From: Solimonas sp. SE-A11
Lineage (GTDB): Bacteria > Pseudomonadota > Gammaproteobacteria > Nevskiales > Nevskiaceae
Direction: 5' to 3'
Assembly: GCF_030345715.1 (NCBI RefSeq)
Contig: NZ_JAUASX010000007.1
Span: forward strand, 124,001 to 188,000
DNA length: 64,000 nt
A model generated the notes under the pieces. The model was not told the DNA's origin. It did no database searches and saw nothing but the letters and a program-made list of their open reading frames with translations. A program made the translations under genes and the position numbers. Shown here one piece after another: positions 1 to 64,000 of the stretch (positions are counted from its first letter, which is position 1; every line of letters begins with the position of its first letter).

Positions 1-2
1 GA

Positions 3-581
3 CTGCTGGTCCTGATGCTGGGCACTTATGCCTTGGTAAAGCCCGTGTACGAAGAGCTCCAGGCCGAGGAAGCTCGTGAGTTGACCCTTCGCAAGCAATT
101 CGAGGAAAACCAGGGCAAGGCCGCGGCGTTGGACGCCTTCAAGGCACAGTTGGCCGAGATGGAAAAGGACTTCGGCGCCATGCTCAAGCAGCTGCCGAGC
201 AAGAGCGAGGTTGCCAACCTGCTCAACGACATTTCTCAGGCTCGCGTGGCATCAAGCCTGGAGGAGGAGCTGTTTCAACCTCAGCCAGACAGCCCTCGCG
301 AATTTTATGCCGAAATCCCGAACAAGATCATCGTCACCGGCACCTATCACGAGATGGGTAATTTCGCCAGCGCGATTGCGGCTCTGCCGCGCATCGTGAC
401 CATCGACGATGTCGAGATCACGGTACCGCCCAAGAACGACAAGGCAAACTGGCCGGAGGGCACGCTCCGCATGCAGGCACTCGCCAAGACTTATCGCTAT
501 CTCGACGAAGAAGAAGTCGCAGAGGCCGAAAGCGCGGCGGCGGCGGCCTCGAAGGGCAAGAAGCCCACGAAGGCCAAGTAA
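3..581 (+). CDS. pilO: Type IV pilus inner-membrane assembly protein PilO (5' partial)
   Basis: PilO forms the inner-membrane alignment subcomplex of the type IV pilus with PilN and PilP. The window opens inside its single membrane segment (LLVLMLGTYALV). A coiled coil rich in Glu, Lys and Gln follows (about residues 15-70 of the visible part), then the periplasmic ferredoxin-like domain, and a Lys/Ala-rich tail. An ATG lies at 15, but the reading frame is open to the window edge and the membrane segment is cut, so the true start is upstream. It is 12 bases from pilP in the usual pilMNOPQ order. Confidence 0.93.
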   Translation: MLVLMLGTYALVKPVYEELQAEEARELTLRKQFEENQGKAAALDAFKAQLAEMEKDFGAMLKQLPSKSEVANLLNDISQARVASSLEEELFQPQPDSPREFYAEIPNKIIVTGTYHEMGNFASAIAALPRIVTIDDVEITVPPKNDKANWPEGTLRMQALAKTYRYLDEEEVAEAESAAAAASKGKKPTKAK

Positions 582-593
582 GGACCCGGAGCC

Positions 594-1127
594 ATGAAGC
601 CAGAACCGCTCAAGAAACTCCGCCCAGCTATCGCATTCCTGTCGATCGTCCTGCTGAGTGCCTGCGGCAAGGGCATGAAGGACCTGGAAGCCTGGGTGGC
701 CGAGGTCAAGGCCCGGCCGCCGGCGCCGATCGAGCCGATCCCGCAGATGAAGCAGTACGAGGCCTTCACGTACGAAGCAGCCGGACGGCGCGATCCTTTT
801 GCCTCGATCCAGCCATCCCGCCAGGCCAGCAACAGCGGTATCAGACCCGACCTGAACCGCAACAAGGAACCGCTTGAGGAGTTCCCGCTGGACGGCCTGC
901 GCATGGTCGGCACCATCGACTCCAAGGGCAAGGTATTCGCGCTGATCAAGGCACCGGACGGAGTCGTGCACCGGGTCTCGGTCAAGAATCATATGGGGCA
1001 GAACTACGGCGAGATCGTCTCCATTTCCGAGGCCGAAGTCGGTCTGATGGAACTGGTGGCAGACGGTTTCGGCGGATGGATTCAACGTCCGGCGTCACTG
1101 ACGCTGGCGGAAACAAAAAGTAATTAG
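594..1127 (+). CDS. pilP: Type IV pilus lipoprotein PilP
   Basis: Inner-membrane lipoprotein of 177 residues that links the PilN/PilO subcomplex to the PilQ secretin. A signal peptide ends in a clear lipobox (LLSAC, Cys at about residue 24). A Pro-rich linker follows (PPAPIEPIPQ), then the conserved PilP beta-domain containing RRDPF and the GTI..KGKVFALI..PDG stretch. The ATG has a GGAG motif just upstream. It lies between pilO and pilQ with short spacers, consistent with one operon. Confidence 0.95.
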   Translation: MKPEPLKKLRPAIAFLSIVLLSACGKGMKDLEAWVAEVKARPPAPIEPIPQMKQYEAFTYEAAGRRDPFASIQPSRQASNSGIRPDLNRNKEPLEEFPLDGLRMVGTIDSKGKVFALIKAPDGVVHRVSVKNHMGQNYGEIVSISEAEVGLMELVADGFGGWIQRPASLTLAETKSN

Positions 1128-1140
1128 GGAGTGACTGGCG

Positions 1141-3303
1141 ATGTTCAAGCTCAGTGAGATGACCAAAGCGGCCTTGAGAGCTGCCTTCGCGTCGGCAGCC
1201 CTGCTGCTGGCCGGAGGGGCGCAGGCCCAGGGCGCACGCGCCCTGCAGTCGATCGACTTCACGACCCAGGACAACGATCGTGTCCTGCTGACCATGACGC
1301 TCTCCGCGGCCGCTCCCGAGCCGGTGGTCTTCACCATCGACAAGCCGGCGCGGCTGTCGCTGGACCTGCCGGAGACGCAAGTCGCGCTTCCTGAGCGCTA
1401 CAAGAAGGTCAACGTCGGCAACGTACGCTCCGTCGCCGCTGCCGAAGCCAAGGGCCGCACGCGCGTCGTCGTGGAACTGGGCCAACTCACTCCCTACAAC
1501 CTGCGCGTCGAGGGCAACAAGGTCCTGGTGCAGTTGGACGGCTACGCTTCGGCCGCCACCGGCAGCGATGCCGCACCCAGCACGCCGGTGGCGCGCCTCG
1601 CACCTTCGGCGGCGCTTTCGTCTCAGGCCGAGCCCATCGGTTCCGCCCTGCGCGGCATCGACTTCCGCCGCGGGGAACGCGGCGAAGGCCGCGTCGTCGT
1701 GCAGCTCGCCAATACCCGTACCCCGGTGGACGTGCGTGAGGAAGGCGGCAAAGTCATCGCCACCTTCCGCGACGCAACCATCGCCGAGCGACTGCTCAAG
1801 CGTCTGGACGTGCTCGATTTCGCCACGCCGGTGAAGTTCGTCGACGCCCGTCGCGAAGGCGGCGACGTGGTGATCAGCGTCACCCCGGCCGCCGGCATCG
1901 AATACGAGCAGGCCGCCTACCAGACGGGCGACCAGTTCACGCTGGAAATCCAGGCGCTGACGCCGGAGAAGGTCGAGCAGAAGAAGAGGGAGCAGCCGCA
2001 GTTCACCGGCGAACGCATCAGCCTGTCGTTCCAGAACATTGACGTCCGCGCGCTGCTGCAGATCATCGCCGACGTGGCCGGCACCAACATGGTGGTCAGC
2101 GATGCGGTGCAGGGCGACATCGCCATGCGCCTGCAGAACGTTCCCTGGGACCAGGCCCTGGACATCATCCTGCGCACCAAGGGCCTGGGCATGCGCCAGC
2201 AGGGCAACGTCATGCTGGTGGCGCCGCTGCAGGAGCTGGCCACCCGCGAGCGCGTGGAACTGGAATCCGCCAAGCAGAAGAGCGAGCTCTCGCCGCTGCG
2301 CTCGGAGATCATCCAGCTGAACTACGCCAAGGCCACGGACATGTCGTCCCTGGTCCGGTCGGGCAGCGACAAGCAGTCCATGCTCAGCGAGCGCGGCCGC
2401 ATGTCGGTGGACGAGCGGACCAACACCCTGATCATCCTGGAGACCCGTGAGAAGATCGAGGAGATCCGCAACCTGGTGTCGCGCCTCGATATCCCGGTGC
2501 GCCAGGTGCTGATCGAATCCCGCATCGTCATCGCCGACGACGACTACTCCAAGCAGCTCGGCGTGCGCTTCGGCGTCTCCACCGTGGCGCGCAATGGCAA
2601 CAACGGGGTCGTCACGACCTCGGGCAGCAACGCCGCCACCAACACCACGGTCGGCAGCTTCCTGCAGAACGGCGGCTTCCCGGTGACCCTGGGCGCGCAG
2701 GCCGACCGCTACAACGTCAACCTGCCGGTCACCGACCCGGCCGGCTCCTTTGGCCTGGCGATCCTGGGTGCCGACTACCTGGTGGACCTGGAGCTGTCGG
2801 CACTGCAGACCGAGGGCCGCGGCGAGGTCGTGTCCACCCCGCGCGTCGTCACCGCCAACGGCAAGCAGGCCTCGGTGGAACAGGGCCGTGAAATCCCGTA
2901 CCTCGAATCCGCCTCCAGCGGCGCAGCGACGATCTCCTTCAAGAAGGCGGTCCTGTCGCTGCTGGTCACCCCGCAGATCACGCCGGACGACCGCGTGGTG
3001 ATGGACCTGGCCGTGACCAACGACAGCCAGGGCCAGAACGTGCCCACCGGCCTGGGCGGCACTGCCCCCGCCATCGACACCCGCCGCCTGAACACTCAGG
3101 TGCTGGTGCGCAGCGGCGAGACCGTGGTGCTGGGCGGCGTGTTCAACCAGGAAAGCAGCAACGACCAGACCAAGGTGCCCCTGCTGGGCGACGTGCCGAT
3201 GCTGGGCCGCCTGTTCCGCAGCGACTCCAAGAGCTCCATCAAGCGTGAACTGCTGATCTTCGTCACGCCGAAGGTCCTGCAGGAAGGCCTGCGCGTCAAC
3301 TGA
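1141..3303 (+). CDS. pilQ: Type IV pilus outer-membrane secretin PilQ
   Basis: Outer-membrane secretin of 720 residues through which the pilus passes. A cleavable signal peptide (AGGAQAQG at about 25-32) is followed by two AMIN domains (about 35-130 and 165-265). A short secretin/TonB-like N-domain comes next (ISLSFQNIDVRALLQIIADVAG), then the N1 domain and the C-terminal secretin beta-barrel (VSTPRVVTANGKQA; VVLGGVF; PLLGDVPMLGRLF). A GGGAG ribosome site precedes the ATG. It is the last pil gene; a GC-rich hairpin follows its stop codon. Confidence 0.97.
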   Translation: MFKLSEMTKAALRAAFASAALLLAGGAQAQGARALQSIDFTTQDNDRVLLTMTLSAAAPEPVVFTIDKPARLSLDLPETQVALPERYKKVNVGNVRSVAAAEAKGRTRVVVELGQLTPYNLRVEGNKVLVQLDGYASAATGSDAAPSTPVARLAPSAALSSQAEPIGSALRGIDFRRGERGEGRVVVQLANTRTPVDVREEGGKVIATFRDATIAERLLKRLDVLDFATPVKFVDARREGGDVVISVTPAAGIEYEQAAYQTGDQFTLEIQALTPEKVEQKKREQPQFTGERISLSFQNIDVRALLQIIADVAGTNMVVSDAVQGDIAMRLQNVPWDQALDIILRTKGLGMRQQGNVMLVAPLQELATRERVELESAKQKSELSPLRSEIIQLNYAKATDMSSLVRSGSDKQSMLSERGRMSVDERTNTLIILETREKIEEIRNLVSRLDIPVRQVLIESRIVIADDDYSKQLGVRFGVSTVARNGNNGVVTTSGSNAATNTTVGSFLQNGGFPVTLGAQADRYNVNLPVTDPAGSFGLAILGADYLVDLELSALQTEGRGEVVSTPRVVTANGKQASVEQGREIPYLESASSGAATISFKKAVLSLLVTPQITPDDRVVMDLAVTNDSQGQNVPTGLGGTAPAIDTRRLNTQVLVRSGETVVLGGVFNQESSNDQTKVPLLGDVPMLGRLFRSDSKSSIKRELLIFVTPKVLQEGLRVN

Positions 3304-3313
3304 CGGCGACATC

Positions 3314-3337
3314 CCGGGGCCGGCAAGCCGGCCCCGG
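3314..3337 (+). terminator. GC-rich hairpin after pilQ
   Basis: Perfect inverted repeat with 11-base arms (CCGGGGCCGGC and its complement) separated by AA, 10 bases after the pilQ stop codon. Only a short T run (CGTTTCC) follows, so it may act as an attenuator or mRNA stabiliser between pilQ and aroK rather than a strong intrinsic terminator. Confidence 0.45.
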
Positions 3338-3369
3338 CGTTTCCGCGGCACGCCGACTCTCTCCGCCGC

Positions 3370-3897
3370 ATGAACAAGAAAGCGAGCATCTTCCTGGTCG
3401 GCCCCATGGGCGCCGGCAAGACTACCGTCGGCAAGCGGCTGGGGGAAACGATGTCGCTGGAGTTCATCGACAGCGACCACGAGATCGAGTTGCGGACCGG
3501 TGTCGACATCCCCTACATCTTCGAGAAGGAAGGCGAGGCGGGCTTCCGGCGCCGTGAAAAGGCCGTGATCGCCGACCTGACGCTGCGCAGTGGCATCGTC
3601 CTGGCCACCGGGGGCGGCAGCGTGCTGGACCCGGACAACCGCCAGTGCCTGGCCGGACGCGGCTTCGTCGTCTACCTGCATGCCAGCGTCGAACAGCAAC
3701 TGGCCCGCACGGCACGCTCCGACAACCGCCCCCTGCTGAAGAACAGCGCCGACCGCCGCGAGGTTCTGGCGAAGCTGTTTGCCCAGCGCGACCCCCTGTA
3801 TCGGGAAATCGCCGACCTGGTCCTGGACACCGACGAACGCAGCGCCAAGGCACTGGTCAAGGAAATCCAGGACCAGCTGGCAGGACCGGAAAGCTGA
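3370..3897 (+). CDS. aroK: Shikimate kinase AroK
   Basis: Phosphorylates shikimate at the 3-position in the chorismate pathway. At 175 residues it has the normal length. The P-loop GPMGAGKT is at 11-18, the shikimate-binding DSD at 34-36 with Arg in FRRRE near 60, and the glycine-rich ATGGGSV follows near residue 80; the lid carries RPLL. In many Gammaproteobacteria aroB (dehydroquinate synthase) comes directly after; here a DegV gene does. The start ATG has no obvious Shine-Dalgarno sequence, which fits translation linked to pilQ mRNA, but this is not proven. Confidence 0.96.
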   Translation: MNKKASIFLVGPMGAGKTTVGKRLGETMSLEFIDSDHEIELRTGVDIPYIFEKEGEAGFRRREKAVIADLTLRSGIVLATGGGSVLDPDNRQCLAGRGFVVYLHASVEQQLARTARSDNRPLLKNSADRREVLAKLFAQRDPLYREIADLVLDTDERSAKALVKEIQDQLAGPES

Positions 3898-3984
3898 TCG
3901 CGGGCCGCTCCCCAATGCTGCGCGGCTGTGCATAATAGGGAAAGTACCGTCAGGAATAGCCCCGTCGGACCGAGGGAGGGAGCC

Positions 3985-4926
3985 ATGCGCATCGGAGTCG
4001 TTGTGGACGCCACCTGCGATCTGCCGCATGAATTCCTGCGGGAGCACAAGGTCGGCGTACTGCCCATCGCCATCCAACTGGGCGACGAGGTGCTCAACGA
4101 CACCCGCGATCCCGACACCACGATCCGCTTCTACGCCGAGCAGCTCGCGTCCAAGGGCCTGGACGCCCACAGCGTCCCCTTCACCGCCGAGCAGATCCGC
4201 GAGAAATTCCTGACGGACATCGTGCTGGACTACGACTACGTCTTCTGCGTGACGATCACCGCCACGCGCAGCGCCATCTTCGAGAACGCCACCAAGGCCT
4301 CGTTCGCGATCCTCAACGACTACAAGAACGCGCGCGCGCGCCAGGGCGTCAGCGGCCCATTCGCGCTGCGCGTGGTCGACAGCAAGAGCATGTTCTGCGG
4401 CACCGGCGTGCTGGCGGCCGAGGCGGCCAAGCTGGCCCGCGCCGGGGTCGGCGCCAACGAGATCCGCAAGCGCCTGGACGAACTGCGCGAGAACGTCGTC
4501 GGCTACATGGTGCCCAACGACCTGTATTACATCCGCAACCGCGGCATCAAGAAGGGCGAGAAGAGCATCGGCCTGCTGACCTATGCGATCGGCTCGGCAC
4601 TGGACATCAAGCCGGTGATCCTCTGCTATCGCGGCGAGACCCAGCCGGTGGCCAAGGTGCGTGGCTACAAGCAGGCCGTCGAGCGGATGTTCCGCCATGT
4701 GGCCGGCGAGATCCGGCGCGGCATCGGCACCCAGCACCTGTGCATCAGCTACGGGGGGCCGCTGGACCAGGTCGCCGCCCTGCCCGGCTATGACGACCTC
4801 GCCAAGGCGGCTCGTGAGCACAGCATCGAGATCCTCGTCAGCATCATGTCCGCGACCGCCGCGGTGAACACCGGCGGCGGCTGCGTGGCCGTGGCCTGGG
4901 GCGGAGAGCTGAACCCCTTTACCTAG
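3985..4926 (+). CDS. DegV family fatty-acid-binding protein (copy 1)
   Basis: DegV proteins bind a fatty acid in a two-domain alpha/beta fold; related FakB proteins present it to a kinase. This 313-residue protein opens MRIGVVVDATCDLP, and the Asp/Thr pocket after the first strand is typical. Further conserved features are TATRSAIFENA, DSKSMFCGTG and the C-terminal NTGGG region. An in-frame ATG lies 57 bases upstream, but this start has a GGGAGGGAG ribosome site and matches the family N-terminus. It is clearly paralogous to the gene at 52464-53411. No FakA-like kinase is in the window, so its role is unknown. Confidence 0.88.
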   Translation: MRIGVVVDATCDLPHEFLREHKVGVLPIAIQLGDEVLNDTRDPDTTIRFYAEQLASKGLDAHSVPFTAEQIREKFLTDIVLDYDYVFCVTITATRSAIFENATKASFAILNDYKNARARQGVSGPFALRVVDSKSMFCGTGVLAAEAAKLARAGVGANEIRKRLDELRENVVGYMVPNDLYYIRNRGIKKGEKSIGLLTYAIGSALDIKPVILCYRGETQPVAKVRGYKQAVERMFRHVAGEIRRGIGTQHLCISYGGPLDQVAALPGYDDLAKAAREHSIEILVSIMSATAAVNTGGGCVAVAWGGELNPFT

Positions 4927-4970
4927 CGGCAGCTTTTCCCTCGCGGCATTCGCAGCAGGAGCGTTCCGGC

Positions 4971-5717
4971 ATGCGCAGCATCGCGTTGTACAACCTCAAG
5001 GGCGGCGTCGGAAAAACCGCCGCCTCGGTCAACCTGGCCTACCTCGCCGCGGCTCACGGCGTGCCCACCCTGCTCTGGGACCTGGACCCGCAGGGTGCCT
5101 CCAGCTGGTACTTCCACGGCGCATCGGAAGAACAAAAAGCCAAGAAGGTCTTCGAGGGCAGCACGCCCGCAGGGCGCCTGGTGAAGCCCTCGCCCTACAA
5201 GCACCTCTCCCTGATCCCGGCGGACCTGTCCTACCGCTACCTCGACATCATCCTGAAGAAGGTGGAGCCGCCGCGCGAGGCCCTCAAGCGCCTGTTAAAG
5301 CCCTTCTCGGAACAGTACGCACTGGCCGTGCTGGACTGCCCGCCAAGCCTCTCGCACCTCGCCGACAGCATCTTCGCCGCCGCCGACCGCGTACTGGTGC
5401 CGGTGGTGCCGACCTGGCTGTCGCTGCGCGCCCTCGAACAGGTGCAGGCCTACTTCAAGGCCGAGGGTTTCGATCCGAAAAAGATCCGGCCGTTCTACTC
5501 GATGGCCGACCGGCGCCGCTCGCTGCATCGCGAGCTGCTGGAAAATCCGCCGGCCGCCATGGCGCGACGCTACTCCGCCGTGGTGCCTTATGCCTCGCCC
5601 GTGGAGCGCATGGGCGAGCACCGCGCACCGCTGGCCGCCTTCGCGGGCTCGGACGATCCGGCACTGCTGGCGTATGCGGAGTTGTGGCTGGAGCTGCAGA
5701 ATGACCTGGCACTTTGA
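4971..5717 (+). CDS. ParA/MinD-family ATPase (orphan)
   Basis: Deviant Walker ATPase of 248 residues. KGGVGKT (residues 10-16) carries the signature lysine, DLDPQG is the Walker A' region, and VLDCPPSL is Walker B. Such proteins position plasmids, chromosomes or protein complexes using DNA or membrane as a matrix. No ParB gene follows, and the next gene is purK on the other strand, so a chromosome-segregation role is unlikely. A cargo-positioning role is possible, and the pilus genes 1.7 kb upstream are one candidate cargo. A GGAG site precedes the ATG. Confidence 0.85.
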   Translation: MRSIALYNLKGGVGKTAASVNLAYLAAAHGVPTLLWDLDPQGASSWYFHGASEEQKAKKVFEGSTPAGRLVKPSPYKHLSLIPADLSYRYLDIILKKVEPPREALKRLLKPFSEQYALAVLDCPPSLSHLADSIFAAADRVLVPVVPTWLSLRALEQVQAYFKAEGFDPKKIRPFYSMADRRRSLHRELLENPPAAMARRYSAVVPYASPVERMGEHRAPLAAFAGSDDPALLAYAELWLELQNDLAL

Positions 5718-5725
5718 GGCGAGGA

Positions 5726-5795
5726 GTCGCCAGCAAGCTGGCTCCTACAGCGGAATCGGAAACTGCGGCCCTGTAGGAGCCGGCTTGCCGGCGAC
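5726..5795. repeat. REP-like inverted repeat between parA and purK
   Basis: Two 24-base arms (5726-5749 and 5772-5795) match in inverted orientation at 22 of 24 positions. Each arm is itself a small hairpin (GCCAGC-AA-GCTGGC and GCCGGC-TT-GCCGGC), with the differences compensated inside each arm. The core TAGGAGC is shared with other palindromes in this window. It lies between two genes that converge. Confidence 0.8.
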
Positions 5796-5802
5796 AGAAG
5801 GG

Positions 5803-6894
5803 TCAGTCCCCGACCGAATCAGCCAACTGGCTCACAACGGCCACGCGCTCGGCCAGCTCTTCGGCACTGCCGGTCGTCACCGTCGCATGCCCCACCTTGC
5901 GCTGCGGCTTGGGGGTCTTGCCGTAGTGGTGGATGTGCAGGCCCGGGATCGCCGCCAGCTTCTCGTTGGCCGGGGCGTCGCCGATGAAATTGATCATCGC
6001 CGAGCGCCCGCGCAGGCCGGTATCGCCTAGCGGCAGGCCGGCGATGGCGCGCAGGTGGTTCTCGAACTGCGAGCAGACCGCGCCCTCGATGCTCCAGTGC
6101 CCGGAGTTGTGCACGCGCGGCGCGATCTCGTTGGCCAGCAGTCGGCCGTCGGCCACGAAGAACTCGAAGGCCAGCACGCCGACATAGCCCAGGTGCTCCA
6201 CCACGCGGCGGGCATAGTCCTCGGCCTCGGCCTGCAGCGGATCGCTGGCCTGCGGGATCGCCACGCGCAGGATGCCGTCGCGGTGCACGTTCTCCACCAC
6301 CGGGTAGAAGCGCATCTCGCCGGTCTTGCCGCGCACCGCCAGGCAGGATAGCTCCCGCTGGAACGGTACGAAGGCCTCCAGGATCAGCGGCTGGCCACCC
6401 AGGCGACTCCAGGCGGCGTCCAGGTCTTCCGGCTTGCGCAGCACGGCCTGGCCCTTGCCGTCATAGCCCAGGCGACGGGTCTTGAGCACCGCCGGCAGGC
6501 CGATGTTCTTCACCGCCAGTTCCAGCGCCTCGCGCGTGGCCACCGGCATGTAGCGCGGCACCGGTACCTTGAGCTTGTCGAACAGCTGCTTTTCGGACAG
6601 GCGATCCTGGCCCACCGTCAGCGCCACCGGCGCCGGCAGCAGCGGGATGCGGCTGGCCACGAACTCGGCAGTCTTGGCCGGCACGTTCTCGAATTCGTAG
6701 GTGGCGATGTCTACCGCCACGCAGAACTCGGCCAGGGCGCGCTCGTCCTCGTAATCCGCGTGGATGTGCTCGCCCAGCGGCGCGGCGCAGGCCTCGGTGG
6801 CCGGGTCCAGGAACACGAAGTCGAAGTCCAGCGGATAACCCGCCAGGGCCAGCATGCGTCCGAGCTGACCCGCTCCCAAAATACCGATCTTCAT
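5803..6894 (-). CDS. purK: N5-carboxyaminoimidazole ribonucleotide synthase PurK
   Basis: ATP-grasp enzyme that carboxylates AIR to N5-CAIR in purine synthesis, working with PurE. It has 363 residues. The N-terminal [11 protein letters not shown] loop is followed by the ATP-grasp fold ([13 protein letters not shown] near 140) and the metal-binding [13 protein letters not shown] region. The start codon overlaps the stop of purE by ATGA, so the two are translationally coupled in the order purE-purK. Confidence 0.97.
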
Positions 6895-7397
6895 GGCAGC
6901 TTCAGCGGCTCGTCGTTCAGGACCTTGGCGGTCTGTTCAGCCCGGAAGCGATCCAGGCGCTTGGCCAGGGCGGCGTCGGTGGTGGCCAGCACGGCGGCGG
7001 CCAGCAGGGCCGCGTTGGTGGCGCCGGCCTTGCCGATGGCCAGCGTGCCCACCGGGATGCCGGCCGGCATCTGCACGATCGACAGCAGGGAGTCCTGGCC
7101 GCTGAGGGCCTTGGACTGCACCGGCACGCCGAAGACCGGCAGGCGCGTCTTGGCGGCGCACATGCCCGGCAGGTGGGCGGCGCCGCCGGCACCGGCAATG
7201 ATCACCCGGAGCCCGCGGCCCACAGCGCTGTCGGCGTATTCGAAAAGGAGGTCGGGGGTACGGTGCGCGGAGACGACACGCGCCTCGTAGGGCACGCCCA
7301 GGTCTTCCAGCATCTGGACGGCGTGCGCCATCGTCTCCCAGTCGGACCGGGAACCCATGATGACGCCGACCAGCGGCTTAGCTTGCTTCTTGGCCAC
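6891..7397 (-). CDS. purE: 5-(carboxyamino)imidazole ribonucleotide mutase PurE
   Basis: Converts N5-CAIR to CAIR. Characteristic motifs are [16 protein letters not shown] and [11 protein letters not shown] place the start at GTG 7397, giving 168 residues, the family's usual length. The frame stays open to another GTG at 7463, which would add 22 residues unlike PurE. No strong ribosome site supports either start. It overlaps purK by 4 bases. Confidence 0.93.
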
Positions 7398-7470
7398 TTT
7401 CTCTGCCTGTACGGCGGGAAAGTGGCGGATTATGGCAAAAACCGTGGGCGGGAGTACTACCACCGGTCCG

Positions 7471-7498
7471 GCCGGCGCCGAAACAACCCGGCGCCGGC
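7471..7498. repeat. Perfect GC hairpin upstream of purE
   Basis: Ten-base arms GCCGGCGCCG and CGGCGCCGGC around an 8-base loop, between the SIMPL gene and purE, both read leftward. No T tract follows on the minus strand, so it may be an attenuator, an RNA-stability element or a weak terminator for the SIMPL gene. Confidence 0.5.
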
Positions 7499-7514
7499 GG
7501 AAACGGGTCCTGGA

Positions 7515-8240
7515 TCACTGGGTCAGCAGATCGAAATCCGCGTTCACCGTGGCGGTGTACTTGATCTCGCCCGGCTCCAGGCCCATCTGGCTGTTGCCGC
7601 TGTCGAAAGCCTCGGCCTTGGCCATGCCGCGAGCCATCATCGGCATCGGCGGCTGGGAGTAGCCCTCGCTGGCGTTCAGGGCGTAGATGCTGCCCAGCTT
7701 CACCTTCAGCGTGTCGGCCAGCAGCTGCGCCTTGCCGCGGGCGTCGTCGGTGGCCTTGACCAGGGCCTGGCGCGACAGCTCGCGGGCATTGGAGGCCTCC
7801 AGCACCGGCGGCGAGACGTTGTTGACGCCCACTTGGGTGGCGCGCAGCACGTAGTCACCCAGCTTGTTCAGGTCGGTCACCGTCACCGTGATGTCGCGGC
7901 GGGCGCGGTAACCGGTCAGGCGGTTGCGGCGGGACTTGTCGTCCCAGACGTATTCCGGGGTCAGGCTGATGCCGGCGGTGGAGATGTCGGCATCCTTGGC
8001 GCCCAGCTGGCGCGCCTCGGCCACATAGGCCCGCACGACCTTGTTGACCTCGGCCTCGGCGGCCTTCGGGTCGGCATTGATGGTATCGATGGCCACGTTC
8101 AGCTTGGCGCGATCCGGCCGTACCGCGACCTCGCCCTGGCCGCTGACATTGACGCTGCGCCGCTGCGGCGGCTGGTCGGCCCAGGCGGTGGCACTGGCCA
8201 GCAGGGGCAGGGACATCAGGGCAACGGCGAACTTGTTCAT
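7515..8240 (-). CDS. SIMPL domain (DUF541) periplasmic protein
   Basis: Secreted 241-residue protein. The signal peptide ends ASATAWADQ and the SIMPL/DUF541 fold follows, with VSGQGEVAVRPDRA at its start and the typical LEPGEIKYTATVNADFDL end. Family members include E. coli YggE and BP26; they are periplasmic and their biochemical role is poorly known. I chose the ATG at 8240 because it opens the signal peptide; the frame extends far upstream without family similarity. Confidence 0.9.
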   Translation of the reverse strand: MNKFAVALMSLPLLASATAWADQPPQRRSVNVSGQGEVAVRPDRAKLNVAIDTINADPKAAEAEVNKVVRAYVAEARQLGAKDADISTAGISLTPEYVWDDKSRRNRLTGYRARRDITVTVTDLNKLGDYVLRATQVGVNNVSPPVLEASNARELSRQALVKATDDARGKAQLLADTLKVKLGSIYALNASEGYSQPPMPMMARGMAKAEAFDSGNSQMGLEPGEIKYTATVNADFDLLTQ

Positions 8241-8318
8241 TTTTCGTTCTCGGGCAAGGGGGTAGATGCGCCTCAGACGGGGGGAGCTTAAACTAAGTTC
8301 CTTGTCCCCCGAGTTGTC

Positions 8319-8867
8319 ATGAGTCAGACCTACGAACCCGTCACCCTGTCGCGCGACGTCATCGGCATCCTGATCCCCCAGGGCACCAAGGTCGAGCTTC
8401 CGGAAGGCGCCAATGGCGCCATCACCCAGGCCCTGGGCGGCAGCTTCACCGTCCAGGTCGAGGGCCACCTGTTCCGTATCGACGGCAAGGACGCCGACGC
8501 CATCGGCAAGGAAGTGCTGCGCGGCCCCGACATCTCCCCCGATGCCAGCGACGAAGAGCTCGAAAAGGCCATCTGGGACCAGATGCGTACCTGCTTCGAC
8601 CCGGAAATACCGGTCAACATCGTCGAACTGGGGCTGATCTACGAGAGCAAGCTCGAGCGCACGGACGATGGACAACGCCGCGCGAAGATCCGCATGACGC
8701 TGACCGCGCCCGGCTGCGGCATGGGCGACATCCTGGTCGACGACGTCAAGACCAAGGTCACTGCCCTCCCGGGTGTGGCGGAGGCCGACGTGGAGCTGAC
8801 CTTCGATCCGCCCTGGGACCAGTCGATGATGTCCGAGGAGGCCCGACTCGCCACCGGGATGTTCTAG
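8319..8867 (+). CDS. sufT: Iron-sulfur cluster assembly protein SufT
   Basis: 182-residue MIP18/DUF59-family protein of the SufT type. The N-terminal extension (VTLSRDVIGILIPQGTKVELP) is specific to SufT. The DUF59 domain follows, with CFDPEIPVNIVELGLIY and the LTAPGCGMGDILVDDV motif containing the conserved cysteine. It supports maturation of Fe-S proteins. It is divergent from the SIMPL gene across a 78-base gap that should hold both promoters, and apaG follows 10 bases downstream. Confidence 0.93.
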   Translation: MSQTYEPVTLSRDVIGILIPQGTKVELPEGANGAITQALGGSFTVQVEGHLFRIDGKDADAIGKEVLRGPDISPDASDEELEKAIWDQMRTCFDPEIPVNIVELGLIYESKLERTDDGQRRAKIRMTLTAPGCGMGDILVDDVKTKVTALPGVAEADVELTFDPPWDQSMMSEEARLATGMF

Positions 8868-8877
8868 GAACCGCCCC

Positions 8878-9264
8878 ATGTCCGACACGCTCACACAGGG
8901 CATCCGCATCATCGTGCGCCCGCAGTACGTGGCCGACCAGTCCGATCCGGCCGCCAACCACTGGCTGTTCGCGTACCACATCACCATCCGCAACGAGGGC
9001 GAGCGCACCGTGCAGCTGCTTTCCCGCCACTGGGTCATCACCAACGGCGAGGGCCACGTGGAGGAAGTGCGCGGCCCCGGCGTGGTCGGCTACCAGCCCG
9101 TGCTGCAGCCCGGCGAACAGTTCCAGTACACCAGCGGCTGCCCCCTGGGCACGCCGGTGGGCACCATGCACGGCGAGTTCAACATGGTCGTATCGGAGAC
9201 CAGCGAGTCCTTCGACGCGATGATCAACCCGTTCACGCTGGCGGCACCGCGGGCCCTGAACTAG
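8878..9264 (+). CDS. apaG: ApaG domain protein
   Basis: 128-residue immunoglobulin-like fold protein. It shows the family's YHITIRNEG, LLSRHWVITN, VEEVRGPGVVGYQP and GTMHGEF motifs. In enterics apaG mutants affect Co2+/Mg2+ handling, but the biochemical activity is not settled. It is probably co-transcribed with sufT (10-base gap). Confidence 0.96.
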   Translation: MSDTLTQGIRIIVRPQYVADQSDPAANHWLFAYHITIRNEGERTVQLLSRHWVITNGEGHVEEVRGPGVVGYQPVLQPGEQFQYTSGCPLGTPVGTMHGEFNMVVSETSESFDAMINPFTLAAPRALN

Positions 9265-9274
9265 CGGTATCCCT

Positions 9275-9301
9275 GTAGGAGCGGCTGTCAGTCGCTCCTA
9301 C
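9275..9301. repeat. REP-like palindrome between apaG and the OYE gene
   Basis: Nine-base arms GTAGGAGCG and CGCTCCTAC around a 9-base centre, 10 bases after the apaG stop and 10 bases before the end of the convergent OYE gene. It has the TAGGAGC core found in other convergent gaps here and may stop transcription from both sides. Confidence 0.75.
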
Positions 9302-9311
9302 GAGCCCTGGT

Positions 9312-10610
9312 TTACGCAGAACCGATCTTGCCCCGCCGCAACTTCAGCGCCGTCCCCAGCTCCGCCACCCAGTAGCGCAAGAAGGACCCGAACACGCCCA
9401 GGTCCAGCCGCGGCGGCTTGCCGTCGGCCAGCCGGTAGAGTTGGTGGTAGTACCAACCCTGCCCGCCCAGCACGTTGATCAGCTTCAGCAGCAGCACCGG
9501 CGAGGTCGGCGACAGCAGGCCGCTGTCGGCCATCACCAGCTGCTTCTCGTAGGTGGGCGTCTGCTTCATCGCGCCGCTGAGCAGCTGCCTGGGCACATCC
9601 GGATGCGTGCACAGCGGGCGCCCCAGGCCGATCACGTCCACGTCGCCGCCCTGCAACGCCAGCTCCATGCCGTCCGCGGTGCGGAAGCCGCCCGTCACCA
9701 TCAGCGGCATGCGTGCCACCTTGCGGATCGCCTCGGCATAGTCGAGGAAATAGGCCTCGCGCAGCTTGGTGGACTCGCGGCGCGGCGTCGCATCCTCGGC
9801 ACGGCCTTCGAATCCCAACAGGCGCGGCTGCTCGTAGGTACCGCCGGAAATTTCCAGCAGGTCCACCCCTTCGCCGTTGAGCAGTTGCACCACTTGCAGG
9901 CAGTCCTCGTGACTGAAGCCGCCCTTGCGGAAGTCGTCGGAGTTCAGCTTGATGCCGATGGGGAAGTCGGCCCCCACCGCCTTGCGCGTGGCACGCACCG
10001 CCTCAATGAGAAAACGCGAGCGGTTCTGGATGCTGCCGCCCCAGGCGTCCGTGCGGCGATTGGTCACCGGCGACAGGAAGGAGCTCAGCAGGTAGCCATG
10101 CGCGGCGTGAATCTGCACGCCGGTGAAGCCGGTCTCGCGCGCCGTGACGGCCACCCGGGCAAAGCGCTGGATGAAATCGAGAATCTCCTCCTCCGCCAGT
10201 GGGCGGGGGCGGCCGTAGCCACCGAGCAGGTCCAACTGCACGTCGGAAGGCCCCATGGGGTAGCTGACCACGTAGCGCGGCGACTGGCGCCCGGCGTGCG
10301 AGACCTGCATCCACAGCTGGTTCCCGGCCACCGTGCCGGCCCGGGCCCAGGCGCGCAGCTCGTCCAGCCCGCCGTTACCGTCGATGGCGACATTGCCCGG
10401 CCGCTCCAGCACGCGGCGATCGATCATCACGTTGCCGGTGATCAGCAGCCCCGCTCCACCCTCGCTCCAGCGCCGGTACAGCGTGGCATGGCGCGGCGTC
10501 GCCCGCAGCAGCGGATCCGCCAGGCCCTCGGTCATCGCCGCCTTGCACAGGCGGTTGGGCAGCGTCACGCCGCAGGGAAGCTTGAAGGGCTGGGCCAGCA
10601 GGGCGGTCAT
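9312..10610 (-). CDS. NADH:flavin oxidoreductase / Old Yellow Enzyme family
   Basis: 432-residue TIM-barrel FMN enzyme. CKAAMTEGLAD near the N-terminus, QVSHAGRQ, and IHAAHGYLLSSFLSP with TNRRTD downstream are the classic OYE signatures; VTGGFR and GLGRPL form the phosphate-binding end. It lacks the C-terminal Fe-S/FAD extension of 2,4-dienoyl-CoA reductase, so it is a single-domain ene-reductase. The substrate cannot be told. A perfect TetR-type palindrome sits directly upstream, implying induction by a small molecule. Confidence 0.92.
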   Translation of the reverse strand: MTALLAQPFKLPCGVTLPNRLCKAAMTEGLADPLLRATPRHATLYRRWSEGGAGLLITGNVMIDRRVLERPGNVAIDGNGGLDELRAWARAGTVAGNQLWMQVSHAGRQSPRYVVSYPMGPSDVQLDLLGGYGRPRPLAEEEILDFIQRFARVAVTARETGFTGVQIHAAHGYLLSSFLSPVTNRRTDAWGGSIQNRSRFLIEAVRATRKAVGADFPIGIKLNSDDFRKGGFSHEDCLQVVQLLNGEGVDLLEISGGTYEQPRLLGFEGRAEDATPRRESTKLREAYFLDYAEAIRKVARMPLMVTGGFRTADGMELALQGGDVDVIGLGRPLCTHPDVPRQLLSGAMKQTPTYEKQLVMADSGLLSPTSPVLLLKLINVLGGQGWYYHQLYRLADGKPPRLDLGVFGSFLRYWVAELGTALKLRRGKIGSA

Positions 10611-10624
10611 CGTGGAATCTCCTC

Positions 10625-10648
10625 GTTACATACCAAATAGTATGTAAC
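10625..10648 (-). promoter_or_regulatory. TetR/AcrR-type operator upstream of the OYE gene
   Basis: Perfect dyad: half-sites GTTACATAC and GTATGTAAC around 6 AT-rich bases, 15 bases before the OYE start codon. The TACATAC half-site resembles known AcrR operators. It overlaps where the promoter or leader must be, so a bound repressor would block expression. No regulator gene is adjacent. Confidence 0.75.
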
Positions 10649-10739
10649 TGCTCCCCAGGATGGCAAGTCGATCCCTGTCACCCCGCGGAGTGGGTGGTAG
10701 TCTGCGGGTATCGTTCGTCAAAGGCCCGAGATCGCTTCG

Positions 10740-11294
10740 ATGAGAGCCGCAATCCTGCTTGCCGTCGCACTGCTGGCGGCCTGCAGCACCCTGGATCGTC
10801 GCAGCTACTACCAGCCGGTCGCTGAGCCGGCGCAGCTGTCGGGGCCGGAGCGCCTGCCCTGTGGATTCGCGAACCTGGGGGGAGGCCCCACCACCTACGA
10901 GCACGACGATGGTGTCTCCAGGTTCTCCATTTCCGCAGGCCAGGATGTACATCCGTATCTGTTCGGGCCCTGGTTCATTTCCGTCATCCCCGTATTCCCG
11001 ATCACCTGGATCGCCGAGCTTTTCATCGATGACCGCCTGGTGGTCCACCTTGTGCGTCATGAGGGCGGAGTGGATCCTCTGGGGGCCCGCTTCGTTGCAC
11101 GCATCGGCGACAAGGATCTGCCGGCTCAAACCAGGATGCTCGGCCGGGACCGGATGGAACTGACCTTTCCCGTCAGGGATTCCGAGACGAAGGACTTCGT
11201 TCTCATGGGAGAACTGGACGGGAAGCCGCTGCTGAGCCTGCCATTCAAGCGGACCGCCCGATGGGCGTGGACCCAGTGGACGCCCAACTGCTGA
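10740..11294 (+). CDS. Hypothetical lipoprotein
   Basis: 184 residues with a lipoprotein signal peptide (lipobox LLAAC, Cys near 15). The mature part has one hydrophobic stretch (PWFISVIPVFPITWIAELFI, about 77-96) flanked by polar beta-rich sequence. I do not recognise a family. It is transcribed divergently from the OYE gene and shares the intergenic region that contains the palindromic operator, so it could belong to the same regulon. Confidence 0.75.
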   Translation: MRAAILLAVALLAACSTLDRRSYYQPVAEPAQLSGPERLPCGFANLGGGPTTYEHDDGVSRFSISAGQDVHPYLFGPWFISVIPVFPITWIAELFIDDRLVVHLVRHEGGVDPLGARFVARIGDKDLPAQTRMLGRDRMELTFPVRDSETKDFVLMGELDGKPLLSLPFKRTARWAWTQWTPNC

Positions 11295-11401
11295 ACAGCC
11301 GTTGATCCCCGCGTGCGATCCCTTGCCGCCCCTCAACTGCGGTTGCCGCGTGGCGCCCAGCGGTTAATCTAGCGCTCCCCAGCACAGCCGAGAGCCGGAC
11401 C

Positions 11402-11950
11402 ATGACGCAGCTCCAGAACATCCCCGTGAAGAACATCGACGGCTCGGCCGCCAGCCTGGCCGACTACGGCGGCAAGGTGCTGCTGGTGGTCAACGTCGCT
11501 TCCAAGTGCGGCCTCACGCCGCAGTACGCTGGCCTGGAGAAGCTTTACCAGGGCCAGCAGGCGCAGGGGCTGGAAGTGCTGGGCTTTCCGGCCAACAATT
11601 TCATGGGGCAGGAGCCCGGCGCAGACGCCGAGATCAAGGATTTCTGCTCCACCACCTACGACGTGCACTTCCCTCTGTTCTCCAAGATCTCGGTCAAGGG
11701 CGCGGACCAGCATCCGCTCTACGCCGCGCTGACCGGCGCGCAGCCCAAGGCCGTGGGCGCCGAGCCCTTCCGCGAGAACATGAAGCGCTACGGCATCGAC
11801 GCGCCGGATGACGGCAACGTGATGTGGAACTTCGAAAAGTTCCTGGTCGGCCGCAACGGCGAGGTGGTGGGCCGCTTCGCGCCGGACGTGACGGCGGAAG
11901 ACCCGCGCCTGGTGGCGGCGGTCGAGGCGGAACTGGCGAAGAAGGCCTAG
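11402..11950 (+). CDS. Glutathione peroxidase (thiol peroxidase type)
   Basis: 182 residues. The peroxidatic cysteine is Cys36 in NVASKCGLT, where mammalian enzymes have selenocysteine. GFPANNFMGQEP and WNFEKFLVG supply the Gln and Trp/Asn of the catalytic tetrad. It detoxifies peroxides using thioredoxin or glutathione. Its stop codon overlaps the stop of the convergent membrane-protein gene. Confidence 0.95.
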   Translation: MTQLQNIPVKNIDGSAASLADYGGKVLLVVNVASKCGLTPQYAGLEKLYQGQQAQGLEVLGFPANNFMGQEPGADAEIKDFCSTTYDVHFPLFSKISVKGADQHPLYAALTGAQPKAVGAEPFRENMKRYGIDAPDDGNVMWNFEKFLVGRNGEVVGRFAPDVTAEDPRLVAAVEAELAKKA

Positions 11951-12357
11951 TAGAAAGCCGCGGGGAAGCGCTGTCTCAACCACAGCGCCGGCCCCAGGAT
12001 CACGGCGGACACCACCGCGTCCAGCACGATCCCCGCCGGGAACCCGGCCTGCCCGCACAGCCAGGCATCCAGCGGCGCCCAGCACAGCACGCTGAGGATC
12101 AGCGCGTCGCAGCCCCAGCGCTCTCGGCGCAGCACGCCATGGCGCACCACGAAGAAGGCCAGCATGCCCCAGGCGGCAAGGGTGGGGCCAAATACGCGCG
12201 ACCAGAAGCGCGCCGCCTCGGCGGACTCGGCATAGGGCATCTGCGCCAGCACGCCGGGCATCCAGGGCAAGGCGAAGGGCATGGCAAGGCCCAGGGCGAC
12301 ATGGCCGGCGGCGAGCAGCAGCAGCAACTGGCCCAGGCGACGCTCGGCCCCGCTCAT
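11947..12357 (-). CDS. Small integral membrane protein, unknown function
   Basis: 136 residues with about four hydrophobic segments (near 8-30, 55-72, 84-100 and 108-126). No domain recognised. Its ATG overlaps the mutM stop codon (ATGA), so it is translationally coupled to mutM and ends the leftward operon. The last 3 bases overlap the end of the convergent glutathione peroxidase gene. Confidence 0.78.
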   Translation of the reverse strand: MSGAERRLGQLLLLLAAGHVALGLAMPFALPWMPGVLAQMPYAESAEAARFWSRVFGPTLAAWGMLAFFVVRHGVLRRERWGCDALILSVLCWAPLDAWLCGQAGFPAGIVLDAVVSAVILGPALWLRQRFPAAFY

Positions 12358-13172
12358 TTCTGGCAGCCGGGGCAGAAGCAGGACGAACGCTGGCCGATCA
12401 CCAGGCGCTTGATCGCCGTGCCGCAGACCAGGCAGGCCTCGCCCTCGCGGCCGTAGACGTAGAGCTTCTGCTGGAAGTAGCCGGATGCACCATCCGCCCC
12501 CGCGAAGTCGCGCAGCGTGGTACCGCCCTGCTCGATCGCCGCCGCCAGCACCTCGCGGATCTTCTCCGCCAGCAGCTGGTACTGCACACGCGTGACACGG
12601 CCGGCAGCGCGGCCCGGACGCAGGCCGGCGCGGAACAGCGCCTCGGCGGCGTAGATGTTGCCGGCGCCCACCACCACGCGCCCATCCATGACGAAGTTCT
12701 TCAGCGGCGCGCTGCGTCCGCGCGACAGCGCGAACAGGTAGTCGCCGCTGAATTCCTCGGAGAAAGGTTCCGGCCCCATGCCGGCGAGCAGTTCATGCGT
12801 GGCTTCCGCAGCCACCCAGAGCAGCACGGCGCCGAAGCGCCGCGGGTCGTGGTAACGCAGCAGCACGCCGCCTTCCAGCTCGATATCGACATGGTCGTGC
12901 TTGCGCAGCGGGTGTCCCGGCTGCAGGACCAGCAAGCGGCCGGTCATGCCCAGGTGCACGATCAGGCGATCGCCGTTGTCCAGGTGCAGCAGCAGGTACT
13001 TGCCGCGGCGCGAGGTGGACTCGATGCGCCGGCCGCGCAGCAGCGCCGGCAGGTTCTTCGGCACCGGCCAGCGCAGGCGCGCATCGCGCACCGTGACCTG
13101 CCCGATGCGACGGCCCAGGACGTGCGGCTCGACGCCGCGGCGTACGGTCTCGACTTCGGGCAGTTCCGGCAT
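12354..13172 (-). CDS. mutM: Formamidopyrimidine-DNA glycosylase MutM (Fpg)
   Basis: Removes 8-oxoguanine and other oxidised purines from DNA. At 272 residues the length is standard. The mature N-terminus PELPEVET provides catalytic Pro2 and Glu3. VVGAGNIYAAEALF and the C-terminal zinc finger (CLVC and CFCPGC, two CxxC pairs) are intact. It lies 14 bases after the DUF4340 gene of the Gld-type transporter operon, an unusual neighbour for a repair enzyme. Confidence 0.97.
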   Translation of the reverse strand: MPELPEVETVRRGVEPHVLGRRIGQVTVRDARLRWPVPKNLPALLRGRRIESTSRRGKYLLLHLDNGDRLIVHLGMTGRLLVLQPGHPLRKHDHVDIELEGGVLLRYHDPRRFGAVLLWVAAEATHELLAGMGPEPFSEEFSGDYLFALSRGRSAPLKNFVMDGRVVVGAGNIYAAEALFRAGLRPGRAAGRVTRVQYQLLAEKIREVLAAAIEQGGTTLRDFAGADGASGYFQQKLYVYGREGEACLVCGTAIKRLVIGQRSSCFCPGCQK

Positions 13173-13186
13173 GGGGTCAGCGCCGG

Positions 13187-14074
13187 TTACAGCTTCGGCA
13201 GGGCCGGCGTGGCGCCGGCCGGCGGCGCGACAGCCGCCTTGCGCAGCTGCAGCAGTTCGGTCTCCAGCGCCTTCGACAGCACGTAGCGCACCTTCAGGTC
13301 CGGATTGGCCAGCACCACCTGCGGATCGCGCTCGGCGACGATGAGGCGCAGCTCGCGGCCGTCCTTGAGCGTGATCTTCACCGTCTCGCCCTGCGAACCC
13401 TCGGGCAGGTCGGCGGCCATCCACATGGCGCGTGCATCCTTCCAGGCATGGGCCAGCTTCTGCGGCGCGTCGGCGCTGATGTCCGGCTGCAGCGGCGCGG
13501 CATCCCAGCGCTTGCCGTCGGCCCCGAGCACCACGCTGACTCCGGAGGGCAGCTCGATCTTCACGATCTCCGCATCCGCCGGCACCGGCGGCTTGGCCAC
13601 CAGGTCGGAATAGTCGGCGTCCAGCGCAGCGCTGGGCGGATCATCCACCAGCGCCACTTCGCCACCGGTCAGCACATAGCGCCGCGCCTCGATCGGCTCC
13701 TGCGCGCCGAAGTCCAGCGCCTCGTCGTTGAGCGTGATGCGGTAAGCCGGCGGCGCGAGGCCGAGATCGGCCAGCTTCACCTCGGCCAGCGGCAGCTTGC
13801 GCTTGGCGCCCAGCGCGGCGAGGTTGGTCAGCGCCGAAACCTCCAGCTCGTCGGTGTCGGCCTTCACCGGCTCCACGATCCTCCAGGCGCTGCCCTGCTT
13901 CTCCAGCACCACCTTCGGGTGGCCCGGATGCTCCAGCGCGATGCGCGTCAGTGCATCGGGCTTCAGCGCCGTCAACGGTACCGCCGGCTCTTCCTTCTTC
14001 TGGCTGAAGTACACGCCGGCGCCGAGACCGGCGACGGCGACCAGCAGCAGCAGGTTCAGATGCGTGCGTTTCAT
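13187..14074 (-). CDS. DUF4340 domain protein of Gld-type ABC cluster
   Basis: 295 residues. One N-terminal membrane anchor (LNLLLLVAVAGLGAGVYF) is followed by repeated beta-rich DUF4340 segments (the SAWRIVEPV..A...EVSALTNLAALGA pattern is typical). DUF4340 proteins regularly follow GldG-like genes in bacterial ABC export clusters and are thought to act in the periplasm beside GldG; the substrate is unknown. It starts 14 bases after gldG. Confidence 0.88.
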   Translation of the reverse strand: MKRTHLNLLLLVAVAGLGAGVYFSQKKEEPAVPLTALKPDALTRIALEHPGHPKVVLEKQGSAWRIVEPVKADTDELEVSALTNLAALGAKRKLPLAEVKLADLGLAPPAYRITLNDEALDFGAQEPIEARRYVLTGGEVALVDDPPSAALDADYSDLVAKPPVPADAEIVKIELPSGVSVVLGADGKRWDAAPLQPDISADAPQKLAHAWKDARAMWMAADLPEGSQGETVKITLKDGRELRLIVAERDPQVVLANPDLKVRYVLSKALETELLQLRKAAVAPPAGATPALPKL

Positions 14075-14088
14075 CGATTCGGCTCTGC

Positions 14089-15435
14089 TCAACGACGGCG
14101 GCGGATCATCCAGCGCGCCACGCCCCAGCCCAGCAGGCCCAGCGGCAGCAGCAGCACGAACACGGCGGCGATGGTGGTCAGCGCCCAGCCCGGCAGCAGC
14201 AGCGAGGTGTCCGGCGCCTTGGGCACGTCCACGTTCAGCTGCGCGTCGCGAGAGGCCAGCCACTGCACCAGGTTCAGGCCCAGCTGCTGGTTGCCCACTT
14301 CGCCCAGGTAGGCGTTGGCCAGGAAGTCGGCGTCGCCGATGGCGGCGACACGCTGCGTCACCGTCTTGTCACCCTCGCCCTTGCGCTCGCGCGTCAGGGT
14401 CAGGCCGACGGTCAGCGGGCCGTGGATGTCCTTGTCATCCAGCGCGACGCTGCCGCCGCTGATGTCGCCGGTCTCCAGCCAGGCGGCCTCGGAGCTGATC
14501 AGCAGCGGCGCCAGCGACCAGCCGGCGGCGGGGTTGCCTACCAGCGAGCGCGCGAAGGGGAACAGGGTGATCTGGTCGAAGCCCTGCGTCACCGGGTTCT
14601 TCGGGTAGCCCACCGCGGCGAAGAAGCCCGGGTGGCCGGTGCCGATCACCTGGTACTCCGGCATGATCGCCACGCCTTCCTGCCAGGCGATGCCCAGGGC
14701 CTGGGCCAGCGGGTCGATGCCGGCAGGAGCTTCCGGATCGGCCAGCCACAGCAGGTTACCGCCGCGCTCGACGTATTCCTTCAGCTGCTGCGCTTCACCC
14801 GCCAGTGGTTGCTTGCCCGGCGAGGCGATCACCAGCACGCTGGTGTTATCGGGGATGCGCCCTTCCTTGACCAGGTTGAGGCCGCGGACCTTCAGCCCCT
14901 TGTCGCGCAGCACCTGCGCGAAACGGCCCAGCGCCGCCGGATTCTCCGGATCATTCCAGCCACGCTCGTCGTGGCCTTCCAGGAACACCACCCACTGCTC
15001 GCCGCCATAGGCCAGTCGCTGCAGCGTGCTGGTCACCACCGGCTCGGTGGTGGCGCGCAGGCTCTCGCGGCGGCCCTGATAGTCCACCACGATCTCGCCC
15101 ATCGACGAGATGTTGTACTCCTTGACCTTCTGCGGATTGGCGGAGGGATCGATGAACTCGATGCGGATGTCGGCCTTGGCGCGGGTATAGCGCCCCATGT
15201 CGGTCTCGATCGAGCGCCGCACGTCGGCGCCCGATGGCGCGAACACGGTGATGACGATCGGGCCCGGCATGGCCTGGAGCTGCTTGAGGCTGGCCTCGGT
15301 CAGCGTGTTGCGGTTGCCGGCGGTCCAGTCGAACTCGGTCTTGTAGCGTGCGCTGAGCACGCCGATCAGCACAATGGCGGCCAGGAACAGCAGGCCGCTG
15401 ATGATTTGCTGGATGAGGGTCTGTTTCCTGGTCAT
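14089..15435 (-). CDS. GldG-like auxiliary component of an ABC transporter
   Basis: 448 residues with an N-terminal membrane helix (ISGLLFLAAIVLIGVL), a long periplasmic ABC_transp_aux domain (ITVFAPSG near 63, VVFLEGHDERG, LLWLADPEAP) and a C-terminal helix followed by a basic tail (WGVARWMIRRRR). In Flavobacteria GldG works with GldA and GldF in gliding/secretion; in Proteobacteria the cargo is not known. The gene sits 10 bases after the permease gene. Confidence 0.9.
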   Translation of the reverse strand: MTRKQTLIQQIISGLLFLAAIVLIGVLSARYKTEFDWTAGNRNTLTEASLKQLQAMPGPIVITVFAPSGADVRRSIETDMGRYTRAKADIRIEFIDPSANPQKVKEYNISSMGEIVVDYQGRRESLRATTEPVVTSTLQRLAYGGEQWVVFLEGHDERGWNDPENPAALGRFAQVLRDKGLKVRGLNLVKEGRIPDNTSVLVIASPGKQPLAGEAQQLKEYVERGGNLLWLADPEAPAGIDPLAQALGIAWQEGVAIMPEYQVIGTGHPGFFAAVGYPKNPVTQGFDQITLFPFARSLVGNPAAGWSLAPLLISSEAAWLETGDISGGSVALDDKDIHGPLTVGLTLTRERKGEGDKTVTQRVAAIGDADFLANAYLGEVGNQQLGLNLVQWLASRDAQLNVDVPKAPDTSLLLPGWALTTIAAVFVLLLPLGLLGWGVARWMIRRRR

Positions 15436-15445
15436 GGTCTTGTTC

Positions 15446-16195
15446 TTAGTTGCGTTCCATGTCGAGGCGCTGGACGGTCAGCCACAGGAACAGGCCGCTG
15501 AACAGCAGGTAGTAGACGATGTCGGCACTGTTGAAAATGCCGCGACGCAGGCTGTCGTAGTGCCCGATCAGGGAGAGGTAGTTGAAGACGTCGCGGAACG
15601 GGATGCTGTCGTTGTAGCCCAGGATGTTGAGCAGCCAGATCACCAGCAGCAGGCCGAAGCTGCCCACCGCCGCGATGGTCGGCTCGCGCGTCAGCGATGA
15701 CACGAACAGGCCCGCGGAGGCGAAGGTCATCATCATCAGGAACAGGCCCAGCAGGCCGGCGGCCACGCGGCCCCAGTCCAGGTTGGTGCTCCAGTGCAGC
15801 GACAGCGGCATGGCCGCCATCAGCACCACGATGGCCAGGATGAACCCGAGCACGCCCAGGAACTTGCCGAGCACGATCTCGGTGATCGACACCGGCGCCG
15901 AGGTCAGCAGCACCAGCGTGTTGCCCTTGCGCTCCTCGGCGAACACCCGCATGGTCATCAGCGGCATCACCAGCAGCAGCAGGATGGTGGCGAAGCCGTA
16001 CAGCGAACCGGCAACGTAGTCGGACACGCCGATGGTGTCGTCCGGCTGCATGCCGGCGTTGTTGGCATAGTCCACCAGCAGGTTGATGAACACGAAACCC
16101 ATGATGAACTGCACCACCGCCAGCACGGCCCAGGCCAGCGGCGACAGGAAGATGCGCTTCAGCTCGGTGCGCGCGATATTGAGGATGTTGCTCAT
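15446..16195 (-). CDS. ABC-2 type permease (GldF-like)
   Basis: 249 residues with about six membrane helices. The start MSNILNIARTELKRIFLSPLA and the FAEERKGNTLVLLTSAPVS segment are typical of ABC-2/NosY/GldF permeases. The ATG overlaps the stop codon of the ATPase gene (ATGA), so the two products are made in step. Confidence 0.93.
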   Translation of the reverse strand: MSNILNIARTELKRIFLSPLAWAVLAVVQFIMGFVFINLLVDYANNAGMQPDDTIGVSDYVAGSLYGFATILLLLVMPLMTMRVFAEERKGNTLVLLTSAPVSITEIVLGKFLGVLGFILAIVVLMAAMPLSLHWSTNLDWGRVAAGLLGLFLMMMTFASAGLFVSSLTREPTIAAVGSFGLLLVIWLLNILGYNDSIPFRDVFNYLSLIGHYDSLRRGIFNSADIVYYLLFSGLFLWLTVQRLDMERN

Positions 16196-17136
16196 GCGGC
16201 CTCCGCCAGCGCAGCGTCGCGCGAGGTCAGTTCCACGAAGATCTCTTCCAGCGTCTGCGCTTCGGCGCGCAACTCCAGCAGGCCCCAGCCGCCTTCGACG
16301 GCCGTCTTGGCGATCGCCTCGCGCGGATCGGCGTTGCCTTCCACCTCGATGCGGTAGCGGCCCTCGCCCAGCGCCAGCACCCGGCGCACGCCGGCCAGTG
16401 TCTCCAGCGTGCGCGCGTCCGGCAGCTGGCGGAACACAGCGGCGATTGCGCCGAAGCCTGCGGACTTCGCCGAAGCCACCGGCTCGTTGTACACCGCGCG
16501 GCCGCGGTTGATGATCATCACGCGCGAACACACCGCCTGGATCTCCGGCAGGATGTGCGAGGACAGGATCACCGAATGGTTGCGGCCCAGCGCCGCGATC
16601 AGCGAGCGGATCTCGCGGATCTGGATCGGGTCCAGGCCCACGGTGGGCTCATCGAGGATGATCACCGGCGGGCGGTGGATGATGGCCTGAGCCAGGCCCA
16701 CGCGCTGCTGGTAGCCCTTGGACAGATTGCCGATCAGGCGGCGGCTGACATCCGTCAGGCCGCAGTCGCGCTTGGCCGAGGCCACGGCCTCGGGGCGCGC
16801 CTTGCGCGCGATACCATGCAGGCTGGCGCAATAATCCAGGTACTCGTCCACGGTCAGCTCGCCGTAGACCGGCGGCTGCTCGGGCAGGTAGCCCAGCGCG
16901 CGCTTGGCCGCCTTGGCGTCCTCGCGCAGCGACTTGCCGCCGATCAGCACCTCGCCCGCGCTGGGCGCGAGGTTGCCGGTCAGCATCTTCATGGTGGTGG
17001 ACTTGCCGGCGCCGTTGGGACCGAGCAGTCCGAGGATCTCCCCCTTGCGCAGGGTCAGGTGGAGGCCGTCGACGGCAAGCGTCGGGCCGTAGCGTCGCGT
17101 CAGTGCGCGCGCCTCGATGAGGACTTCGCTTTCCAT
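16192..17136 (-). CDS. ABC transporter ATP-binding protein (GldA-like)
   Basis: 314 residues. Walker A GPNGAGKS (about 39-46), signature LSKGYQQR, Walker B VIILDEPT and the H-loop SSH are all intact. A C-terminal extension of about 80 residues (EVEGNADPREA.., ending in LEEIFVELTS) is typical of ABC-2 drug/antibiotic-type ATPases. It is the first gene of the leftward run ATPase-permease-GldG-DUF4340-mutM-membrane protein; its promoter should be in the 93-base gap after 17136. Confidence 0.95.
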   Translation of the reverse strand: MESEVLIEARALTRRYGPTLAVDGLHLTLRKGEILGLLGPNGAGKSTTMKMLTGNLAPSAGEVLIGGKSLREDAKAAKRALGYLPEQPPVYGELTVDEYLDYCASLHGIARKARPEAVASAKRDCGLTDVSRRLIGNLSKGYQQRVGLAQAIIHRPPVIILDEPTVGLDPIQIREIRSLIAALGRNHSVILSSHILPEIQAVCSRVMIINRGRAVYNEPVASAKSAGFGAIAAVFRQLPDARTLETLAGVRRVLALGEGRYRIEVEGNADPREAIAKTAVEGGWGLLELRAEAQTLEEIFVELTSRDAALAEAA

Positions 17137-17229
17137 GGTCTCTTTCTAGGAATGTTGAACCGGGTGTGCCGGGCGCCGCTATGACTGGCGGCCCCAGACC
17201 GGAGTTCCGCGGGGTCGAGGACCGGCCGG

Positions 17230-18102
17230 CTACAGGCCGGCGTAAAGATTCTCGCCCCCGGGGGGCCGGCGACGGTAGCGTTTGTAGCTCCACCAGTACT
17301 GTCCCGGCAAGTGGCGGATCACATCCTCGATGCCACGGTTGAGCGCCGACAGGCCAGCTTCCCCGTCCTGCGCCACCCCTTCCGGGGCCTGCCGCAGATG
17401 GAAACGGAAGCCGCGCCCGCCCGGCAGGCGCTCGGCGTAGCAGAACCACACCGGCAGGCCGATGCGCCCGGCCAGCTTGGACACCAGCACCGTGGTATGC
17501 GCCGGGATACCGAACAGCGGCGCGAAGCCGCCCGAGCCCGGCGGCGGATCGTGGTCCGGCAGCACGCCGATCTTGCCGCCGGACTTGAGCTGCTGCAGCA
17601 GCGCCTTGACCCCCGCCGCGCTGGTCGGCACCAGGGTCGCGCCCAGGCGGCTGCGGCCCTCCAGGATCAATTCGTCCATCACGCCCTTCTGCGGCTTGTA
17701 CAGCGAGGCAATGCCGCCCTGGGCGGCGCAGAGCATGCCGGCCAGCTCCCAGGAGCCGATGTGCGGGCACAGGATGATGGCGCCCTGGCGCGAGACCTCC
17801 AGCAGCTCGCGGGCGGCGTCGGGGGCGGCGATCCAGCCCTGCAGGCGGCGCTCCGGGCCGAACCAGATCGCCGGCGCCTCGAGCACGGCCTGCATGGACT
17901 GGACTAGACTCTCCCGGGCCAGTTGCCGGCGCCGCGCGGCGTCCAGCTCCGGCAGGCAGCGCTCCAGGTGCCGCAGGGTCACGGCCTTGAGGTTGTTGGG
18001 CAACCACCACAGCAGCGTACCCAGCGCAGCACCGAGGGCATGCAGCAGCGGCAGCGGCAGGCAACCGAGCGCCTTGAGCAGGAACCGGGTCAGGGATTTC
18101 AT
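17230..18102 (-). CDS. LpxL/HtrB-like lysophospholipid/lipid A acyltransferase
   Basis: 290 residues of the LpxL_LpxM family, which transfers acyl chains to lipid A or related lipids at the inner membrane. The HxxxxE catalytic motif is in CPHIGSWE (about residues 111-118). LPDHDPPPGSGGFAPLFG matches the family's PDQDP loop, and WWSYKRY ends the domain. The N-terminal hydrophobic helix is present. The ATG lies only 9 bases from the divergent dtd start; GTG two codons upstream is an alternative. A role in ornithine-lipid or aryl-lipid acylation cannot be excluded. Confidence 0.9.
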   Translation of the reverse strand: MKSLTRFLLKALGCLPLPLLHALGAALGTLLWWLPNNLKAVTLRHLERCLPELDAARRRQLARESLVQSMQAVLEAPAIWFGPERRLQGWIAAPDAARELLEVSRQGAIILCPHIGSWELAGMLCAAQGGIASLYKPQKGVMDELILEGRSRLGATLVPTSAAGVKALLQQLKSGGKIGVLPDHDPPPGSGGFAPLFGIPAHTTVLVSKLAGRIGLPVWFCYAERLPGGRGFRFHLRQAPEGVAQDGEAGLSALNRGIEDVIRHLPGQYWWSYKRYRRRPPGGENLYAGL

Positions 18103-18111
18103 CGCCACATT

Positions 18112-18549
18112 ATGATTGGACTGCTGCAGCGCGTCAGCGAAGCCTCCGTGACGGTCGACGGCGAGGTCATCGGCCGCATCGGCCCCGGCCTGCTGGTGCT
18201 GGTCGGCGTGCAGCCGGAGGACACCGAGGCCCGCGGCGAGCGCCTGCTGGAACGCCTGCTCGGCTACCGCGTCTTCGAGGATGAACAGGGCCGCATGAAC
18301 CGCTCCCTGCGCGACACCGGCGGCGGCCTGCTGCTGGTCAGCCAGTTCACTCTGGCGGCGGACACCCGCAGCGGCACCCGCCCTGGCTTCTCCACCGCCG
18401 CCCCCCCGGACATGGCCCGCGACCTGTTCGCCTGGTTGGTGCACCGCGCCCGCCACCTCCACCCCGAGGTCGCCTGCGGCCGTTTCGGCGCCGACATGAA
18501 GGTGGCCCTGATCAACGACGGCCCGGTGACCTTCCGACTGGAGGCCTAG
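18112..18549 (+). CDS. dtd: D-aminoacyl-tRNA deacylase Dtd
   Basis: Hydrolyses D-amino acids wrongly loaded on tRNA. It has 145 residues with the [17 protein letters not shown] motif and the NDGPVTF motif containing the catalytic Gly-Pro. The start follows the divergent acyltransferase start by 9 bases, so its promoter must lie inside that gene or the mRNA is nearly leaderless. Confidence 0.96.
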
Positions 18550-18671
18550 GGCCCGGTCCTGCCCCCAAGGGCGGCCCGGCCGGCCCAAAGGGAACCGCCG
18601 TTCACCTGTCTCCAGCCCGGCGAACAGGGGGCCATCCCTGGCGGGACACCACTTCCAGAACCCACCCCCGG

Positions 18672-18724
18672 CCCGGCCATCCATGGCCGGGCGTTCGGCG
18701 GGACGAATGTCCACTGGACATTCG
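18672..18724 (+). repeat. Composite two-hairpin intergenic repeat, copy A
   Basis: A 20-base dyad (18672-18691, CCCGGCCAT arm), a 12-base linker, and a 21-base perfect dyad (18704-18724, arms CGAATGTCCA and TGGACATTCG around one C). A second copy in opposite orientation is at 37408-37460. It lies in the 257-base dtd-hisB gap, is followed by CCTTTT, and could also terminate dtd transcription. Confidence 0.8.
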
Positions 18725-18806
18725 CCTTTTGCCCGCCTCACCCGCCGGCTTTGAGTTTGCTGCACTGCGGGGTATCCTTGTCGCCCCTTTTCGCCAGCCG
18801 GCGTCA

Positions 18807-19400
18807 ATGAACGCACGTAAAGCCAGCGTCACGCGCGACACCCGCGAGACCCAGATCCGAGTCGAACTGAACCTCGACGGTAGCGGCGAGTCCCGCTTCC
18901 AGACCGGCGTCCCGTTCCTGGATCACATGCTCGACCAGATCGCCCGCCACGGGCTGATCGACATCGTCGTGGAAGCCACCGGCGACCGGCACATCGACGA
19001 CCACCACACGGTGGAAGACATCGGCATCACGCTCGGCCAGGCCTTCGACAAGGCCGTGGGCGACAAGAAGGGCATCTTCCGCTACGGCCACGCCTACGTC
19101 CCGCTGGACGAGGCCCTGTCGCGCGTCGTGATCGACCTCTCCGGCCGCCCTGGCCTGGAGTACGGCGTGGAGTTCCCGCGCGCCCGCATCGGCGAGTTCG
19201 ACGTGGACCTGTTCCGCGAGTTCTTCCAGGGCTTCGTGAACCACGCCAAGGTCACGCTGCACATCGACAACCTCCGCGGCCGTAACGCGCACCACATCAT
19301 CGAGACCGTGTTCAAGGCTTTCGGCCGCGCGCTGCGCATGGCCGTGGAGCGCGACACCCGCCTCGGCGACGTCATGCCGTCCACCAAGGGCACTCTGTAA
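18807..19400 (+). CDS. hisB: Imidazoleglycerol-phosphate dehydratase HisB
   Basis: Sixth step of histidine synthesis. It has 197 residues, monofunctional (no HisN phosphatase domain, unlike enteric HisB). Metal-binding motifs [27 protein letters not shown] and GRNAHHIIE are present. The ATG at 18807 gives the normal length; the frame is open further upstream but without similarity. It starts the his block. Confidence 0.97.
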
Positions 19401-19419
19401 CAAGCCTCCAGGGATCAAG

Positions 19420-20058
19420 ATGGCGTCCGTCGGTATCATCGATTACGGCATGGGCAACCTGCACTCGCTCGGCAAGGCGCTGGAGCGCGTTGCCGGCGGT
19501 ACGCGGGTGGTCACCTCCTATGACCCGGAAGTACTGCTCAAGTGCGACCGTCTGGTCCTCCCCGGCGTGGGCGGCGTGCGCGAATGCATGCGCGAGCTGC
19601 AGCGCCTGGAACTGAACCAGATGGTGATCGAGGCGGCCCGCAAGAAGCCGATGCTCGGTATCTGCCTGGGCATGCAGGTCTTCCTGGAGTGGAGCGACGA
19701 AAACGGCGGCGTGCCGGCCCTGGGTCTGTTCCCGGGCAAGGTCACGCGCTTCCCGGACCCGCCGGAAGACGGTGGCGCCGACCGCCTCAAGGTGCCCCAC
19801 ATGGGCTGGAACCGCGTGCACCAGACCCGTGCGCACCCCCTCTGGGAGGGCGTGCCGGATGACGCCTGGTTCTACTTCGTGCACAGCTACCATGCCGAGC
19901 CGGCCTGCCCCGACCACGTCCTGGGCACCTCCGACTACACCAAGACCTTTGCCTGCGCCCTGGCGCGGGACAACCTGGTCGCCTTCCAGTTTCACCCCGA
20001 GAAGTCGCAGAACGCCGGGATGACGCTGCTGGCCAACTTCGTCCAATGGGACCCCTGA
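19420..20058 (+). CDS. hisH: Imidazole glycerol phosphate synthase glutaminase subunit HisH
   Basis: Class I glutaminase, 212 residues, that supplies ammonia to HisF. The nucleophile Cys is in GICLGMQ (near residue 82), and the His/Glu pair is in FHPEKSQ near the C-terminus. It follows hisB by 19 bases and is part of the hisBHAF order. Confidence 0.97.
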   Translation: MASVGIIDYGMGNLHSLGKALERVAGGTRVVTSYDPEVLLKCDRLVLPGVGGVRECMRELQRLELNQMVIEAARKKPMLGICLGMQVFLEWSDENGGVPALGLFPGKVTRFPDPPEDGGADRLKVPHMGWNRVHQTRAHPLWEGVPDDAWFYFVHSYHAEPACPDHVLGTSDYTKTFACALARDNLVAFQFHPEKSQNAGMTLLANFVQWDP

Positions 20059-20191
20059 GCGCGTAGACACGGCTTGCGCCCGGCTAGGGTTGGTGGCAGA
20101 GTTTTTCCACACCGATCCAGGCCGCACGCTCAAAACGACGCCCCCAACGGTCTCTCTCCTCCGCTATCCCACCTGATGGTTCTCACAGCTC

Positions 20192-20917
20192 ATGCTGTTG
20201 ATTCCTGCGATTGATCTAAAGGGCGGCAAGTGCGTGCGTCTGCGCCAAGGCCGAATGGACGACGTCACCGTCTTCTCCGATGACCCTGTGGCCATGGCCC
20301 AGAAATGGGTCGACGAGGGCGCCGAACGTCTGCACCTGGTGGACCTGGACGGCGCCGTGAAAGGCGAGCCGGTCAACATCAAGGTGGTGGAGCAGATCGC
20401 CGCGGCGATCAGCATCCCCGTGCAGATCGGCGGCGGCATCCGCGACGAGGAGACCGTTCAGCGCTACCTCAACGCCGGCGTGCAGTACGTCATCATCGGC
20501 ACCAAGGCCGTGAACGCCCCGCACTTCCTGCACGACCTCTGCCTGGAGTTCCCGCGCCACATCATCGTGGGGCTGGACGCCAAGGACGGCCGCGTGGCGC
20601 TCAACGGCTGGACCAAGGTCACCGGCCACGACGTCATCGAGACCGCGATCCACTGCGAGCGCGACGGCGTCGAGGCGATCATCTACACCGACATCGGCCG
20701 TGACGGCATGATGCAGGGCTTCAACGCCCAGGCCACCCGCAACCTCGCCGCCGCGATCAAGACCCCGGTCTTCGCCAGCGGCGGCGTCAGCACCATCGAC
20801 GACATCCACCGCCTCAAGGAAATCGAGGGCGAGGGCGTTGCCGGCGCCATCATCGGCCGCGCGCTCTACGAGGGCACGCTCAAGCTCGCCGACGCCGTCA
20901 AGGTCGCACGAGGCTGA
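20192..20917 (+). CDS. hisA: Phosphoribosylformimino-AICAR-P isomerase HisA
   Basis: TIM-barrel isomerase of 241 residues. The catalytic aspartates are in PAIDLKGGK (Asp8) and TDIGRDG, with phosphate-binding GGGIRD and ASGGVST. A 133-base gap separates it from hisH; I see no clear promoter or hairpin there. Confidence 0.97.
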
Positions 20918-20924
20918 AATGCCG

Positions 20925-21031
20925 GGAATCGGGAATGGAGAATCGGGAATGGTAGAAGCCTGGCGAGGTCGCCGGCCTACCTCCTCGGCCCCGCTTGAAC
21001 GATTCCCGACTCCCGATTCCCGATTCCCGTC
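20925..21031. repeat. GGGAATC inverted repeat between hisA and hisF
   Basis: Reiterated GGGAATC units before about 20950 are matched by the complementary unit GATTCCC, repeated from about 21000 to 21030, giving an imperfect inverted repeat of roughly 29 bases per arm around an approximately 50-base centre. It sits inside the his operon, where it could form an mRNA hairpin. Confidence 0.7.
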
Positions 21032-21042
21032 TTAACGTTCCC

Positions 21043-21813
21043 ATGCTCGCCAAACGCATCATCCCCTGCCTCGACATCGACCGTGGGCGCGTGGTCAAGG
21101 GCGTCAAGTTCGAAGACGTGCAGGACGCCGGCGATCCGGTCGAAGTGGCGCGCAAGTACGACGCCCAGGGTGCCGACGAGCTGGTGTTCCTGGACATCAC
21201 CGCCAGCGTCGACGACCGCCCCACCCTGTTCCAGACCGTGGAAGCGGTGGCCAGCCAGATCTACATCCCCCTGACCGTGGGCGGCGGCGTGCGCAGCTGC
21301 GCCGACGTGCGCGCCCTGCTCTCGGCCGGTGCCGACAAGGTCAGCATCAACACCTCCGCCGTCGAGAACCCGGACTTCGTCACCGAGGCCGGCGACCGCT
21401 ACGGCGTGCAGTGCATCGTCGTGGCGATCGACGCCAAGCGCGTCAACAAGAAGAAGGAACCGCCGCGCTGGGAGGTCTTCACCCACGGCGGCCGCCGCGC
21501 CACCGGCCTTGATGCCATCGAATGGGCCAAGACCATGGTGCGCAAGGGCGCCGGCGAACTGCTGGTCACCAGCATCGACCGTGACGGCACCAAGAGCGGC
21601 TACGACAACGAGCTGCTGGCCGCCATCTCGGCCTCCGTCAGCGTGCCCCTGATCGCCTCCGGCGGCGTGGGCGACCTGGAGCACCTCTACCAGGGCCTGG
21701 CCACCGGCGGCGCCGATGCCGTGCTGGCCGCCAGCATCTTCCACCAGGGCACCTACACCGTAGGCGAGGCCAAGCAGTATCTCGCAGGCAAGGGCGTCCG
21801 GATTCGTCTCTGA
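21043..21813 (+). CDS. hisF: Imidazole glycerol phosphate synthase cyclase subunit HisF
   Basis: 256-residue TIM barrel that makes IGP and AICAR with HisH. The catalytic Asp residues are in [14 protein letters not shown] and [19 protein letters not shown] and ASGGVGD bind phosphates. The ATG at 21043 matches the conserved N-terminus [11 protein letters not shown]; an upstream in-frame start lies in the repeat and is unlikely. Confidence 0.97.
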
Positions 21814-21863
21814 GCGACAAGGGTTACACTGTCGCCATCCTGTAACCCTGGACCGCTAGCCTG

Positions 21864-22187
21864 ATGAACCCCGGCGACGTATTGACCCAGCTGTACGCCA
21901 CCCTGGAGGCCCGCAAGACCGCGGACCCGCAGGGCTCGTACATCTCCAGCCTGTACGCCAAGGGCACCGACGCGATCCTCAAGAAAGTCGGCGAGGAAGC
22001 GGCGGAGACCATCATCGCGGCCAAGAACCCGGAGCCCGCAGCGCTGGTCTATGAACTGGCGGACCTGTGGTTCCACAGCCTGGTGCTGATGGCGCACAAG
22101 GACCTCCCGCTCACCGCGTTGACCGACGAACTCGCCCGGCGCTTCGGGCAATCCGGGCTGGCCGAGAAGGCCTCCCGCAGCAAGTAG
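21864..22187 (+). CDS. hisE: Phosphoribosyl-ATP diphosphatase HisE
   Basis: 107-residue single-domain HisE (MazG-like all-alpha fold). KVGEEAAETIIAAK contains the metal-binding EExxE. In many relatives hisI (cyclohydrolase) stands between hisF and hisE; here only 50 bases separate them and no HisI domain is fused, so hisI must be elsewhere. Confidence 0.95.
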   Translation: MNPGDVLTQLYATLEARKTADPQGSYISSLYAKGTDAILKKVGEEAAETIIAAKNPEPAALVYELADLWFHSLVLMAHKDLPLTALTDELARRFGQSGLAEKASRSK

Positions 22188-22205
22188 ACCTACGAGGATA
22201 GCAAC

Positions 22206-22427
22206 ATGGGTTCCTTCAGCATCTGGCACTGGCTCATCGTCCTGGCCATCGTCCTAGTCATCTTCGGCACCAAGAAGCTGCGCGGCGCCGGCGGCGACCT
22301 GGGCGGCGCCATCAAGAACTTCAAGCAGGCCATGAAGGAAGGCGAGGAAGACGCGGCCAAGACTCCGGCCCAGCTCGCCGAACAACAGAAGCAGCAGAAC
22401 GCCTCCGAGCACAACACCAAGGTCTGA
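22206..22427 (+). CDS. tatA: Sec-independent translocase subunit TatA
   Basis: 73 residues. A single N-terminal helix ([15 protein letters not shown]) is followed by the [21 protein letters not shown] hinge and amphipathic helix, then an acidic/Gln-rich tail. It forms the translocation pore for folded proteins. It begins 18 bases after hisE; the hisE-tatABC junction is common in Beta- and Gammaproteobacteria. Confidence 0.96.
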
Positions 22428-22454
22428 GCCTGCCCGCGGCATAGGCCCTGAACC

Positions 22455-22787
22455 ATGTTCGACGTCGGTTTTTCCGAGCTGCTGGTCTGCTTCCTGATCG
22501 CCCTGGTGGTGCTCGGCCCCGAGCGCCTGCCCAAGCTGGCGCGGACGGTCGGTCGCTGGAGCGGCCAGGCCAAGGTCTACATGCGCAACCTCACCACCGA
22601 GCTGGATCGTGAGTCGCGACTGATGGAGCTCAAGAAGCAGGTCGAGGAAGCCCAGAAGCTACTGGCCGAGCAGGCGCAGGAAGCCAAGGCCGGCGTCCAG
22701 AACATGATGAAGCCGGCCCAGGAGTCCCTCCAGGACGCCCGGACCGAGGTCGAGAAGCTGACCAAGGACAACGACCCGCGGCCATGA
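22455..22787 (+). CDS. tatB: Sec-independent translocase subunit TatB
   Basis: 110 residues with the FDVGFSELLVCFLIALVVLGPERLP N-terminus that defines TatB (Glu8 and the GPERLP hinge), followed by a long charged helix (LDRESRLMELKKQVEEAQKLL). It docks Tat signal peptides with TatC. The stop overlaps the tatC start (ATGA). Confidence 0.96.
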   Translation: MFDVGFSELLVCFLIALVVLGPERLPKLARTVGRWSGQAKVYMRNLTTELDRESRLMELKKQVEEAQKLLAEQAQEAKAGVQNMMKPAQESLQDARTEVEKLTKDNDPRP

Positions 22788-23569
22788 GCGACACGGGCGC
22801 CCCGCAGGACACCGAACAACCGCTGATCGCCCACCTGCTGGAGCTGCGGCAGCGCCTGCTGTACGCCGTCATCGGCGTCATGGTGATCGCCCTGCCGCTG
22901 ATGGTGATCTGGGCCAAGGACGTCTACGCCCTGCTGGCCAAGCCGATGCTGGACAACCTGGCGCCCGGCGTGACGATGATCGCCACCGAGGTCGCCTCGC
23001 CCTTCTTCACCCCGATCAAGTTCGCCGGCGTGCTGGGCCTGATCCTGGCCATGCCCTGGGTGCTGTGGCAGATCTGGGCCTTCGTCGCCCCCGGCCTGTA
23101 CAAGAGCGAGCGCCGCCTGGTGGCCCCGCTGATGGCCTCCAGCACCCTGCTGTTCTACGCCGGCATCGCCTTCGCCTACTTCCTGGTGCTGCCCACGGTG
23201 TTCCACTTCACCGTCGGCGTCGCCCCCGAGGGCGTGGCGGTGACGCCGGACATCAGCAAGTACCTGGACTTCGTCCTCACCATCTTCGTCGCCTTCGGCC
23301 TCGCCTTCGAGACGCCGGTGGCGCTGGTGCTGCTGGTGAAGACCGGCTTCGTGACGCCGAAGCAGCTGACCGACAACCGCGAGTACGTCTTCGTCGGCGC
23401 CTTCGTGATCGGCGCCGTCTTCACTCCGCCGGACGTGGTTTCGCAGCTGATGCTGGCGATCCCGGTCTACCTGCTGTTCGAGGTCGGCATCATCGCCGCG
23501 CGCTGGATGGTGCCGGGGACCGAAGCGGTGGATGCGCAGCGCGAGGCGCAAGAGAAAGCGGGCGAGTAA
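22784..23569 (+). CDS. tatC: Sec-independent translocase subunit TatC
   Basis: 261-residue membrane protein with six helices that recognises the twin-arginine signal. Conserved LIAHLLELRQRL at the N-terminus, FVAPGLYKSERR and the FVIGAVFTPPDVVSQ motif are present. It is coupled to tatB by ATGA overlap and is the last gene of the his-tat block. Confidence 0.97.
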   Translation: MSDTGAPQDTEQPLIAHLLELRQRLLYAVIGVMVIALPLMVIWAKDVYALLAKPMLDNLAPGVTMIATEVASPFFTPIKFAGVLGLILAMPWVLWQIWAFVAPGLYKSERRLVAPLMASSTLLFYAGIAFAYFLVLPTVFHFTVGVAPEGVAVTPDISKYLDFVLTIFVAFGLAFETPVALVLLVKTGFVTPKQLTDNREYVFVGAFVIGAVFTPPDVVSQLMLAIPVYLLFEVGIIAARWMVPGTEAVDAQREAQEKAGE

Positions 23570-23584
23570 ATTCCCCGTAGCGCG

Positions 23585-23606
23585 GGCGCACAGCTTTGCG
23601 CCTTTT
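23585..23606 (+). terminator. Probable intrinsic terminator of the his-tat block
   Basis: Stem GGCGCA/TGCGCC with a 6-base loop followed by TTTT, 15 bases after the tatC stop codon. The short stem and T run make it a modest terminator, but the position is right. Confidence 0.55.
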
Positions 23607-23649
23607 CAGTGTCCCTGAACCGTTCATCCCGAATGCCGCGCCCTCGATA

Positions 23650-23702
23650 CGACCCGCCATGGCGGATCACTCGGGACCACCGGACCGGCGTATCGAGGGA
23701 CG
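23650..23702. repeat. Inverted repeat in the tatC/DUF2062 convergent gap
   Basis: Arms CCCTCGATACG and CGTATCGAGGG enclose about 30 bases with an inner CCGCCATGGCGG palindrome. The 237-base gap also holds a GGGGAGAGGG segment near 23780. I see no gene in this gap. Confidence 0.55.
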
Positions 23703-23806
23703 CGCCGAAGCAGGGGTGTCGGCGCCACCGCTCGGCTGGTCCGCGAAAGCTTTCGCCCCTCACCCCAACCCACCCGGAAGCGGGGAGAGGGAGCAAGAGA
23801 CGGGAG

Positions 23807-24313
23807 TCAGGTCGTACTGGTGCTGCGCATCTTCTGACGCCCTGCCCTCACGCTCCGCGCCAGACTCTCCAGCGCCGGTCGCAGGATCACGTACATCAGC
23901 GGCACCACCACCAGCGCGCTGATCGCCCACACCAGGCTGCCGCCCACCGCGATCACTCCGTAGTCCAGCACGAACTGCTTCGGGCTGTGGGCGAAGCGTT
24001 CGGCCAGTTCCGCCACATCCAGCAGCGGTGCCGGCTCGCTGCCGAGCAGCCGCTCGCCAGCACGGTAATAGGGGTATAGCAACAGGATATGCACCGGCGC
24101 CAGCAGCGCGTTGACCAGCTGCATCAGCGGCTGGTTGAGCCGCAGCGCCCAGGCACAGACCGCGCACAGCGCCGTGGTGACGCCGAAGATCGGGAAGACG
24201 CTGAGCAGGGCGCCCAGCGACACGGTGAAGGCGATACGCTGCGGCGTGACGCCCTGCGTCAGCTGCGCCATCACCACCCGCTTCACGCGGGCGCGCCAGC
24301 CTTCCTTGGTCAT
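23807..24313 (-). CDS. DUF2062 membrane protein
   Basis: 168 residues with three or four helices. The family pattern is visible (TQGVTPQRIAFTVSLGALLSVFPIFG near the N-terminus, NQPLMQLVNALLAPVHILLLYPYYRAGE). DUF2062 proteins are inner-membrane proteins of unknown function that often sit near lipid genes. Its ATG overlaps the stop of the preceding membrane protein (ATGA), tying it to the Cfa-like operon. Confidence 0.87.
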   Translation of the reverse strand: MTKEGWRARVKRVVMAQLTQGVTPQRIAFTVSLGALLSVFPIFGVTTALCAVCAWALRLNQPLMQLVNALLAPVHILLLYPYYRAGERLLGSEPAPLLDVAELAERFAHSPKQFVLDYGVIAVGGSLVWAISALVVVPLMYVILRPALESLARSVRAGRQKMRSTSTT

Positions 24314-24672
24314 GCGCTGTCGGGACGCAGCAGGACCTCGCGCGCACCCGCGCGCGGCGGCAAGGTCCACAGCACCTTCAGCATGTAGGCCGCCATGGCG
24401 ATGTTGCCCAGCAGCAGCACGGCCGGCAGCCAGGCGATGCGCGCCACCACGCTGCGTTCGCGGTAGGCGATCCACAGCCAGAACCACAGGAAGCCGAAGT
24501 AGGCGTCGAACAGCGTGGCGATGGTCCAGGGGTTGTAGCCGGCCCGGGGGTTGTCCATCAGGTCCTGGATCGCGGGGACGATGCTGACGATGCCGGAGGC
24601 CCAAACCGAGACGCCGACCAGGCCGGCCAGCACCACCAAAGACCACAGGAACAGCCCGCCGCGCACGCTCAT
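24310..24672 (-). CDS. Small membrane protein (DUF1475-like)
   Basis: 120 residues with about three membrane helices. NPWTIATLFDAYFGFLWFWLWIAYRE resembles the DUF1475 signature; the assignment is from memory and modest. It starts 5 bases after the methyltransferase gene ends and is coupled to the DUF2062 gene, so it is part of the lipid-modification operon. Confidence 0.75.
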   Translation of the reverse strand: MSVRGGLFLWSLVVLAGLVGVSVWASGIVSIVPAIQDLMDNPRAGYNPWTIATLFDAYFGFLWFWLWIAYRERSVVARIAWLPAVLLLGNIAMAAYMLKVLWTLPPRAGAREVLLRPDSA

Positions 24673-24677
24673 GACCT

Positions 24678-25973
24678 CTACCCCTTTTCCAGCGTCACCT
24701 GCATCAGGTCGATGCGCTCCACCCGGAAGCCGCATTCGCAATAGGCCAGATAGTAGCGCCACATGCGCAGGAAGCGCTCGTCGAACTGCGAGACCACCTG
24801 GTCGCGCACGGCCAGCACGTTGCGGTGCCAGTAGGCCAGGGTGTCGGCGTAGTCATGGCCGAAGTAGCGCGGCTCCCTCGCCTGCAGGCCGGCTTTCTGC
24901 GCCAGGTCCATGAAGCGCTGCGGCGGGCACAGCATGCCGCCGGGGAAGATGTACTTCTGGATGAAATCGCGCTTGGTCAGGTATTGCTCGAAGATCGACT
25001 CGTCGATGGTGATGCCCTGGATCGCGGCGCGGCCGCCCGGCTTCAGGGCCTTCTCGATGGCGGCGAAGTAGCCCGGCCAATATTCCGCACCCACCGCCTC
25101 GTACATCTCGATCGACACCACGCGATCGTACTGGCCCTGGATGTCACGATAGTCGCGCAGCTCGAACTGCACGCGGTCGGCCACGCCGGCCAGCTCGGCG
25201 CGGCGGCGCGCTTCCTTGAGCTGCTCGTCCGACAGCGTGATGCTGGTGACGCGGCAGCCGGAATGCTGCGCGGCGTAGATCGCGAAGCCACCCCAGCCCG
25301 AACCGATCTCCAGAAGGTGGTGCTCCGGCCGCAGGTCCAGGCGCTCGTACATCAGCCGGAACTTGTTGAGCTGGGCGTCATGCAGCGTCTGGTTGGGCTC
25401 GGCGAACATGGCCGACGAATAGGCCATGGTGTCGTCCAGCCAGAGCTTGTAGAAGTCGTTGCCCAGGTCGTAGTGGTACTGGATGTTCTCGCGCGAGCCG
25501 GCACGGGTGTTGGCGCGGCGGCGATGCTGCCACCAGCCGTACACCTTGCCCAGCCAGTTCACCTCGAACGGGCCCTTGTAGTAAGGCTCGTTGAGATACA
25601 TCACCGCCAGCAGTGGCGCCAGGTCCGGCGAGTCCCAGCAGCCATCCAGGTAGGCCTCGCCGAAGCCCACCTCGCCGCCGCTCAGCACGTGCGTCATGAA
25701 GCGCTCGTTGCGGATGTTGAGCACGCCGCGCAGCTCCGTGCGCTCCTGGCCGCGGAACAGGCGCCGCTCGCCGTTGGGCAGGTTCACTTCCAGCTGCCCA
25801 TAGTGCAGCCCGCGCAGCATGTACATCATCAGCCGTAGCCGCAGGCTCAGCCGTGACGAGGCGGCCTGTGGCGCCAGCGCCGCGGGCAGGTCTGGCGAGA
25901 AGCCATCGCGCCCCAGCACGAGTCCCAGCGGATCGTCGAGTCCGTCCTGCTTGTCTTCGGGTTTCTGGCTCAT
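24678..25973 (-). CDS. Cyclopropane-fatty-acyl-phospholipid synthase family methyltransferase (Cfa/UfaA1-like)
   Basis: 431 residues. It methylates unsaturated acyl chains in membrane phospholipids using S-adenosylmethionine. The N-terminal lipid-binding domain is followed by QYHYDLGNDFYKLWLDD, the SAM motif LEIGSGWGGFA, and the QKYIFPGGMLCP and YALTYWHRN-like (YADTLAYWHRN) stretches. Unlike stand-alone Cfa, it lies in an operon with an FAD amine oxidase and DUF1365, as mycobacterial ufaA1 and the methyl-furan fatty acid genes do, so the product may be something other than a cyclopropane. Confidence 0.93.
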   Translation of the reverse strand: MSQKPEDKQDGLDDPLGLVLGRDGFSPDLPAALAPQAASSRLSLRLRLMMYMLRGLHYGQLEVNLPNGERRLFRGQERTELRGVLNIRNERFMTHVLSGGEVGFGEAYLDGCWDSPDLAPLLAVMYLNEPYYKGPFEVNWLGKVYGWWQHRRRANTRAGSRENIQYHYDLGNDFYKLWLDDTMAYSSAMFAEPNQTLHDAQLNKFRLMYERLDLRPEHHLLEIGSGWGGFAIYAAQHSGCRVTSITLSDEQLKEARRRAELAGVADRVQFELRDYRDIQGQYDRVVSIEMYEAVGAEYWPGYFAAIEKALKPGGRAAIQGITIDESIFEQYLTKRDFIQKYIFPGGMLCPPQRFMDLAQKAGLQAREPRYFGHDYADTLAYWHRNVLAVRDQVVSQFDERFLRMWRYYLAYCECGFRVERIDLMQVTLEKG

Positions 25974-26002
25974 GGTGCTCGGTTCGCTTCTTCGTTCTTG
26001 TT

Positions 26003-26767
26003 TCAGGTCAGGTCCTGCGGCAGCGGTGCCGGCTTGGATCGGTAGCCGGCCCCGCGCAACCACAGCTTCAATGCTTCCCAGTGGATGCCGGCCACCACCT
26101 TCACCGCCATCCAGGGCATGCGCAGCACTTGCCGCAGCAGGGCCGCATCGGACAGCTCGCGGCGCTCCGCCGCCAGCGTGGCGTCCATCACCGGTACGCC
26201 GTCGCGGCTCTCGTGAATCGCCACGCGCAGGCGCTCGCCCGGCTCGCCCAGCTGGAAGCGGTACTGGCCCGCGCGATCCAGGAAGGGCGAGACATGGAAG
26301 CACTTGTCCTTGTCATGCACCTGTTCATACGGCATCGGCGCGCCGCCGGATGCGAGCAGGTAGCTGTGCCGCTCGCCGAAGGTGTTGCGCACCTCGGCGA
26401 TCACTGCGCGCAGGGAGCCGTCGCGGTACTCGCAGTACCACAGACTGATCGGGTTGAAGGCCCAGCCGAATATCCGTGGCAGGGTCAGCAGGCGGATGCG
26501 CCCGCCGTCCGGCTCGATGCCATGGCGGCGCAGGCAGTCCTCCGCCCAGGGCCGCAGGCCGCGGCCATCGCCGTAGTCGCGCGTACGCAGGCTCAGCAGG
26601 TTGAAGCGGTCCAGCGAGAAGAAGCGCAGGCGCTGCTGCATCTCTGGCAGCCGGTCGATGTCCACCAGCAGGTAGAACACGCGGTAGACGAAGCGATACA
26701 GCGGCGCGATACGGCGCCGGTGCATGACCCGGGCGGGGTACAGCCAGCCGGCCTGATCCACGTCCAT
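26003..26767 (-). CDS. DUF1365 domain protein
   Basis: 254 residues of DUF1365 (YPARVMHRR near the N-terminus, FGWAFNPISLWYCE, EVRNTFGERHSYLL, KCFHVSPF). The biochemical function is unknown, but the family nearly always accompanies an FAD amine oxidase and a Cfa-like methyltransferase. It starts 3 bases after the FAD gene, so the two are tightly coupled. Confidence 0.92.
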   Translation of the reverse strand: MDVDQAGWLYPARVMHRRRIAPLYRFVYRVFYLLVDIDRLPEMQQRLRFFSLDRFNLLSLRTRDYGDGRGLRPWAEDCLRRHGIEPDGGRIRLLTLPRIFGWAFNPISLWYCEYRDGSLRAVIAEVRNTFGERHSYLLASGGAPMPYEQVHDKDKCFHVSPFLDRAGQYRFQLGEPGERLRVAIHESRDGVPVMDATLAAERRELSDAALLRQVLRMPWMAVKVVAGIHWEALKLWLRGAGYRSKPAPLPQDLT

Positions 26768-26770
26768 CGG

Positions 26771-28114
26771 CTACCCCGCGATCCCCGCCGCCGCTGCCGG
26801 CAGCCCCGGGGCCGAGGATGCCGTCCCCGCATGGGATTCATCAAGGCGGGCCCACTGGGGCAGGCAGTCCCGGTCCAGGCCCGCCACCGCGCGCAGGCCG
26901 GAGCGCAGGCCGTCCTCGTGGAAGCCGTAGCCGGTCCAGGCGCCGGCGAACCACAGCCCGCCACGGCCCTGTATCTCGGGCAGCCGACGGTGCGTCATGC
27001 TGCTGGCGGCGCCGTAGTGGGGGTGGTGATAGAGCGTGTCGTAGATTACCCGCTCGGCCGGCACCTCGCGGGTGGGGTTGAGCGTGACGATATAGTTCAC
27101 CGGGCCGGGGATGCCCTGCAGCAGGTTCATCCAATAGCTGCCGGAGATCGGCCGGTCGTGCACCTCGTCGCGGTCGTTGATGTAGTTCCAGGACGCCCAG
27201 GCGGCGCGGCGACGCGGCAGGAAGGACTCGTCGGTGTGCAGCACGCAGCGGCTCGCGTTGTAGGGAATGCCGCCGAGGATCTCCCGCTCGTCCGCCGCCG
27301 CGTCGGCCAGCAACGCCAGGGCCTGGTCGGAGTGCGTGGCGCAGACCACGCGCTCGTAGGTCTCGGCGCCGACCGCCGTGCTCACCTCCACGCCGCCCGC
27401 GCCGCGGCGCAGTCGCGTGACCGGCGCATTGCTGCGCAAGCGGCCCGGGAAGCGCTCCAGCAGCTTCTTCAGGTACTGGTGCGAGCCGCCCACCACGGTG
27501 TGCCAGACCGGCTGGCCGGTGGCGGTGAACAGAGAGTGCGAGTCGAAGAAGCGCATGAAGTCCGCGGCGGGATATTCCATGGCCTTCTGCGGCGAGCAGC
27601 TCCAGATCAGGCCGGCCATCGGCAGCAGGTAGCGGCTGGCCAGCTCCGGCGAATAGCCCGCGTCGCGCAGGTAGTCGCCCAGCGAGCCTTGGGGCAGCAC
27701 GCCGCCGCGCAGCAGGGCGTTGGCATTGCGGTTCAGCTTCAGGATGTCCAGCAGCATGCGCACATGCTTCCAGCGGAACAGGTTGGAGGGCTGGGCGAAC
27801 ACCGTCCACAGCCGGTCGCTGCCGGTCCACTCGTAGGCACCGCCGCCCAGCGACACGCCGAAGGACATGCTGGTGGGCCGGGTCTGCACCTCCAGCTCAC
27901 GGAACAGCGCCGTCAGGTTCGGGTAGTTGATGCCGTTGTAGACGATCCAGCCGGTGTCCACCGGTTGAACCCCCTCCGGCGTCGGCACCAGGATAGTGTT
28001 GGTATGGCCGCCGCAGCGCCCGTCCTGCTCGTACAGGGTGACGTCATGGCGGCGCGCCAGGAACGAGGCGGCGCTGAGCCCGGAAATGCCGGAACCGACG
28101 ACTGCGATCTTCAT
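26771..28114 (-). CDS. FAD-dependent amine oxidase-family oxidoreductase
   Basis: 447 residues with the Rossmann GxGxxG motif at residues 7-12 (VVGSGISGLSAA) and LYEQDGRCGGHT binding the ADP-ribose. The C-terminal FAD motif is GLWFAGAWTGYGFHEDG. This subfamily, found with DUF1365 and Cfa-like enzymes, is thought to act on lipid acyl chains rather than amines. It is the first gene of the operon FAD oxidase-DUF1365-Cfa-DUF1475-DUF2062, preceded by a candidate ECF-sigma promoter. Confidence 0.92.
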   Translation of the reverse strand: MKIAVVGSGISGLSAASFLARRHDVTLYEQDGRCGGHTNTILVPTPEGVQPVDTGWIVYNGINYPNLTALFRELEVQTRPTSMSFGVSLGGGAYEWTGSDRLWTVFAQPSNLFRWKHVRMLLDILKLNRNANALLRGGVLPQGSLGDYLRDAGYSPELASRYLLPMAGLIWSCSPQKAMEYPAADFMRFFDSHSLFTATGQPVWHTVVGGSHQYLKKLLERFPGRLRSNAPVTRLRRGAGGVEVSTAVGAETYERVVCATHSDQALALLADAAADEREILGGIPYNASRCVLHTDESFLPRRRAAWASWNYINDRDEVHDRPISGSYWMNLLQGIPGPVNYIVTLNPTREVPAERVIYDTLYHHPHYGAASSMTHRRLPEIQGRGGLWFAGAWTGYGFHEDGLRSGLRAVAGLDRDCLPQWARLDESHAGTASSAPGLPAAAAGIAG

Positions 28115-28156
28115 TGCGGGGAGGCTGGTTTCTGTTGAGTCTGCTGTGCATTGTCC

Positions 28157-28181
28157 TTACGCGGGAAATCGCTACCGGGAT
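28157..28181 (-). promoter_or_regulatory. Candidate ECF-sigma promoter of the lipid-modification operon
   Basis: On the minus strand, GCATCC at the -35 position begins the 10-mer ATCCCGGTAG (28181-28172). The first base of CGTAAG (28161) lies 20 bases after the first base of the 10-mer. The predicted transcript start is about 35 bases before the FAD-gene ATG. The same 10-mer, with CGT 21 bases downstream, precedes the ECF sigma gene at 54801. Confidence 0.5.
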
Positions 28182-28188
28182 GCAGTCC

Positions 28189-28812
28189 TCAACGGGGGGC
28201 ACCCAATAGCGGTTTCAGGGTCGGCCAGACCGCGTCCAGCAGCTTGGGCTGGGCGGCGGCGGAGGGGTGGATGCCGTCGTCCTGGAAATTCACCGGGTCC
28301 AGGGCGATCGGCATCAGGAAGAACGGCACCACCGGGGTTTTCGTGGCCTGGCCCAGCTCGGTGAAGGTCTTGGTGAAGCTTTCGCCATAGGCCGGGCCGT
28401 AGTTGGCCGGAATGCGCATCTCGAACAGCACCGGCCTGGCGCCCGCATCGCGGGATAGTTGCAGCATCTTGTCCAGGTTGGCGCGCAGGTTCCTCACCGG
28501 CAGGGCGCGCAAGCCGTCGTTGGCGCCCAGTTCCAGCAGAACGATTGCCGGCTGGTGCTGTCCCAGTGCTGCCGGCAGGCGGGCGAGGCCGCCGGCGCTG
28601 GTCTCGCCGCTGATGCTGGCGTTGACCACCACGTGGGGATAGCCTTCCTTTCGCAGCCGCTGTTGCAGCAGTGCCACCCAGCCCTGGGAGGCCTGGATGC
28701 CGTAGGCCGCGCTGAGACTGTCCCCGAACGCCAGGATTTTCGGTGCCTGAGAAGGTGCCTGGGCGGTCGCCGCGCCGCCCCACAGACACAGGACCAGAAA
28801 GACATACCGCAT
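28189..28812 (-). CDS. tesA: TesA-like acyl-CoA thioesterase I / arylesterase (GDSL)
   Basis: 207 residues. A secretion signal (FLVLCLWGGAATAQA) is followed by the SGNH hydrolase blocks: ILAFGDSLSAAYG (catalytic Ser), SGETSAGG, LELGANDGLR and GIHPSAAAQ (catalytic Asp/His). It is a periplasmic esterase/thioesterase. As in E. coli, it is divergent from a ybbA-type ABC gene; here the two start codons physically overlap in CATG. Confidence 0.93.
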   Translation of the reverse strand: MRYVFLVLCLWGGAATAQAPSQAPKILAFGDSLSAAYGIQASQGWVALLQQRLRKEGYPHVVVNASISGETSAGGLARLPAALGQHQPAIVLLELGANDGLRALPVRNLRANLDKMLQLSRDAGARPVLFEMRIPANYGPAYGESFTKTFTELGQATKTPVVPFFLMPIALDPVNFQDDGIHPSAAAQPKLLDAVWPTLKPLLGAPR

Positions 28813-29476
28813 GAAAGCCGTCATCGCCCGCGATCTCCGGAAAACTGTCGTCAGCGGCGCCGCGCCGCTCACCATTCTGACCGGAATCAGCTTCGAAGTT
28901 TCCGCCGGCGAGTCGGTGGCCATCGTCGGCCAGTCCGGCTCCGGCAAGACCACGCTGCTTTCGCTGCTGGCCGGGCTGGATCTGCCGACCGAGGGCGACA
29001 TCCTGCTCGACGGCCAGTCGCTGGCGGCCCTGGACGAGGACGCCCGCGCCGGGCTGCGCGCCGGCCGCGTCGGCTTCGTGTTCCAGTCCTTCCAGCTGCT
29101 GGCGGGCTTCACCGCGCTGGAGAACGTCATGCTGCCAGCCGAGCTGGCCGGCCTGCCCGACGCCGCCGGCCGCGCACGCCGGGCGCTGGACGAGGTGGGC
29201 CTGGCGGCGCGCCTGGACCATTACCCGCACCAGCTCTCCGGCGGCGAGCAGCAGCGTGTGGCGCTGGCCCGCGCCTTCGCTGGCCAGCCCAGGATCCTGT
29301 TCGCCGACGAGCCTACCGGCAACCTCGACACCGCCACCGGCCAGAAGATCATCGAGCTGATGTTCGAGCTCAACCGCGCGCACGGCACCACGCTGATCCT
29401 GGTCACGCACGACCCGGCACTGGCGGCGCGCTGCGGGCGTACGCTGACGCTGCGTGAGGGGCGCCTGAATGGCTGA
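28811..29476 (+). CDS. ybbA: ABC transporter ATP-binding protein (YbbA-like)
   Basis: 221 residues of the LolD/MacB/YbbA class. Walker A GQSGSGKT, Q-loop VFQSFQLL, signature LSGGEQQR, Walker B ILFADEP, H-loop VTHD. It should energise the FtsX-like permease at 30752-33226. The start codon overlaps that of tesA (CATG), so its ribosome site and promoter lie inside tesA. Confidence 0.94.
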   Translation: MKAVIARDLRKTVVSGAAPLTILTGISFEVSAGESVAIVGQSGSGKTTLLSLLAGLDLPTEGDILLDGQSLAALDEDARAGLRAGRVGFVFQSFQLLAGFTALENVMLPAELAGLPDAAGRARRALDEVGLAARLDHYPHQLSGGEQQRVALARAFAGQPRILFADEPTGNLDTATGQKIIELMFELNRAHGTTLILVTHDPALAARCGRTLTLREGRLNG

Positions 29477-29489
29477 CGTGAAGCGGCGC

Positions 29490-30614
29490 TCAGGGCTCGC
29501 TGCGGCCGCGGTGCTGGTGCAGCGCCACCCACAGCATCACGCCGAAGGTCCCGGCCAGCATCAGGCTCTCGGTCAGCCCGTCCAGCGGGTGCTCGTCGGC
29601 ACCCACCAGGCCGAAGGCCAGCAGCGCCAGGAACAGGTGCGCGGCGAACACCCGCAGCGAGGCACGGCCCAGCAGCCCCAGCGCGGCGCCGCCGACGCGG
29701 CGCAGCAGCTGCGCCAGCCATGGCAGGGCCAGGCCGGTGGTGACCGCCAGCACGGCGAAGTTGGCCAGGCGCATCGGCCCGAGCAGCACCTTGTCGAACA
29801 GCACCGGATGCTGCAGGCGCAGCAGCTCCATCGGCAGCAGTGGCTCCAGCAGGCGGTGATACCAGGCCAGGTAGACCAGCGCGGTACCCACGGCGGCCAG
29901 GCGCAGGCTGCGCCGCGGCAGCTGCGCGGCCAACCGACCGCTCACCGCCAGGTGTCCGGTCCACAGGCCGAACACCCACAGCAGCTGCCAGGCGAAGTCG
30001 TCGAAGAAGCCCAGCGCCGGCAAGGGCAGCGAGGGCACGCTGTCGCCGGTGAGATGGTTGAAGCCGTCCAGCAGCAGGGCGCGCCCCCCACACTGCGCGA
30101 ACACCCAGACCAGGCTGCTGAGCAGCAGCACCCGGCCCCAGCCGTGGCGCCGCGCCTGCACCAGCCAGAACGGTGTCAGCAGCAGCTGCACGATGTAGGT
30201 CGGCAGGATATCCAGCAGCGGCGGCTGGTACAGCAGCAGCGGCGCGGCCCACAGCGCCGCCGTGGGCTGGTCGAAGTAGAAGCTCAGCAGGTTGCGCAGC
30301 ATCGGGCGGCCACCGTAGTAGCCGATCGCCGCACCCACCGTGAACAGGAACAGCAGCAACAGCAGATGCCAGCGATACAGCTCGGAGGCACGCTCGCGCA
30401 GCCGCGTGCGCATCCAGTCCTCGCCGCGCCAGTCGATGGCGCGCCAGTAGACCATGCCCGCGACCAGGCCCGACAGGAACACGAAACCCTCGGCCGCCGA
30501 GACGAAGCCGAAAGCCTGGCTGCTGTACGCGGACAGCCGCGTCGGCAGGTGGGTCAGCGTCATCAGGATCAGCAGCAGCCCACGCAGGGTGTCGAGTTCG
30601 TAGCGTCTTTGCAT
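29490..30614 (-). CDS. OpgC-domain integral membrane protein
   Basis: 374 residues with about ten membrane helices. The N-terminus RYELDTLRGLLLILMTLTHLP and the FVSAAEGFVFLSGLVAG stretch identify the OpgC family, whose founding member succinylates periplasmic glucans. Relatives in other Proteobacteria are annotated only by domain. It lies on the opposite strand between the ATPase and permease genes of the YbbAP-type transporter, ending 13 bases from ybbA. Confidence 0.87.
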   Translation of the reverse strand: MQRRYELDTLRGLLLILMTLTHLPTRLSAYSSQAFGFVSAAEGFVFLSGLVAGMVYWRAIDWRGEDWMRTRLRERASELYRWHLLLLLFLFTVGAAIGYYGGRPMLRNLLSFYFDQPTAALWAAPLLLYQPPLLDILPTYIVQLLLTPFWLVQARRHGWGRVLLLSSLVWVFAQCGGRALLLDGFNHLTGDSVPSLPLPALGFFDDFAWQLLWVFGLWTGHLAVSGRLAAQLPRRSLRLAAVGTALVYLAWYHRLLEPLLPMELLRLQHPVLFDKVLLGPMRLANFAVLAVTTGLALPWLAQLLRRVGGAALGLLGRASLRVFAAHLFLALLAFGLVGADEHPLDGLTESLMLAGTFGVMLWVALHQHRGRSEP

Positions 30615-30751
30615 CGGCAGGAATGGAGCGGGGTGGCGGCTGGGCGCGGTCCCGCAGGGGCTCGTCAGGCCGGGAGTATGGCCGCTGCGGGCCGCACAAC
30701 CAAGCCTGCGGCCCGTGATCGGTGCCTCCGTTGCTGTACCGGAGCGCGCGC

Positions 30752-33226
30752 ATGAGCCCGGCTTTCGGATTCGCCCTGCGCCGCCTGCGCCGCGGCTGGA
30801 AGAGCGGCGAGCTGCTGATCCTCACGCTGGCGCTGGCCATCGCCGTGGCGGCGCTATCAGCCGTAGGCCTGTTCACCGACCGTGTGCGCAGCGCCATCGA
30901 CAGCCAGACCGGCGACACCCTGGGTGCCGACCTGTTGTTCAGTTCGCGCAACCTGCTGCCGGACACGCTGCAGCAGCAGGTCGCCGCCAGCGGCGCGCGC
31001 ACCAGTTCCTTCGTGCAGTTCCCCAGCGTGGTGCTCAACGGCGAGTCCACCGCGCTGGCCTCGATCAAGGCGGTGGCCGCGGGCTACCCGCTGCGCGGCG
31101 AGCTGCGCCTGTCCGACCTGCCCTTCGACCCCGCGCGGCCGGCGCAGGGCATCCCGGCCCCGGGCGAGGCCTGGGCCGACGCGCGCCTGTGGCAGGAGCT
31201 GGGCCTGAAGGCCGGCGACAGCGTGCAGGCTGGCAGCTCGCACTTCCGTATCGTCGCCGTACTGGAGAGCGAGCCCGACCGCGGCAACGGCTTCTCGGAC
31301 CTCGCGCCCCGGCTGATGATCAACCACGCCGATCTGGCCGCCACCGGCCTCACCGGCCCCGGCGCACGCGCGCAGTACACGCTGATGGCCGCGGGCCCGA
31401 CGCAGCCGCTTGAAGCGCTGCGCGCCATGAAGTTGCCCGAGGGCGTGCGGCGCATCGCTCCGCAGGAGGCGCGTCCGGAAATCCGCAACGCGCTGGATCG
31501 CGCCGGCCAGTTCCTCGATATCGCGGTGCTGGCGGCCACGCTGCTGGCCGCCGCCGCGGTGGCGCTGTGCGCGCACCAGCATGGCGGCAAGCTGCGCGAT
31601 GAAGTCGCCCTGCTCAAGTGCCTGGGCGCGCGCAGCGGCTTCCTCGGCCGCGCACTGCTGCTGCAACTGTTGCTGCTGGGCCTGGTCGGCGGCCTGGCCG
31701 GCGCCCTGCTGGGCTTGGCGGCACAGGAGGTGGTGGCACGGTTGCTCGGCGAGCTGGTGCAGATCGCCCTGCCGGCGCCCTCGCTGCAACCGCTGCTGCT
31801 GGCCTGGGGCCTGGGCCTGCTGATGCTGCTGGGCTTCGCCGCGCCGCCGGTGCTGCAGGCGCGCTCGGTGCCGCCGCTGCGCGTATTCCAGCGCAATGCC
31901 GGCGGTAGCGTGCTGACCGGTGCGATCTGGCTGGCCGCCAGCGCCACCGTCGTCGCCCTGCTGTGGCTGCAGACCGGCGACCCCGAGCTCGCCGCCGCGG
32001 TGCTGGTGGGCGCCGGCGTGGCGCTGGCGCTGCTGGCCCTGCTGGCCTGGCTGCTGGTGCTGGCGCTGGCGCCGCTGAAGCGCGCCGTGGGCAGCTCCTG
32101 GCGCTTCGGCCTGGGCAATATCGCGCGCCGCCGCGGCGCCACGGTGGCGCAGGTGGTGGCGCTGGGCCTGGCGCTGCTGGCCCTGCTGCTGGTGTCGGTG
32201 GTGCGCCAGGACCTGCTGGTGAGCTGGCAGGACAAGCTGCCGCCGGACACGCCCAACCAGTTCCTGATCAACATCCAGCCGGCGCAGCGCGACGCGCTGC
32301 AGCAGTTCTTCACCGAGCGCGGCTACGCCGACGTCAAGCTCTGGCCGATGGCGCGCGCGCGCCTGACCGCGCTCAACGGCACGGCGGTCACGGCGGACTC
32401 GTTCTCCGATCCCGAGACGCAGCGCTGGATCAACCGCGACTTCAACCTGTCCTGGTCCACCACGCTCAACGACGACAACCAGTTGCTCGAGGGCGAGTGG
32501 TGGGGCGAGGCCGGGCGAGGCCAGCCCTGGATTTCGGCCACCGACTATGCCGTCGAGCGCCTCAACCTGAAGCTTGGCGACCGCATGACGCTGGACTTCG
32601 CCGGCACGCCGGTGGAGCTGACCGTGCGCAGCTTCCGCAAGGTGGACTGGGGCAGTTTCCGCCCCAACTTCTTCCTGCTGGTGCCGCCGGGGGTGATCAG
32701 CGACGTCAACGGCCAGTACATCGGCAGCTTCTACCTGCCACCGGAGCGGCGCGTGCTGCTGCGCGAACTGGTAGCGCAGTTCCCCAACGTCACCGTGCTC
32801 GACATCGAAGCGGCGATGAAGCAGGTGCGCGGCATCGTCGACCGCGTGGTGCGCGCGGTGGAATTCATCTTCCTGTTCACGCTGCTGGCCGGGCTCACCG
32901 TGCTGCTGGCGGCCATCGAGGGCACCCGCGCCGAGCGCGTGCGCGAAACCGCGCTGCTGCGCACCCTGGGCGCGCGCAGCGCCACCATCACCAAGGGCCT
33001 GCTGGCGGAGTACGCGCTGCTGGGCCTGCTGGCCGGCCTCGTGGCGGCGATCGTGGCGCAGGGCGTGGCCTGGGGGCTGGCGGCGGGGGTCTTCGATATC
33101 CCCTACGGCCTGCGTCCGGCGCTCTGGGGTATCGGCGCCGGGGTCGGCATGCTGCTGGTGGCCGCCATGGGCTGGCTGTCGCTGCGGGGGGTCCTGCGCA
33201 CCCCGCCGCGGCAGGTACTGGGCTAA
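30752..33226 (+). CDS. ybbP: FtsX-like ABC permease (YbbP-like)
   Basis: 824 residues with two FtsX-type repeats. N-terminal helix (ILTLALAIAVAALSAVGLF), a periplasmic MacB-like core domain, three helices (about 255-365), further helices to about residue 490, a second periplasmic domain, then three helices at the C-terminus. GTRAERVRETALLRTLGAR is the family's cytoplasmic loop. The ATG at 30752 has GGAGCG upstream. With YbbA it may extract or expel lipophilic molecules; its substrate is unknown. Confidence 0.93.
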   Translation: MSPAFGFALRRLRRGWKSGELLILTLALAIAVAALSAVGLFTDRVRSAIDSQTGDTLGADLLFSSRNLLPDTLQQQVAASGARTSSFVQFPSVVLNGESTALASIKAVAAGYPLRGELRLSDLPFDPARPAQGIPAPGEAWADARLWQELGLKAGDSVQAGSSHFRIVAVLESEPDRGNGFSDLAPRLMINHADLAATGLTGPGARAQYTLMAAGPTQPLEALRAMKLPEGVRRIAPQEARPEIRNALDRAGQFLDIAVLAATLLAAAAVALCAHQHGGKLRDEVALLKCLGARSGFLGRALLLQLLLLGLVGGLAGALLGLAAQEVVARLLGELVQIALPAPSLQPLLLAWGLGLLMLLGFAAPPVLQARSVPPLRVFQRNAGGSVLTGAIWLAASATVVALLWLQTGDPELAAAVLVGAGVALALLALLAWLLVLALAPLKRAVGSSWRFGLGNIARRRGATVAQVVALGLALLALLLVSVVRQDLLVSWQDKLPPDTPNQFLINIQPAQRDALQQFFTERGYADVKLWPMARARLTALNGTAVTADSFSDPETQRWINRDFNLSWSTTLNDDNQLLEGEWWGEAGRGQPWISATDYAVERLNLKLGDRMTLDFAGTPVELTVRSFRKVDWGSFRPNFFLLVPPGVISDVNGQYIGSFYLPPERRVLLRELVAQFPNVTVLDIEAAMKQVRGIVDRVVRAVEFIFLFTLLAGLTVLLAAIEGTRAERVRETALLRTLGARSATITKGLLAEYALLGLLAGLVAAIVAQGVAWGLAAGVFDIPYGLRPALWGIGAGVGMLLVAAMGWLSLRGVLRTPPRQVLG

Positions 33227-33303
33227 CCCCACCACGGAGGGGTAGGACCGCATACGGGGTTCCGGTATTCCTATGGCCACAAGCCAAGGAACACCCGAAC
33301 CCC

Positions 33304-34224
33304 ATGAACAAGCTACGCAAACATGCCATCGCCTGCGCCGCGATGCTGCTCTCGGCAAGCATGATGGCTGGCTGCGACAACAACGACGATGACGGCTCTT
33401 CCGGAGGCAGCGGTGGTGGCGGCGCCGTAACCATCATCGCCGTCAACGACTCCGGCGAGATGATCCGCTTCAGCAGCGCCACGCCGGGCACGGTGACGCA
33501 GCTCACGCTGGCCGGCCTGCGCGCTGGCGAAAGCATCGTCAGCATGGATTACGATCCCTTCACCGGTGTGCTGCACGCCGTGGGCGATGCCGCCGCGGGC
33601 GGACCGCGCCTGGTGACGATCGCCATCTCCGGCACCACCGCCACGCTGACCAATGTCAGCGACTTCAATTTCACCCTGACCCCGACCGGCCAGTACGACA
33701 TCGACTTCAATCCCTCCGCGGTGGAGCGCTTCCGCTACGTCGACAGCGGGCGCGAGAACGGGAGGATCAATTCCGCCAGCGGTGCCATCGCGGGCACCGA
33801 TGGCACGCTCACCTATGCCGCCACCGACGCCAACTCCGCGGCGACCCCGCAGATCGCCGGCCTGGCGTACAACAACAATGTCAGCGTCGGCGGCACGCGG
33901 CCGGCCGCCACGGCGACCACGGCCTACGGCATCGATGTTTCCGGTGATCGCCTGGTGACGGTAGGCAGCGTCAACGCCACGCCGGACTCGCCCAACACCG
34001 GCACGCTGCACACGGTGGGCGCGCTGGGCGTGGACATGTTCCTGGCGCCCTTCGACATCAGCGCGGGCAACCAGGGCTTTGCCGCCAGCTTCCTGCCCGG
34101 TGGCACCAGCCCGCGCCTGTTCTCGATCAACCTCGCCACCGGCGCGGCGACCGATGTCGGAGCGATCGCGACCCCGGCCGGCGGTGGTGGCGGCACGATC
34201 CGCGCCCTGGCGATCCAGCCCTAA
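33304..34224 (+). CDS. DUF4394 domain lipoprotein
   Basis: 306 residues. A lipoprotein signal ends MMAGC (Cys near 23), followed by an Asn/Asp stretch and a Gly-rich linker. DUF4394 has propeller-like repeats (GESIVSMDYDPFTGVLHAVGD; YDIDFNPSAVERFRYVDSG) with VDMFLAPFDIS near the end. The family is secreted and of unknown function. Both flanks have hairpins or promoters, so it is likely monocistronic. Confidence 0.87.
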   Translation: MNKLRKHAIACAAMLLSASMMAGCDNNDDDGSSGGSGGGGAVTIIAVNDSGEMIRFSSATPGTVTQLTLAGLRAGESIVSMDYDPFTGVLHAVGDAAAGGPRLVTIAISGTTATLTNVSDFNFTLTPTGQYDIDFNPSAVERFRYVDSGRENGRINSASGAIAGTDGTLTYAATDANSAATPQIAGLAYNNNVSVGGTRPAATATTAYGIDVSGDRLVTVGSVNATPDSPNTGTLHTVGALGVDMFLAPFDISAGNQGFAASFLPGGTSPRLFSINLATGAATDVGAIATPAGGGGGTIRALAIQP

Positions 34225-34237
34225 GGATGGTCCGCGG

Positions 34238-34275
34238 GAGGCCGGGACCGGCGGGCCCCGGCCTCTCTGCGTTTT
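34238..34275 (+). terminator. Hairpin terminator after the DUF4394 gene
   Basis: Nine-base arms GAGGCCGGG and CCCGGCCTC enclose a 10-base loop, followed within 6 bases by GTTTTCC. It lies 13 bases after the stop codon. Good position, short T run. Confidence 0.5.
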
Positions 34276-34329
34276 CCGCCCCTGGACCGGTGGGGTTTCG
34301 GCCCCTTTCGGTATCCCTGGTCAAAATTG

Positions 34330-34358
34330 AGCCGCTGTCGGCCAAAAGCGGCTAAAAT
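34330..34358 (+). promoter_or_regulatory. Candidate mdh promoter with overlapping dyad
   Basis: TAAAAT at 34353-34358 is a good -10 box about 48 bases before the mdh ATG. A 6-base dyad (AGCCGC and GCGGCT, 12-base spacer) ends on its first base. TTGAGC at 34327 is too far away (20 bases) to be a confident -35. Confidence 0.4.
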
Positions 34359-34405
34359 TGCCGCCCCTTTGCTCCGCCCGTCCTGAATCCAGGGAGTTTT
34401 AACCG

Positions 34406-35395
34406 ATGAAGAAGCCCGTCAAGGTCGCCATCACCGGCGCCGCCGGCCAGATCGCCTACTCGCTCATTTTCCGCGTCGCCTCCGGCTCCCTGCTGGGCCC
34501 GGACCAGCCGGTCATCCTGCAGCTGCTCGAAGTGCCGGTGCCGGAAGTGCTGGAAAAGCTGAAGGGCACGGTGATGGAAGTCGATGACTGCGCCTTCCCG
34601 CTGGTGCACAGCGTCGAGATCCACTCCGATCCGATGTCGGGCTTCGAGGGCACCGATTACGCCCTGCTCGTCGGCGCCCGCCCGCGCGGCCCCGGCATGG
34701 AGCGCAAGGACCTGCTGACCGCCAACGGCGGCATCTTCGGCCCCCAGGGCAAGGCCCTGGCCGCCAAGGCCTCCAAGGACGTGCGCGCGCTGGTCGTCGG
34801 CAACCCGGCCAACACCAATGCCCTGATCGCGGCCACCGCCGCTGCCAAGGGCGGCCTCGATCCGAAGCAGATCCACGCCATGGTGCGGCTGGACCACAAC
34901 CGCGCCGTCAGCCAGCTCGCCACCAAGACCGGCGTGCACGGCAACAACATCGAGAAGGTCATCATCTGGGGCAACCACAGCTCCACCCAGTACCCGGACA
35001 TCAGCCACACCACCGTCGGTGGCAAGGCTGCCAAGGACCTGGTCGACCAGAACTGGATCGAGAAGGACTTCATCCCGGTCGTGCAGCAGCGCGGCGCCGC
35101 CATCATCAAGGCGCGTGGCCTGTCGTCGGCCGCCTCGGCCGCCTCGGCCGCCGTCGACCACATGCACGATTGGGCCCTGGGCTCCAACGGCAAGTGGGTG
35201 TCCATGGGCGTGCCCTCGGACGGCAGCTACGGCATCAAGCCGGGCATCGTCTACGGCTACCCCTGCATCTGCAAGAACGGCCAATACGAGATCGTGCAGG
35301 GCCTGAGCGTGGACGAGTTCTCGCGCGCCCGCATGACGATCACCGAGAACGAGCTGCGCGAAGAGCGCGCCGCGATCGAAGAGCTGCTCGCCTAA
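34406..35395 (+). CDS. mdh: Malate dehydrogenase
   Basis: TCA-cycle enzyme of 329 residues, of the cytosolic/long type. [12 protein letters not shown] is the NAD site, [14 protein letters not shown] contains substrate-binding arginines, [12 protein letters not shown] and LDHNRA follow, and [11 protein letters not shown] holds the catalytic His. Its stop codon overlaps that of the convergent TetR gene, and its terminator lies within the TetR coding sequence. Confidence 0.97.
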
Positions 35396-36039
35396 AAGCG
35401 CTGCACCCGTGGTGAAGAAGGCCGCCTCCGGGCGGCCTTCTTTTTTGCACCGGCCTGCAGATAGGCACCCAGCATGTCGGCCAGCGCGCCGATGATCTCG
35501 GAACGCTGCAGCACCGGGCTCTCCAGGCTCAGGTAGTAGGCCACGGTGTAGTGCAGCGAGTTGATCGCCACGAACAGCGCCGCCGGCAGGTTCTCCACCT
35601 GGTACTGCTCGTGGTGGCGCAGCAGGTAGACGCGGCAGGCCTCGGTCATGTGCTGCTCCAGCGCGCGGAAGGTGCTGCGCGTGCGCAGCCGGTCCCAGTG
35701 TCGCGTCAGCTCGCGGCGGCAGGGGTCGTTCTCCACCACCTCGAACACCGCCTCGAGGATGCCGCGCGTGATATCGCGGGCATCGGCGTCGATCAGCGCG
35801 CGCAGCCGCCCGTCCACCACTGCCAGCAGCTCCGCCGCGTGGCGCTGCAGCAGGGCCTCGACCAGGGCGTCCTTGTCGTCGAAGTACTGGTACAGCGAGC
35901 CGATGCTGACGCCGGCCGCCTCGGCCACGTGGTTGGTGGTGAGGTTGTCCAGGCCGCGCTCGACGATCACCCGCGCGGCGGCGTCCAACAGGGTGGCCAC
36001 CATGTCGCGCGAACGCTGCTGCACCGGCCGCTTCCGCAT
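35392..36039 (-). CDS. TetR family transcriptional regulator
   Basis: 215 residues. The N-terminal DNA-binding domain runs from [16 protein letters not shown] through [26 protein letters not shown] (HTH near 38-58). The C-terminal ligand domain is a TetR_C type. It is divergent from the MpaB-type oxygenase gene, and a perfect dyad in the 87-base gap is the likely operator for both. The basic tail after residue 198 is encoded by the mdh terminator region and may be a late extension. Confidence 0.92.
35417..35446 (+). terminator. Strong intrinsic terminator of mdh
   Basis: Perfect 10-base stem GAAGGCCGCC/GGCGGCCTTC with TCCG loop and six T residues, 21 bases after the mdh stop. On the minus strand the same bases encode part of the TetR regulator's C-terminal tail (KKKAARRRP). 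Confidence 0.92.
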
Positions 36040-36062
36040 GGTCCCTCCCGACGCGAGTTGAA

Positions 36063-36080
36063 TGCGAGTAAATGCTCGCA
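36063..36080. promoter_or_regulatory. Probable TetR operator between tetR and the MpaB gene
   Basis: Dyad TGCGAG-TAAATG-CTCGCA, 23 bases before the TetR start and 46 bases before the divergent oxygenase start. The position suits autorepression and control of the oxygenase. Confidence 0.65.
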
Positions 36081-36126
36081 ATAGGGTAGCCCATCGCCAC
36101 TTCCTGGCAAACCTGCGAGACCTGCC

Positions 36127-37353
36127 ATGGCCGAAGGCTCCGCCCGCCCCGCCATCCCGCGCCGCCATGGCGCCGACCTGGAGACCGGCCGCCGCATGGC
36201 CGGGCCGCTGCGCTGGCTGATCCGCGGCAACCCCGAGCCCAGCCCGACGCAGTGGCAGGCCATCGGCGAGTCCCTGAACCAGGGCGACCCGGCGATGGAC
36301 CAGCTGGTGGACTGGATGGCCGCCGAGGGCCTGCGCCACACCAAGCCGCTGTTCGACCGCGCGCTGGACCAGGGCATCGCCGCCCTGCCCGACGCGCCGG
36401 AGCCGCTGCGCCGCTTCTTTGTCGCGGTGGAGGCCCGCCCGGCCTGGGTGAAGCCGGCGCTGCTGGCAGAGGGCGCCCGCGCCTGCGGCATCTCCGGCCT
36501 CACCGGCATGGACGTGCTGCGCGACTTCGGCCTGATGGCCGGCTACCAGGCTGGCGCCATCAATCGCAGCCTGGTGCTGACCGGCGCGCTGCAGAAGGGC
36601 GCGCAGCGCCGCGTGGCCGAGACCACCAAGTGGTGGATCGACGCCACCCGCCCCGGCGGCATGGAGCGCGGCGCGCCGGGCTGGCGCAGCACGCTGCAGG
36701 TGCGCCTGATCCACGCCATGGTGCGTCGCCACCTGCAGCGCCACCCCGAGTGGGACGCCGGGCAGTACGGCCTGCCGGTGAACCAGGGCGACATGCACGC
36801 CACCTACCTGGCCTTCAGCGTGATCTTCCTGTTCGGCCAGCGCCTGCTGGGCGTGCCGCTGACGGCGCGCGAGGGCCACGCCGCGATGCACCTGTGGAAG
36901 TACATCGGCTGGCTGATGGGCATCGACGAGCACTGGCTGGGCGACGGCGAACAGGCCGGGCGCATCGCGCTGTACCAGAACCTGCTGGCGCAGGCGCCGC
37001 CGGACGAGACCAGCCGCCAGCTCGGCCGCCCATTGGCGGACGAGCCCCTGCAGCGCCGCTACCGCCGGCTGGCCTGGCTGCAGGGCCGCTGGAACCGCGC
37101 CAAGCACCTGTCCATCGCCCGCGCCTTCGTCGGCCGCCGCGGCATGGACGCGCTGGGGCTGCCGGAGGGCGTGCTGCCCTGGTACCCGCTGCTGACCATC
37201 GGGCCCAGGCTGGGCTGGCACCTGGCGCATCGGCTGCTGCCCGGCGGCCGCGAGCGGCTGGTGCGGCGCGGGCTGAAGGTGCAGGAAGAATACCTGGAGG
37301 TGCTGTTCGGGGATGGGGAGAAGGAACTGACCAGACCGATGGACGGACATTGA
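36127..37353 (+). CDS. MpaB-type oxygenase (DUF2236, latex-clearing-protein-like)
   Basis: 408 residues of the DUF2236/ER-bound oxygenase MpaB family, haem proteins that cleave isoprenoid double bonds (Lcp on rubber, MpaB on a farnesyl chain). MDVLRDFGLMAGYQAGAINRSL, ETTKWWIDATRPGG, the MHATYLAFSVIFLFG helix and HLWKYIGWLMGIDEHWL match the conserved core. There is no export signal, so it should act in the cytoplasm, unlike Lcp. The substrate is unknown; the adjacent TetR regulator suggests an inducible lipophilic substrate. Confidence 0.87.
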   Translation: MAEGSARPAIPRRHGADLETGRRMAGPLRWLIRGNPEPSPTQWQAIGESLNQGDPAMDQLVDWMAAEGLRHTKPLFDRALDQGIAALPDAPEPLRRFFVAVEARPAWVKPALLAEGARACGISGLTGMDVLRDFGLMAGYQAGAINRSLVLTGALQKGAQRRVAETTKWWIDATRPGGMERGAPGWRSTLQVRLIHAMVRRHLQRHPEWDAGQYGLPVNQGDMHATYLAFSVIFLFGQRLLGVPLTAREGHAAMHLWKYIGWLMGIDEHWLGDGEQAGRIALYQNLLAQAPPDETSRQLGRPLADEPLQRRYRRLAWLQGRWNRAKHLSIARAFVGRRGMDALGLPEGVLPWYPLLTIGPRLGWHLAHRLLPGGRERLVRRGLKVQEEYLEVLFGDGEKELTRPMDGH

Positions 37354-37368
37354 AGGTTCTGGCGTTTC

Positions 37369-37395
37369 CGTTCGTCCTGAGCCTGTCGAAGGGTG
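37369..37395 (+). repeat. GAGCCTGTCGAAGG-type intergenic repeat
   Basis: CGTTCGTCCTGAGCCTGTCG followed by AAGGGTGAGG. Related units occur at 60450-60476 and, inverted, at 60519-60558. This sequence type is common between genes in many Proteobacteria and its function is unknown. Confidence 0.65.
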
Positions 37396-37407
37396 AGGTG
37401 GATCAGG

Positions 37408-37460
37408 CAGATGTCCAGTGGACATCTGCCCCGCCGAATGCCCGGCCAAGGATGGCCGGG
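37408..37460 (-). repeat. Composite two-hairpin intergenic repeat, copy B
   Basis: Inverted copy of the 18672-18724 element. Perfect 21-base dyad at 37408-37428 (arms CAGATGTCCA and TGGACATCTG), 12-base linker, then a 20-base dyad at 37441-37460 with CCCGGCCAA and ATGGCCGGG arms. It lies in the 240-base gap between the MpaB and corA genes; the rest of that gap holds the preceding repeat and nothing else recognisable. Confidence 0.8.
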
Positions 37461-37593
37461 CCGGGCTGAGATAGGCGAGCCCAGGTCGCGCCATGGATGG
37501 CACTCCCCCTTCGCTCCTCAGGGCGAATGGCTTCTGCCTCTTCAGGTGACCCGGATCGCTGACTGCACCTCTGCATGCTGCTATTTTCCCCCC

Positions 37594-38556
37594 ATGCAGA
37601 TCTTCCACTTCAACAACGGCGAGCCGCCCCGCATCCTGCCGCCGGACGCGCCCCTGCCGGAGACCGGCCTGATCTGGGCCGACTTCCTCCGTGACGAGGC
37701 CGAGGGCTGGGAATGCTGGGCGGAGCCGGTGGTGGGCGTGGCGATCGAGCCGCAGCACGTCAGCGACAGCATGAACCCCTATCACCCGTCGTTCTTCGAC
37801 GGCACCTCGGAGTACGACATGCTCGTGTTCCAGGGCCTGGGGCCCAACGACGATCCCTTTCCGGTGGAGACGCGCACCGCCGCGTTCTTCCTGTTCCGCC
37901 GCGTGCTGATCACGGTGCGCGCGGAGGACAACGTCAGCTTCCATGTCGTGCAGCAGCGCATCCGCGACGGCCGCATGCGGAGCGCGGAGTCGGTGCTGAG
38001 CCTGGCCCATGCCGTGCTCGACGTGATGGTGGACCGCTACCTGAAGGTGCGCGAGCCGATGGAGCAACGCTTCTCGGTGCTGCAGGATGAGCTGCTGGAC
38101 CCGGACAGCCGCATGAGCGACTGGCGCGCGCTGCTGCGCGGCCGCCGCGTAGCGCGGCAGATGGAGGCGCTGGCCGAGAGCCAGCTGGAGGCCCTGGACT
38201 CCTGGCGCCGCAATTCATTCCTCGACTGCAGCCCGCACGACGAGGTGAAGATCCGCGACCTGGTGGAACACGTGAACCGCGTGCTCAACCACGCTTCCGG
38301 CCAGGAGCGCGATATCGAGGCCGCCGTGCAGCTGCATTTCGCCATCGCCACCGGGCGCACCAACCGCATCGTGCAATTCCTGACCGTGCTGTCGGCGATC
38401 TTCTTCCCGCTGACGCTGATCACCGGCATCTACGGCATGAACTTCGAGCACATCCCCTGGGCGGGAGCGCGCTACGGCTTCGAGGCGATGCTGCTGTTCC
38501 TGCTCGTGATGGGCCTCGCGCTGCTGTATATCTTCCGGAAGCGCCGGTATCTTTAG
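37594..38556 (+). CDS. CorA family divalent-cation transporter
   Basis: 320 residues. A cytoplasmic alpha/beta domain and long helices are followed by two C-terminal membrane helices. The pore signature GMN is in TGIYGMNFEH, and FLTVLSAIFFPLTLITG is the first helix. It belongs to the CorA/ZntB group moving Mg2+ or Zn2+/Co2+; the family signature alone does not decide which. The ATG at 37594 is chosen because the sequence upstream is repeat-derived. Confidence 0.93.
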   Translation: MQIFHFNNGEPPRILPPDAPLPETGLIWADFLRDEAEGWECWAEPVVGVAIEPQHVSDSMNPYHPSFFDGTSEYDMLVFQGLGPNDDPFPVETRTAAFFLFRRVLITVRAEDNVSFHVVQQRIRDGRMRSAESVLSLAHAVLDVMVDRYLKVREPMEQRFSVLQDELLDPDSRMSDWRALLRGRRVARQMEALAESQLEALDSWRRNSFLDCSPHDEVKIRDLVEHVNRVLNHASGQERDIEAAVQLHFAIATGRTNRIVQFLTVLSAIFFPLTLITGIYGMNFEHIPWAGARYGFEAMLLFLLVMGLALLYIFRKRRYL

Positions 38557-38614
38557 CGCCCCGGAACGGCATGTCGCCCAAATCCTTTGCTTTTGCAACT
38601 AAATACAACATTTA

Positions 38615-38635
38615 ATCACGCAATGCCCGCGTGAT
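38615..38635 (+). promoter_or_regulatory. Palindrome and AT-rich leader upstream of the XanB2-like gene
   Basis: Perfect dyad ATCACGC-AATGCCC-GCGTGAT, 7 bases before the start codon. Upstream, 38590-38616 is unusually AT-rich for this genome and should hold the promoter. The dyad may be an operator or a leader hairpin controlling ribosome access. Confidence 0.45.
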
Positions 38636-38642
38636 CCTTGCC

Positions 38643-39590
38643 ATGTCCCCCGCTCCCGCCTCCATCCTGCTGCCCGCCGCCACCCCGGCCGAGCTGCTGG
38701 CGCGCCTGGAGTTCGGCCGCGCCGACGGCGGCGCGGCCGAGCGCCTGCGCTTCCCGCTGCAGTCCCTGGCGGGCGAGGCCACCGAGGACTGGCTGGCCGG
38801 CGGCCCGGTGGAGACGCTGGTGGCGGAGCCAGGCCTGCAACTGCGCCGCAGCGGCGATTACCTGTTCGGCCTGTTCAGCGTGCCGGCGGCGCAGTCGGTG
38901 GACATGGAGCGCGCCGGCTACCTCGCCTACGGCCGCCTGCTGCGGCTGCTGCGCGAGCGCGGCTACCCGCATGCGCTGCGCCTGTGGAACTACTTCCATG
39001 AAGTGACCGGCGGCGACGGCGACGACGAGCGCTATCGGCGCTTCTGCGTCGGCCGTTACGACGCCATCGCCGCGCCGGGCTTCGAGCAGCAGCTGCCGGC
39101 CGCCACGGTGATCGGCAGCTTCGTGCCGGGCCTGCAGGTCGGCTTCCTGGCCGGCAAGCGCGCAGGCATCCCGGTGGAGAATCCGCGCCAGGTCAGTGCC
39201 TACCGCTATCCGCGCGAGTACAGCCCGCGCGCGCCCAGCTTCGCGCGCGCCACACTGCTGGATCGTTTGCTGCTGGTCTCCGGCACCGCCAGCGTGGTCG
39301 GCCATGCCACGCAGCATCCCTACGACGCGCCCGCGCAGTTGCGCGAGACGGTGGATAACCTGCGGGCACTGCTGGCGGAAGCGCAGCGGCAGCACTTTGC
39401 CGCTGAGCCGGCACTGCGCTGGCAGCCGCGGGCGCTGCGCCTGTACGTGCGCGATGCCGCGCAGGCCGCGTCGCTGCGCGCGCTGGCGGAATCCCTGCTG
39501 GGCACGCCGCTGCCGCTGTCCGTGCTGCACGGCGAAATCTGCCGCCGCGATCTCGAGGTGGAGATCGAAGGCGTGTTCGAAGCGGTCTGA
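38643..39590 (+). CDS. Chorismatase of the FkbO/Hyg5/XanB2 family
   Basis: 315 residues. LFSVPAAQSVDMERAGYLAYGRLLRLL, HALRLWNYFHEV, GDDERYRRFCVGRYDA and HPYDAPAQLRETVDNLRALL match the family that splits chorismate. XanB2 of Xanthomonas yields 3- and 4-hydroxybenzoate plus pyruvate, feeding the aryl-polyene xanthomonadin and ubiquinone; FkbO yields dihydroxycyclohexadiene carboxylate. No polyene genes are adjacent. It converges on glpK with a 10-base gap. Family assignment is firm; the product is inferred. Confidence 0.85.
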   Translation: MSPAPASILLPAATPAELLARLEFGRADGGAAERLRFPLQSLAGEATEDWLAGGPVETLVAEPGLQLRRSGDYLFGLFSVPAAQSVDMERAGYLAYGRLLRLLRERGYPHALRLWNYFHEVTGGDGDDERYRRFCVGRYDAIAAPGFEQQLPAATVIGSFVPGLQVGFLAGKRAGIPVENPRQVSAYRYPREYSPRAPSFARATLLDRLLLVSGTASVVGHATQHPYDAPAQLRETVDNLRALLAEAQRQHFAAEPALRWQPRALRLYVRDAAQAASLRALAESLLGTPLPLSVLHGEICRRDLEVEIEGVFEAV

Positions 39591-39600
39591 GCCGCAGGGG

Positions 39601-41073
39601 TCAGCCGCTCTTCACGCGCTGCACGGCATCCAGCCAACCGGCATAGAGCTGGTCGGCCTTGTTCACGTCCAGCGTCGGGCTGAAACGGCGCTCGACGCCC
39701 CACAGCGCGGAGATCTCGTCCAGGGACTGGTACACGCCGACCTGCAGGCCGGCGAGGAAGGCGGCGCCCAGCGCGGTGGTCTCCACCGTCTGCGGGCGGA
39801 TCACGGGAATCTTCAGCATGTCGCTGAGGAACTGCGTCAGCCAGTCGTTGACCACCATGCCGCCGTCCACGCGCAGCTCGGTGGGCACGATGGAGTCCTG
39901 CGACATGGCGTTCATCAGGTCGCGCGTCTGGTAGCAGACCGACTCCAGCGCGGCACGCACGATGTGCGCGATGCCGGAGTCGCGCGTCAGGCCCAGCACG
40001 GCGCCGCGGGCCTGCGGGTCCCAGTAGGGCGCGCCCAGGCCGGTGAAGGCCGGCACCAGGTACACGCCCTGGGTGTCGGGGATCGACTTGGCCAGGGCCT
40101 CGGTCTCGGCCGCGCCGCGGATCAGCTGCATGGCGTCGCGCAGCCACTGCACCGCGGCGCCGGCGACGAAGATCGCGCCTTCCAGCGCATAGGTGGTCTG
40201 GCCGTTCAGGCGATAGGCCACGGTGGACAGCAGGCGGTTGCGCGAGCGCACGAACTCGCTGCCGGTGTTGAGCACCATGAAGCAGCCGGTGCCGTAGGTG
40301 GACTTGATCATGCCCGGCGAGAAGCAGGCTTGGCCGACCGTGGCGGCCTGCTGGTCGCCGGCGATGCCGCCGATGCGGATCGCGCCACCGAACAGCTCCG
40401 GCAAAGTGCTGCCGTAGTCGGCGGCGCTGTCGCGCACCTCCGGCAGCAGCGCGCGCGGCACCTTGAAGAAGGCCAGCAGCTCCTCGTCCCAGTCCTGCGT
40501 GCGGATGTTGAACAGCGCGGTGCGCGAGGCGTTGGTGGCGTCGGTGGCGTGCAGCTGGCCGCCGCTGAGGTTCCACAGCAGCCAGGAATCAATGGTGCCG
40601 AAGGCCAGCTCGCCGGCCTCGGCGCGGGCGCGGGCGCCGGGCACCTGGTCCAGGATCCAGGCGATCTTGGTGGCGGAGAAATACGGGTCCAGCAGCAGGC
40701 CGGTCTTGTCCGACAGCCAGTTGGAGCGCGACTCGTGCTGCTTGCAGAAGTCGCTGGTGCGGCGGTCCTGCCAGACGATGGCGGGATGGATCGGCTGGCC
40801 GCTGGCGCGCTCCCAGACCACGGTGGTCTCCCGCTGGTTGGTGATGCCGATGGCGGCGATGTCCCCGGCCGCCAGCTTGGCGTCGGCCAGCGCGCCCTTC
40901 ACGCAGGCCAGGGTGTCCTGCCAGATGCGCAGGGCGTCATGCTCCACCCAGCCAGGCTGCGGATAGGACTGCGGCAGTTCCTGCTGCGAGACGCCCAGCT
41001 TGCGGCCCTGCCGGTCGAACACGATGGCGCGGGTGCTGGTCGTGCCCTGGTCGATGGCGAGAAGGGCGGTCAT
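39601..41073 (-). CDS. glpK: Glycerol kinase GlpK
   Basis: 490-residue FGGY-family kinase making glycerol 3-phosphate. [15 protein letters not shown] (ATP site), [35 protein letters not shown] and [18 protein letters not shown] are typical. I use the ATG at 41073; the frame is open slightly upstream. No glpF or glpD is adjacent. Confidence 0.97.
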
Positions 41074-41229
41074 GGAGGGGCTCCGGCGGGCTGCATGGGC
41101 CGGGAAGCGTAGCAAGCCGGGGGACGGAAGCAACCGCCAGGGAACCCCCGGGGGCCGGGCGGGTCTAGAATGCCGCGCCGCTGCCGCAGGGCGCGGGGAG
41201 CTTCAGACAGGATTCCGGGGATCATCACC

Positions 41230-43422
41230 ATGCTTTCACGCGCCGCCGCACCGGCCTCGCTGCTGGCCGCCACGCTGCTCGCCGCCTGCGGCAGCGGCGC
41301 CGGCAGCGGCGATGCCAACCTCGCCAAGGACCTGGGCAGCGACGCCCCGCGCCTGGCCCTGGAAACCCGCGCGATCCGCTTCCACGCCCCGGCCAATGGC
41401 GCCACCCCGGCCGCCGCCGTCATCAGCGGCGCCATGAGCCGCCAGGCCAGTCCGTTGTTTCTGAGCATCGAGCACGGCGAGACCGCCATCGCCGGCGTGG
41501 ACCTGCCGCGCATCGACGGCCTGCAGGCCAGCGGCCAGGTGATCCCGCGCCATCCGCTGAGCCTGGGCGAGGGCGTACACCGCGACAGCATCGTGCTGCG
41601 CGCCTGCGCCGATTCCGACTGCACGCGGCAGTATCCCGGCAGCCCGGTCACCATCCCGGTGGAATACGTCGTCGGCATCCCGGTCACGCCCGGGCGGGTG
41701 CGGGTGGAGACGGTGGAAGGCCGCAGCCCGCCGCCACAGGCCCTGCGGCTGGACTACCACGGCGGCAGCGCCTCCTGGAGCAGCCGCGTGGACTACCAGG
41801 GCGCCTCCGGCGGCTGGCTGAGCGTATCGCCGGCCAACGGCGGCAGCCTGCCCGCCACGCTGCAACTGGGCTTCGCCGCGCAGCGGCCGCAGACCGACGG
41901 CAGCTTGCGCTATCACAGCGCCACGCTGAGCTTCCAGGTGGGCGCGCAGGGCGAGCACCGCGAGGTGGGCATCGAATACACCGTGCTGCCGCTGCTGTCG
42001 GCCGAGGCCGCCGCGGCCTTCGGCGTCAGCGAGTCCGCGCCTGCGGCGGGACAGGCGCGCCGCGTCGACGTGCGCTCGCGCGATCCGGAGCGCGACGTGC
42101 CCTGGAGCGCTTCGCTGGAAGAGCCGGCCCCGTGGCTGCAGTTGTCGCAGTCCGAGGGCCGGACCGGCGATGCCTCGCAGCTCGAATACCGCCTGAACGC
42201 AGACGCCATTGCCGACCTCCCCAACGGCAACTACTACACCACCATCGTGATCGAGTCCGCGGCCGACGGCGTGTCGCCGGTCCGCATCCCGGTGGAGCTG
42301 ACGCTGGACCGCCCCTTCCTGCGCAGCGCGGCGCCGTACCTGCTGCCGGCCGGGCGCGCGGCGCGCGTAGTGCTGTCCGGCGCCTACTTCGACCAGCTGG
42401 ACATCCAGGGCCTGCAGGTCGGCACACAGCAGGTCACGACGCTGGAGCGCCGCTCGCCGATGCAACTGCTCGTGGACCTGCCGGCGCTGCCGCCCGGCCG
42501 CTACCCGCTGCGCCTGACGGTGCCCGGCATGAGCGTGGGCAGCAGCGCGCTGCTGGTGGTACAGGCGCCCTTCAGCTATGTCGCCGCCGGCGCGGCGCGC
42601 CCGCCGCAAGCACTGCCGGAGTCGCCGCTCGCATACGGCGTGCTCGACGCCGAACGCCACGCCTGCAACTACGCCGCACCGGGCGAGCCCGGCATCCCGC
42701 TGGCGCAGCTGCGCCACGACGGCAGCCAATGGCGCCATCGCCTGGCACCGCCAGGCCTGGAAACACCGCTGATGCTGGTGCTGCCCAACGGCGGCCGTGA
42801 ATTGCTGGCGCTGAGCCCCGACGTGCTGCGCCACCTGGACCCGGTGACGCTGGCGGCGACGCGCCGCACCGTCCCGGCGCTGCCCGGCACCGACGTCACG
42901 CAGGCCCTGGCCGCGGACGACGGCACGGCGCTCTACGTGGTAGGCGACAAAGCCTCCGGCGGGCGCGTGCTGCAGTACGAGCCGGCCACCGGCGCGCTCA
43001 CCGAGCCGGGCGGCTACGCGTTGCCGGGCAGCCTGGCCCTGCTGGCCGGTGATGCCGCCGCGCCGCTGCAGTCCGCGAGCGATCTGTTCGGCGAGCGCTG
43101 GGCCCGGCTCGACGAGCAGCACATCGTCATCAGCGATGCCACCGGGGTGGAGCTGGACCGCGTTGCCGCCCGGCCGGATGCCGAGCTGGCCCTCACGCGC
43201 GACGGACGCCGTCTGCTGGTGGCCTCGGGCCGCTCCGGGTCCGCGCCGCTGCTGGAGGTCTACGACATCGCCCATGCCGGGGAAACCGGCTTCGTCATCG
43301 GCCCGCCGCAGGTGCTGCCGCTGCCGCCGGGCGAAGCCCGGGGCCGCGTGCTCAACCTGGAGGAGACCGAGTCGGTTTACTGCGGCCCGCGCGGCGTGGC
43401 GGCGGTGACGCTGCCGCGCTGA
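41230..43422 (+). CDS. Large surface lipoprotein with BACON-like/Ig-like repeats and TIG domain
   Basis: 730 residues. Lipobox LLAAC (Cys near 20). At least three beta-sandwich repeats follow; the second has WLSVSPANGGSLPATLQLGF, close to the BACON pattern (WLSVSPxxG). A TIG/IPT-like domain covers about residues 355-440 (LPAGRAARVVLSGAYFD..GRYPLRLTVPG), and the C-terminal 280 residues look like a beta-propeller (LSPDVLRHLDPVTLAATRRTV). The domains are read by eye. Probably an exposed cell-surface protein; no function can be assigned. Confidence 0.8.
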   Translation: MLSRAAAPASLLAATLLAACGSGAGSGDANLAKDLGSDAPRLALETRAIRFHAPANGATPAAAVISGAMSRQASPLFLSIEHGETAIAGVDLPRIDGLQASGQVIPRHPLSLGEGVHRDSIVLRACADSDCTRQYPGSPVTIPVEYVVGIPVTPGRVRVETVEGRSPPPQALRLDYHGGSASWSSRVDYQGASGGWLSVSPANGGSLPATLQLGFAAQRPQTDGSLRYHSATLSFQVGAQGEHREVGIEYTVLPLLSAEAAAAFGVSESAPAAGQARRVDVRSRDPERDVPWSASLEEPAPWLQLSQSEGRTGDASQLEYRLNADAIADLPNGNYYTTIVIESAADGVSPVRIPVELTLDRPFLRSAAPYLLPAGRAARVVLSGAYFDQLDIQGLQVGTQQVTTLERRSPMQLLVDLPALPPGRYPLRLTVPGMSVGSSALLVVQAPFSYVAAGAARPPQALPESPLAYGVLDAERHACNYAAPGEPGIPLAQLRHDGSQWRHRLAPPGLETPLMLVLPNGGRELLALSPDVLRHLDPVTLAATRRTVPALPGTDVTQALAADDGTALYVVGDKASGGRVLQYEPATGALTEPGGYALPGSLALLAGDAAAPLQSASDLFGERWARLDEQHIVISDATGVELDRVAARPDAELALTRDGRRLLVASGRSGSAPLLEVYDIAHAGETGFVIGPPQVLPLPPGEARGRVLNLEETESVYCGPRGVAAVTLPR

Positions 43423-43507
43423 GCGTTTCCCTTGCGGTTGATGGCCGCTTGAGATTTGCCGCGGCGCTGGCGTATCGGGCGCAGGATTTCTTCCTGCCGA
43501 GCCCGCC

Positions 43508-44074
43508 ATGACCCTTCGCGCTGTCCTGCTGCTGACTGTCCTGCTGGCAGGCTGCCGGGCCGCGCCGCTGCGCCCGCCGCCGCCGGACCAGGTGCCGGGC
43601 TGGATACAGGTCAGCGCCTATTCCTACGAGCAGGAAGCGCCGGGCCTGGGCTCTAGCCGTAAGTACGAAGGGCCGGCGGGCTTCATCGACGTCTATCGCT
43701 ACGACCTGCGCCAACGCCAGGGTCTGGGTGATGCAGCCTTCAGCCCGCACTTCCTTTCGACCATCGAGGATGTGAAGTAGATCGCGGCGCAGGGGCGCTA
43801 CAGCGGGCTGAAGATCGGGCCGGTGCGCGACGTGGTCATCGCCGGGGTGCCGTTCCGCACGATGTCCTGCCACTTCCGCGCGCATGGCCGCGAAATGCAA
43901 TCGCTGACCTACCTGACAGCCACTGGCAACCGCCCGCTGAAGCACCGCATGTCGTTTTTCGAGCCGCTGGGGATGGATCCGGCCGAGATGACGCGGCGCT
44001 TCATCGAAACCGACCTGTCACGGCCGCCGGCCGAAGGCAACGAACCGCTGCCTCCTCCGGGGTCGAGTCTCTAG
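43508..44074 (+). pseudogene. Lipoprotein gene interrupted by one in-frame TAG
   Basis: Lipobox LLAGC (Cys near 17). The frame runs from ATG 43508 to TAG 43778-43780, then continues without shift for 97 more codons (IAAQGRYSGLKIGPV...) to a second stop at 44072-44074. Both halves have the same GC-rich third positions, so this was one 188-residue protein split by a single nonsense change. It may be a recent pseudogene, a sequencing error or a suppressed amber codon. Family unknown. Confidence 0.8.
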
Positions 44075-44089
44075 GCCCGTGTCCGGCCG

Positions 44090-45385
44090 CTATTCCTCGG
44101 TCTCGGAATCGTCGAAGCAGACGCGCAGCTTGTCGATGCGGCGGCCGTCCAGCGCCATCACTTCGAAGCGCCAGTCGCCCATGCGCGCGGTCTCGCCCAG
44201 CCGCGGGATGTGGCCGAGCACGGACAGCACCAGGCCGGCGGCGGTCTCGTAGTCGCGCTCCTCGGGCAGGCGCATGCTCAGCAGGGCGCCCATCTCGTCC
44301 ACCGACAGCTTGCCGTCGACCAGCCAACTGCCATCGTCCTGCCGTGCTACGCCAGGGCGCGGCTCATCGCCGCGGTGGAATTCACCGGCGATGGCGGACA
44401 GCACATCGGTCACGGTGATCAGGCCCTGCAGGCTGCCGAACTCATCCACCACGATGGCGGCATGCAGCGGCGTATCGCGCAGCTCGCGCATGGCGTCCAC
44501 GGCATCCAGGCTGTCGGGCACCACCAGCGCGTCGACCACGAATTTGGCCGGCTCGATCTGGCCGGCACCATCGAGCAGCGCGTCGATCAGGCGCTTGGCG
44601 GAGACCAAGCCGACGAAATGATCGACGTCGCCGCGCGCCGCCACCAGCTTGGTGTGGTTGCTGGCACGCAGCATGGCATGCTGGGCCTCCAGCGGCTCGT
44701 CCAGGTCCAGCCAGTCGAGCTGGTTGCGCGGGGTCATCAGCGCACGCACGCTGCGGTCGCCCAGGCGCATGACGCCGGCGATCATGGTCTGCTCCTCGGG
44801 GCGGACGACGCCGCTGGAAGCGGCCTCTTCCACCAGCGCGTGGATTTCCTCGTCGGTGATGCGGCCCTCGCCCTCGCGACGTTTCGGCAGCAGGCTCAGG
44901 AAAAGCGCGCTGGATTTCTCCAGCACCCAGACCAGCGGCGCGGCCAGGCGCGACAGCATCCGCATCGGCGGCGCCACCAGCACGGCGACGCGCTCGGGGT
45001 AGCGTAGCGCCACCTGCTTGGGCACCAGCTCGCCAATGATCAGGGACATATAGGTGATGGTGGCCACAACCAGGCCCAGGGCGATGTCGTTGGCGTATTC
45101 CGCCGATACGCCCTGCTCAACGAAGTAGACCCCCAGCGGCTCGGCCAGCACGGCGCCGGAATAGGCACCGGCGAAGACGCCGACCAGGGTGATGCCGATC
45201 TGAACGGTGCTGAGGAAGCGACCCGGGCGTTCCTGCAATTCCAGTGCGGTGCGCGCTCCGGAGATCCCCTGCTGCTGCATCGCCTGCAGGCGCGCCTTGC
45301 GCGAGGAGACCACCGCCAGCTCGGACATGGCCAGCATGCCATTGAGCAGCACCAGGCCCACCACCACCAGAATGTCAAAAAACAC
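44090..45385 (-). CDS. CorC/HlyC (CNNM-like) membrane protein
   Basis: 431 residues. The DUF21 transmembrane domain (LNGMLAMSELAVVSSRKARLQAM; IGITLVGVFAGAYSG; SLIIGELVPKQVALRYPE) is followed by two CBS domains (about 200-330) and the CorC_HlyC domain at the C-terminus. Such proteins export Mg2+ or maintain membrane integrity. The start is GTG 45385; the first ATG lies inside the first helix and is less likely. Confidence 0.93.
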   Translation of the reverse strand: MFFDILVVVGLVLLNGMLAMSELAVVSSRKARLQAMQQQGISGARTALELQERPGRFLSTVQIGITLVGVFAGAYSGAVLAEPLGVYFVEQGVSAEYANDIALGLVVATITYMSLIIGELVPKQVALRYPERVAVLVAPPMRMLSRLAAPLVWVLEKSSALFLSLLPKRREGEGRITDEEIHALVEEAASSGVVRPEEQTMIAGVMRLGDRSVRALMTPRNQLDWLDLDEPLEAQHAMLRASNHTKLVAARGDVDHFVGLVSAKRLIDALLDGAGQIEPAKFVVDALVVPDSLDAVDAMRELRDTPLHAAIVVDEFGSLQGLITVTDVLSAIAGEFHRGDEPRPGVARQDDGSWLVDGKLSVDEMGALLSMRLPEERDYETAAGLVLSVLGHIPRLGETARMGDWRFEVMALDGRRIDKLRVCFDDSETEE

Positions 45386-45529
45386 TTAAGAGTCGACTCG
45401 CCACCTTGGGAAGGCCATTCTAGTATGAACCTTGCTTCAACTCCGCGACGGCCCCTCCCCCGCTCCGGGTAGGGCGGCAACCCCCTCCTGGGGCACAATC
45501 CGGCCATGCCGCGGCCCTGGAGGAATGCC

Positions 45530-45763
45530 ATGACGCAGGAAGCCTGCCCCTTTGAGTTCAACTTCGACCCCGCCACTTTCAAGGTCGGCGATACGGTCAG
45601 CTACCGCGTGCCGCGCTTCATGGGCATGCCCTTCGCCGCCACCATCCAGGCGGTGCACGAGGACCATATCGAGATCGTGGATGCCAGCGAGCCGGGCCGC
45701 GCCATGCGGGCGACGCGGGAGAGCCGGCCGGTGGTAAGCGACGCGGACGCCGGCGTCGCCTGA
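45530..45763 (+). CDS. Small hypothetical protein (77 aa)
   Basis: ATG 45530 follows a GGAGGA ribosome site by 5 bases; an in-frame ATG at 45506 lacks one. The product is beta-rich and acidic (FKVGDTVSYRVPRFMGMPFAATIQAVHEDHIEIVD), suggesting a small barrel (SH3/KOW-like) but without a family I recognise. Confidence 0.7.
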   Translation: MTQEACPFEFNFDPATFKVGDTVSYRVPRFMGMPFAATIQAVHEDHIEIVDASEPGRAMRATRESRPVVSDADAGVA

Positions 45764-45770
45764 CGGCGAC

Positions 45771-45845
45771 GTGGGTCGTGGAAGCGGCCTTGGTCGCGAT
45801 CGTCCCACGTCGCCTAAAAAAGATCGCGACTTGCGTCGCTCCCAC
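45771..45845. repeat. REP-like repeat with GTGGG ends
   Basis: GTGGG....GCGGCC..GGTCGCGATC on the left faces GATCGCGAC....GTCGCTCCCAC on the right, imperfectly inverted, with an inner CGTCCCACGTCGCC segment. It fills the gap between the small hypothetical gene and the convergent LLM oxidoreductase. Confidence 0.6.
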
Positions 45846-45852
45846 GCAATGC

Positions 45853-46848
45853 TCAGGCGCTGAACGCCTCCGCGATCAGCTCGTAGCTGCGCATGCGCTC
45901 GGCGTGGCCGTGCATGTTGCTGACGACCATCACCTCGTCAGCCCCGGCATCGTGCGCCATCTCCTGGATGCGCGCCCGCACGGTCGCGGGATCGCCCACG
46001 ATGCTGCGCTTGCGCAGGTCACGCACCACCACGCGCTCATCCTCGCTGTAGGGATAGGCCTGGGCTTCTTCCGGGCTCGGCAGCGGCAGGAACTCGCCGC
46101 GGTGGATGCGCAGCCAGGCCAGGTCCATGGTGCTGGCGAGGTGGTCGGCCTCTTCCAGGGTCGGCGCACAGACCGCCGCCACGCCAAGGATTGCGTGCGG
46201 CCGCGGGAATTGCGCGGAGGGCTCGAAGCTGTCGCGGTAGCGGTTGAAGGCCGGCGCCGCCGGGGCCGGGCTGAAATGGCTGGCGAAGGCATAGCCCATG
46301 CCGGCCATGCCGGAAAGCTGCGCGCTGGCGCCGCTGGAACCGAGGATCCACACCGGCGGCAGCGGCACCTGCTCCGGCATGGCCAGCACGTTGCGCGAGG
46401 GGTGGTCGGCACCAAACTCGGACTGTCCGCAGTAGGCCAGCAGCTCCGACAGCAGCGCCGGGAAGCGCACGCCGTCCACCGCGCGCAGCGCGCGGCTGGC
46501 GGCGTAGTCCGAGCCCGGCGCGCGGCCCAGGCCCAGGTCGATGCGGCCCGGGAACAGGGCTTCCAGCGTGCGGAAATTCTCCGCCACGCGCAGCGGAGGA
46601 TGGTTGGGCAGCATGATACCGCCGGAGCCCACGCGGATTTTCTCCGTGGCGGCGGCGACATGACCGATGAGGATTTCCGGAGCGGAGCTGGCCACGCTGG
46701 GCATGCTGTGATGCTCGGCGAACCAGTAGCGCACATAGCCGAGCAGCTCGGCCAGGCGCGCCAGTTCCGCCGTGCGGCGCAGGGCCTCGGCGGCGCTGCC
46801 GCCGGCGGGCACGGGAGCCAGGTCCAGGACCGAAAGTGCGGGTTTCAT
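45853..46848 (-). CDS. LLM-class flavin-dependent oxidoreductase
   Basis: 331-residue luciferase-like monooxygenase (YhbW/YwcH type). [40 protein letters not shown] and [12 protein letters not shown] are typical of this subfamily. It uses FMNH2; the substrate is unknown. It stands 34 bases downstream of the UDG gene, read in the same direction. Confidence 0.93.
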
Positions 46849-46881
46849 GTCAGTGGGACCTCCGGCCGCGACGAGAATTCA

Positions 46882-47580
46882 CTAGGGCAGCGCCAGGTTG
46901 TCCGCGCGCACGTCGAGCTGCGCCAGGCGCGCATCCAGCAATCCGGGGAAGCGCGCATACCAGGTGGCGTTGAGCGGCGACGGGTGCGGCAGCGGGTAGA
47001 TGTGGAACTGGCGTGAGCGGCCGTCGTCGGTGGCCAGCGTCACCGCCACCGACTCCTCGAAACGGCCCTCGCTCTCCCAGAAGGCCTCCAGGCGCTCGCG
47101 CTCGACCTTGGTCTGGCCGATGCCGAACCACAGGAAGGCCTCGCGGCCCAGGGTGATGATGCGGTCGCCGCGCCAGTGGCCCACCAGCAGCTCGCGCATC
47201 AGCGGGTGGAAGCGCTGCTTCACCTTGGTGGACCAGGCCTTGTTGCCCAGCGGCTTGTAGGGGACGGTGTTGGCCCAGTAAAAGTCGCGGCCGACGACAC
47301 GCGAGGCCTCGAAGTCCGGCAGCGGCTTGCCGCCGTGCAGGCGGCGATAGAGCGCGCGGCGAACATGCTGCCCGCCGGCACCGATGAAAGGCTCGCCGTG
47401 CTGCACCTCGTCGCGGCCGGGGTCGCGGCCGAAGAAGCCGATGCGGGCGTCGGCACGGCCCAGGCCGATCACCGGGTCCAGCGGGTCTTTGCCGTGCTGC
47501 TGGTAGACGTCGACGTCGATACCGGGCGTGACGGCCGCGAGTTCGCGGAAGCCCTGCAACTGCAGGCCGGTGAGCACCAT
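46882..47580 (-). CDS. Uracil-DNA glycosylase superfamily protein
   Basis: 232 residues. FFGRDPGRDEVQHGEPFIGAGG is the first catalytic motif (family 4/5 type), NTVPYKP is the strand with the Asn, and LPHPSPLN is the second motif. There is no Fe-S cysteine set as in thermophilic family 4. It probably excises uracil or deaminated bases; exact specificity is open. Confidence 0.87.
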   Translation of the reverse strand: MVLTGLQLQGFRELAAVTPGIDVDVYQQHGKDPLDPVIGLGRADARIGFFGRDPGRDEVQHGEPFIGAGGQHVRRALYRRLHGGKPLPDFEASRVVGRDFYWANTVPYKPLGNKAWSTKVKQRFHPLMRELLVGHWRGDRIITLGREAFLWFGIGQTKVERERLEAFWESEGRFEESVAVTLATDDGRSRQFHIYPLPHPSPLNATWYARFPGLLDARLAQLDVRADNLALP

Positions 47581-47620
47581 GCTTGAAGATCCTGTGGCGG
47601 GTGGGGCCCGCCATGATCGC

Positions 47621-48106
47621 CTATTTGGGACGCTGGATGGTCGGCTCGAGGTTGGCCAGCACCTCGCGCGCGTCGAAGGCCTCCGGCCGGTTGGGGGGCT
47701 TCTTCCCGGCGAACATCAGCACGTCCATCTGCGCCAGCGAGGGCTCGTCGCCGCCGATCACGGTGCCCAGGCCGATGCCGACACCGGAATGGCCGCCGGA
47801 GCCGAAGCCGAAGCTGACGCCGCCACCGCTGCCGGAGCGCGGCTGAGGCGTCTCCACGTCGCGGCCCGCCACCAGGAAGTAGCCGTAGCCGTTCTGCACG
47901 GTGAGCTCCGCCGCGCGGTACATCAGGTAGTTCTCCACCGTGGCCCGCGGCGTCTTGCCGCTGCCGGTGAAGCGCACGCGGTAGCGATTGGCCTCCAGCT
48001 TCTGCTCGGCATAGCCCAGGCCGCCGTCGACCGGCTGGTAGGGCGTGACCGTGGCGCAGGCCGACAGGGCCAGGGTGGCGGCAAGTAGCAATAGAGGCTT
48101 TTTCAT
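47621..48106 (-). CDS. CC0125/CC1285-like lipoprotein
   Basis: 161 residues with lipobox ALSAC (Cys near 17). YRVRFTGSGKTPRATVENYLMYRAAELT resembles small proteobacterial lipoproteins named CC0125/CC1285; this match is from memory. A Gly/Ser-rich stretch follows (GSGGGVSFGFGSGGHSG). Function unknown. Confidence 0.75.
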   Translation of the reverse strand: MKKPLLLLAATLALSACATVTPYQPVDGGLGYAEQKLEANRYRVRFTGSGKTPRATVENYLMYRAAELTVQNGYGYFLVAGRDVETPQPRSGSGGGVSFGFGSGGHSGVGIGLGTVIGGDEPSLAQMDVLMFAGKKPPNRPEAFDAREVLANLEPTIQRPK

Positions 48107-48184
48107 GGGCGTTCCCAGGCTTTTGCTGTCATCTAAGGCCGGCATACGGTCGAAAGGTTCCGGCGGAGACGCTACCCTGCGCCC

Positions 48185-48832
48185 ATGAACACGCCCCCGT
48201 CCATACCCGGCCACGCTCCGATGGAAGATTGGGTCCTGCGTGCCCTGGCGCGCTGGCCCAACGTGCCGGCCCTGTTCGGCTGGCTCAGCCTGGACCGTCG
48301 CGGCCGCTGGCTGATCCGCGGCGAGCTGATCTCGCGCCCGCAGATCCTGGAAACCATCAGCCGCAACTACGGCGCCGACGAATACGGCCGCTGGTATTTC
48401 CAGAACGGCCCGCAGCGCGGCTACGTGCGCCTGGACACCGCGCCCTACGTGCTCTGGACCTGCGACGGCGGCGAAGGCCTGCAGGTGCACACCGGCCAGC
48501 GCGTGAAGCAGCCCAGCCGCGCTTTCCTGGACGAGGAGGGCTCGATCCTGCTGCTGACGGAGTACGGCCCGGCCGCGCTGCCGGACAACGAGCTGGACTG
48601 GGCCCTGCCGCGCCTGGGCTCCGCCGCCGGCCCGGTGGACGAGGACCAGCTCGCCGAGGCGCTGGCCCTGCCCTCCGGCCAGGCCACCGCGCTGGCGCTG
48701 CACCTGCCCGGAACCAACCTGCCGCTGGAGCGCCTGGACCGGACCAAGGCACCGAAGCTGCTGGGCTTCGTGCGCGAGCCGCAGCCACGGGCGGGTGAGA
48801 AGCATGCGTCGGCAGATTCGCCGGAGCCGTGA
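48185..48832 (+). CDS. Conserved hypothetical protein (WPNVPALFGW family)
   Basis: 215 residues, soluble, with no signal. The N-terminal block ARWPNVPALFGWLSLDRRGRWL and the NYGADEYGRWYFQNGPQRGYV block are strongly patterned and, as I recall, are found in Beta- and Gammaproteobacteria, but I know no function. It is divergent from the lipoprotein gene at 48106. Confidence 0.75.
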   Translation: MNTPPSIPGHAPMEDWVLRALARWPNVPALFGWLSLDRRGRWLIRGELISRPQILETISRNYGADEYGRWYFQNGPQRGYVRLDTAPYVLWTCDGGEGLQVHTGQRVKQPSRAFLDEEGSILLLTEYGPAALPDNELDWALPRLGSAAGPVDEDQLAEALALPSGQATALALHLPGTNLPLERLDRTKAPKLLGFVREPQPRAGEKHASADSPEP

Positions 48833-48840
48833 AATCTGCA

Positions 48841-48892
48841 AGAGCGGCTGTTAGCCACGATGGGGCCTAGCGGCTAATAGCCGCTCCTACAA
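48841..48892. repeat. REP-like repeat at convergent gene ends
   Basis: AGAGCGGCTGTTAGCC on the left is complementary, with small differences, to GGCTAATAGCCGCTCCT on the right around a 20-base centre. It lies at the 3' ends of the hypothetical gene (48832) and the metallophosphoesterase (48887) and overlaps the latter's stop codon. Confidence 0.72.
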
Positions 48893-49339
48893 CAGCGTCA
48901 CCATCTCTGCCTTCATCTCCCCAGCCTCGATCCGCAGCTTCGCCAGGGCTATCGGCAGGCTGAAGCGCCGCGGTCCGGCGCTGCCGGGATTGAGGTAGAG
49001 CACGCCGTGGCGCGTCTCGATCTTCGGCCGGTGCGAGTGACCGCTGATCACGGCGTCGATCCGCTCGGCCGCTGGGTTGATCGGCAGTTCCTTCAGGTCA
49101 TGGATCAGGTACAGCCGGCGGCCGGCGATCTCCACCAGCCGGGTCTCGGGCTCGGCCGCCTCGGGGCCCTGCAAGTCATTGTTTCCACGAACCGCCTGCA
49201 CCGGGGCCAGGGCCTGGAGCGGCGTGAGCACGCCCTCGCCGATGTCGCCGGCATGCAGGATCAGGCTGCAGCCGCGCAGGGCGTCCATCGCCCGGGGGCG
49301 CAGCAGGCCGTGGGTATCGGAAATCAGGCCGATGATCAT
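48887..49339 (-). CDS. YfcE-type metallophosphoesterase
   Basis: 150 residues with the calcineurin-like metal ligands: SDTHG near 7-11, HAGDIG, VRGNND and SGHSHRP. This is the small MJ0936/YfcE class of phosphodiesterases with broad in-vitro activity; the physiological substrate is unknown. Confidence 0.94.
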   Translation of the reverse strand: MIIGLISDTHGLLRPRAMDALRGCSLILHAGDIGEGVLTPLQALAPVQAVRGNNDLQGPEAAEPETRLVEIAGRRLYLIHDLKELPINPAAERIDAVISGHSHRPKIETRHGVLYLNPGSAGPRRFSLPIALAKLRIEAGEMKAEMVTLL

Positions 49340-49442
49340 GGCGCCAGCTTAGCCGTCCGGGCTCCGGGACGGAGCGAGGTACGGTTCAGGGTTTGTCCCC
49401 TGCCCTGCGATATGTGAGCATGGGTCCACGGGGAATCAGTTG

Positions 49443-50369
49443 ATGAAACGCGAAACCTTCCAGCACCGTCTGCCTGACGGCACCCAGGCCTGTGTCCACC
49501 GCTGGCTGCCGGCGCGCGCCCGCGCCGTGGTGCAGATCGTCCACGGCATGGCCGAGCATGGCGCGCGCTACGAGCGCTACGCCCGGGCCCTGGTCGCCGC
49601 CGGCTACGCCGTCTACGCGCAGGACCTGCCCGGCCACGGCCGCAGTGTGCGCAATGCCGACGAGTTGGGGCACTTCGCCGACCAGGACGGCTGGAACCGC
49701 ACCCTGTCGGCCATCAACGGCGTGCGTGCACTGGCGGAGCAGGAGCTGCAGCGCCTTCCGCATTTCATGTTCGGCCATAGCATGGGCTCGTTCCTGTTGC
49801 AGGACTATGTCGTGGAGCACGGCCGCGACCTGGGCGGCGCGGTGTTTTCCGCCACCAGCGGCGATCTCGGCCCGCTGCGGGCCATCGGCCTCACGCTGCT
49901 GCGCGTGGAGGCGAGCTGGTTCGGCGGCCGCCATCGCAGCGCGCTGGCCGAACAACTGACGTTCAAGGACTTCAACCGCCGCTTCAAGCCGGCCCGCACG
50001 CCGTTCGACTGGCTGTCGCGCGACGAGGAAGAGGTGGATCTCTACGTGCGCGACGCGCGCTGCGGCTTCCGCTGCAGCGCGGCGCTGTGGATTTCATTGA
50101 TGCAGATGGGCGGGCGGCTCGGCGACCAGGGCCGCTTGGCGCGCGTTCCCAAGGACTTGCCGGTGCTGGTGATTGCCGGCAGCGACGACCCCGCCTGCCA
50201 GGGCGAGAAGGGTCCGCGCGCGCTGGAAGCGCACTACCGCAAGGCGGGCCTTGGTGATGTCGCCGTGCGCATCTGGGATGGCGGGCGGCATGAGCTGCTG
50301 AACGACACCTGCCGGGATGAAGTCACCGCCGAGCTGCTGGCCTGGTTCGACAGCAAGCTCGGCGGCTGA
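49443..50369 (+). CDS. Alpha/beta hydrolase (monoacylglycerol lipase-like)
   Basis: 308 residues of the serine aminopeptidase S33/monoglyceride lipase group. IVHGMAEHGARYERYA holds the oxyanion HG, the nucleophile is in FGHSMGSF, the acid in IAGSDDP, and the base in GGRHELLND. No signal peptide. The ATG is at 49443, immediately after TTG 49440. Confidence 0.92.
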   Translation: MKRETFQHRLPDGTQACVHRWLPARARAVVQIVHGMAEHGARYERYARALVAAGYAVYAQDLPGHGRSVRNADELGHFADQDGWNRTLSAINGVRALAEQELQRLPHFMFGHSMGSFLLQDYVVEHGRDLGGAVFSATSGDLGPLRAIGLTLLRVEASWFGGRHRSALAEQLTFKDFNRRFKPARTPFDWLSRDEEEVDLYVRDARCGFRCSAALWISLMQMGGRLGDQGRLARVPKDLPVLVIAGSDDPACQGEKGPRALEAHYRKAGLGDVAVRIWDGGRHELLNDTCRDEVTAELLAWFDSKLGG

Positions 50370-50377
50370 CTTGTATC

Positions 50378-50400
50378 CCCTCTCCTGCAAGGGGAGAGGG
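50378..50400. repeat. CCCTCTCC/GGAGAGGG hairpin at convergent gene ends
   Basis: Eight-base perfect arms around a 7-base loop, between the hydrolase stop (50369) and the chitinase stop (50409). No T run on either strand. It may fold in both transcripts. Confidence 0.6.
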
Positions 50401-50408
50401 AAGAGACA

Positions 50409-52262
50409 CTACTGCCGGAACCCCTGCTTCAGCGCCTGCATCAGCGGGTCGCGCTGGCCGGCCGGCGCATTCGGCAGGTAGCCCTGGTTGATCGTCCACA
50501 CGATCGTGCCGCCCAGGCCGTTCTGCTTCACGTAGACCGCCTTCTCGGCGATGGACTGCGGGTCTTCATACGAGATGAAGTTGCACTGCTGCGGACCCAG
50601 GCGCGTGGCGGAGCCCAGGTACGGCGCCTTGGCGGCCTCGTGCCAGCGCTTGGCGGAGGCGTTGTAGTACAGCGTCATGATGTTGGTGTAGCTCATGTCG
50701 TTGTCGTCGTTGCCGTTGATCGGCAGGCCCCCGGTATCCACGCCGTCGGTGGACTGGTAGGGCTGTGTCACGCCGCGCCAGCAGGAGCCGTAGAAGCCGA
50801 TGCCGATACCGAGCTTGGCCGCCGGCACGCCGACGCGCAGCCAGTGGCGCACGGTGGAGTCGATGGACGTGGGGGTCATGCCGGTCTCGCCGTAGATCGC
50901 GGAGCTGTGCCAGGTGTTCCAGCCCCAGAAGCCGGAGGCCATGCCGTAGCTCATGATGTTGATCTGGTCGAACAGCGGCGCAATCTCGGCGTACCAGGGC
51001 TCGGCCTGCTCGGGGAAGTTGTTGTTGATCCAGCCGATGGGGATGGTCAGCAGCTTGCCCGGCGCGGCGGCGCGTAGGTCCTGCGCCAGACGCTTCACGT
51101 TGGGCTGGTCCTTGACCTCGATCGGTTCCCAGTCGATGTCGTAGCCGTCGAAGCCGTACTCGTTGGCCAGCGCCACCAGGTTGGCGACGAAGCGCGCGCG
51201 GTTGGCGTTGGACGCGGCCCCGACGAAGCCGTCGTACTCACCCGCACCACCCAGCATCACGATGGCCTTGGTGCCGGCGGCATGCGCGGCGGCGACCACC
51301 TGCTTGGCCCAACGCGGACCCTCCACGGCGTCGATGTCGAAGTCTGTCACCAGGTTGCCGTTGGCCAACGGCCGCACGCGGCCGATGACGATGTGCGTCA
51401 TGGCGCTGAAGTCCACCACCTCCACCGGGTAGAGATCGCGGGCGTAGCCGACGTAGTAGCCGGTGACCCACTTGCCCGAGACGGGCGGCGAGTCGTTGTC
51501 CAGGATCGTGCGGGTATGCACGGCCGGGCTGCCGAGCGTGGCGTTGGCCGGCGAGGCCAGCGTCAGGATGGCGGTCTCGGCGGATTCCACCTGCGTGTCA
51601 TCCACCGGCGTGATGGTCAGCGTCTTGCGCGTCTGGCCGGGCGAGAACGTCAGCGTGCCGCTGGGCGCCACCTGCCAGTCACCAGGGCGCGTGGCGGTGC
51701 CGGAGGTGGTGTAGCCAACCGTGACGGTCTGCGTGCTGGCGGCGGACAGCACCACATCCACCGTGCTGGACTGCGCCTCGGTGCCGCTGGCGGTGGCGGC
51801 GGAAAAGCTCAGTGTCGGCGTCGCGACGTCATTGTCGGCGATGGTCAGCGTGTGTTGCGCCGGCGTGCCGAGCTTGCCGTAGCCGGGCGTGCCCAAGGTC
51901 AGCACCAGGGTCTCGGTGCCTTCCACCTGGGTGTCGTCCACCGTGGTCACGCTGATGGTCTTGAGCGTCTCGCCGGGGGCGAACTGGATCGTGGCGGGCG
52001 TTGCACTGTAGTCGTTGGCGGAAGCACTGCCGCCGCGCGCATACGACAGCGACACCTCACGCGTGCTGCTGCGCGACAGCTTGAGATTGATGCTGCGGGC
52101 GCCGCCCTCGGTAACCGAGGAGTTGGCGGCTTCGAAGCTGACCACCGGCTTGGGCTTGAGCGCCTCCAGCAGGTTGTCGAACAGGCCCGCATGGGCACTG
52201 GGCGCCATGCCGAGGCACAACGCGGCAGCGCCTAATCGCAGCGCGGGAAGAAACGGTTTCAT
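50409..52262 (-). CDS. Secreted GH18 chitinase with two Calx-beta domains
   Basis: 617 residues. Signal peptide (ends SAHAG), Calx-beta domain 1 (about 45-140, VSFEAANSSVTEGG..IADND) and domain 2 (about 150-255, LSFSAATASGTEAQS..ILDND), then a GH18 barrel. The catalytic DGxDxDxE motif is FDGYDIDWEP; the substrate-binding MSYG and the C-terminal VWTIN are present. It should cleave chitin or a related GlcNAc polymer outside the cell. Calx-beta modules are calcium-binding adhesion folds and replace the usual chitin-binding domain here. Confidence 0.93.
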   Translation of the reverse strand: MKPFLPALRLGAAALCLGMAPSAHAGLFDNLLEALKPKPVVSFEAANSSVTEGGARSINLKLSRSSTREVSLSYARGGSASANDYSATPATIQFAPGETLKTISVTTVDDTQVEGTETLVLTLGTPGYGKLGTPAQHTLTIADNDVATPTLSFSAATASGTEAQSSTVDVVLSAASTQTVTVGYTTSGTATRPGDWQVAPSGTLTFSPGQTRKTLTITPVDDTQVESAETAILTLASPANATLGSPAVHTRTILDNDSPPVSGKWVTGYYVGYARDLYPVEVVDFSAMTHIVIGRVRPLANGNLVTDFDIDAVEGPRWAKQVVAAAHAAGTKAIVMLGGAGEYDGFVGAASNANRARFVANLVALANEYGFDGYDIDWEPIEVKDQPNVKRLAQDLRAAAPGKLLTIPIGWINNNFPEQAEPWYAEIAPLFDQINIMSYGMASGFWGWNTWHSSAIYGETGMTPTSIDSTVRHWLRVGVPAAKLGIGIGFYGSCWRGVTQPYQSTDGVDTGGLPINGNDDNDMSYTNIMTLYYNASAKRWHEAAKAPYLGSATRLGPQQCNFISYEDPQSIAEKAVYVKQNGLGGTIVWTINQGYLPNAPAGQRDPLMQALKQGFRQ

Positions 52263-52463
52263 CACGGGCACCCTCTATCTAATAGTGATGCGCCATTGTC
52301 CGCGGGCCAAAAGTGCCGCTTTGTGCGGCATTTCACCGGAAACCGGGATTCACCGTCAGGGGACATCCGATACGGAAAAAGCCTACAGCGCTGATCGACC
52401 TGCTCCGCACCAACGGCTGCGCAGCGATGTGCTGCGGGTCACAATCCGGTGGGCTCGCGCGTC

Positions 52464-53411
52464 CTACAGCTCCGTGAGTTCGCCGGCATCGCCGCAATAC
52501 GCCAGCGACAGGGCACCGACGCCGACGTTCACCGCCGTGGCCGGCGCCATGGTCGACAGCATCAGCGTCACGCCATAGCGCTCGGCGGTGCGCTGCAGGG
52601 CGGTGTAGCCGGGCATGTCGTAGACCAGCGAGGGATTGCCGCCGTAGGAGACATTGACCAGCGGCACCAGCAGCCCGGCCTCGATGCGGCCGATGGCATG
52701 GTGGAACAGCCGCTCCACCGCCGAGTCGAAATGGCGCACCTTGGCCACCGCATGCGTCTGGCCGCGCACGGCCTGGATGATCGGCTTGATGTCCAGGGTC
52801 TGGCCCAGCACGTAGGCCAGGAAGCCCACCGACTGGTCGCCGCGCCGCGCGGCGCGCGTGCGCAGGTAGTAGAGGTCCTGCGGCACGACGTAGGAATGGA
52901 GGTAGGGCGTGAGGTCATCCAGCTGCACACGGATGTCCTGGGGCGTATGCCCCTGTTGCACCAGGCGCGCCGCCTCCCAGGCCAGCACGCCGGGCCCGGT
53001 GAACAGGCTCTGCGAATCCACCACGCGGATGCCGAAGGGGCCTTCCACGCGGTGCTCGCGGCGGATCGGCGCGTAGCTCTGCAGGATCGCGAACGCGGCC
53101 TTGTGCGCGTTCTCGTAGGTCTGACTGCGCGACGCGGTCAGCGTGATCAGGAAGACGTAATCGTAGTCCAGCACCAGGCGGCGCAGGAACAGTTCCTCGA
53201 TCTCGCGCACGCTGAAGGCGGAGGTTTCGGCGTCCAGCGCGCGTTCGTCCAGGTGCTCCTCATAGAACGCGCGGCTGCGCTCGGGCTCGCGGCCGTAGAC
53301 CACGCTGCTGTCGCCCATGTGGATCGTGCTGGGCAACACCTGGATGCGGTTCTCCACGACGAACTCGTGGGACACGTCAGTGCTGACGTCGATGGCGATG
53401 CCGATGCGCAT
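52464..53411 (-). CDS. DegV family fatty-acid-binding protein (copy 2)
   Basis: 315 residues. MRIGIAIDVSTDVSHEF, TASRSQTYENAHKAAFAILQ, DSQSLFTGPGVLAWEAARL and YVVPQDLYYLRTRAARRG align throughout with the copy at 3985-4926. The two are paralogues about 48 kb apart. It probably binds an acyl chain; no acyl kinase is nearby. A 201-base gap to the chitinase start holds a short TGCCGC/GCGGCA hairpin only. Confidence 0.87.
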   Translation of the reverse strand: MRIGIAIDVSTDVSHEFVVENRIQVLPSTIHMGDSSVVYGREPERSRAFYEEHLDERALDAETSAFSVREIEELFLRRLVLDYDYVFLITLTASRSQTYENAHKAAFAILQSYAPIRREHRVEGPFGIRVVDSQSLFTGPGVLAWEAARLVQQGHTPQDIRVQLDDLTPYLHSYVVPQDLYYLRTRAARRGDQSVGFLAYVLGQTLDIKPIIQAVRGQTHAVAKVRHFDSAVERLFHHAIGRIEAGLLVPLVNVSYGGNPSLVYDMPGYTALQRTAERYGVTLMLSTMAPATAVNVGVGALSLAYCGDAGELTEL

Positions 53412-53483
53412 GCAGGGGGCTCTGGCTCGTCCGCGGCTCTCAAGAGTAGCCGAGCCCGGCAGCCCCGGGAAACCGGAGATTTG

Positions 53484-54230
53484 TTACAGCTGCAGCAGCG
53501 GCGCGGTGGTGAGCACGGGCCCGGTCGGCAGGCCGGTGGGCGAACCGCCCTTGGGCTCCAGGCTGACGGCGATCACCGGCTTCTGCGGCATCTTCATCTC
53601 GGGCAGCGGCAGGTCGGCATTGCTGCCTTCCGGCATCAGGCCCATGGGATGCGGCTGGCCGGTGTCGTCCAGCACCCAGAGCTGCAGGCTTTGCGTGTCC
53701 AGATCGTGCGGGTAGCTGCCGGCGGCGCTGACCTTGAGGCTGCGCCGCGCCGGCGTCACCACCACGATCCACTGCGCCGGCACGTTGGTGGGCTGCAGCA
53801 TGGCGACGTAGGGCATGGGCTGGATCACCTGCACGGTGCGCACCTGCTCGATCACCTGCGGTGACTGCTGCAACTGCAGCCACAGCGCGTAGCCCAGGCC
53901 CACCGCCGCCAGCGAGGCGGCCGCCGACAGCGTGCGCCAGAAGCCCAGCCGGCCACGGTCCTCGGTGACGGAACGCGCAGCCGGCAACGCCACCACTCGG
54001 GCGGCCTGGATGCGCTGCTCGATCTCGGCCCAGACGATCTCGCGCGGCACCACCGGCTTGAAGCTGCGCTGCAGCGGCGCCAGGCGGCGCTCCCAATAGC
54101 GCAGTTCCTTGACCAGCGCCGCGTCCTTCTTCAGCAAGCGCTCGAAGCGGCGGCGCGCGGCACCGTGCAGCGTGCCGAGCACGTACTCGGCGGCGAGCAT
54201 CTGGCGGAGCTTGGGGTTCTGGTATTTCAT
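53484..54230 (-). CDS. RskA-type anti-sigma factor
   Basis: 248 residues. The N-terminal sigma-binding domain starts LRQMLAAEYVLGTLHGAARRRFERLL without zinc ligands. One membrane helix is at about 96-114 (FWRTLSAAASLAAVGLGYAL), and the RskA C-terminal periplasmic domain follows (VPAQWIVVVTPARRSLKVSA; LQLWVLDDTGQPHPMGLM). It should hold the sigma factor at the membrane until periplasmic stress triggers proteolysis. It starts 4 bases after the sigma gene. Confidence 0.93.
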   Translation of the reverse strand: MKYQNPKLRQMLAAEYVLGTLHGAARRRFERLLKKDAALVKELRYWERRLAPLQRSFKPVVPREIVWAEIEQRIQAARVVALPAARSVTEDRGRLGFWRTLSAAASLAAVGLGYALWLQLQQSPQVIEQVRTVQVIQPMPYVAMLQPTNVPAQWIVVVTPARRSLKVSAAGSYPHDLDTQSLQLWVLDDTGQPHPMGLMPEGSNADLPLPEMKMPQKPVIAVSLEPKGGSPTGLPTGPVLTTAPLLQL

Positions 54231-54234
54231 CGGC

Positions 54235-54801
54235 CTAGGCTTCCAGGCACTCGCGCAGGCGCTGCAGGCCGCGGCGTACCCAGCTCTTCACCGTGCCCAG
54301 CGGCGCATTCAGCGACGCGGCCAGCTCCTGGTGGGTGTAGCCCTCGTAATAGGCCAGCAGCACGCTGCGGCGCTGCTCCGGCGCCAGGCCGGTCATGCAA
54401 TCGTTGAGGCGGCGGATGCCCTCACGCTCCACGGCGCGTAGCTGCGGGTCGTCGGCGGCTCCATCGGCGAAGGTCATCGGCGGGGCATCCTCTTCCTCCG
54501 GCATCTCCACCTCGGGCCGGCGGACGCGCAGCAGGTCCAGGGCGCGGTAGCGCGCCACGGTCATCAGCCAGGTCAGCGGCTGGCCCTTTTCAGGGGCGTA
54601 GGTATCCGCCTTCTGCCAGATTTTGATGTAGCAATCCTGCAAGGCTTCCTCCGCCCAATCCCGACGCTGCAATATACGCATCAGCAGGCCGAACAGATGC
54701 GGGGAACTGGCGTCGTAAAGGCGCCGGAACGCCAGGGCATCACCGCCAGCGGTGGCGCGCAGCAGTGACTCCAGGTTGTCGGCGGGTTCGGCTCGGGCCA
54801 T
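54235..54801 (-). CDS. ECF sigma factor (SigK-like)
   Basis: 188 residues. Region 2 includes FRRLYDASSPHLFGLLMRIL and AEEALQDCYIKIWQKA; region 4 has LAYYEGYTHQELAASLNAPLGTVKSWVRRGLQRLREC. It is paired with an RskA-type anti-sigma gene as in the mycobacterial sigK-rskA locus. The motif ATCCCGGTAG upstream also precedes the FAD oxidase-DUF1365-Cfa operon, suggesting autoregulation and control of that operon. Confidence 0.93.
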   Translation of the reverse strand: MARAEPADNLESLLRATAGGDALAFRRLYDASSPHLFGLLMRILQRRDWAEEALQDCYIKIWQKADTYAPEKGQPLTWLMTVARYRALDLLRVRRPEVEMPEEEDAPPMTFADGAADDPQLRAVEREGIRRLNDCMTGLAPEQRRSVLLAYYEGYTHQELAASLNAPLGTVKSWVRRGLQRLRECLEA

Positions 54802-54812
54802 GCGGGAAGGCG

Positions 54813-54838
54813 GAACGGATCTTGCGGTCTACCGGGAT
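54813..54838 (-). promoter_or_regulatory. Candidate autoregulated ECF promoter
   Basis: On the minus strand TGATCC at -35 begins the 10-mer ATCCCGGTAG (54838-54829). The C of CGTTC (54817) lies 21 bases after its first base. The predicted start of transcription is only about 5 bases before the ATG, and no Shine-Dalgarno sequence is visible, so the mRNA may be leaderless. Confidence 0.45.
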
Positions 54839-54874
54839 CATAGCCGAATCGCCGTGCCTCCCCGGGGGGGTCGG

Positions 54875-55917
<1,043 letters not shown>

Positions 55918-55946
55918 GCACTCTCTAGATCCCCAAGGAGCGGCAG

Positions 55947-56651
55947 ATGGCGATCGAGCTACACCAGTTTCCCACCGGGCTGGGCATGCCCAACATCTCG
56001 CCGTTCTGCATGAAGCTGGAGACCTGGCTGCGGCTGGCCGGGTTGCCTTACGAGATCAAGTGGCAGCCCGACCCGCGCAAGGCGCCAGTGGGCAAGCTGC
56101 CGGTGGTGGTGGCCGATGGCGAGACCATCTGCGACTCCGAGCGCATCATCCAGCGCCTGTCGCAGAAGCACGGCATCGACCTCGACGCCAAGCTCAGCCC
56201 GCAGCAGCGCGGCCAGGCCCACGCCATGCGCCGCATGCTGGAAGAGAATACCTATTGGGGCCTGGTGTATTCGCGCTGGATCGATCCCAAGGGCTGGGAC
56301 CAGTTCTGGCCGATCTTCTTCGGCAAGATCCCGGCGCCGGTGCGGGCGCTGGTCACGCGCATGATCCGCGGGCAGATCCGCCGCGATGCCTGGGGTCACG
56401 GCATGGGCCGCCACCCGCAGGCCGACATCTACGCCCGCGCCGAAGCCGACCTGCGGGCGCTGTCGGAGCTGCTCGGCGAGCAGCCGTTCTTCTTCGGTGC
56501 CGAGCCAACGAACTTCGACGCCACCGCCTATGGCTTCCTGGGCAACATCTGCGAGCCGGCGATGAAGACGCCGCTGAACGATGCGGCGCGGCGCTACCCG
56601 AACCTGCTGGCGTATTGCTCGCGCATGCGGGCGCGGTGCTTTCCCGGATAA
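55947..56651 (+). CDS. Glutathione S-transferase family protein (metaxin/Faxc-like)
   Basis: 234 residues. N-terminal thioredoxin-like domain with SPFCMKLETWLRLAGLPYE and GKLPVVV, and an all-alpha C-terminal domain (LSELLGEQPFFFGAEPTNFDATAYGFLGNI) of the metaxin-like type. Enzyme activity is uncertain. It is likely co-transcribed with hemB (29-base gap, good GGAG site). Confidence 0.9.
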   Translation: MAIELHQFPTGLGMPNISPFCMKLETWLRLAGLPYEIKWQPDPRKAPVGKLPVVVADGETICDSERIIQRLSQKHGIDLDAKLSPQQRGQAHAMRRMLEENTYWGLVYSRWIDPKGWDQFWPIFFGKIPAPVRALVTRMIRGQIRRDAWGHGMGRHPQADIYARAEADLRALSELLGEQPFFFGAEPTNFDATAYGFLGNICEPAMKTPLNDAARRYPNLLAYCSRMRARCFPG

Positions 56652-56658
56652 AGCCGAA

Positions 56659-58491
56659 CTACTGCGGCGGCACCGAGTAGGTGCAGACCCAGATCTCGGC
56701 CGTCTCGCAGCGCGCCCGCGCGCAGCCCACCTTGCGTACCTGCGTATCCACCAGCTGCGCGTACTGGCCGCAGCCGTCGCGAGGCTCCAGGCAGCGGCCG
56801 CTCTCGTGGCTGTAGTGACGACTGCCTTCGTTCCAGCGCGCTACCACCTGCCCGGGCGTGCGGCGCCAGCCCTCGTAAGGCGCATTGGAATAGGCGTGGA
56901 ACAGGGTGTCGCGGTACTGCGCGCGCCAGGCCGGGTCGGCGTTCACGCGTGGCTTGCAGCCCTCTCCGGCCAGTTGCTCCGCCCAATGCTGCGCGGCGCG
57001 CACGTTGGGCTGGGCCCAGTTCAGCAGCGGCACACCGGCCTGCTGGCGTACGTAGTTGAGCGGCGGCAGCATCTCGGTCAGCTCGGGGGCCGGCGACGGT
57101 CGCGGCGTGGCGGCGACCGTCGCCGCGGGTGAGGCCTTCCTGTCTTTCGCCGGGGGCGCCGCGGCGGGCGGCATCCGCAGCGGCGGCGGCGTGGGTGCCG
57201 GTTCGTCCCAGGTGGCCGGCGCGGGCTGCGGCTCGGGCTCAATCTCGGTCACCGCAAGCGGCGGCGGTTCGGCGGGGACCTTGGGAGCCTGTGCCGACTC
57301 CGCCGCCGGCGGCGCCTCGCCCGGGTTGAAGTACAACGCGGCGGCGAACAGGGCCAGCAGCAGCATGGCGGCCATCGCCGCGCGCGGCAGCCAGGCCGGC
57401 AAGGTCCGCGGCGTCAGCAGCATGGATGCCGGCACCCGCGCCGCCTGCTGCGCCGCCAGCGGCTGCGTGCGGTCATCGTCGGGGTCTTCCAGTGCGGCGG
57501 TGGGGTCCTGGGTGACGTCCAGGTCCACCGGCGATGCCGCCAGGCCTACGGACGGGGCCGCCCGTGGCGCGACCAGGGTCTGGCCGGTCAGCGCGCGGCG
57601 CCAGTCGGCCACGGTCTGCGGACGCTCGGCGATCGGCACGCGCAGCGCCCAGTCCACGGCGCGCAGGAAGTTGGCGTCGAAGCCCTGGGTGACGAGGTTC
57701 TCCAGTGGCTGCAACGGGTCCTGCCCGAGGCGGTCCACCGCATCCGGCGGCTTGTGCCCCGTGAGCGCGCGATGGATCACGCCGCCCAGGGCGTAGATGT
57801 CGCTCCAGGGTCCCTGGTTGCCCTTCTGCGAGTACTGCTCCACTGGGGCATAGCCGGCGGTGAGCACGTTGAGCATCGAGCGGCTGTGGCTGCCCAGCTC
57901 GCCGCGCGCGGCGCCGAAGTCGATCAGCACCGGCGAGCCGTCGTCGCGCAGCAGGATGTTCTCCGGCTTGAGGTCGCGGTGCAGCACGCCGGTGGTATGC
58001 ACGTTCTGCAGGCCATCGAGCAGCGGCAGCAGCAAGGCCTCCAGGCGTGCCTGCTCCGCGATCACGGTGCCGCGCAACTCCTCGGCCAGCGAGCGCCCGC
58101 GGACGTAGTCCATGACGATGTAGGCGGTGCCGTTGGCCTCGAACAGCCGGTGCACCTGCACCACGTTGGGATGGTTGAAGCGCGCCAGCAGGCGCGCCTC
58201 GTTGAGGAAGCAGCGGCGGCCCCAGTCGAAGGCGGCGGCGTCTTCCTCGGAGCGCACGACGACCTGGCCGTCGGCCATGCGCAGGGCGAACTCCACCGGC
58301 AGGTATTCCTTGATCGCCACCTCGTGGTCGAGGTTGGTATCCAGCGCCAGGTAGGTCACGCCGAAGCCGCCGGGCTTGCCCAGCACGCGGCGGATCTCGT
58401 ACTCCATCAGGCGCGTGCCTTCGGGCAGCACGCCGCCCTTGCCGGCGCCGGGCATCCTGGGTTCGGGGGCGGTTCGCGAAAGGTCGGTCAT
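56659..58491 (-). CDS. Ser/Thr protein kinase fused to an extracytoplasmic CAP domain
   Basis: 610 residues. Kinase domain about 25-300: [12 protein letters not shown] (P-loop), VAIKEY (Lys), [18 protein letters not shown] and [10 protein letters not shown] (activation segment). A membrane helix lies near 370-388, a Pro/Ala-rich linker to about 470, and a C-terminal CAP/SCP domain with [17 protein letters not shown] and [22 protein letters not shown]. The CAP domain keeps the disulfide cysteines but has Gln where the usual GHYTQ His stands. The topology implies an external sensor or effector on an internal kinase. It converges on the GST gene (7-base gap). Confidence 0.9.
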
Positions 58492-58691
58492 GCGGCGGGT
58501 CGCCGGCGCGCGGTGCGGCCGTGCGAGTGGCGATTCAGGGTCCCCGGGAAGTCTGGTTCCGATCCTACCTCAGGGCCGTGTCCGCAGGCTGCCCGCGGAA
58601 CCCGGCGGAAGCAGGCTGGTTTCCCCGCGCCGGAGCTTCGGGCAAACTGCCGCCCCCGGCCCGCCGGCCGCACCGCCAGCCTGTCTTCTCC

Positions 58692-59501
58692 ATGGATCGC
58701 TACGCCGTCATCGGCTCTCCCGTCAGCCACAGCAAATCTCCCTTCATCCACGGCCGTTTCGCCGAGGCGACGGGACAGTCCCTGGGTTACGAAGCCATCG
58801 AGATTGCCCCCGCGGCGCTGGCCGAGCGCCTGGCACAGCTCCACGCCGAAGGCTACCGCGGCTTCAACGTCACGCTGCCGCACAAGCTGGCGGTGGCCAA
58901 GCTCTGCGGCCAGGTCAGCGAGCGGGCCCAGCTGGCCGGCGCCGTGAACACGCTGCTGCGCACCGAGGACGGCTGGCAGGGCGACAACAGCGATGGCGAG
59001 GGATTCATCACCGACCTGCGCCGCAACTGCGGCATCGAGCTGGCCGGCAAGCGCGTGCTGGTGATCGGCGCCGGCGGCGCCGCGCGCGGCATCCTGCAGC
59101 CGCTGCTGGCGGAGAAGCCCGCCGAGCTGGTGCTGTCCAGCCGCAACCCCTGGAAGCCGGAAGAGATCGCCGAGCAGTTCAAGCCGCAGGGCCACATCAC
59201 TCCGCGCACGCACGCCGCGCTCAAGGGCGACCTCTACGACGTGATCGTCAACGCCGTCTCCACCGGCCACCAGGGTTTCATGCCGAAGATGCCGGGCCAG
59301 CTGCTCGCGCCGGGCGGCGCCTGCTATGACCTGAGCTATGGCCAGGCCCACGAGCCCTTCGCCGCCTGGGCCCGTGCCCAGGGCGCGGCGCGCATCGCCG
59401 ACGGCCTCGGCATGCTGGTGGAGCAGGCCGCGGTGAGCTTCGCCCTGTGGCGCGGCGTGCGTCCGGAAACCGCCGCCGTGCTGAAGGAACTGCGCGGCTG
59501 A
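58692..59501 (+). CDS. aroE: Shikimate dehydrogenase AroE
   Basis: Reduces dehydroshikimate with NADPH. It has 269 residues. SPVSHSKSPFIH binds shikimate, NVTLPHK has the catalytic Lys, GAGGAARGI and SSRNPWK bind NADPH, and DLSYG lies near the C-terminus. The ATG is at 58692, 200 bases from the divergent kinase start. Confidence 0.97.
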   Translation: MDRYAVIGSPVSHSKSPFIHGRFAEATGQSLGYEAIEIAPAALAERLAQLHAEGYRGFNVTLPHKLAVAKLCGQVSERAQLAGAVNTLLRTEDGWQGDNSDGEGFITDLRRNCGIELAGKRVLVIGAGGAARGILQPLLAEKPAELVLSSRNPWKPEEIAEQFKPQGHITPRTHAALKGDLYDVIVNAVSTGHQGFMPKMPGQLLAPGGACYDLSYGQAHEPFAAWARAQGAARIADGLGMLVEQAAVSFALWRGVRPETAAVLKELRG

Positions 59502-59575
59502 TCGAGGCGGCGGCAGTCGCGCCACCCGCCCCCATCCGCTACGCTTCGGCGATCCGTCTGCCCACAGGATCGCCC

Positions 59576-60103
59576 ATGCGTACTCCGTCCCGCCTGCTGC
59601 TCGCCGCCCTCGTCCTTGCCGCCGCCCCGGCCTTCGCCGAGGAGCCGATGGACGCGCCGCCGCGCGGCCCCGTGTTCGAAGCCACCGACGACTCGGCCAA
59701 GCTCAAGCAGCAACTGGCCGACGTGCAGGAACTGTCCAACGGCCTGCGCGACCAGATCGACTCCACGCAGGCCGCCGCCGATGCCGCCCGCGCGGAAGCC
59801 GAGGTGCTGCGCCAGCAGCGCGATGCCCTGCAGGCCCGTATCGCCAGCCTGCAGCGCCACGCCCAGGTCAGCGAGGACGTGCCGGCTACCGCCGCCAAGG
59901 ATGCGGAGCTGGCCAGGCTGCGCGCCGAGCTGTCGGCCGCCCAGCAGGCCCGCGACAACTCCGCCGCCGACGCCCGCAACCTGGCCAAGGAGCTGGCGCT
60001 GACCCGTACCGACCGCGACAAGTACCAGCGCAGCAGCATCGAGGACCGCTCCAAGGTGGACCTGCTCAACGGTGACCTCAACGCCTGCCTGAGCGGCCGC
60101 TGA
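59576..60103 (+). CDS. Secreted coiled-coil protein, unknown function
   Basis: 175 residues. A signal peptide ends APAFAEEP; the rest is a nearly continuous coiled coil (LKQQLADVQELSNGLRDQI.. to ..LAKELALTRTDRDKYQ) and ends LNACLSGR. No family recognised. Start chosen at ATG 59576 because it opens the signal peptide. The stop overlaps the next start (TGATG). Confidence 0.78.
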   Translation: MRTPSRLLLAALVLAAAPAFAEEPMDAPPRGPVFEATDDSAKLKQQLADVQELSNGLRDQIDSTQAAADAARAEAEVLRQQRDALQARIASLQRHAQVSEDVPATAAKDAELARLRAELSAAQQARDNSAADARNLAKELALTRTDRDKYQRSSIEDRSKVDLLNGDLNACLSGR

Positions 60104-60417
60104 TGGAACCCTTCGCGCAGCGCGCCGCATCGGCGCAAAGCCTCTGGCGCGACGGCGACGCCGCGCTGGCCTCCGGCCAGCCGGAACAGGCCTATCGCTA
60201 CTACACGGCCGCGCACGACCAGGTCACGGACTGCCCGAAGCTGCACCTGGAGGCGCACCGCCGGCTGCGCCGCGTTACCCGCCAGCGCCATCCGCGCGGC
60301 GAGTACCTGACCGACACCCTGCTGCTGAAGCTGGCGCCGCTGGGCGTGTTCGAGCTGATCGCCCTGTATTTCCGCTCCCGCGTGGCGGGCAGCGCGGAGT
60401 GCCGGCGCAGCGCCTGA
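60103..60417 (+). CDS. Small hypothetical protein, TPR-like
   Basis: 104 residues. SLWRDGDAALASGQPEQAYRYYTAAHDQVTD resembles a single TPR helix pair; a hydrophobic segment follows (LLLKLAPLGVFELIALYF). It is translationally coupled to the preceding coiled-coil gene by TGATG overlap, which supports it being real. Confidence 0.7.
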   Translation: MEPFAQRAASAQSLWRDGDAALASGQPEQAYRYYTAAHDQVTDCPKLHLEAHRRLRRVTRQRHPRGEYLTDTLLLKLAPLGVFELIALYFRSRVAGSAECRRSA

Positions 60418-60449
60418 AGGCGCCTTGGGGATGCGCTGATCTGGTTGCC

Positions 60450-60558
60450 GCTCGCCCTGAGCCTGTCGAAGGGTGGTCGGCTACCCATTGAGTGACCTTG
60501 CGGGAAGTCCGCCCATGCTTCGATCCTTCGACAGGCCCAGGGCTTCAGCACGAACGGA
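60450..60558. repeat. Inverted pair of GAGCCTGTCGAAGG-type repeats
   Basis: CCTGAGCCTGTCGAAGGGT near 60455 faces CCTTCGACAGGCCCAGGG near 60530. The sequence is related to the unit at 37369. It fills the 237-base gap before the cupin gene, together with the palindrome at 60614-60642. Confidence 0.65.
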
Positions 60559-60613
60559 CTTCTTCGGAGCTTCCTTGGGTCGTACAACTACCCTTTGGGG
60601 GTGAGCTGATGTG

Positions 60614-60642
60614 CCCTGCGCAGAGGTAAAATATGCGCAGGG
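60614..60642 (+). promoter_or_regulatory. Palindrome around the cupin -10 box
   Basis: Perfect 9-base arms CCCTGCGCA and TGCGCAGGG flank GAGGTAAAATA, which contains TAAAAT as a -10 box. The dyad is 12 bases before the cupin ATG and is well placed as a repressor operator. Confidence 0.55.
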
Positions 60643-60654
60643 AAGAGGATCAGC

Positions 60655-61137
60655 ATGAGTACCGAATACCATCCGGCGGCTATCGCCGCCACCGACGTCG
60701 CCCCCCGCGCCAAGCCCAGCAACTACCCGGAACCCTTCGCCTCGCGCGTCTCGGGCCGGCAGAAGCGTGCCCTGGGCGAGGCCTTCGGCCTGCGCAACTT
60801 CGGCGTGAACCTGACGCGCCTGCAGCCGGGCGCGATCTCGGCCCTGCGCCACAGCCACTCGCGCCAGGACGAGTTCATCTACATCCTCGAGGGCCACCCG
60901 GTGCTGGTCACCGACCAGGGGGAGACGCCGTTGGAGCCGGGCATGTGCGCGGGCTTCCGCGCCGGCAGCAACAACGCGCACCACCTGGTGAACCGCGGCG
61001 ACGAGCTGGTGGTGTACCTGGAAGTGGGCGACCGCACGCGCGGCGATTCGGTGAACTACCCGGACGACGATCTCGCGGCGGTGATCGGCCCCGACGGCGG
61101 CTGGCAGTTCGCGCACAAGGACGGGCGGTCGTACTGA
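60655..61137 (+). CDS. Cupin domain protein
   Basis: 160 residues, single cupin barrel. LRHSHSRQDEFIYILEGHPVLVTD carries metal ligands H-x-H..E, and the second motif is GSNNAHHLVNRG. A strong GAAGAGGA ribosome site precedes the ATG. The substrate is unknown; related small cupins are annotated as sugar isomerases or sensors without proof. Confidence 0.9.
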   Translation: MSTEYHPAAIAATDVAPRAKPSNYPEPFASRVSGRQKRALGEAFGLRNFGVNLTRLQPGAISALRHSHSRQDEFIYILEGHPVLVTDQGETPLEPGMCAGFRAGSNNAHHLVNRGDELVVYLEVGDRTRGDSVNYPDDDLAAVIGPDGGWQFAHKDGRSY

Positions 61138-61151
61138 GCGGCCCGCTCGCT

Positions 61152-61207
61152 TCGCAGGAGCGGCCGTTGGCCGCGAACTCGCTCGCGGCCAACGGCCGCT
61201 CCTGCGA
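61152..61207. repeat. REP-like perfect 25-base-arm palindrome
   Basis: Arms 61152-61176 and 61183-61207 are perfectly complementary around a 6-base loop (ACTCGC). They contain CAGGAGCGGCCGTTGGCCGC. It lies between the convergent cupin and acyltransferase genes and could end transcription from both. Confidence 0.88.
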
Positions 61208-61217
61208 GTGATTCCGG

Positions 61218-62150
61218 TCAGGCCTGCGCCGCGGGCCGCTGCGACATCGCCGGCCGGTCCACCAGCATGCGCTCCAGGCGCGCGTCCTTGCGCTGCCACA
61301 GGCCGTTGACCCAGGCCTGGAAGCGCGCGCGGAATTCCGCGTCGCCGTCGTAGTCGCCGTGCAGCAACTCGGCCGGCACCGGCAGCAGGTCGACGTGCAT
61401 CGCCAACTGGTCCTGCTCGCCGCAGAGCCAGCTCCAGACCAGGCCCTTGGTGGCGGGCTGGTAGGCGATGGTGACGTCCACGATGCCGGCGAACTGCTCG
61501 CCCATCGCGTTGAGCGTGAACGACAGCCCGGCGGCCTTGGGCTTGAGCAGGTGCTTGTAGGGAGAGCCGCTGGCCTGGCGCTTGGCCTCGGTGAAGCGGG
61601 TGCCTTCCAGGAAATTCACCACCGTCACCGGCTCGCTGCGGTAGACCTCGCAGGCACGGCGCGTGGCTTCCAGGTCCTGCCCGCGCAGCGCCGGGTTGGC
61701 GGCGATAGCCTCGCGCGAGTGGCGCTTCATGAAGGGGAAGTCCATGGCCCAGCACACCAGCCCGATGATCGGCACGAAGATCAGCTGCTGCTTCATGAAG
61801 AAGCGCGCGAACGGCGTGCGGCCGTGCAGCAGGTCGAACAGCACCAGGATATCGGCCCAGCTCTGGTGGTTGCTGATCAGCAGATAGCTCTTGCCCGGCT
61901 CCAGGCGGCCGCGCACATCGATGTCCCACCGCAGCGGGTGGATGAAGCGGTACAGCAGGTGGTTGCTGCCGACCCATTGTGTGGCGATCCACACGCAGTA
62001 GCGGCTGGCGGCACGCTGCAGGGCATGCACCGGCACCAGCTTGAGCAACAGGCCCGGCAGCATCGCCGTGAACCAGAACAGCAGCACCGCCAGCATCATC
62101 GAGAACTTGATGATGCCAACGAGGTACCCGGGTAGCAGGATCGAAAACAT
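61218..62150 (-). CDS. PlsC-type acyltransferase (YihG-like)
   Basis: 310 residues. N-terminal membrane segment (FSMMLAVLLFWFTAMLPGLLL), catalytic NHQSWAD (HxxxxD), FFMKQQLIFVPIIG and the FLEGTRF motif. It makes or remodels phosphatidic acid at the inner membrane. Long YihG-type members are thought to be secondary LPA acyltransferases. Confidence 0.93.
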   Translation of the reverse strand: MFSILLPGYLVGIIKFSMMLAVLLFWFTAMLPGLLLKLVPVHALQRAASRYCVWIATQWVGSNHLLYRFIHPLRWDIDVRGRLEPGKSYLLISNHQSWADILVLFDLLHGRTPFARFFMKQQLIFVPIIGLVCWAMDFPFMKRHSREAIAANPALRGQDLEATRRACEVYRSEPVTVVNFLEGTRFTEAKRQASGSPYKHLLKPKAAGLSFTLNAMGEQFAGIVDVTIAYQPATKGLVWSWLCGEQDQLAMHVDLLPVPAELLHGDYDGDAEFRARFQAWVNGLWQRKDARLERMLVDRPAMSQRPAAQA

Positions 62151-62233
62151 ACGCCGACTCTCCCTCGGCCGCAGTTATATGCCGACCAGTCTTACCGCCG
62201 CCGCTGACCGCAGGCTGAACGCCAGCGCCCTTC

Positions 62234-63289
62234 CTACTTGTGGTACGCCGGACTCAGCTGGCGGACCGCCTCGATCATCGCCCCTGCATGCTCCGGTGGC
62301 GTCTGCGGCAGGATGCCGTGACCCAGGTTGAACACGTGCCCCGGGCCATGGCCGAAGTCCTGCAGGATCCGCGCCACTTCCGCCTCGATGCGTTCCGGCC
62401 GTGCGAACAGCGACAGCGGGTCCATGTTGCCCTGCAACGCCACCTTGTCGCCGACGCGCGCACGCGCCACCGACAGGTCCGTGGTCCAGTCCACACCCAA
62501 CGCGTCACAGCCCGTGGCCGCCATGCGCTCCAGATGCTGGCCGCCGTTCTTGGTGAACAGGATCACCGGCAGCTGCGGCGCCACCCGCTTGAGGTGCGCC
62601 ACGATGCGCTGCATCGGCTGCAGCGAGAAGCGCTCGTACAGGCCCGGGCTCAGCACGCCGCCCCAGGTGTCGAACACCATGACGGCGTTCACGCCGGCGG
62701 CGATCTGCGCTTCCAGGTAGAGGCTGACGCTGGCCGACAGCTTGGCCAGCAGGCTGTCCAGCATCTCCGGCGCGTCGAAGGCCATGCGCTTGATGTTGGC
62801 GTAGTCCGAACCGCCGGCGCCTTCCACCATGTAGGTGGCCAGGGTCCAGGGGCTGCCGGCGAAGCCGATCAGCGGCAGCTTGCTGCCCAGCGCGCCGCGG
62901 ATGGTGCGCACCGCGTCCATCACGTAGCGCAGCTCGCCCTCCGGGTCCGGCACGCCGATGGCCTCGATCGCGTGCGCGTCGCGCACCGGGCGGTCGAACA
63001 CCGGGCCCTCGCCCTCGACGAAGCGCAGGCCCAGGCCCATCGCATCGGGAATGGTCAGGATGTCGGAGAACAGGATCGCCGCGTCCAGCGGGTAGCGCGC
63101 CAGCGGCTGCAACGTGACCTCGCAGCACAGCTCCGGGTTGCGGCACAGCGCCATGAAGTCCTTGGCCTTCTTGCGCGACTCGCGGTACTCCGGCAGGTAG
63201 CGGCCGGCCTGGCGCATCATCCACACCGGGGTGCGGTCCACCGGCTGGCGCTTCAGGGCCCGCAGGAAACGATCGTTATCAAGCTGCAC
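62234..63289 (-). CDS. hemE: Uroporphyrinogen decarboxylase HemE
   Basis: Haem pathway enzyme of 351 residues. [47 protein letters not shown] and [12 protein letters not shown] are typical. I place the start at GTG 63289 (GAGG six bases before), giving the normal length. It overlaps the end of pyrF by 11 bases. Confidence 0.96.
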
Positions 63290-63995
63290 GGAGAGCCTCG
63301 GCAATTTCGGTCTGGATGGCCTGCGCCATGGCGCGCGGGTCGGCGGCGTCGCGGATCGGGCGCCCCACCACAAGGTAATCGGCGCCGGCGCGGATCGCGG
63401 CGGCGGGGGTCATGATGCGCTTCTGGTCGGCTTCTACGCGGTTTTCCACCGGGCGGATGCCGGGGGTCACGCAGATCAGCTCGCGCGGGGCCTCGCGGCG
63501 CAGGCGCTCCACCTCCAGGCCCGAGGACACCACGCCGTCGCAGCCGGCCTGCAGCGAGCGGCGCGCGCGGGACAGCACCAGTTCGGCCACGTCCACCGCA
63601 AAGCCCAGGTCGTTCAGGTCGCCCTGGTCCAGGCTGGTCAGCGCGGTCACGGCCAGCACCTTGGTATTGCCGGACTTGGCCTTGGCCGCCGCTTCCATGA
63701 TCGACTGGTTGCCGTGGATGGTGCAGAAATCGGCGCCGCGCTCGCTCAGGTTCTTCACCGCGCGCGCCACGGTCTCGGGGATGTCGAAGAACTTCAGGTC
63801 CACGAAGACCTTCTTGTCCTGGGCCTTGAGCCAGTCCAGCAGCTCGAAGAAGCCCGGCGCCATCAGCAGCTCCATGCCGATCTTGTAGAAACGCACCGAG
63901 TCGCCGAGGCGCTGGACCAGCGCGCGGGCTTCGGGGGCGGCGGGAACGTCGAGCGCGGCGATCAGGCGCTCGTCGGCGGGGATGTTCTTGGACAC
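63279..63995 (-). CDS. pyrF: Orotidine 5'-phosphate decarboxylase PyrF
   Basis: Last step of UMP synthesis. It has 238 residues. [11 protein letters not shown] has the catalytic Lys/Asp, [14 protein letters not shown] and VVGRPI. A GTG at 63995 gives a plausible N-terminus ([18 protein letters not shown]), but the frame runs on to the window edge, so the start may lie outside. It is co-directional and overlapping with hemE. Confidence 0.95.
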
Positions 63996-64000
63996 GAGTG

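What the first reader, a model, noticed from the sequence alone, without database searches (positions are those of the whole stretch)
24678..28181. FAD oxidase-DUF1365-Cfa lipid operon with a SigK/RskA-type regulator 26 kb away
The leftward operon FAD amine oxidase, DUF1365, Cfa/UfaA1-like methyltransferase and two small membrane proteins has the core gene set that adjoins sigK-rskA in Mycobacterium tuberculosis (Rv0444c-Rv0449c; established knowledge). This window also has an ECF sigma plus RskA pair, at 53484-54801, but not adjacent. I infer a split regulon in which periplasmic stress releases the sigma factor and turns on unsaturated-fatty-acid modification. In other bacteria such clusters make modified fatty acids such as furan fatty acids, so the product here may be new.
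Basis: partly seen in the sequence, partly recalled or inferred. Interest (0 to 1): 0.75.

Follow-up and report, generated by a model that had tools for sequence, protein, structure and literature searches.

The report
SigK-type control of furan-lipid operon
A Solimonas-like bacterium carries a known set of three genes for oxidant-scavenging furan lipids, and comparison of many genomes suggests it is switched on by a SigK/RskA-type stress switch that once sat beside it and now lies 25 kb away.

Summary
In detail: an operon at 28114-23807 (FAD oxidase, DUF1365, Cfa-type methyltransferase, two small membrane proteins) and an ECF sigma/RskA pair at 54801-53484. The enzymes are the ufaD-ufaO-ufaM set that makes furan fatty acids elsewhere. 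The Cfa lacks a bicarbonate-binding His of cyclopropane synthases, as do 137 of 138 operon Cfas, so the likely product is known, not new.

The split-regulon idea gains support. (1) GCATCC-N15-17-CGTA lies upstream of ufaD in 55 of 77 loci of the order, here at 28183-28158, and in 6 of 7 loci with sigma-RskA adjacent. (2) It occurs 15 times in 26 sigma-RskA loci outside the order; permuted patterns average 0.17. (3) The loci lie within 50 kb in 30 of 36 same-contig genomes, and co-occur non-randomly.

Against: 11 genomes with the sigma lack the site; three have the site without this sigma; a second SigK-like sigma exists. Nothing was measured. Elsewhere the operon often adjoins sigmaE-ChrR, more often with TGATCC, suggesting interchangeable regulators.

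The parts
26771..28114 (-). ufaD-like FAD amine-oxidase-family protein (447 aa), first gene of the operon
   Evidence: Pfam PF01593 E 1.3e-23; gene order as RPA2571-2569 of R. palustris (passages of PMC7380195)
26003..26767 (-). ufaO-like DUF1365 protein (254 aa)
   Evidence: PF07103 E 1e-80; UfaO holds a DUF1365 domain
24678..25973 (-). ufaM-like Cfa-family SAM methyltransferase (431 aa)
   Evidence: PF02353 E 1.1e-84; E. coli Cfa His266 is Gln here and His240 is Ala, Glu239 and Tyr317 kept
24310..24672 (-). small membrane protein, DUF1475-like (120 aa)
   Evidence: PF07343 E 5e-6; hydrophobic stretches
23807..24313 (-). small membrane protein, DUF2062
   Evidence: PF09835 E 3e-13; start codon read
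28158..28183 (-). putative SigK-type promoter GCATCC-N16-CGTA(A), 43 bp before the ufaD ATG and just after the tesA stop
   Evidence: GCATCC-N15-17-CGTA upstream of ufaD in 55 of 77 loci of the order
54235..54801 (-). SigK-type ECF sigma factor (188 aa) with Cys135 and Cys185
   Evidence: best solved relative SigK 4nqw E 3.2e-31; cysteines
53484..54230 (-). RskA-type anti-sigma factor (248 aa)
   Evidence: PF10099 E 6.5e-21; NCBIfam NF052375 anti-sigma 107.1 bits over cut-off 100
28189..28800 (-). tesA-like GDSL lipase/thioesterase immediately upstream; conserved neighbour, possible source of read-through
   Evidence: PF13472 E 1.8e-24; found next to ufaD in loci of the order (43 with 100 bp of upstream DNA)
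54880..55917 (+). hemB-like gene divergent from the sigma gene; marks the conserved regulator neighbourhood
   Evidence: the label hemB is from my own reading of the protein, no family search was made

Best explanation
The operon is a furan fatty acid pathway (ufaD-ufaO-ufaM) transcribed from an ECF promoter at 28183-28158 that is read by the SigK-type sigma factor encoded at 54801-54235, which the RskA-type protein at 54230-53484 holds inactive until a stress signal arrives. UfaM would methylate membrane vaccenate, UfaD add a second double bond, and UfaO insert oxygen from O2 to give a methylated furan lipid that protects the membrane from oxidants. Regulator and operon were once neighbours and were separated by insertions and inversions while the promoter was kept. 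Shown here: gene identities, promoter conservation, synteny, co-occurrence, active-site pattern. Inferred: that this sigma reads this promoter, the product, and a redox or photo-oxidative signal.
For: GCATCC-N15-17-CGTA in 55 of 77 ufaD upstreams against hemB 0/52, lolD 1/47, tesA 0/43, DUF1365 0/79, DUF1475 0/37, degV 0/6, rskA 0/83, sigma 3/80, cfa 5/80. 50 sites with N16 were laid out: the boxes are fixed by construction, the spacer carries 0.02-0.68 bits a base, and 42 of 50 lie 27-49 bp before the start codon. 6 of 7 loci with sigma-RskA adjacent to ufaD have it. In 26 sigma-RskA loci outside the order: 15 hits at N16, 6 within about 310 bp upstream of the sigma gene; 0 or 1 hit at each other spacer from 10 to 23; 600 permuted patterns mean 0.17, maximum 3; TGATCC version 0. 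Same contig in 36 genomes, within 50 kb in 30. Fisher p 7.9e-5 for DUF1365 with RskA_C, 7e-4 with SigK-like ECF. The own genome gave two ECF factors at E<=1e-15 to this sigma. Both SigK-type cysteines in 78 of 87 RskA-linked sigmas and 0 of 37 others. Cfa His266->Gln in 137 of 138 operons.
Against: Of the 22 loci without the strict site, 11 belong to genomes that do have a sigma of this kind and show no single-mismatch site at N16 either (G033, G043, G059, G064, G068, G070, G071, G072, G076, G080, G081). G007-G009 have the site but only ECF factors 32-36 % identical. One genome alone gives no signal: 11 hits against 8 for the reversed control. A second SigK-like ECF sits on contig 17. The sigma misses NCBIfam's SigK cut-off (165 of 226 bits). 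RskA's membrane segment is borderline by hydropathy (1.51). Genomes are related, so counts are not independent. The sigma tree is a short search with moderate support, and one of the seven adjacent sigmas (L063) falls elsewhere. Outside the order no ufaD gene was seen within 1.5 kb of the sigma (0 of 26).
Confidence: 0.72

Rival explanations
1. The promoter is real, but another ECF factor reads it in this genome: the second SigK-like sigma on contig 17 (next to a lipocalin gene, no anti-sigma seen in the 3.5 kb stretch).
For: 52 % identical to the window sigma; lipocalin neighbour.
Against: Orthologues at 76-100 % identity in 3 of the 4 genomes of the genus; every other match in the 85 genomes is at most 53 % identical, whereas the promoter is order-wide.
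Confidence: 0.1
2. The operon answers to a ChrR-type (ECF11, singlet-oxygen) sigma as in Rhodobacter, not to the SigK-type one.
For: In 22 of 72 GTDB loci outside the order an ECF without RskA adjoins ufaD; 10 of 10 anti-sigmas scanned there carry the ChrR cupin. Two of these 22 have GCATCC.
Against: TGATCC form in 0 of 70 non-adjacent loci of the order. This genome has two ChrR-cupin matches, best 32.7 bits, which is within the range of true ChrR proteins (29-58 bits), but no sigma or RskA lies in the 3.5-4.5 kb fetched around either, and the better one reads as a secreted cupin. No third ECF at E<=1e-15.
Confidence: 0.05
3. The operon is mainly read through from tesA by housekeeping polymerase and the GCATCC site is a minor or decayed relic in this genus.
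For: tesA ends 74 bp upstream on the same strand; several relatives lack the site.
Against: GCATCC-N16-CGTA is present in all four genomes of the genus; no terminator or sigma-70 promoter was found between the genes, which says little in this GC-rich DNA.
Confidence: 0.13
4. The Cfa protein is an ordinary cyclopropane synthase and the operon makes cyclopropane or branched lipids.
For: CMAS family; E 2e-78 to the E. coli-type Cfa model.
Against: Below that model's cut-off (264 of 400 bits); His266 -> Gln and His240 -> Ala; a paralogue in the same genome keeps Cys, Glu-His and His (read by eye).
Confidence: 0.15

Closest known systems
Furan fatty acid genes of Rhodopseudomonas palustris (RPA2571-2569) and Rhodobacter sphaeroides (RSP1091-1087 plus ufaM); passages of PMC7380195
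   Same: UfaD, UfaO (DUF1365), UfaM; same gene order as RPA2571-2569.
   Different: R. sphaeroides uses sigmaE-ChrR. The order's promoter is GCATCC-N16-CGTA where ChrR-type loci more often have TGATCC-N16-CGTA (9 of 22).
SigK-RskA locus of Mycobacterium tuberculosis with Rv0446c-Rv0449c (gene set recalled)
   Same: ECF SigK, RskA, FAD oxidase, DUF1365, Cfa-type methyltransferase; SigK cysteine pair aligns; sigK there is autoregulated via the Rv0449c promoter (passage of PMC7509140).
   Different: Here regulator and operon are 25 kb apart and no site was seen before the sigma gene. The mycobacterial SigK box could not be compared: the paper that describes it is not held.
SigK-RskA of Yersinia enterocolitica (ECF19; passages of PMC7509140)
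   Same: Gram-negative SigK-RskA pair.
   Different: The linked target described there is an mpt83-type gene, not the ufa genes.

Membership tests
SigK/RskA ECF system (ECF18/19 type) | ECF sigma with regions 2 and 4, closest to SigK | tested here: met
   Pfam; best solved relative SigK 4nqw E 3.2e-31, next R. sphaeroides SigE 3e-22; best NCBIfam model SigK
SigK/RskA ECF system (ECF18/19 type) | NCBIfam SigK curated cut-off | tested here: not met
   165.3 bits against 226; so called SigK-type here, not SigK
SigK/RskA ECF system (ECF18/19 type) | Adjacent anti-sigma with RskA C-terminal domain | tested here: met
   PF10099 E 6.5e-21, directly downstream
SigK/RskA ECF system (ECF18/19 type) | Single membrane span in RskA | tested here: inconclusive
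   Best 19-residue hydropathy 1.51 at residue 100
SigK/RskA ECF system (ECF18/19 type) | Cysteine pair of SigK (C133, C183) | tested here: met
   Cys135 and Cys185 align with cysteines of 4nqw; 78 of 87 RskA-linked sigmas have both
SigK/RskA ECF system (ECF18/19 type) | Release of the sigma by a signal | not testable with these tools
   needs experiment
Furan fatty acid (ufa) operon | UfaD, UfaO (DUF1365) and UfaM genes together | tested here: met
   order as RPA2571-2569
Furan fatty acid (ufa) operon | UfaM rather than cyclopropane synthase | tested here: inconclusive
   Bicarbonate ligand His replaced by Gln, shared by 137 of 138 operon Cfas; no verified UfaM sequence was compared
Furan fatty acid (ufa) operon | Furan lipid made | not testable with these tools
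   needs lipid analysis
ECF11/ChrR system | ChrR anti-sigma beside the sigma, TGATCC -35 box | tested here: not met
   Anti-sigma is RskA_C; box is GCATCC

The most novel reading that the evidence does not exclude
SigK-RskA and sigmaE-ChrR are interchangeable switches of one conserved furan-lipid operon: a change of two bases in an otherwise common promoter (TGATCC to GCATCC, same 16-base spacer, same CGTA) moves the operon from one sigma to the other. By extension the unknown signal of SigK-RskA systems would be singlet oxygen or membrane photo-oxidation, sensed partly through the sigma's cysteine pair.
Probability: 0.3. Interest if true: 0.75.

Novelty: new variant of a known kind. Interest (0 to 1): 0.5.

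Why it matters
The stimulus of SigK-RskA systems is described as unknown (passages of PMC7509140 and PMC9861118). A predicted promoter and one conserved target with a known type of product make the question testable in environmental bacteria. The genomes, with the two loci from adjacent to 360 kb apart, are also a good case of a regulator drifting away from its target while the promoter holds.

Tried and rejected
Regulon beyond the operon: strict pattern hits in the own genome are 11 against 8 for the reversed control. The most tempting, before an EGKCG-repeat gene, lies in the end of the upstream reading frame and was matched in G051 but not in G050 or G052, so I count it as chance. Autoregulation of the sigma: no site in the 300 bp upstream in the window; 3 of 80 in the order. 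A kinship-corrected co-occurrence test was not run. Fatty acids of Solimonas: no held paper has Solimonas, 11-methyl and fatty acid together. A printed SigK/ECF19 box: searches listed no paper that I recognised as giving GCATCC-N16-CGTA, and the passages I read of PMC7509140, PMC7406223 and PMC4821874 do not show it; whole papers, supplements and subscription journals were not read, and the 2008 paper on the mycobacterial SigK regulon is not held. A structure model of DUF1365 could not be run.

Rows dropped before counts; two ufaD loci whose contig ended at the gene (L104, L130) left out of 79; sigma hits under 40 % and Cfa hits under 35 % identity left out of their control sets. One search counted 146 Cfa rows, 8 of them second copies of loci of the order; one search recounted without those (138); the 74 GTDB loci include two of the window's order (L316, L326); without them 22 of 72 have an ECF without RskA beside ufaD, 4 an RskA-linked one, 5 an ECF elsewhere, 41 none (some of these contigs are short). 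Its 36 distances use, where a genome has two RskA genes, the one beside hemB (G015, G073, G074 and, by position, G079 are not the best-scoring copies). L305-L310, L316, L326 left out as copies of loci of the order, L254-L275 as duplicates; four of 30 loci (L395, L404, L412, L415) left out as members of the order. One search kept the best 80 of 589 candidates.
Full report
What is there. Searches confirm five co-directional genes on the minus strand: FAD oxidase 28114-26771, DUF1365 26767-26003, Cfa-type methyltransferase 25973-24678, a DUF1475-like protein 24672-24310 and DUF2062 24313-23807. The ECF sigma is at 54801-54235 and the RskA-type anti-sigma at 54230-53484. Two genomes of the window's genus carry contigs with the lengths of named records, G050 = Solimonas fluminis and G052 = Solimonas sp. 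BWSM_106; the window's own record is unnamed.

What the enzymes are. In R. sphaeroides and R. palustris, UfaM methylates vaccenate, UfaD desaturates the product, and UfaO (a DUF1365 protein) is needed for and proposed to insert the O2-derived oxygen of a furan fatty acid (passages of PMC7380195). The window has all three in the order of RPA2571-2569. In E. coli cyclopropane synthase a bicarbonate bound by Glu239, His266 and Tyr317 takes the proton (passages of PMC11387697). In the window protein Glu and Tyr are kept but His266 is Gln and the neighbouring His240 is Ala (read from the alignment). Among 138 operon-borne Cfas, His266 is Gln in 137 (His in L317), His240 is Ala in 138, and Cys139 is Ser, Ala or Gly in 138. 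A Cfa paralogue in the same genome keeps Cys, Glu-His and His (read by eye). So a UfaM-like methylation is more likely than a cyclopropane. No experimentally verified UfaM sequence was compared.

The promoter. Upstream of ufaD in the order I first saw, then counted, GCATCC-N16-CGTA: 55 of 77 loci within 300 bp with a spacer of 15-17. The pattern was read off the same sequences in which it was counted, so the fair controls are other genes of the same loci: hemB 0/52, lolD 1/47, tesA 0/43, DUF1365 0/79, DUF1475 0/37, degV 0/6, rskA 0/83, sigma 3/80, cfa 5/80. Five of the 22 loci without the strict pattern have it with one mismatch at N16 (L116, L117, L120, L126, L137; read). In the window it is at 28183-28158, directly after the tesA stop and 43 bp before the ufaD ATG.

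Does this sigma read it? Three lines. First, seven loci in the order still have sigma-RskA directly beside ufaD, and 6 of 7 have the same motif. In a quick tree six of these seven sigmas, with one GTDB sigma (L366), are the sister group of the window's group (support 81, several long branches flagged); the seventh, L063, joins rhizobial sigmas. Second, an independent set: SigK-like sigmas occur in 66 of 369 genomes drawn from the window's class, 4 of the 66 from its order (that the class is Gammaproteobacteria is recalled). The 30 loci returned all show an RskA match. In the 26 outside the order (88,677 bases) the motif occurs 15 times at N16, 6 of them within about 310 bp upstream of the sigma gene; every other spacer from 10 to 23 gives 0 or 1; 600 letter-permuted patterns average 0.17 with a maximum of 3; the TGATCC version occurs 0 times. 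Third, in the window's genome only two ECF factors match at E<=1e-15, this one and a contig-17 paralogue with orthologues at 76-100 % identity in 3 of 4 genomes of the genus and none above 53 % elsewhere in the order.

Separation. Of the 73 genomes with both genes, 36 have both on one contig; 30 of these are within 50 kb and the spread is 1 to 360 kb (coordinates). Asking for one contig favours short distances; in the five with at most two contigs (G003, G034, G035, G051, G080) the distances are 9, 191, 360, 28 and 4 kb. In all four genomes of the genus the loci are parallel and 27-28 kb apart. In the eight Salinisphaera-type genomes on one contig ufaD follows sigma-RskA at 3-12 kb in the same direction. 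This looks like one ancestral cluster taken apart by insertions and later inversions. DUF1365 and RskA_C co-occur: 73 genomes with both, 6 and 1 with one, 5 with neither, Fisher p 7.9e-5; in the 73 genomes at least 90 % complete 66, 2, 1, 4, p 6.7e-5; with SigK-like ECF at 1e-25 instead of RskA_C 68, 11, 1, 5, p 7e-4. Kinship was not corrected for.

What does not fit. Eleven genomes with a sigma of this kind have neither the strict site nor a one-mismatch site (G033, G043, G059, G064, G068, G070, G071, G072, G076, G080, G081); ten of the site-less loci, among them eight of these eleven, were searched further upstream, up to 3 kb, without a hit. G007-G009 have the site but only ECF factors 32-36 % identical. 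In G007 and G008 the RskA-linked ECF carries GCATCC-N16-CGAA before its own gene; in G060-G063 the ufaD box reads GAATCC or GCGTCC with CGAACT in the three loci with upstream DNA, while three of four sigma genes carry GCATCC-N16/17-CGAA (read by eye). That could be co-evolution of sigma and promoter; it is not tested. A single genome gives no statistical signal (11 hits, reversed control 8).

A second regulator of the same operon. Of 72 GTDB loci outside the order, 22 have an ECF without RskA beside ufaD and 4 an RskA-linked one (recounted without L316 and L326). Ten of the 22 neighbouring anti-sigmas were scanned and all 10 carry the ChrR cupin. The ufaD promoters of the 22 read TGATCC-N15-17-CGTA in 9, GCATCC in 2, other first bases in 4, none in 7; in the order's non-adjacent loci GCATCC 49 of 70 and TGATCC 0. 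Of the four RskA-linked loci outside the order three had no such site and one began TC, so the rule does not extend to them. The window's genome itself shows no ChrR system: its two cupin matches have no sigma or RskA within the 3.5-4.5 kb fetched around them.

Signal. SigK's stimulus is described as unknown (passages of PMC7509140 and PMC9861118). Hints: the two SigK cysteines are present in 78 of 87 RskA-linked sigmas and 0 of 37 others. In R. capsulatus an RpoE/ChrR pair that resembles SigK/RskA (34 % and 25 % identity) more than its R. sphaeroides namesakes is induced by singlet oxygen; but R. capsulatus has no homologue of ufaD and ufaO (passages of PMC7074977). In M. kansasii light regulates antigen genes that have putative SigK sites, yet dipZ, which also has one, did not respond (passage of PMC9861118). 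These make a photo-oxidative signal plausible, no more.

Verdict. It is a new variant of a known kind.

Noticed in passing
window 56659-58491 (-): Serine/threonine kinase fused to a C-terminal CAP (cysteine-rich secretory protein) domain.
   Followed up: partly
window 50409-52271 (-): GH18 chitinase-like protein with two Calx-beta stretches.
   Followed up: partly
L271 (G000:C17:66533-67066): Second SigK-like ECF factor beside a lipocalin gene, without an anti-sigma in the stretch seen.
   Followed up: partly
L221 1579-2774: EGKCG-repeat small protein (no Pfam match) followed by an MbnB/TglH/ChrH-family RiPP enzyme.
   Followed up: partly
L405, L406, L407, L408: Proteins with 'SSHREAP' near their start neighbour SigK-RskA pairs outside the order; the one scanned (L407) is DUF4331, and a GCATCC site lies just before it.
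   Followed up: partly
L160, L200, L184, L187, L193: Distant RskA-linked sigmas with GCATCC-N16/17-CGAA before their own gene, while ufaD boxes in part of these genomes shift to CGAACT.
   Followed up: no
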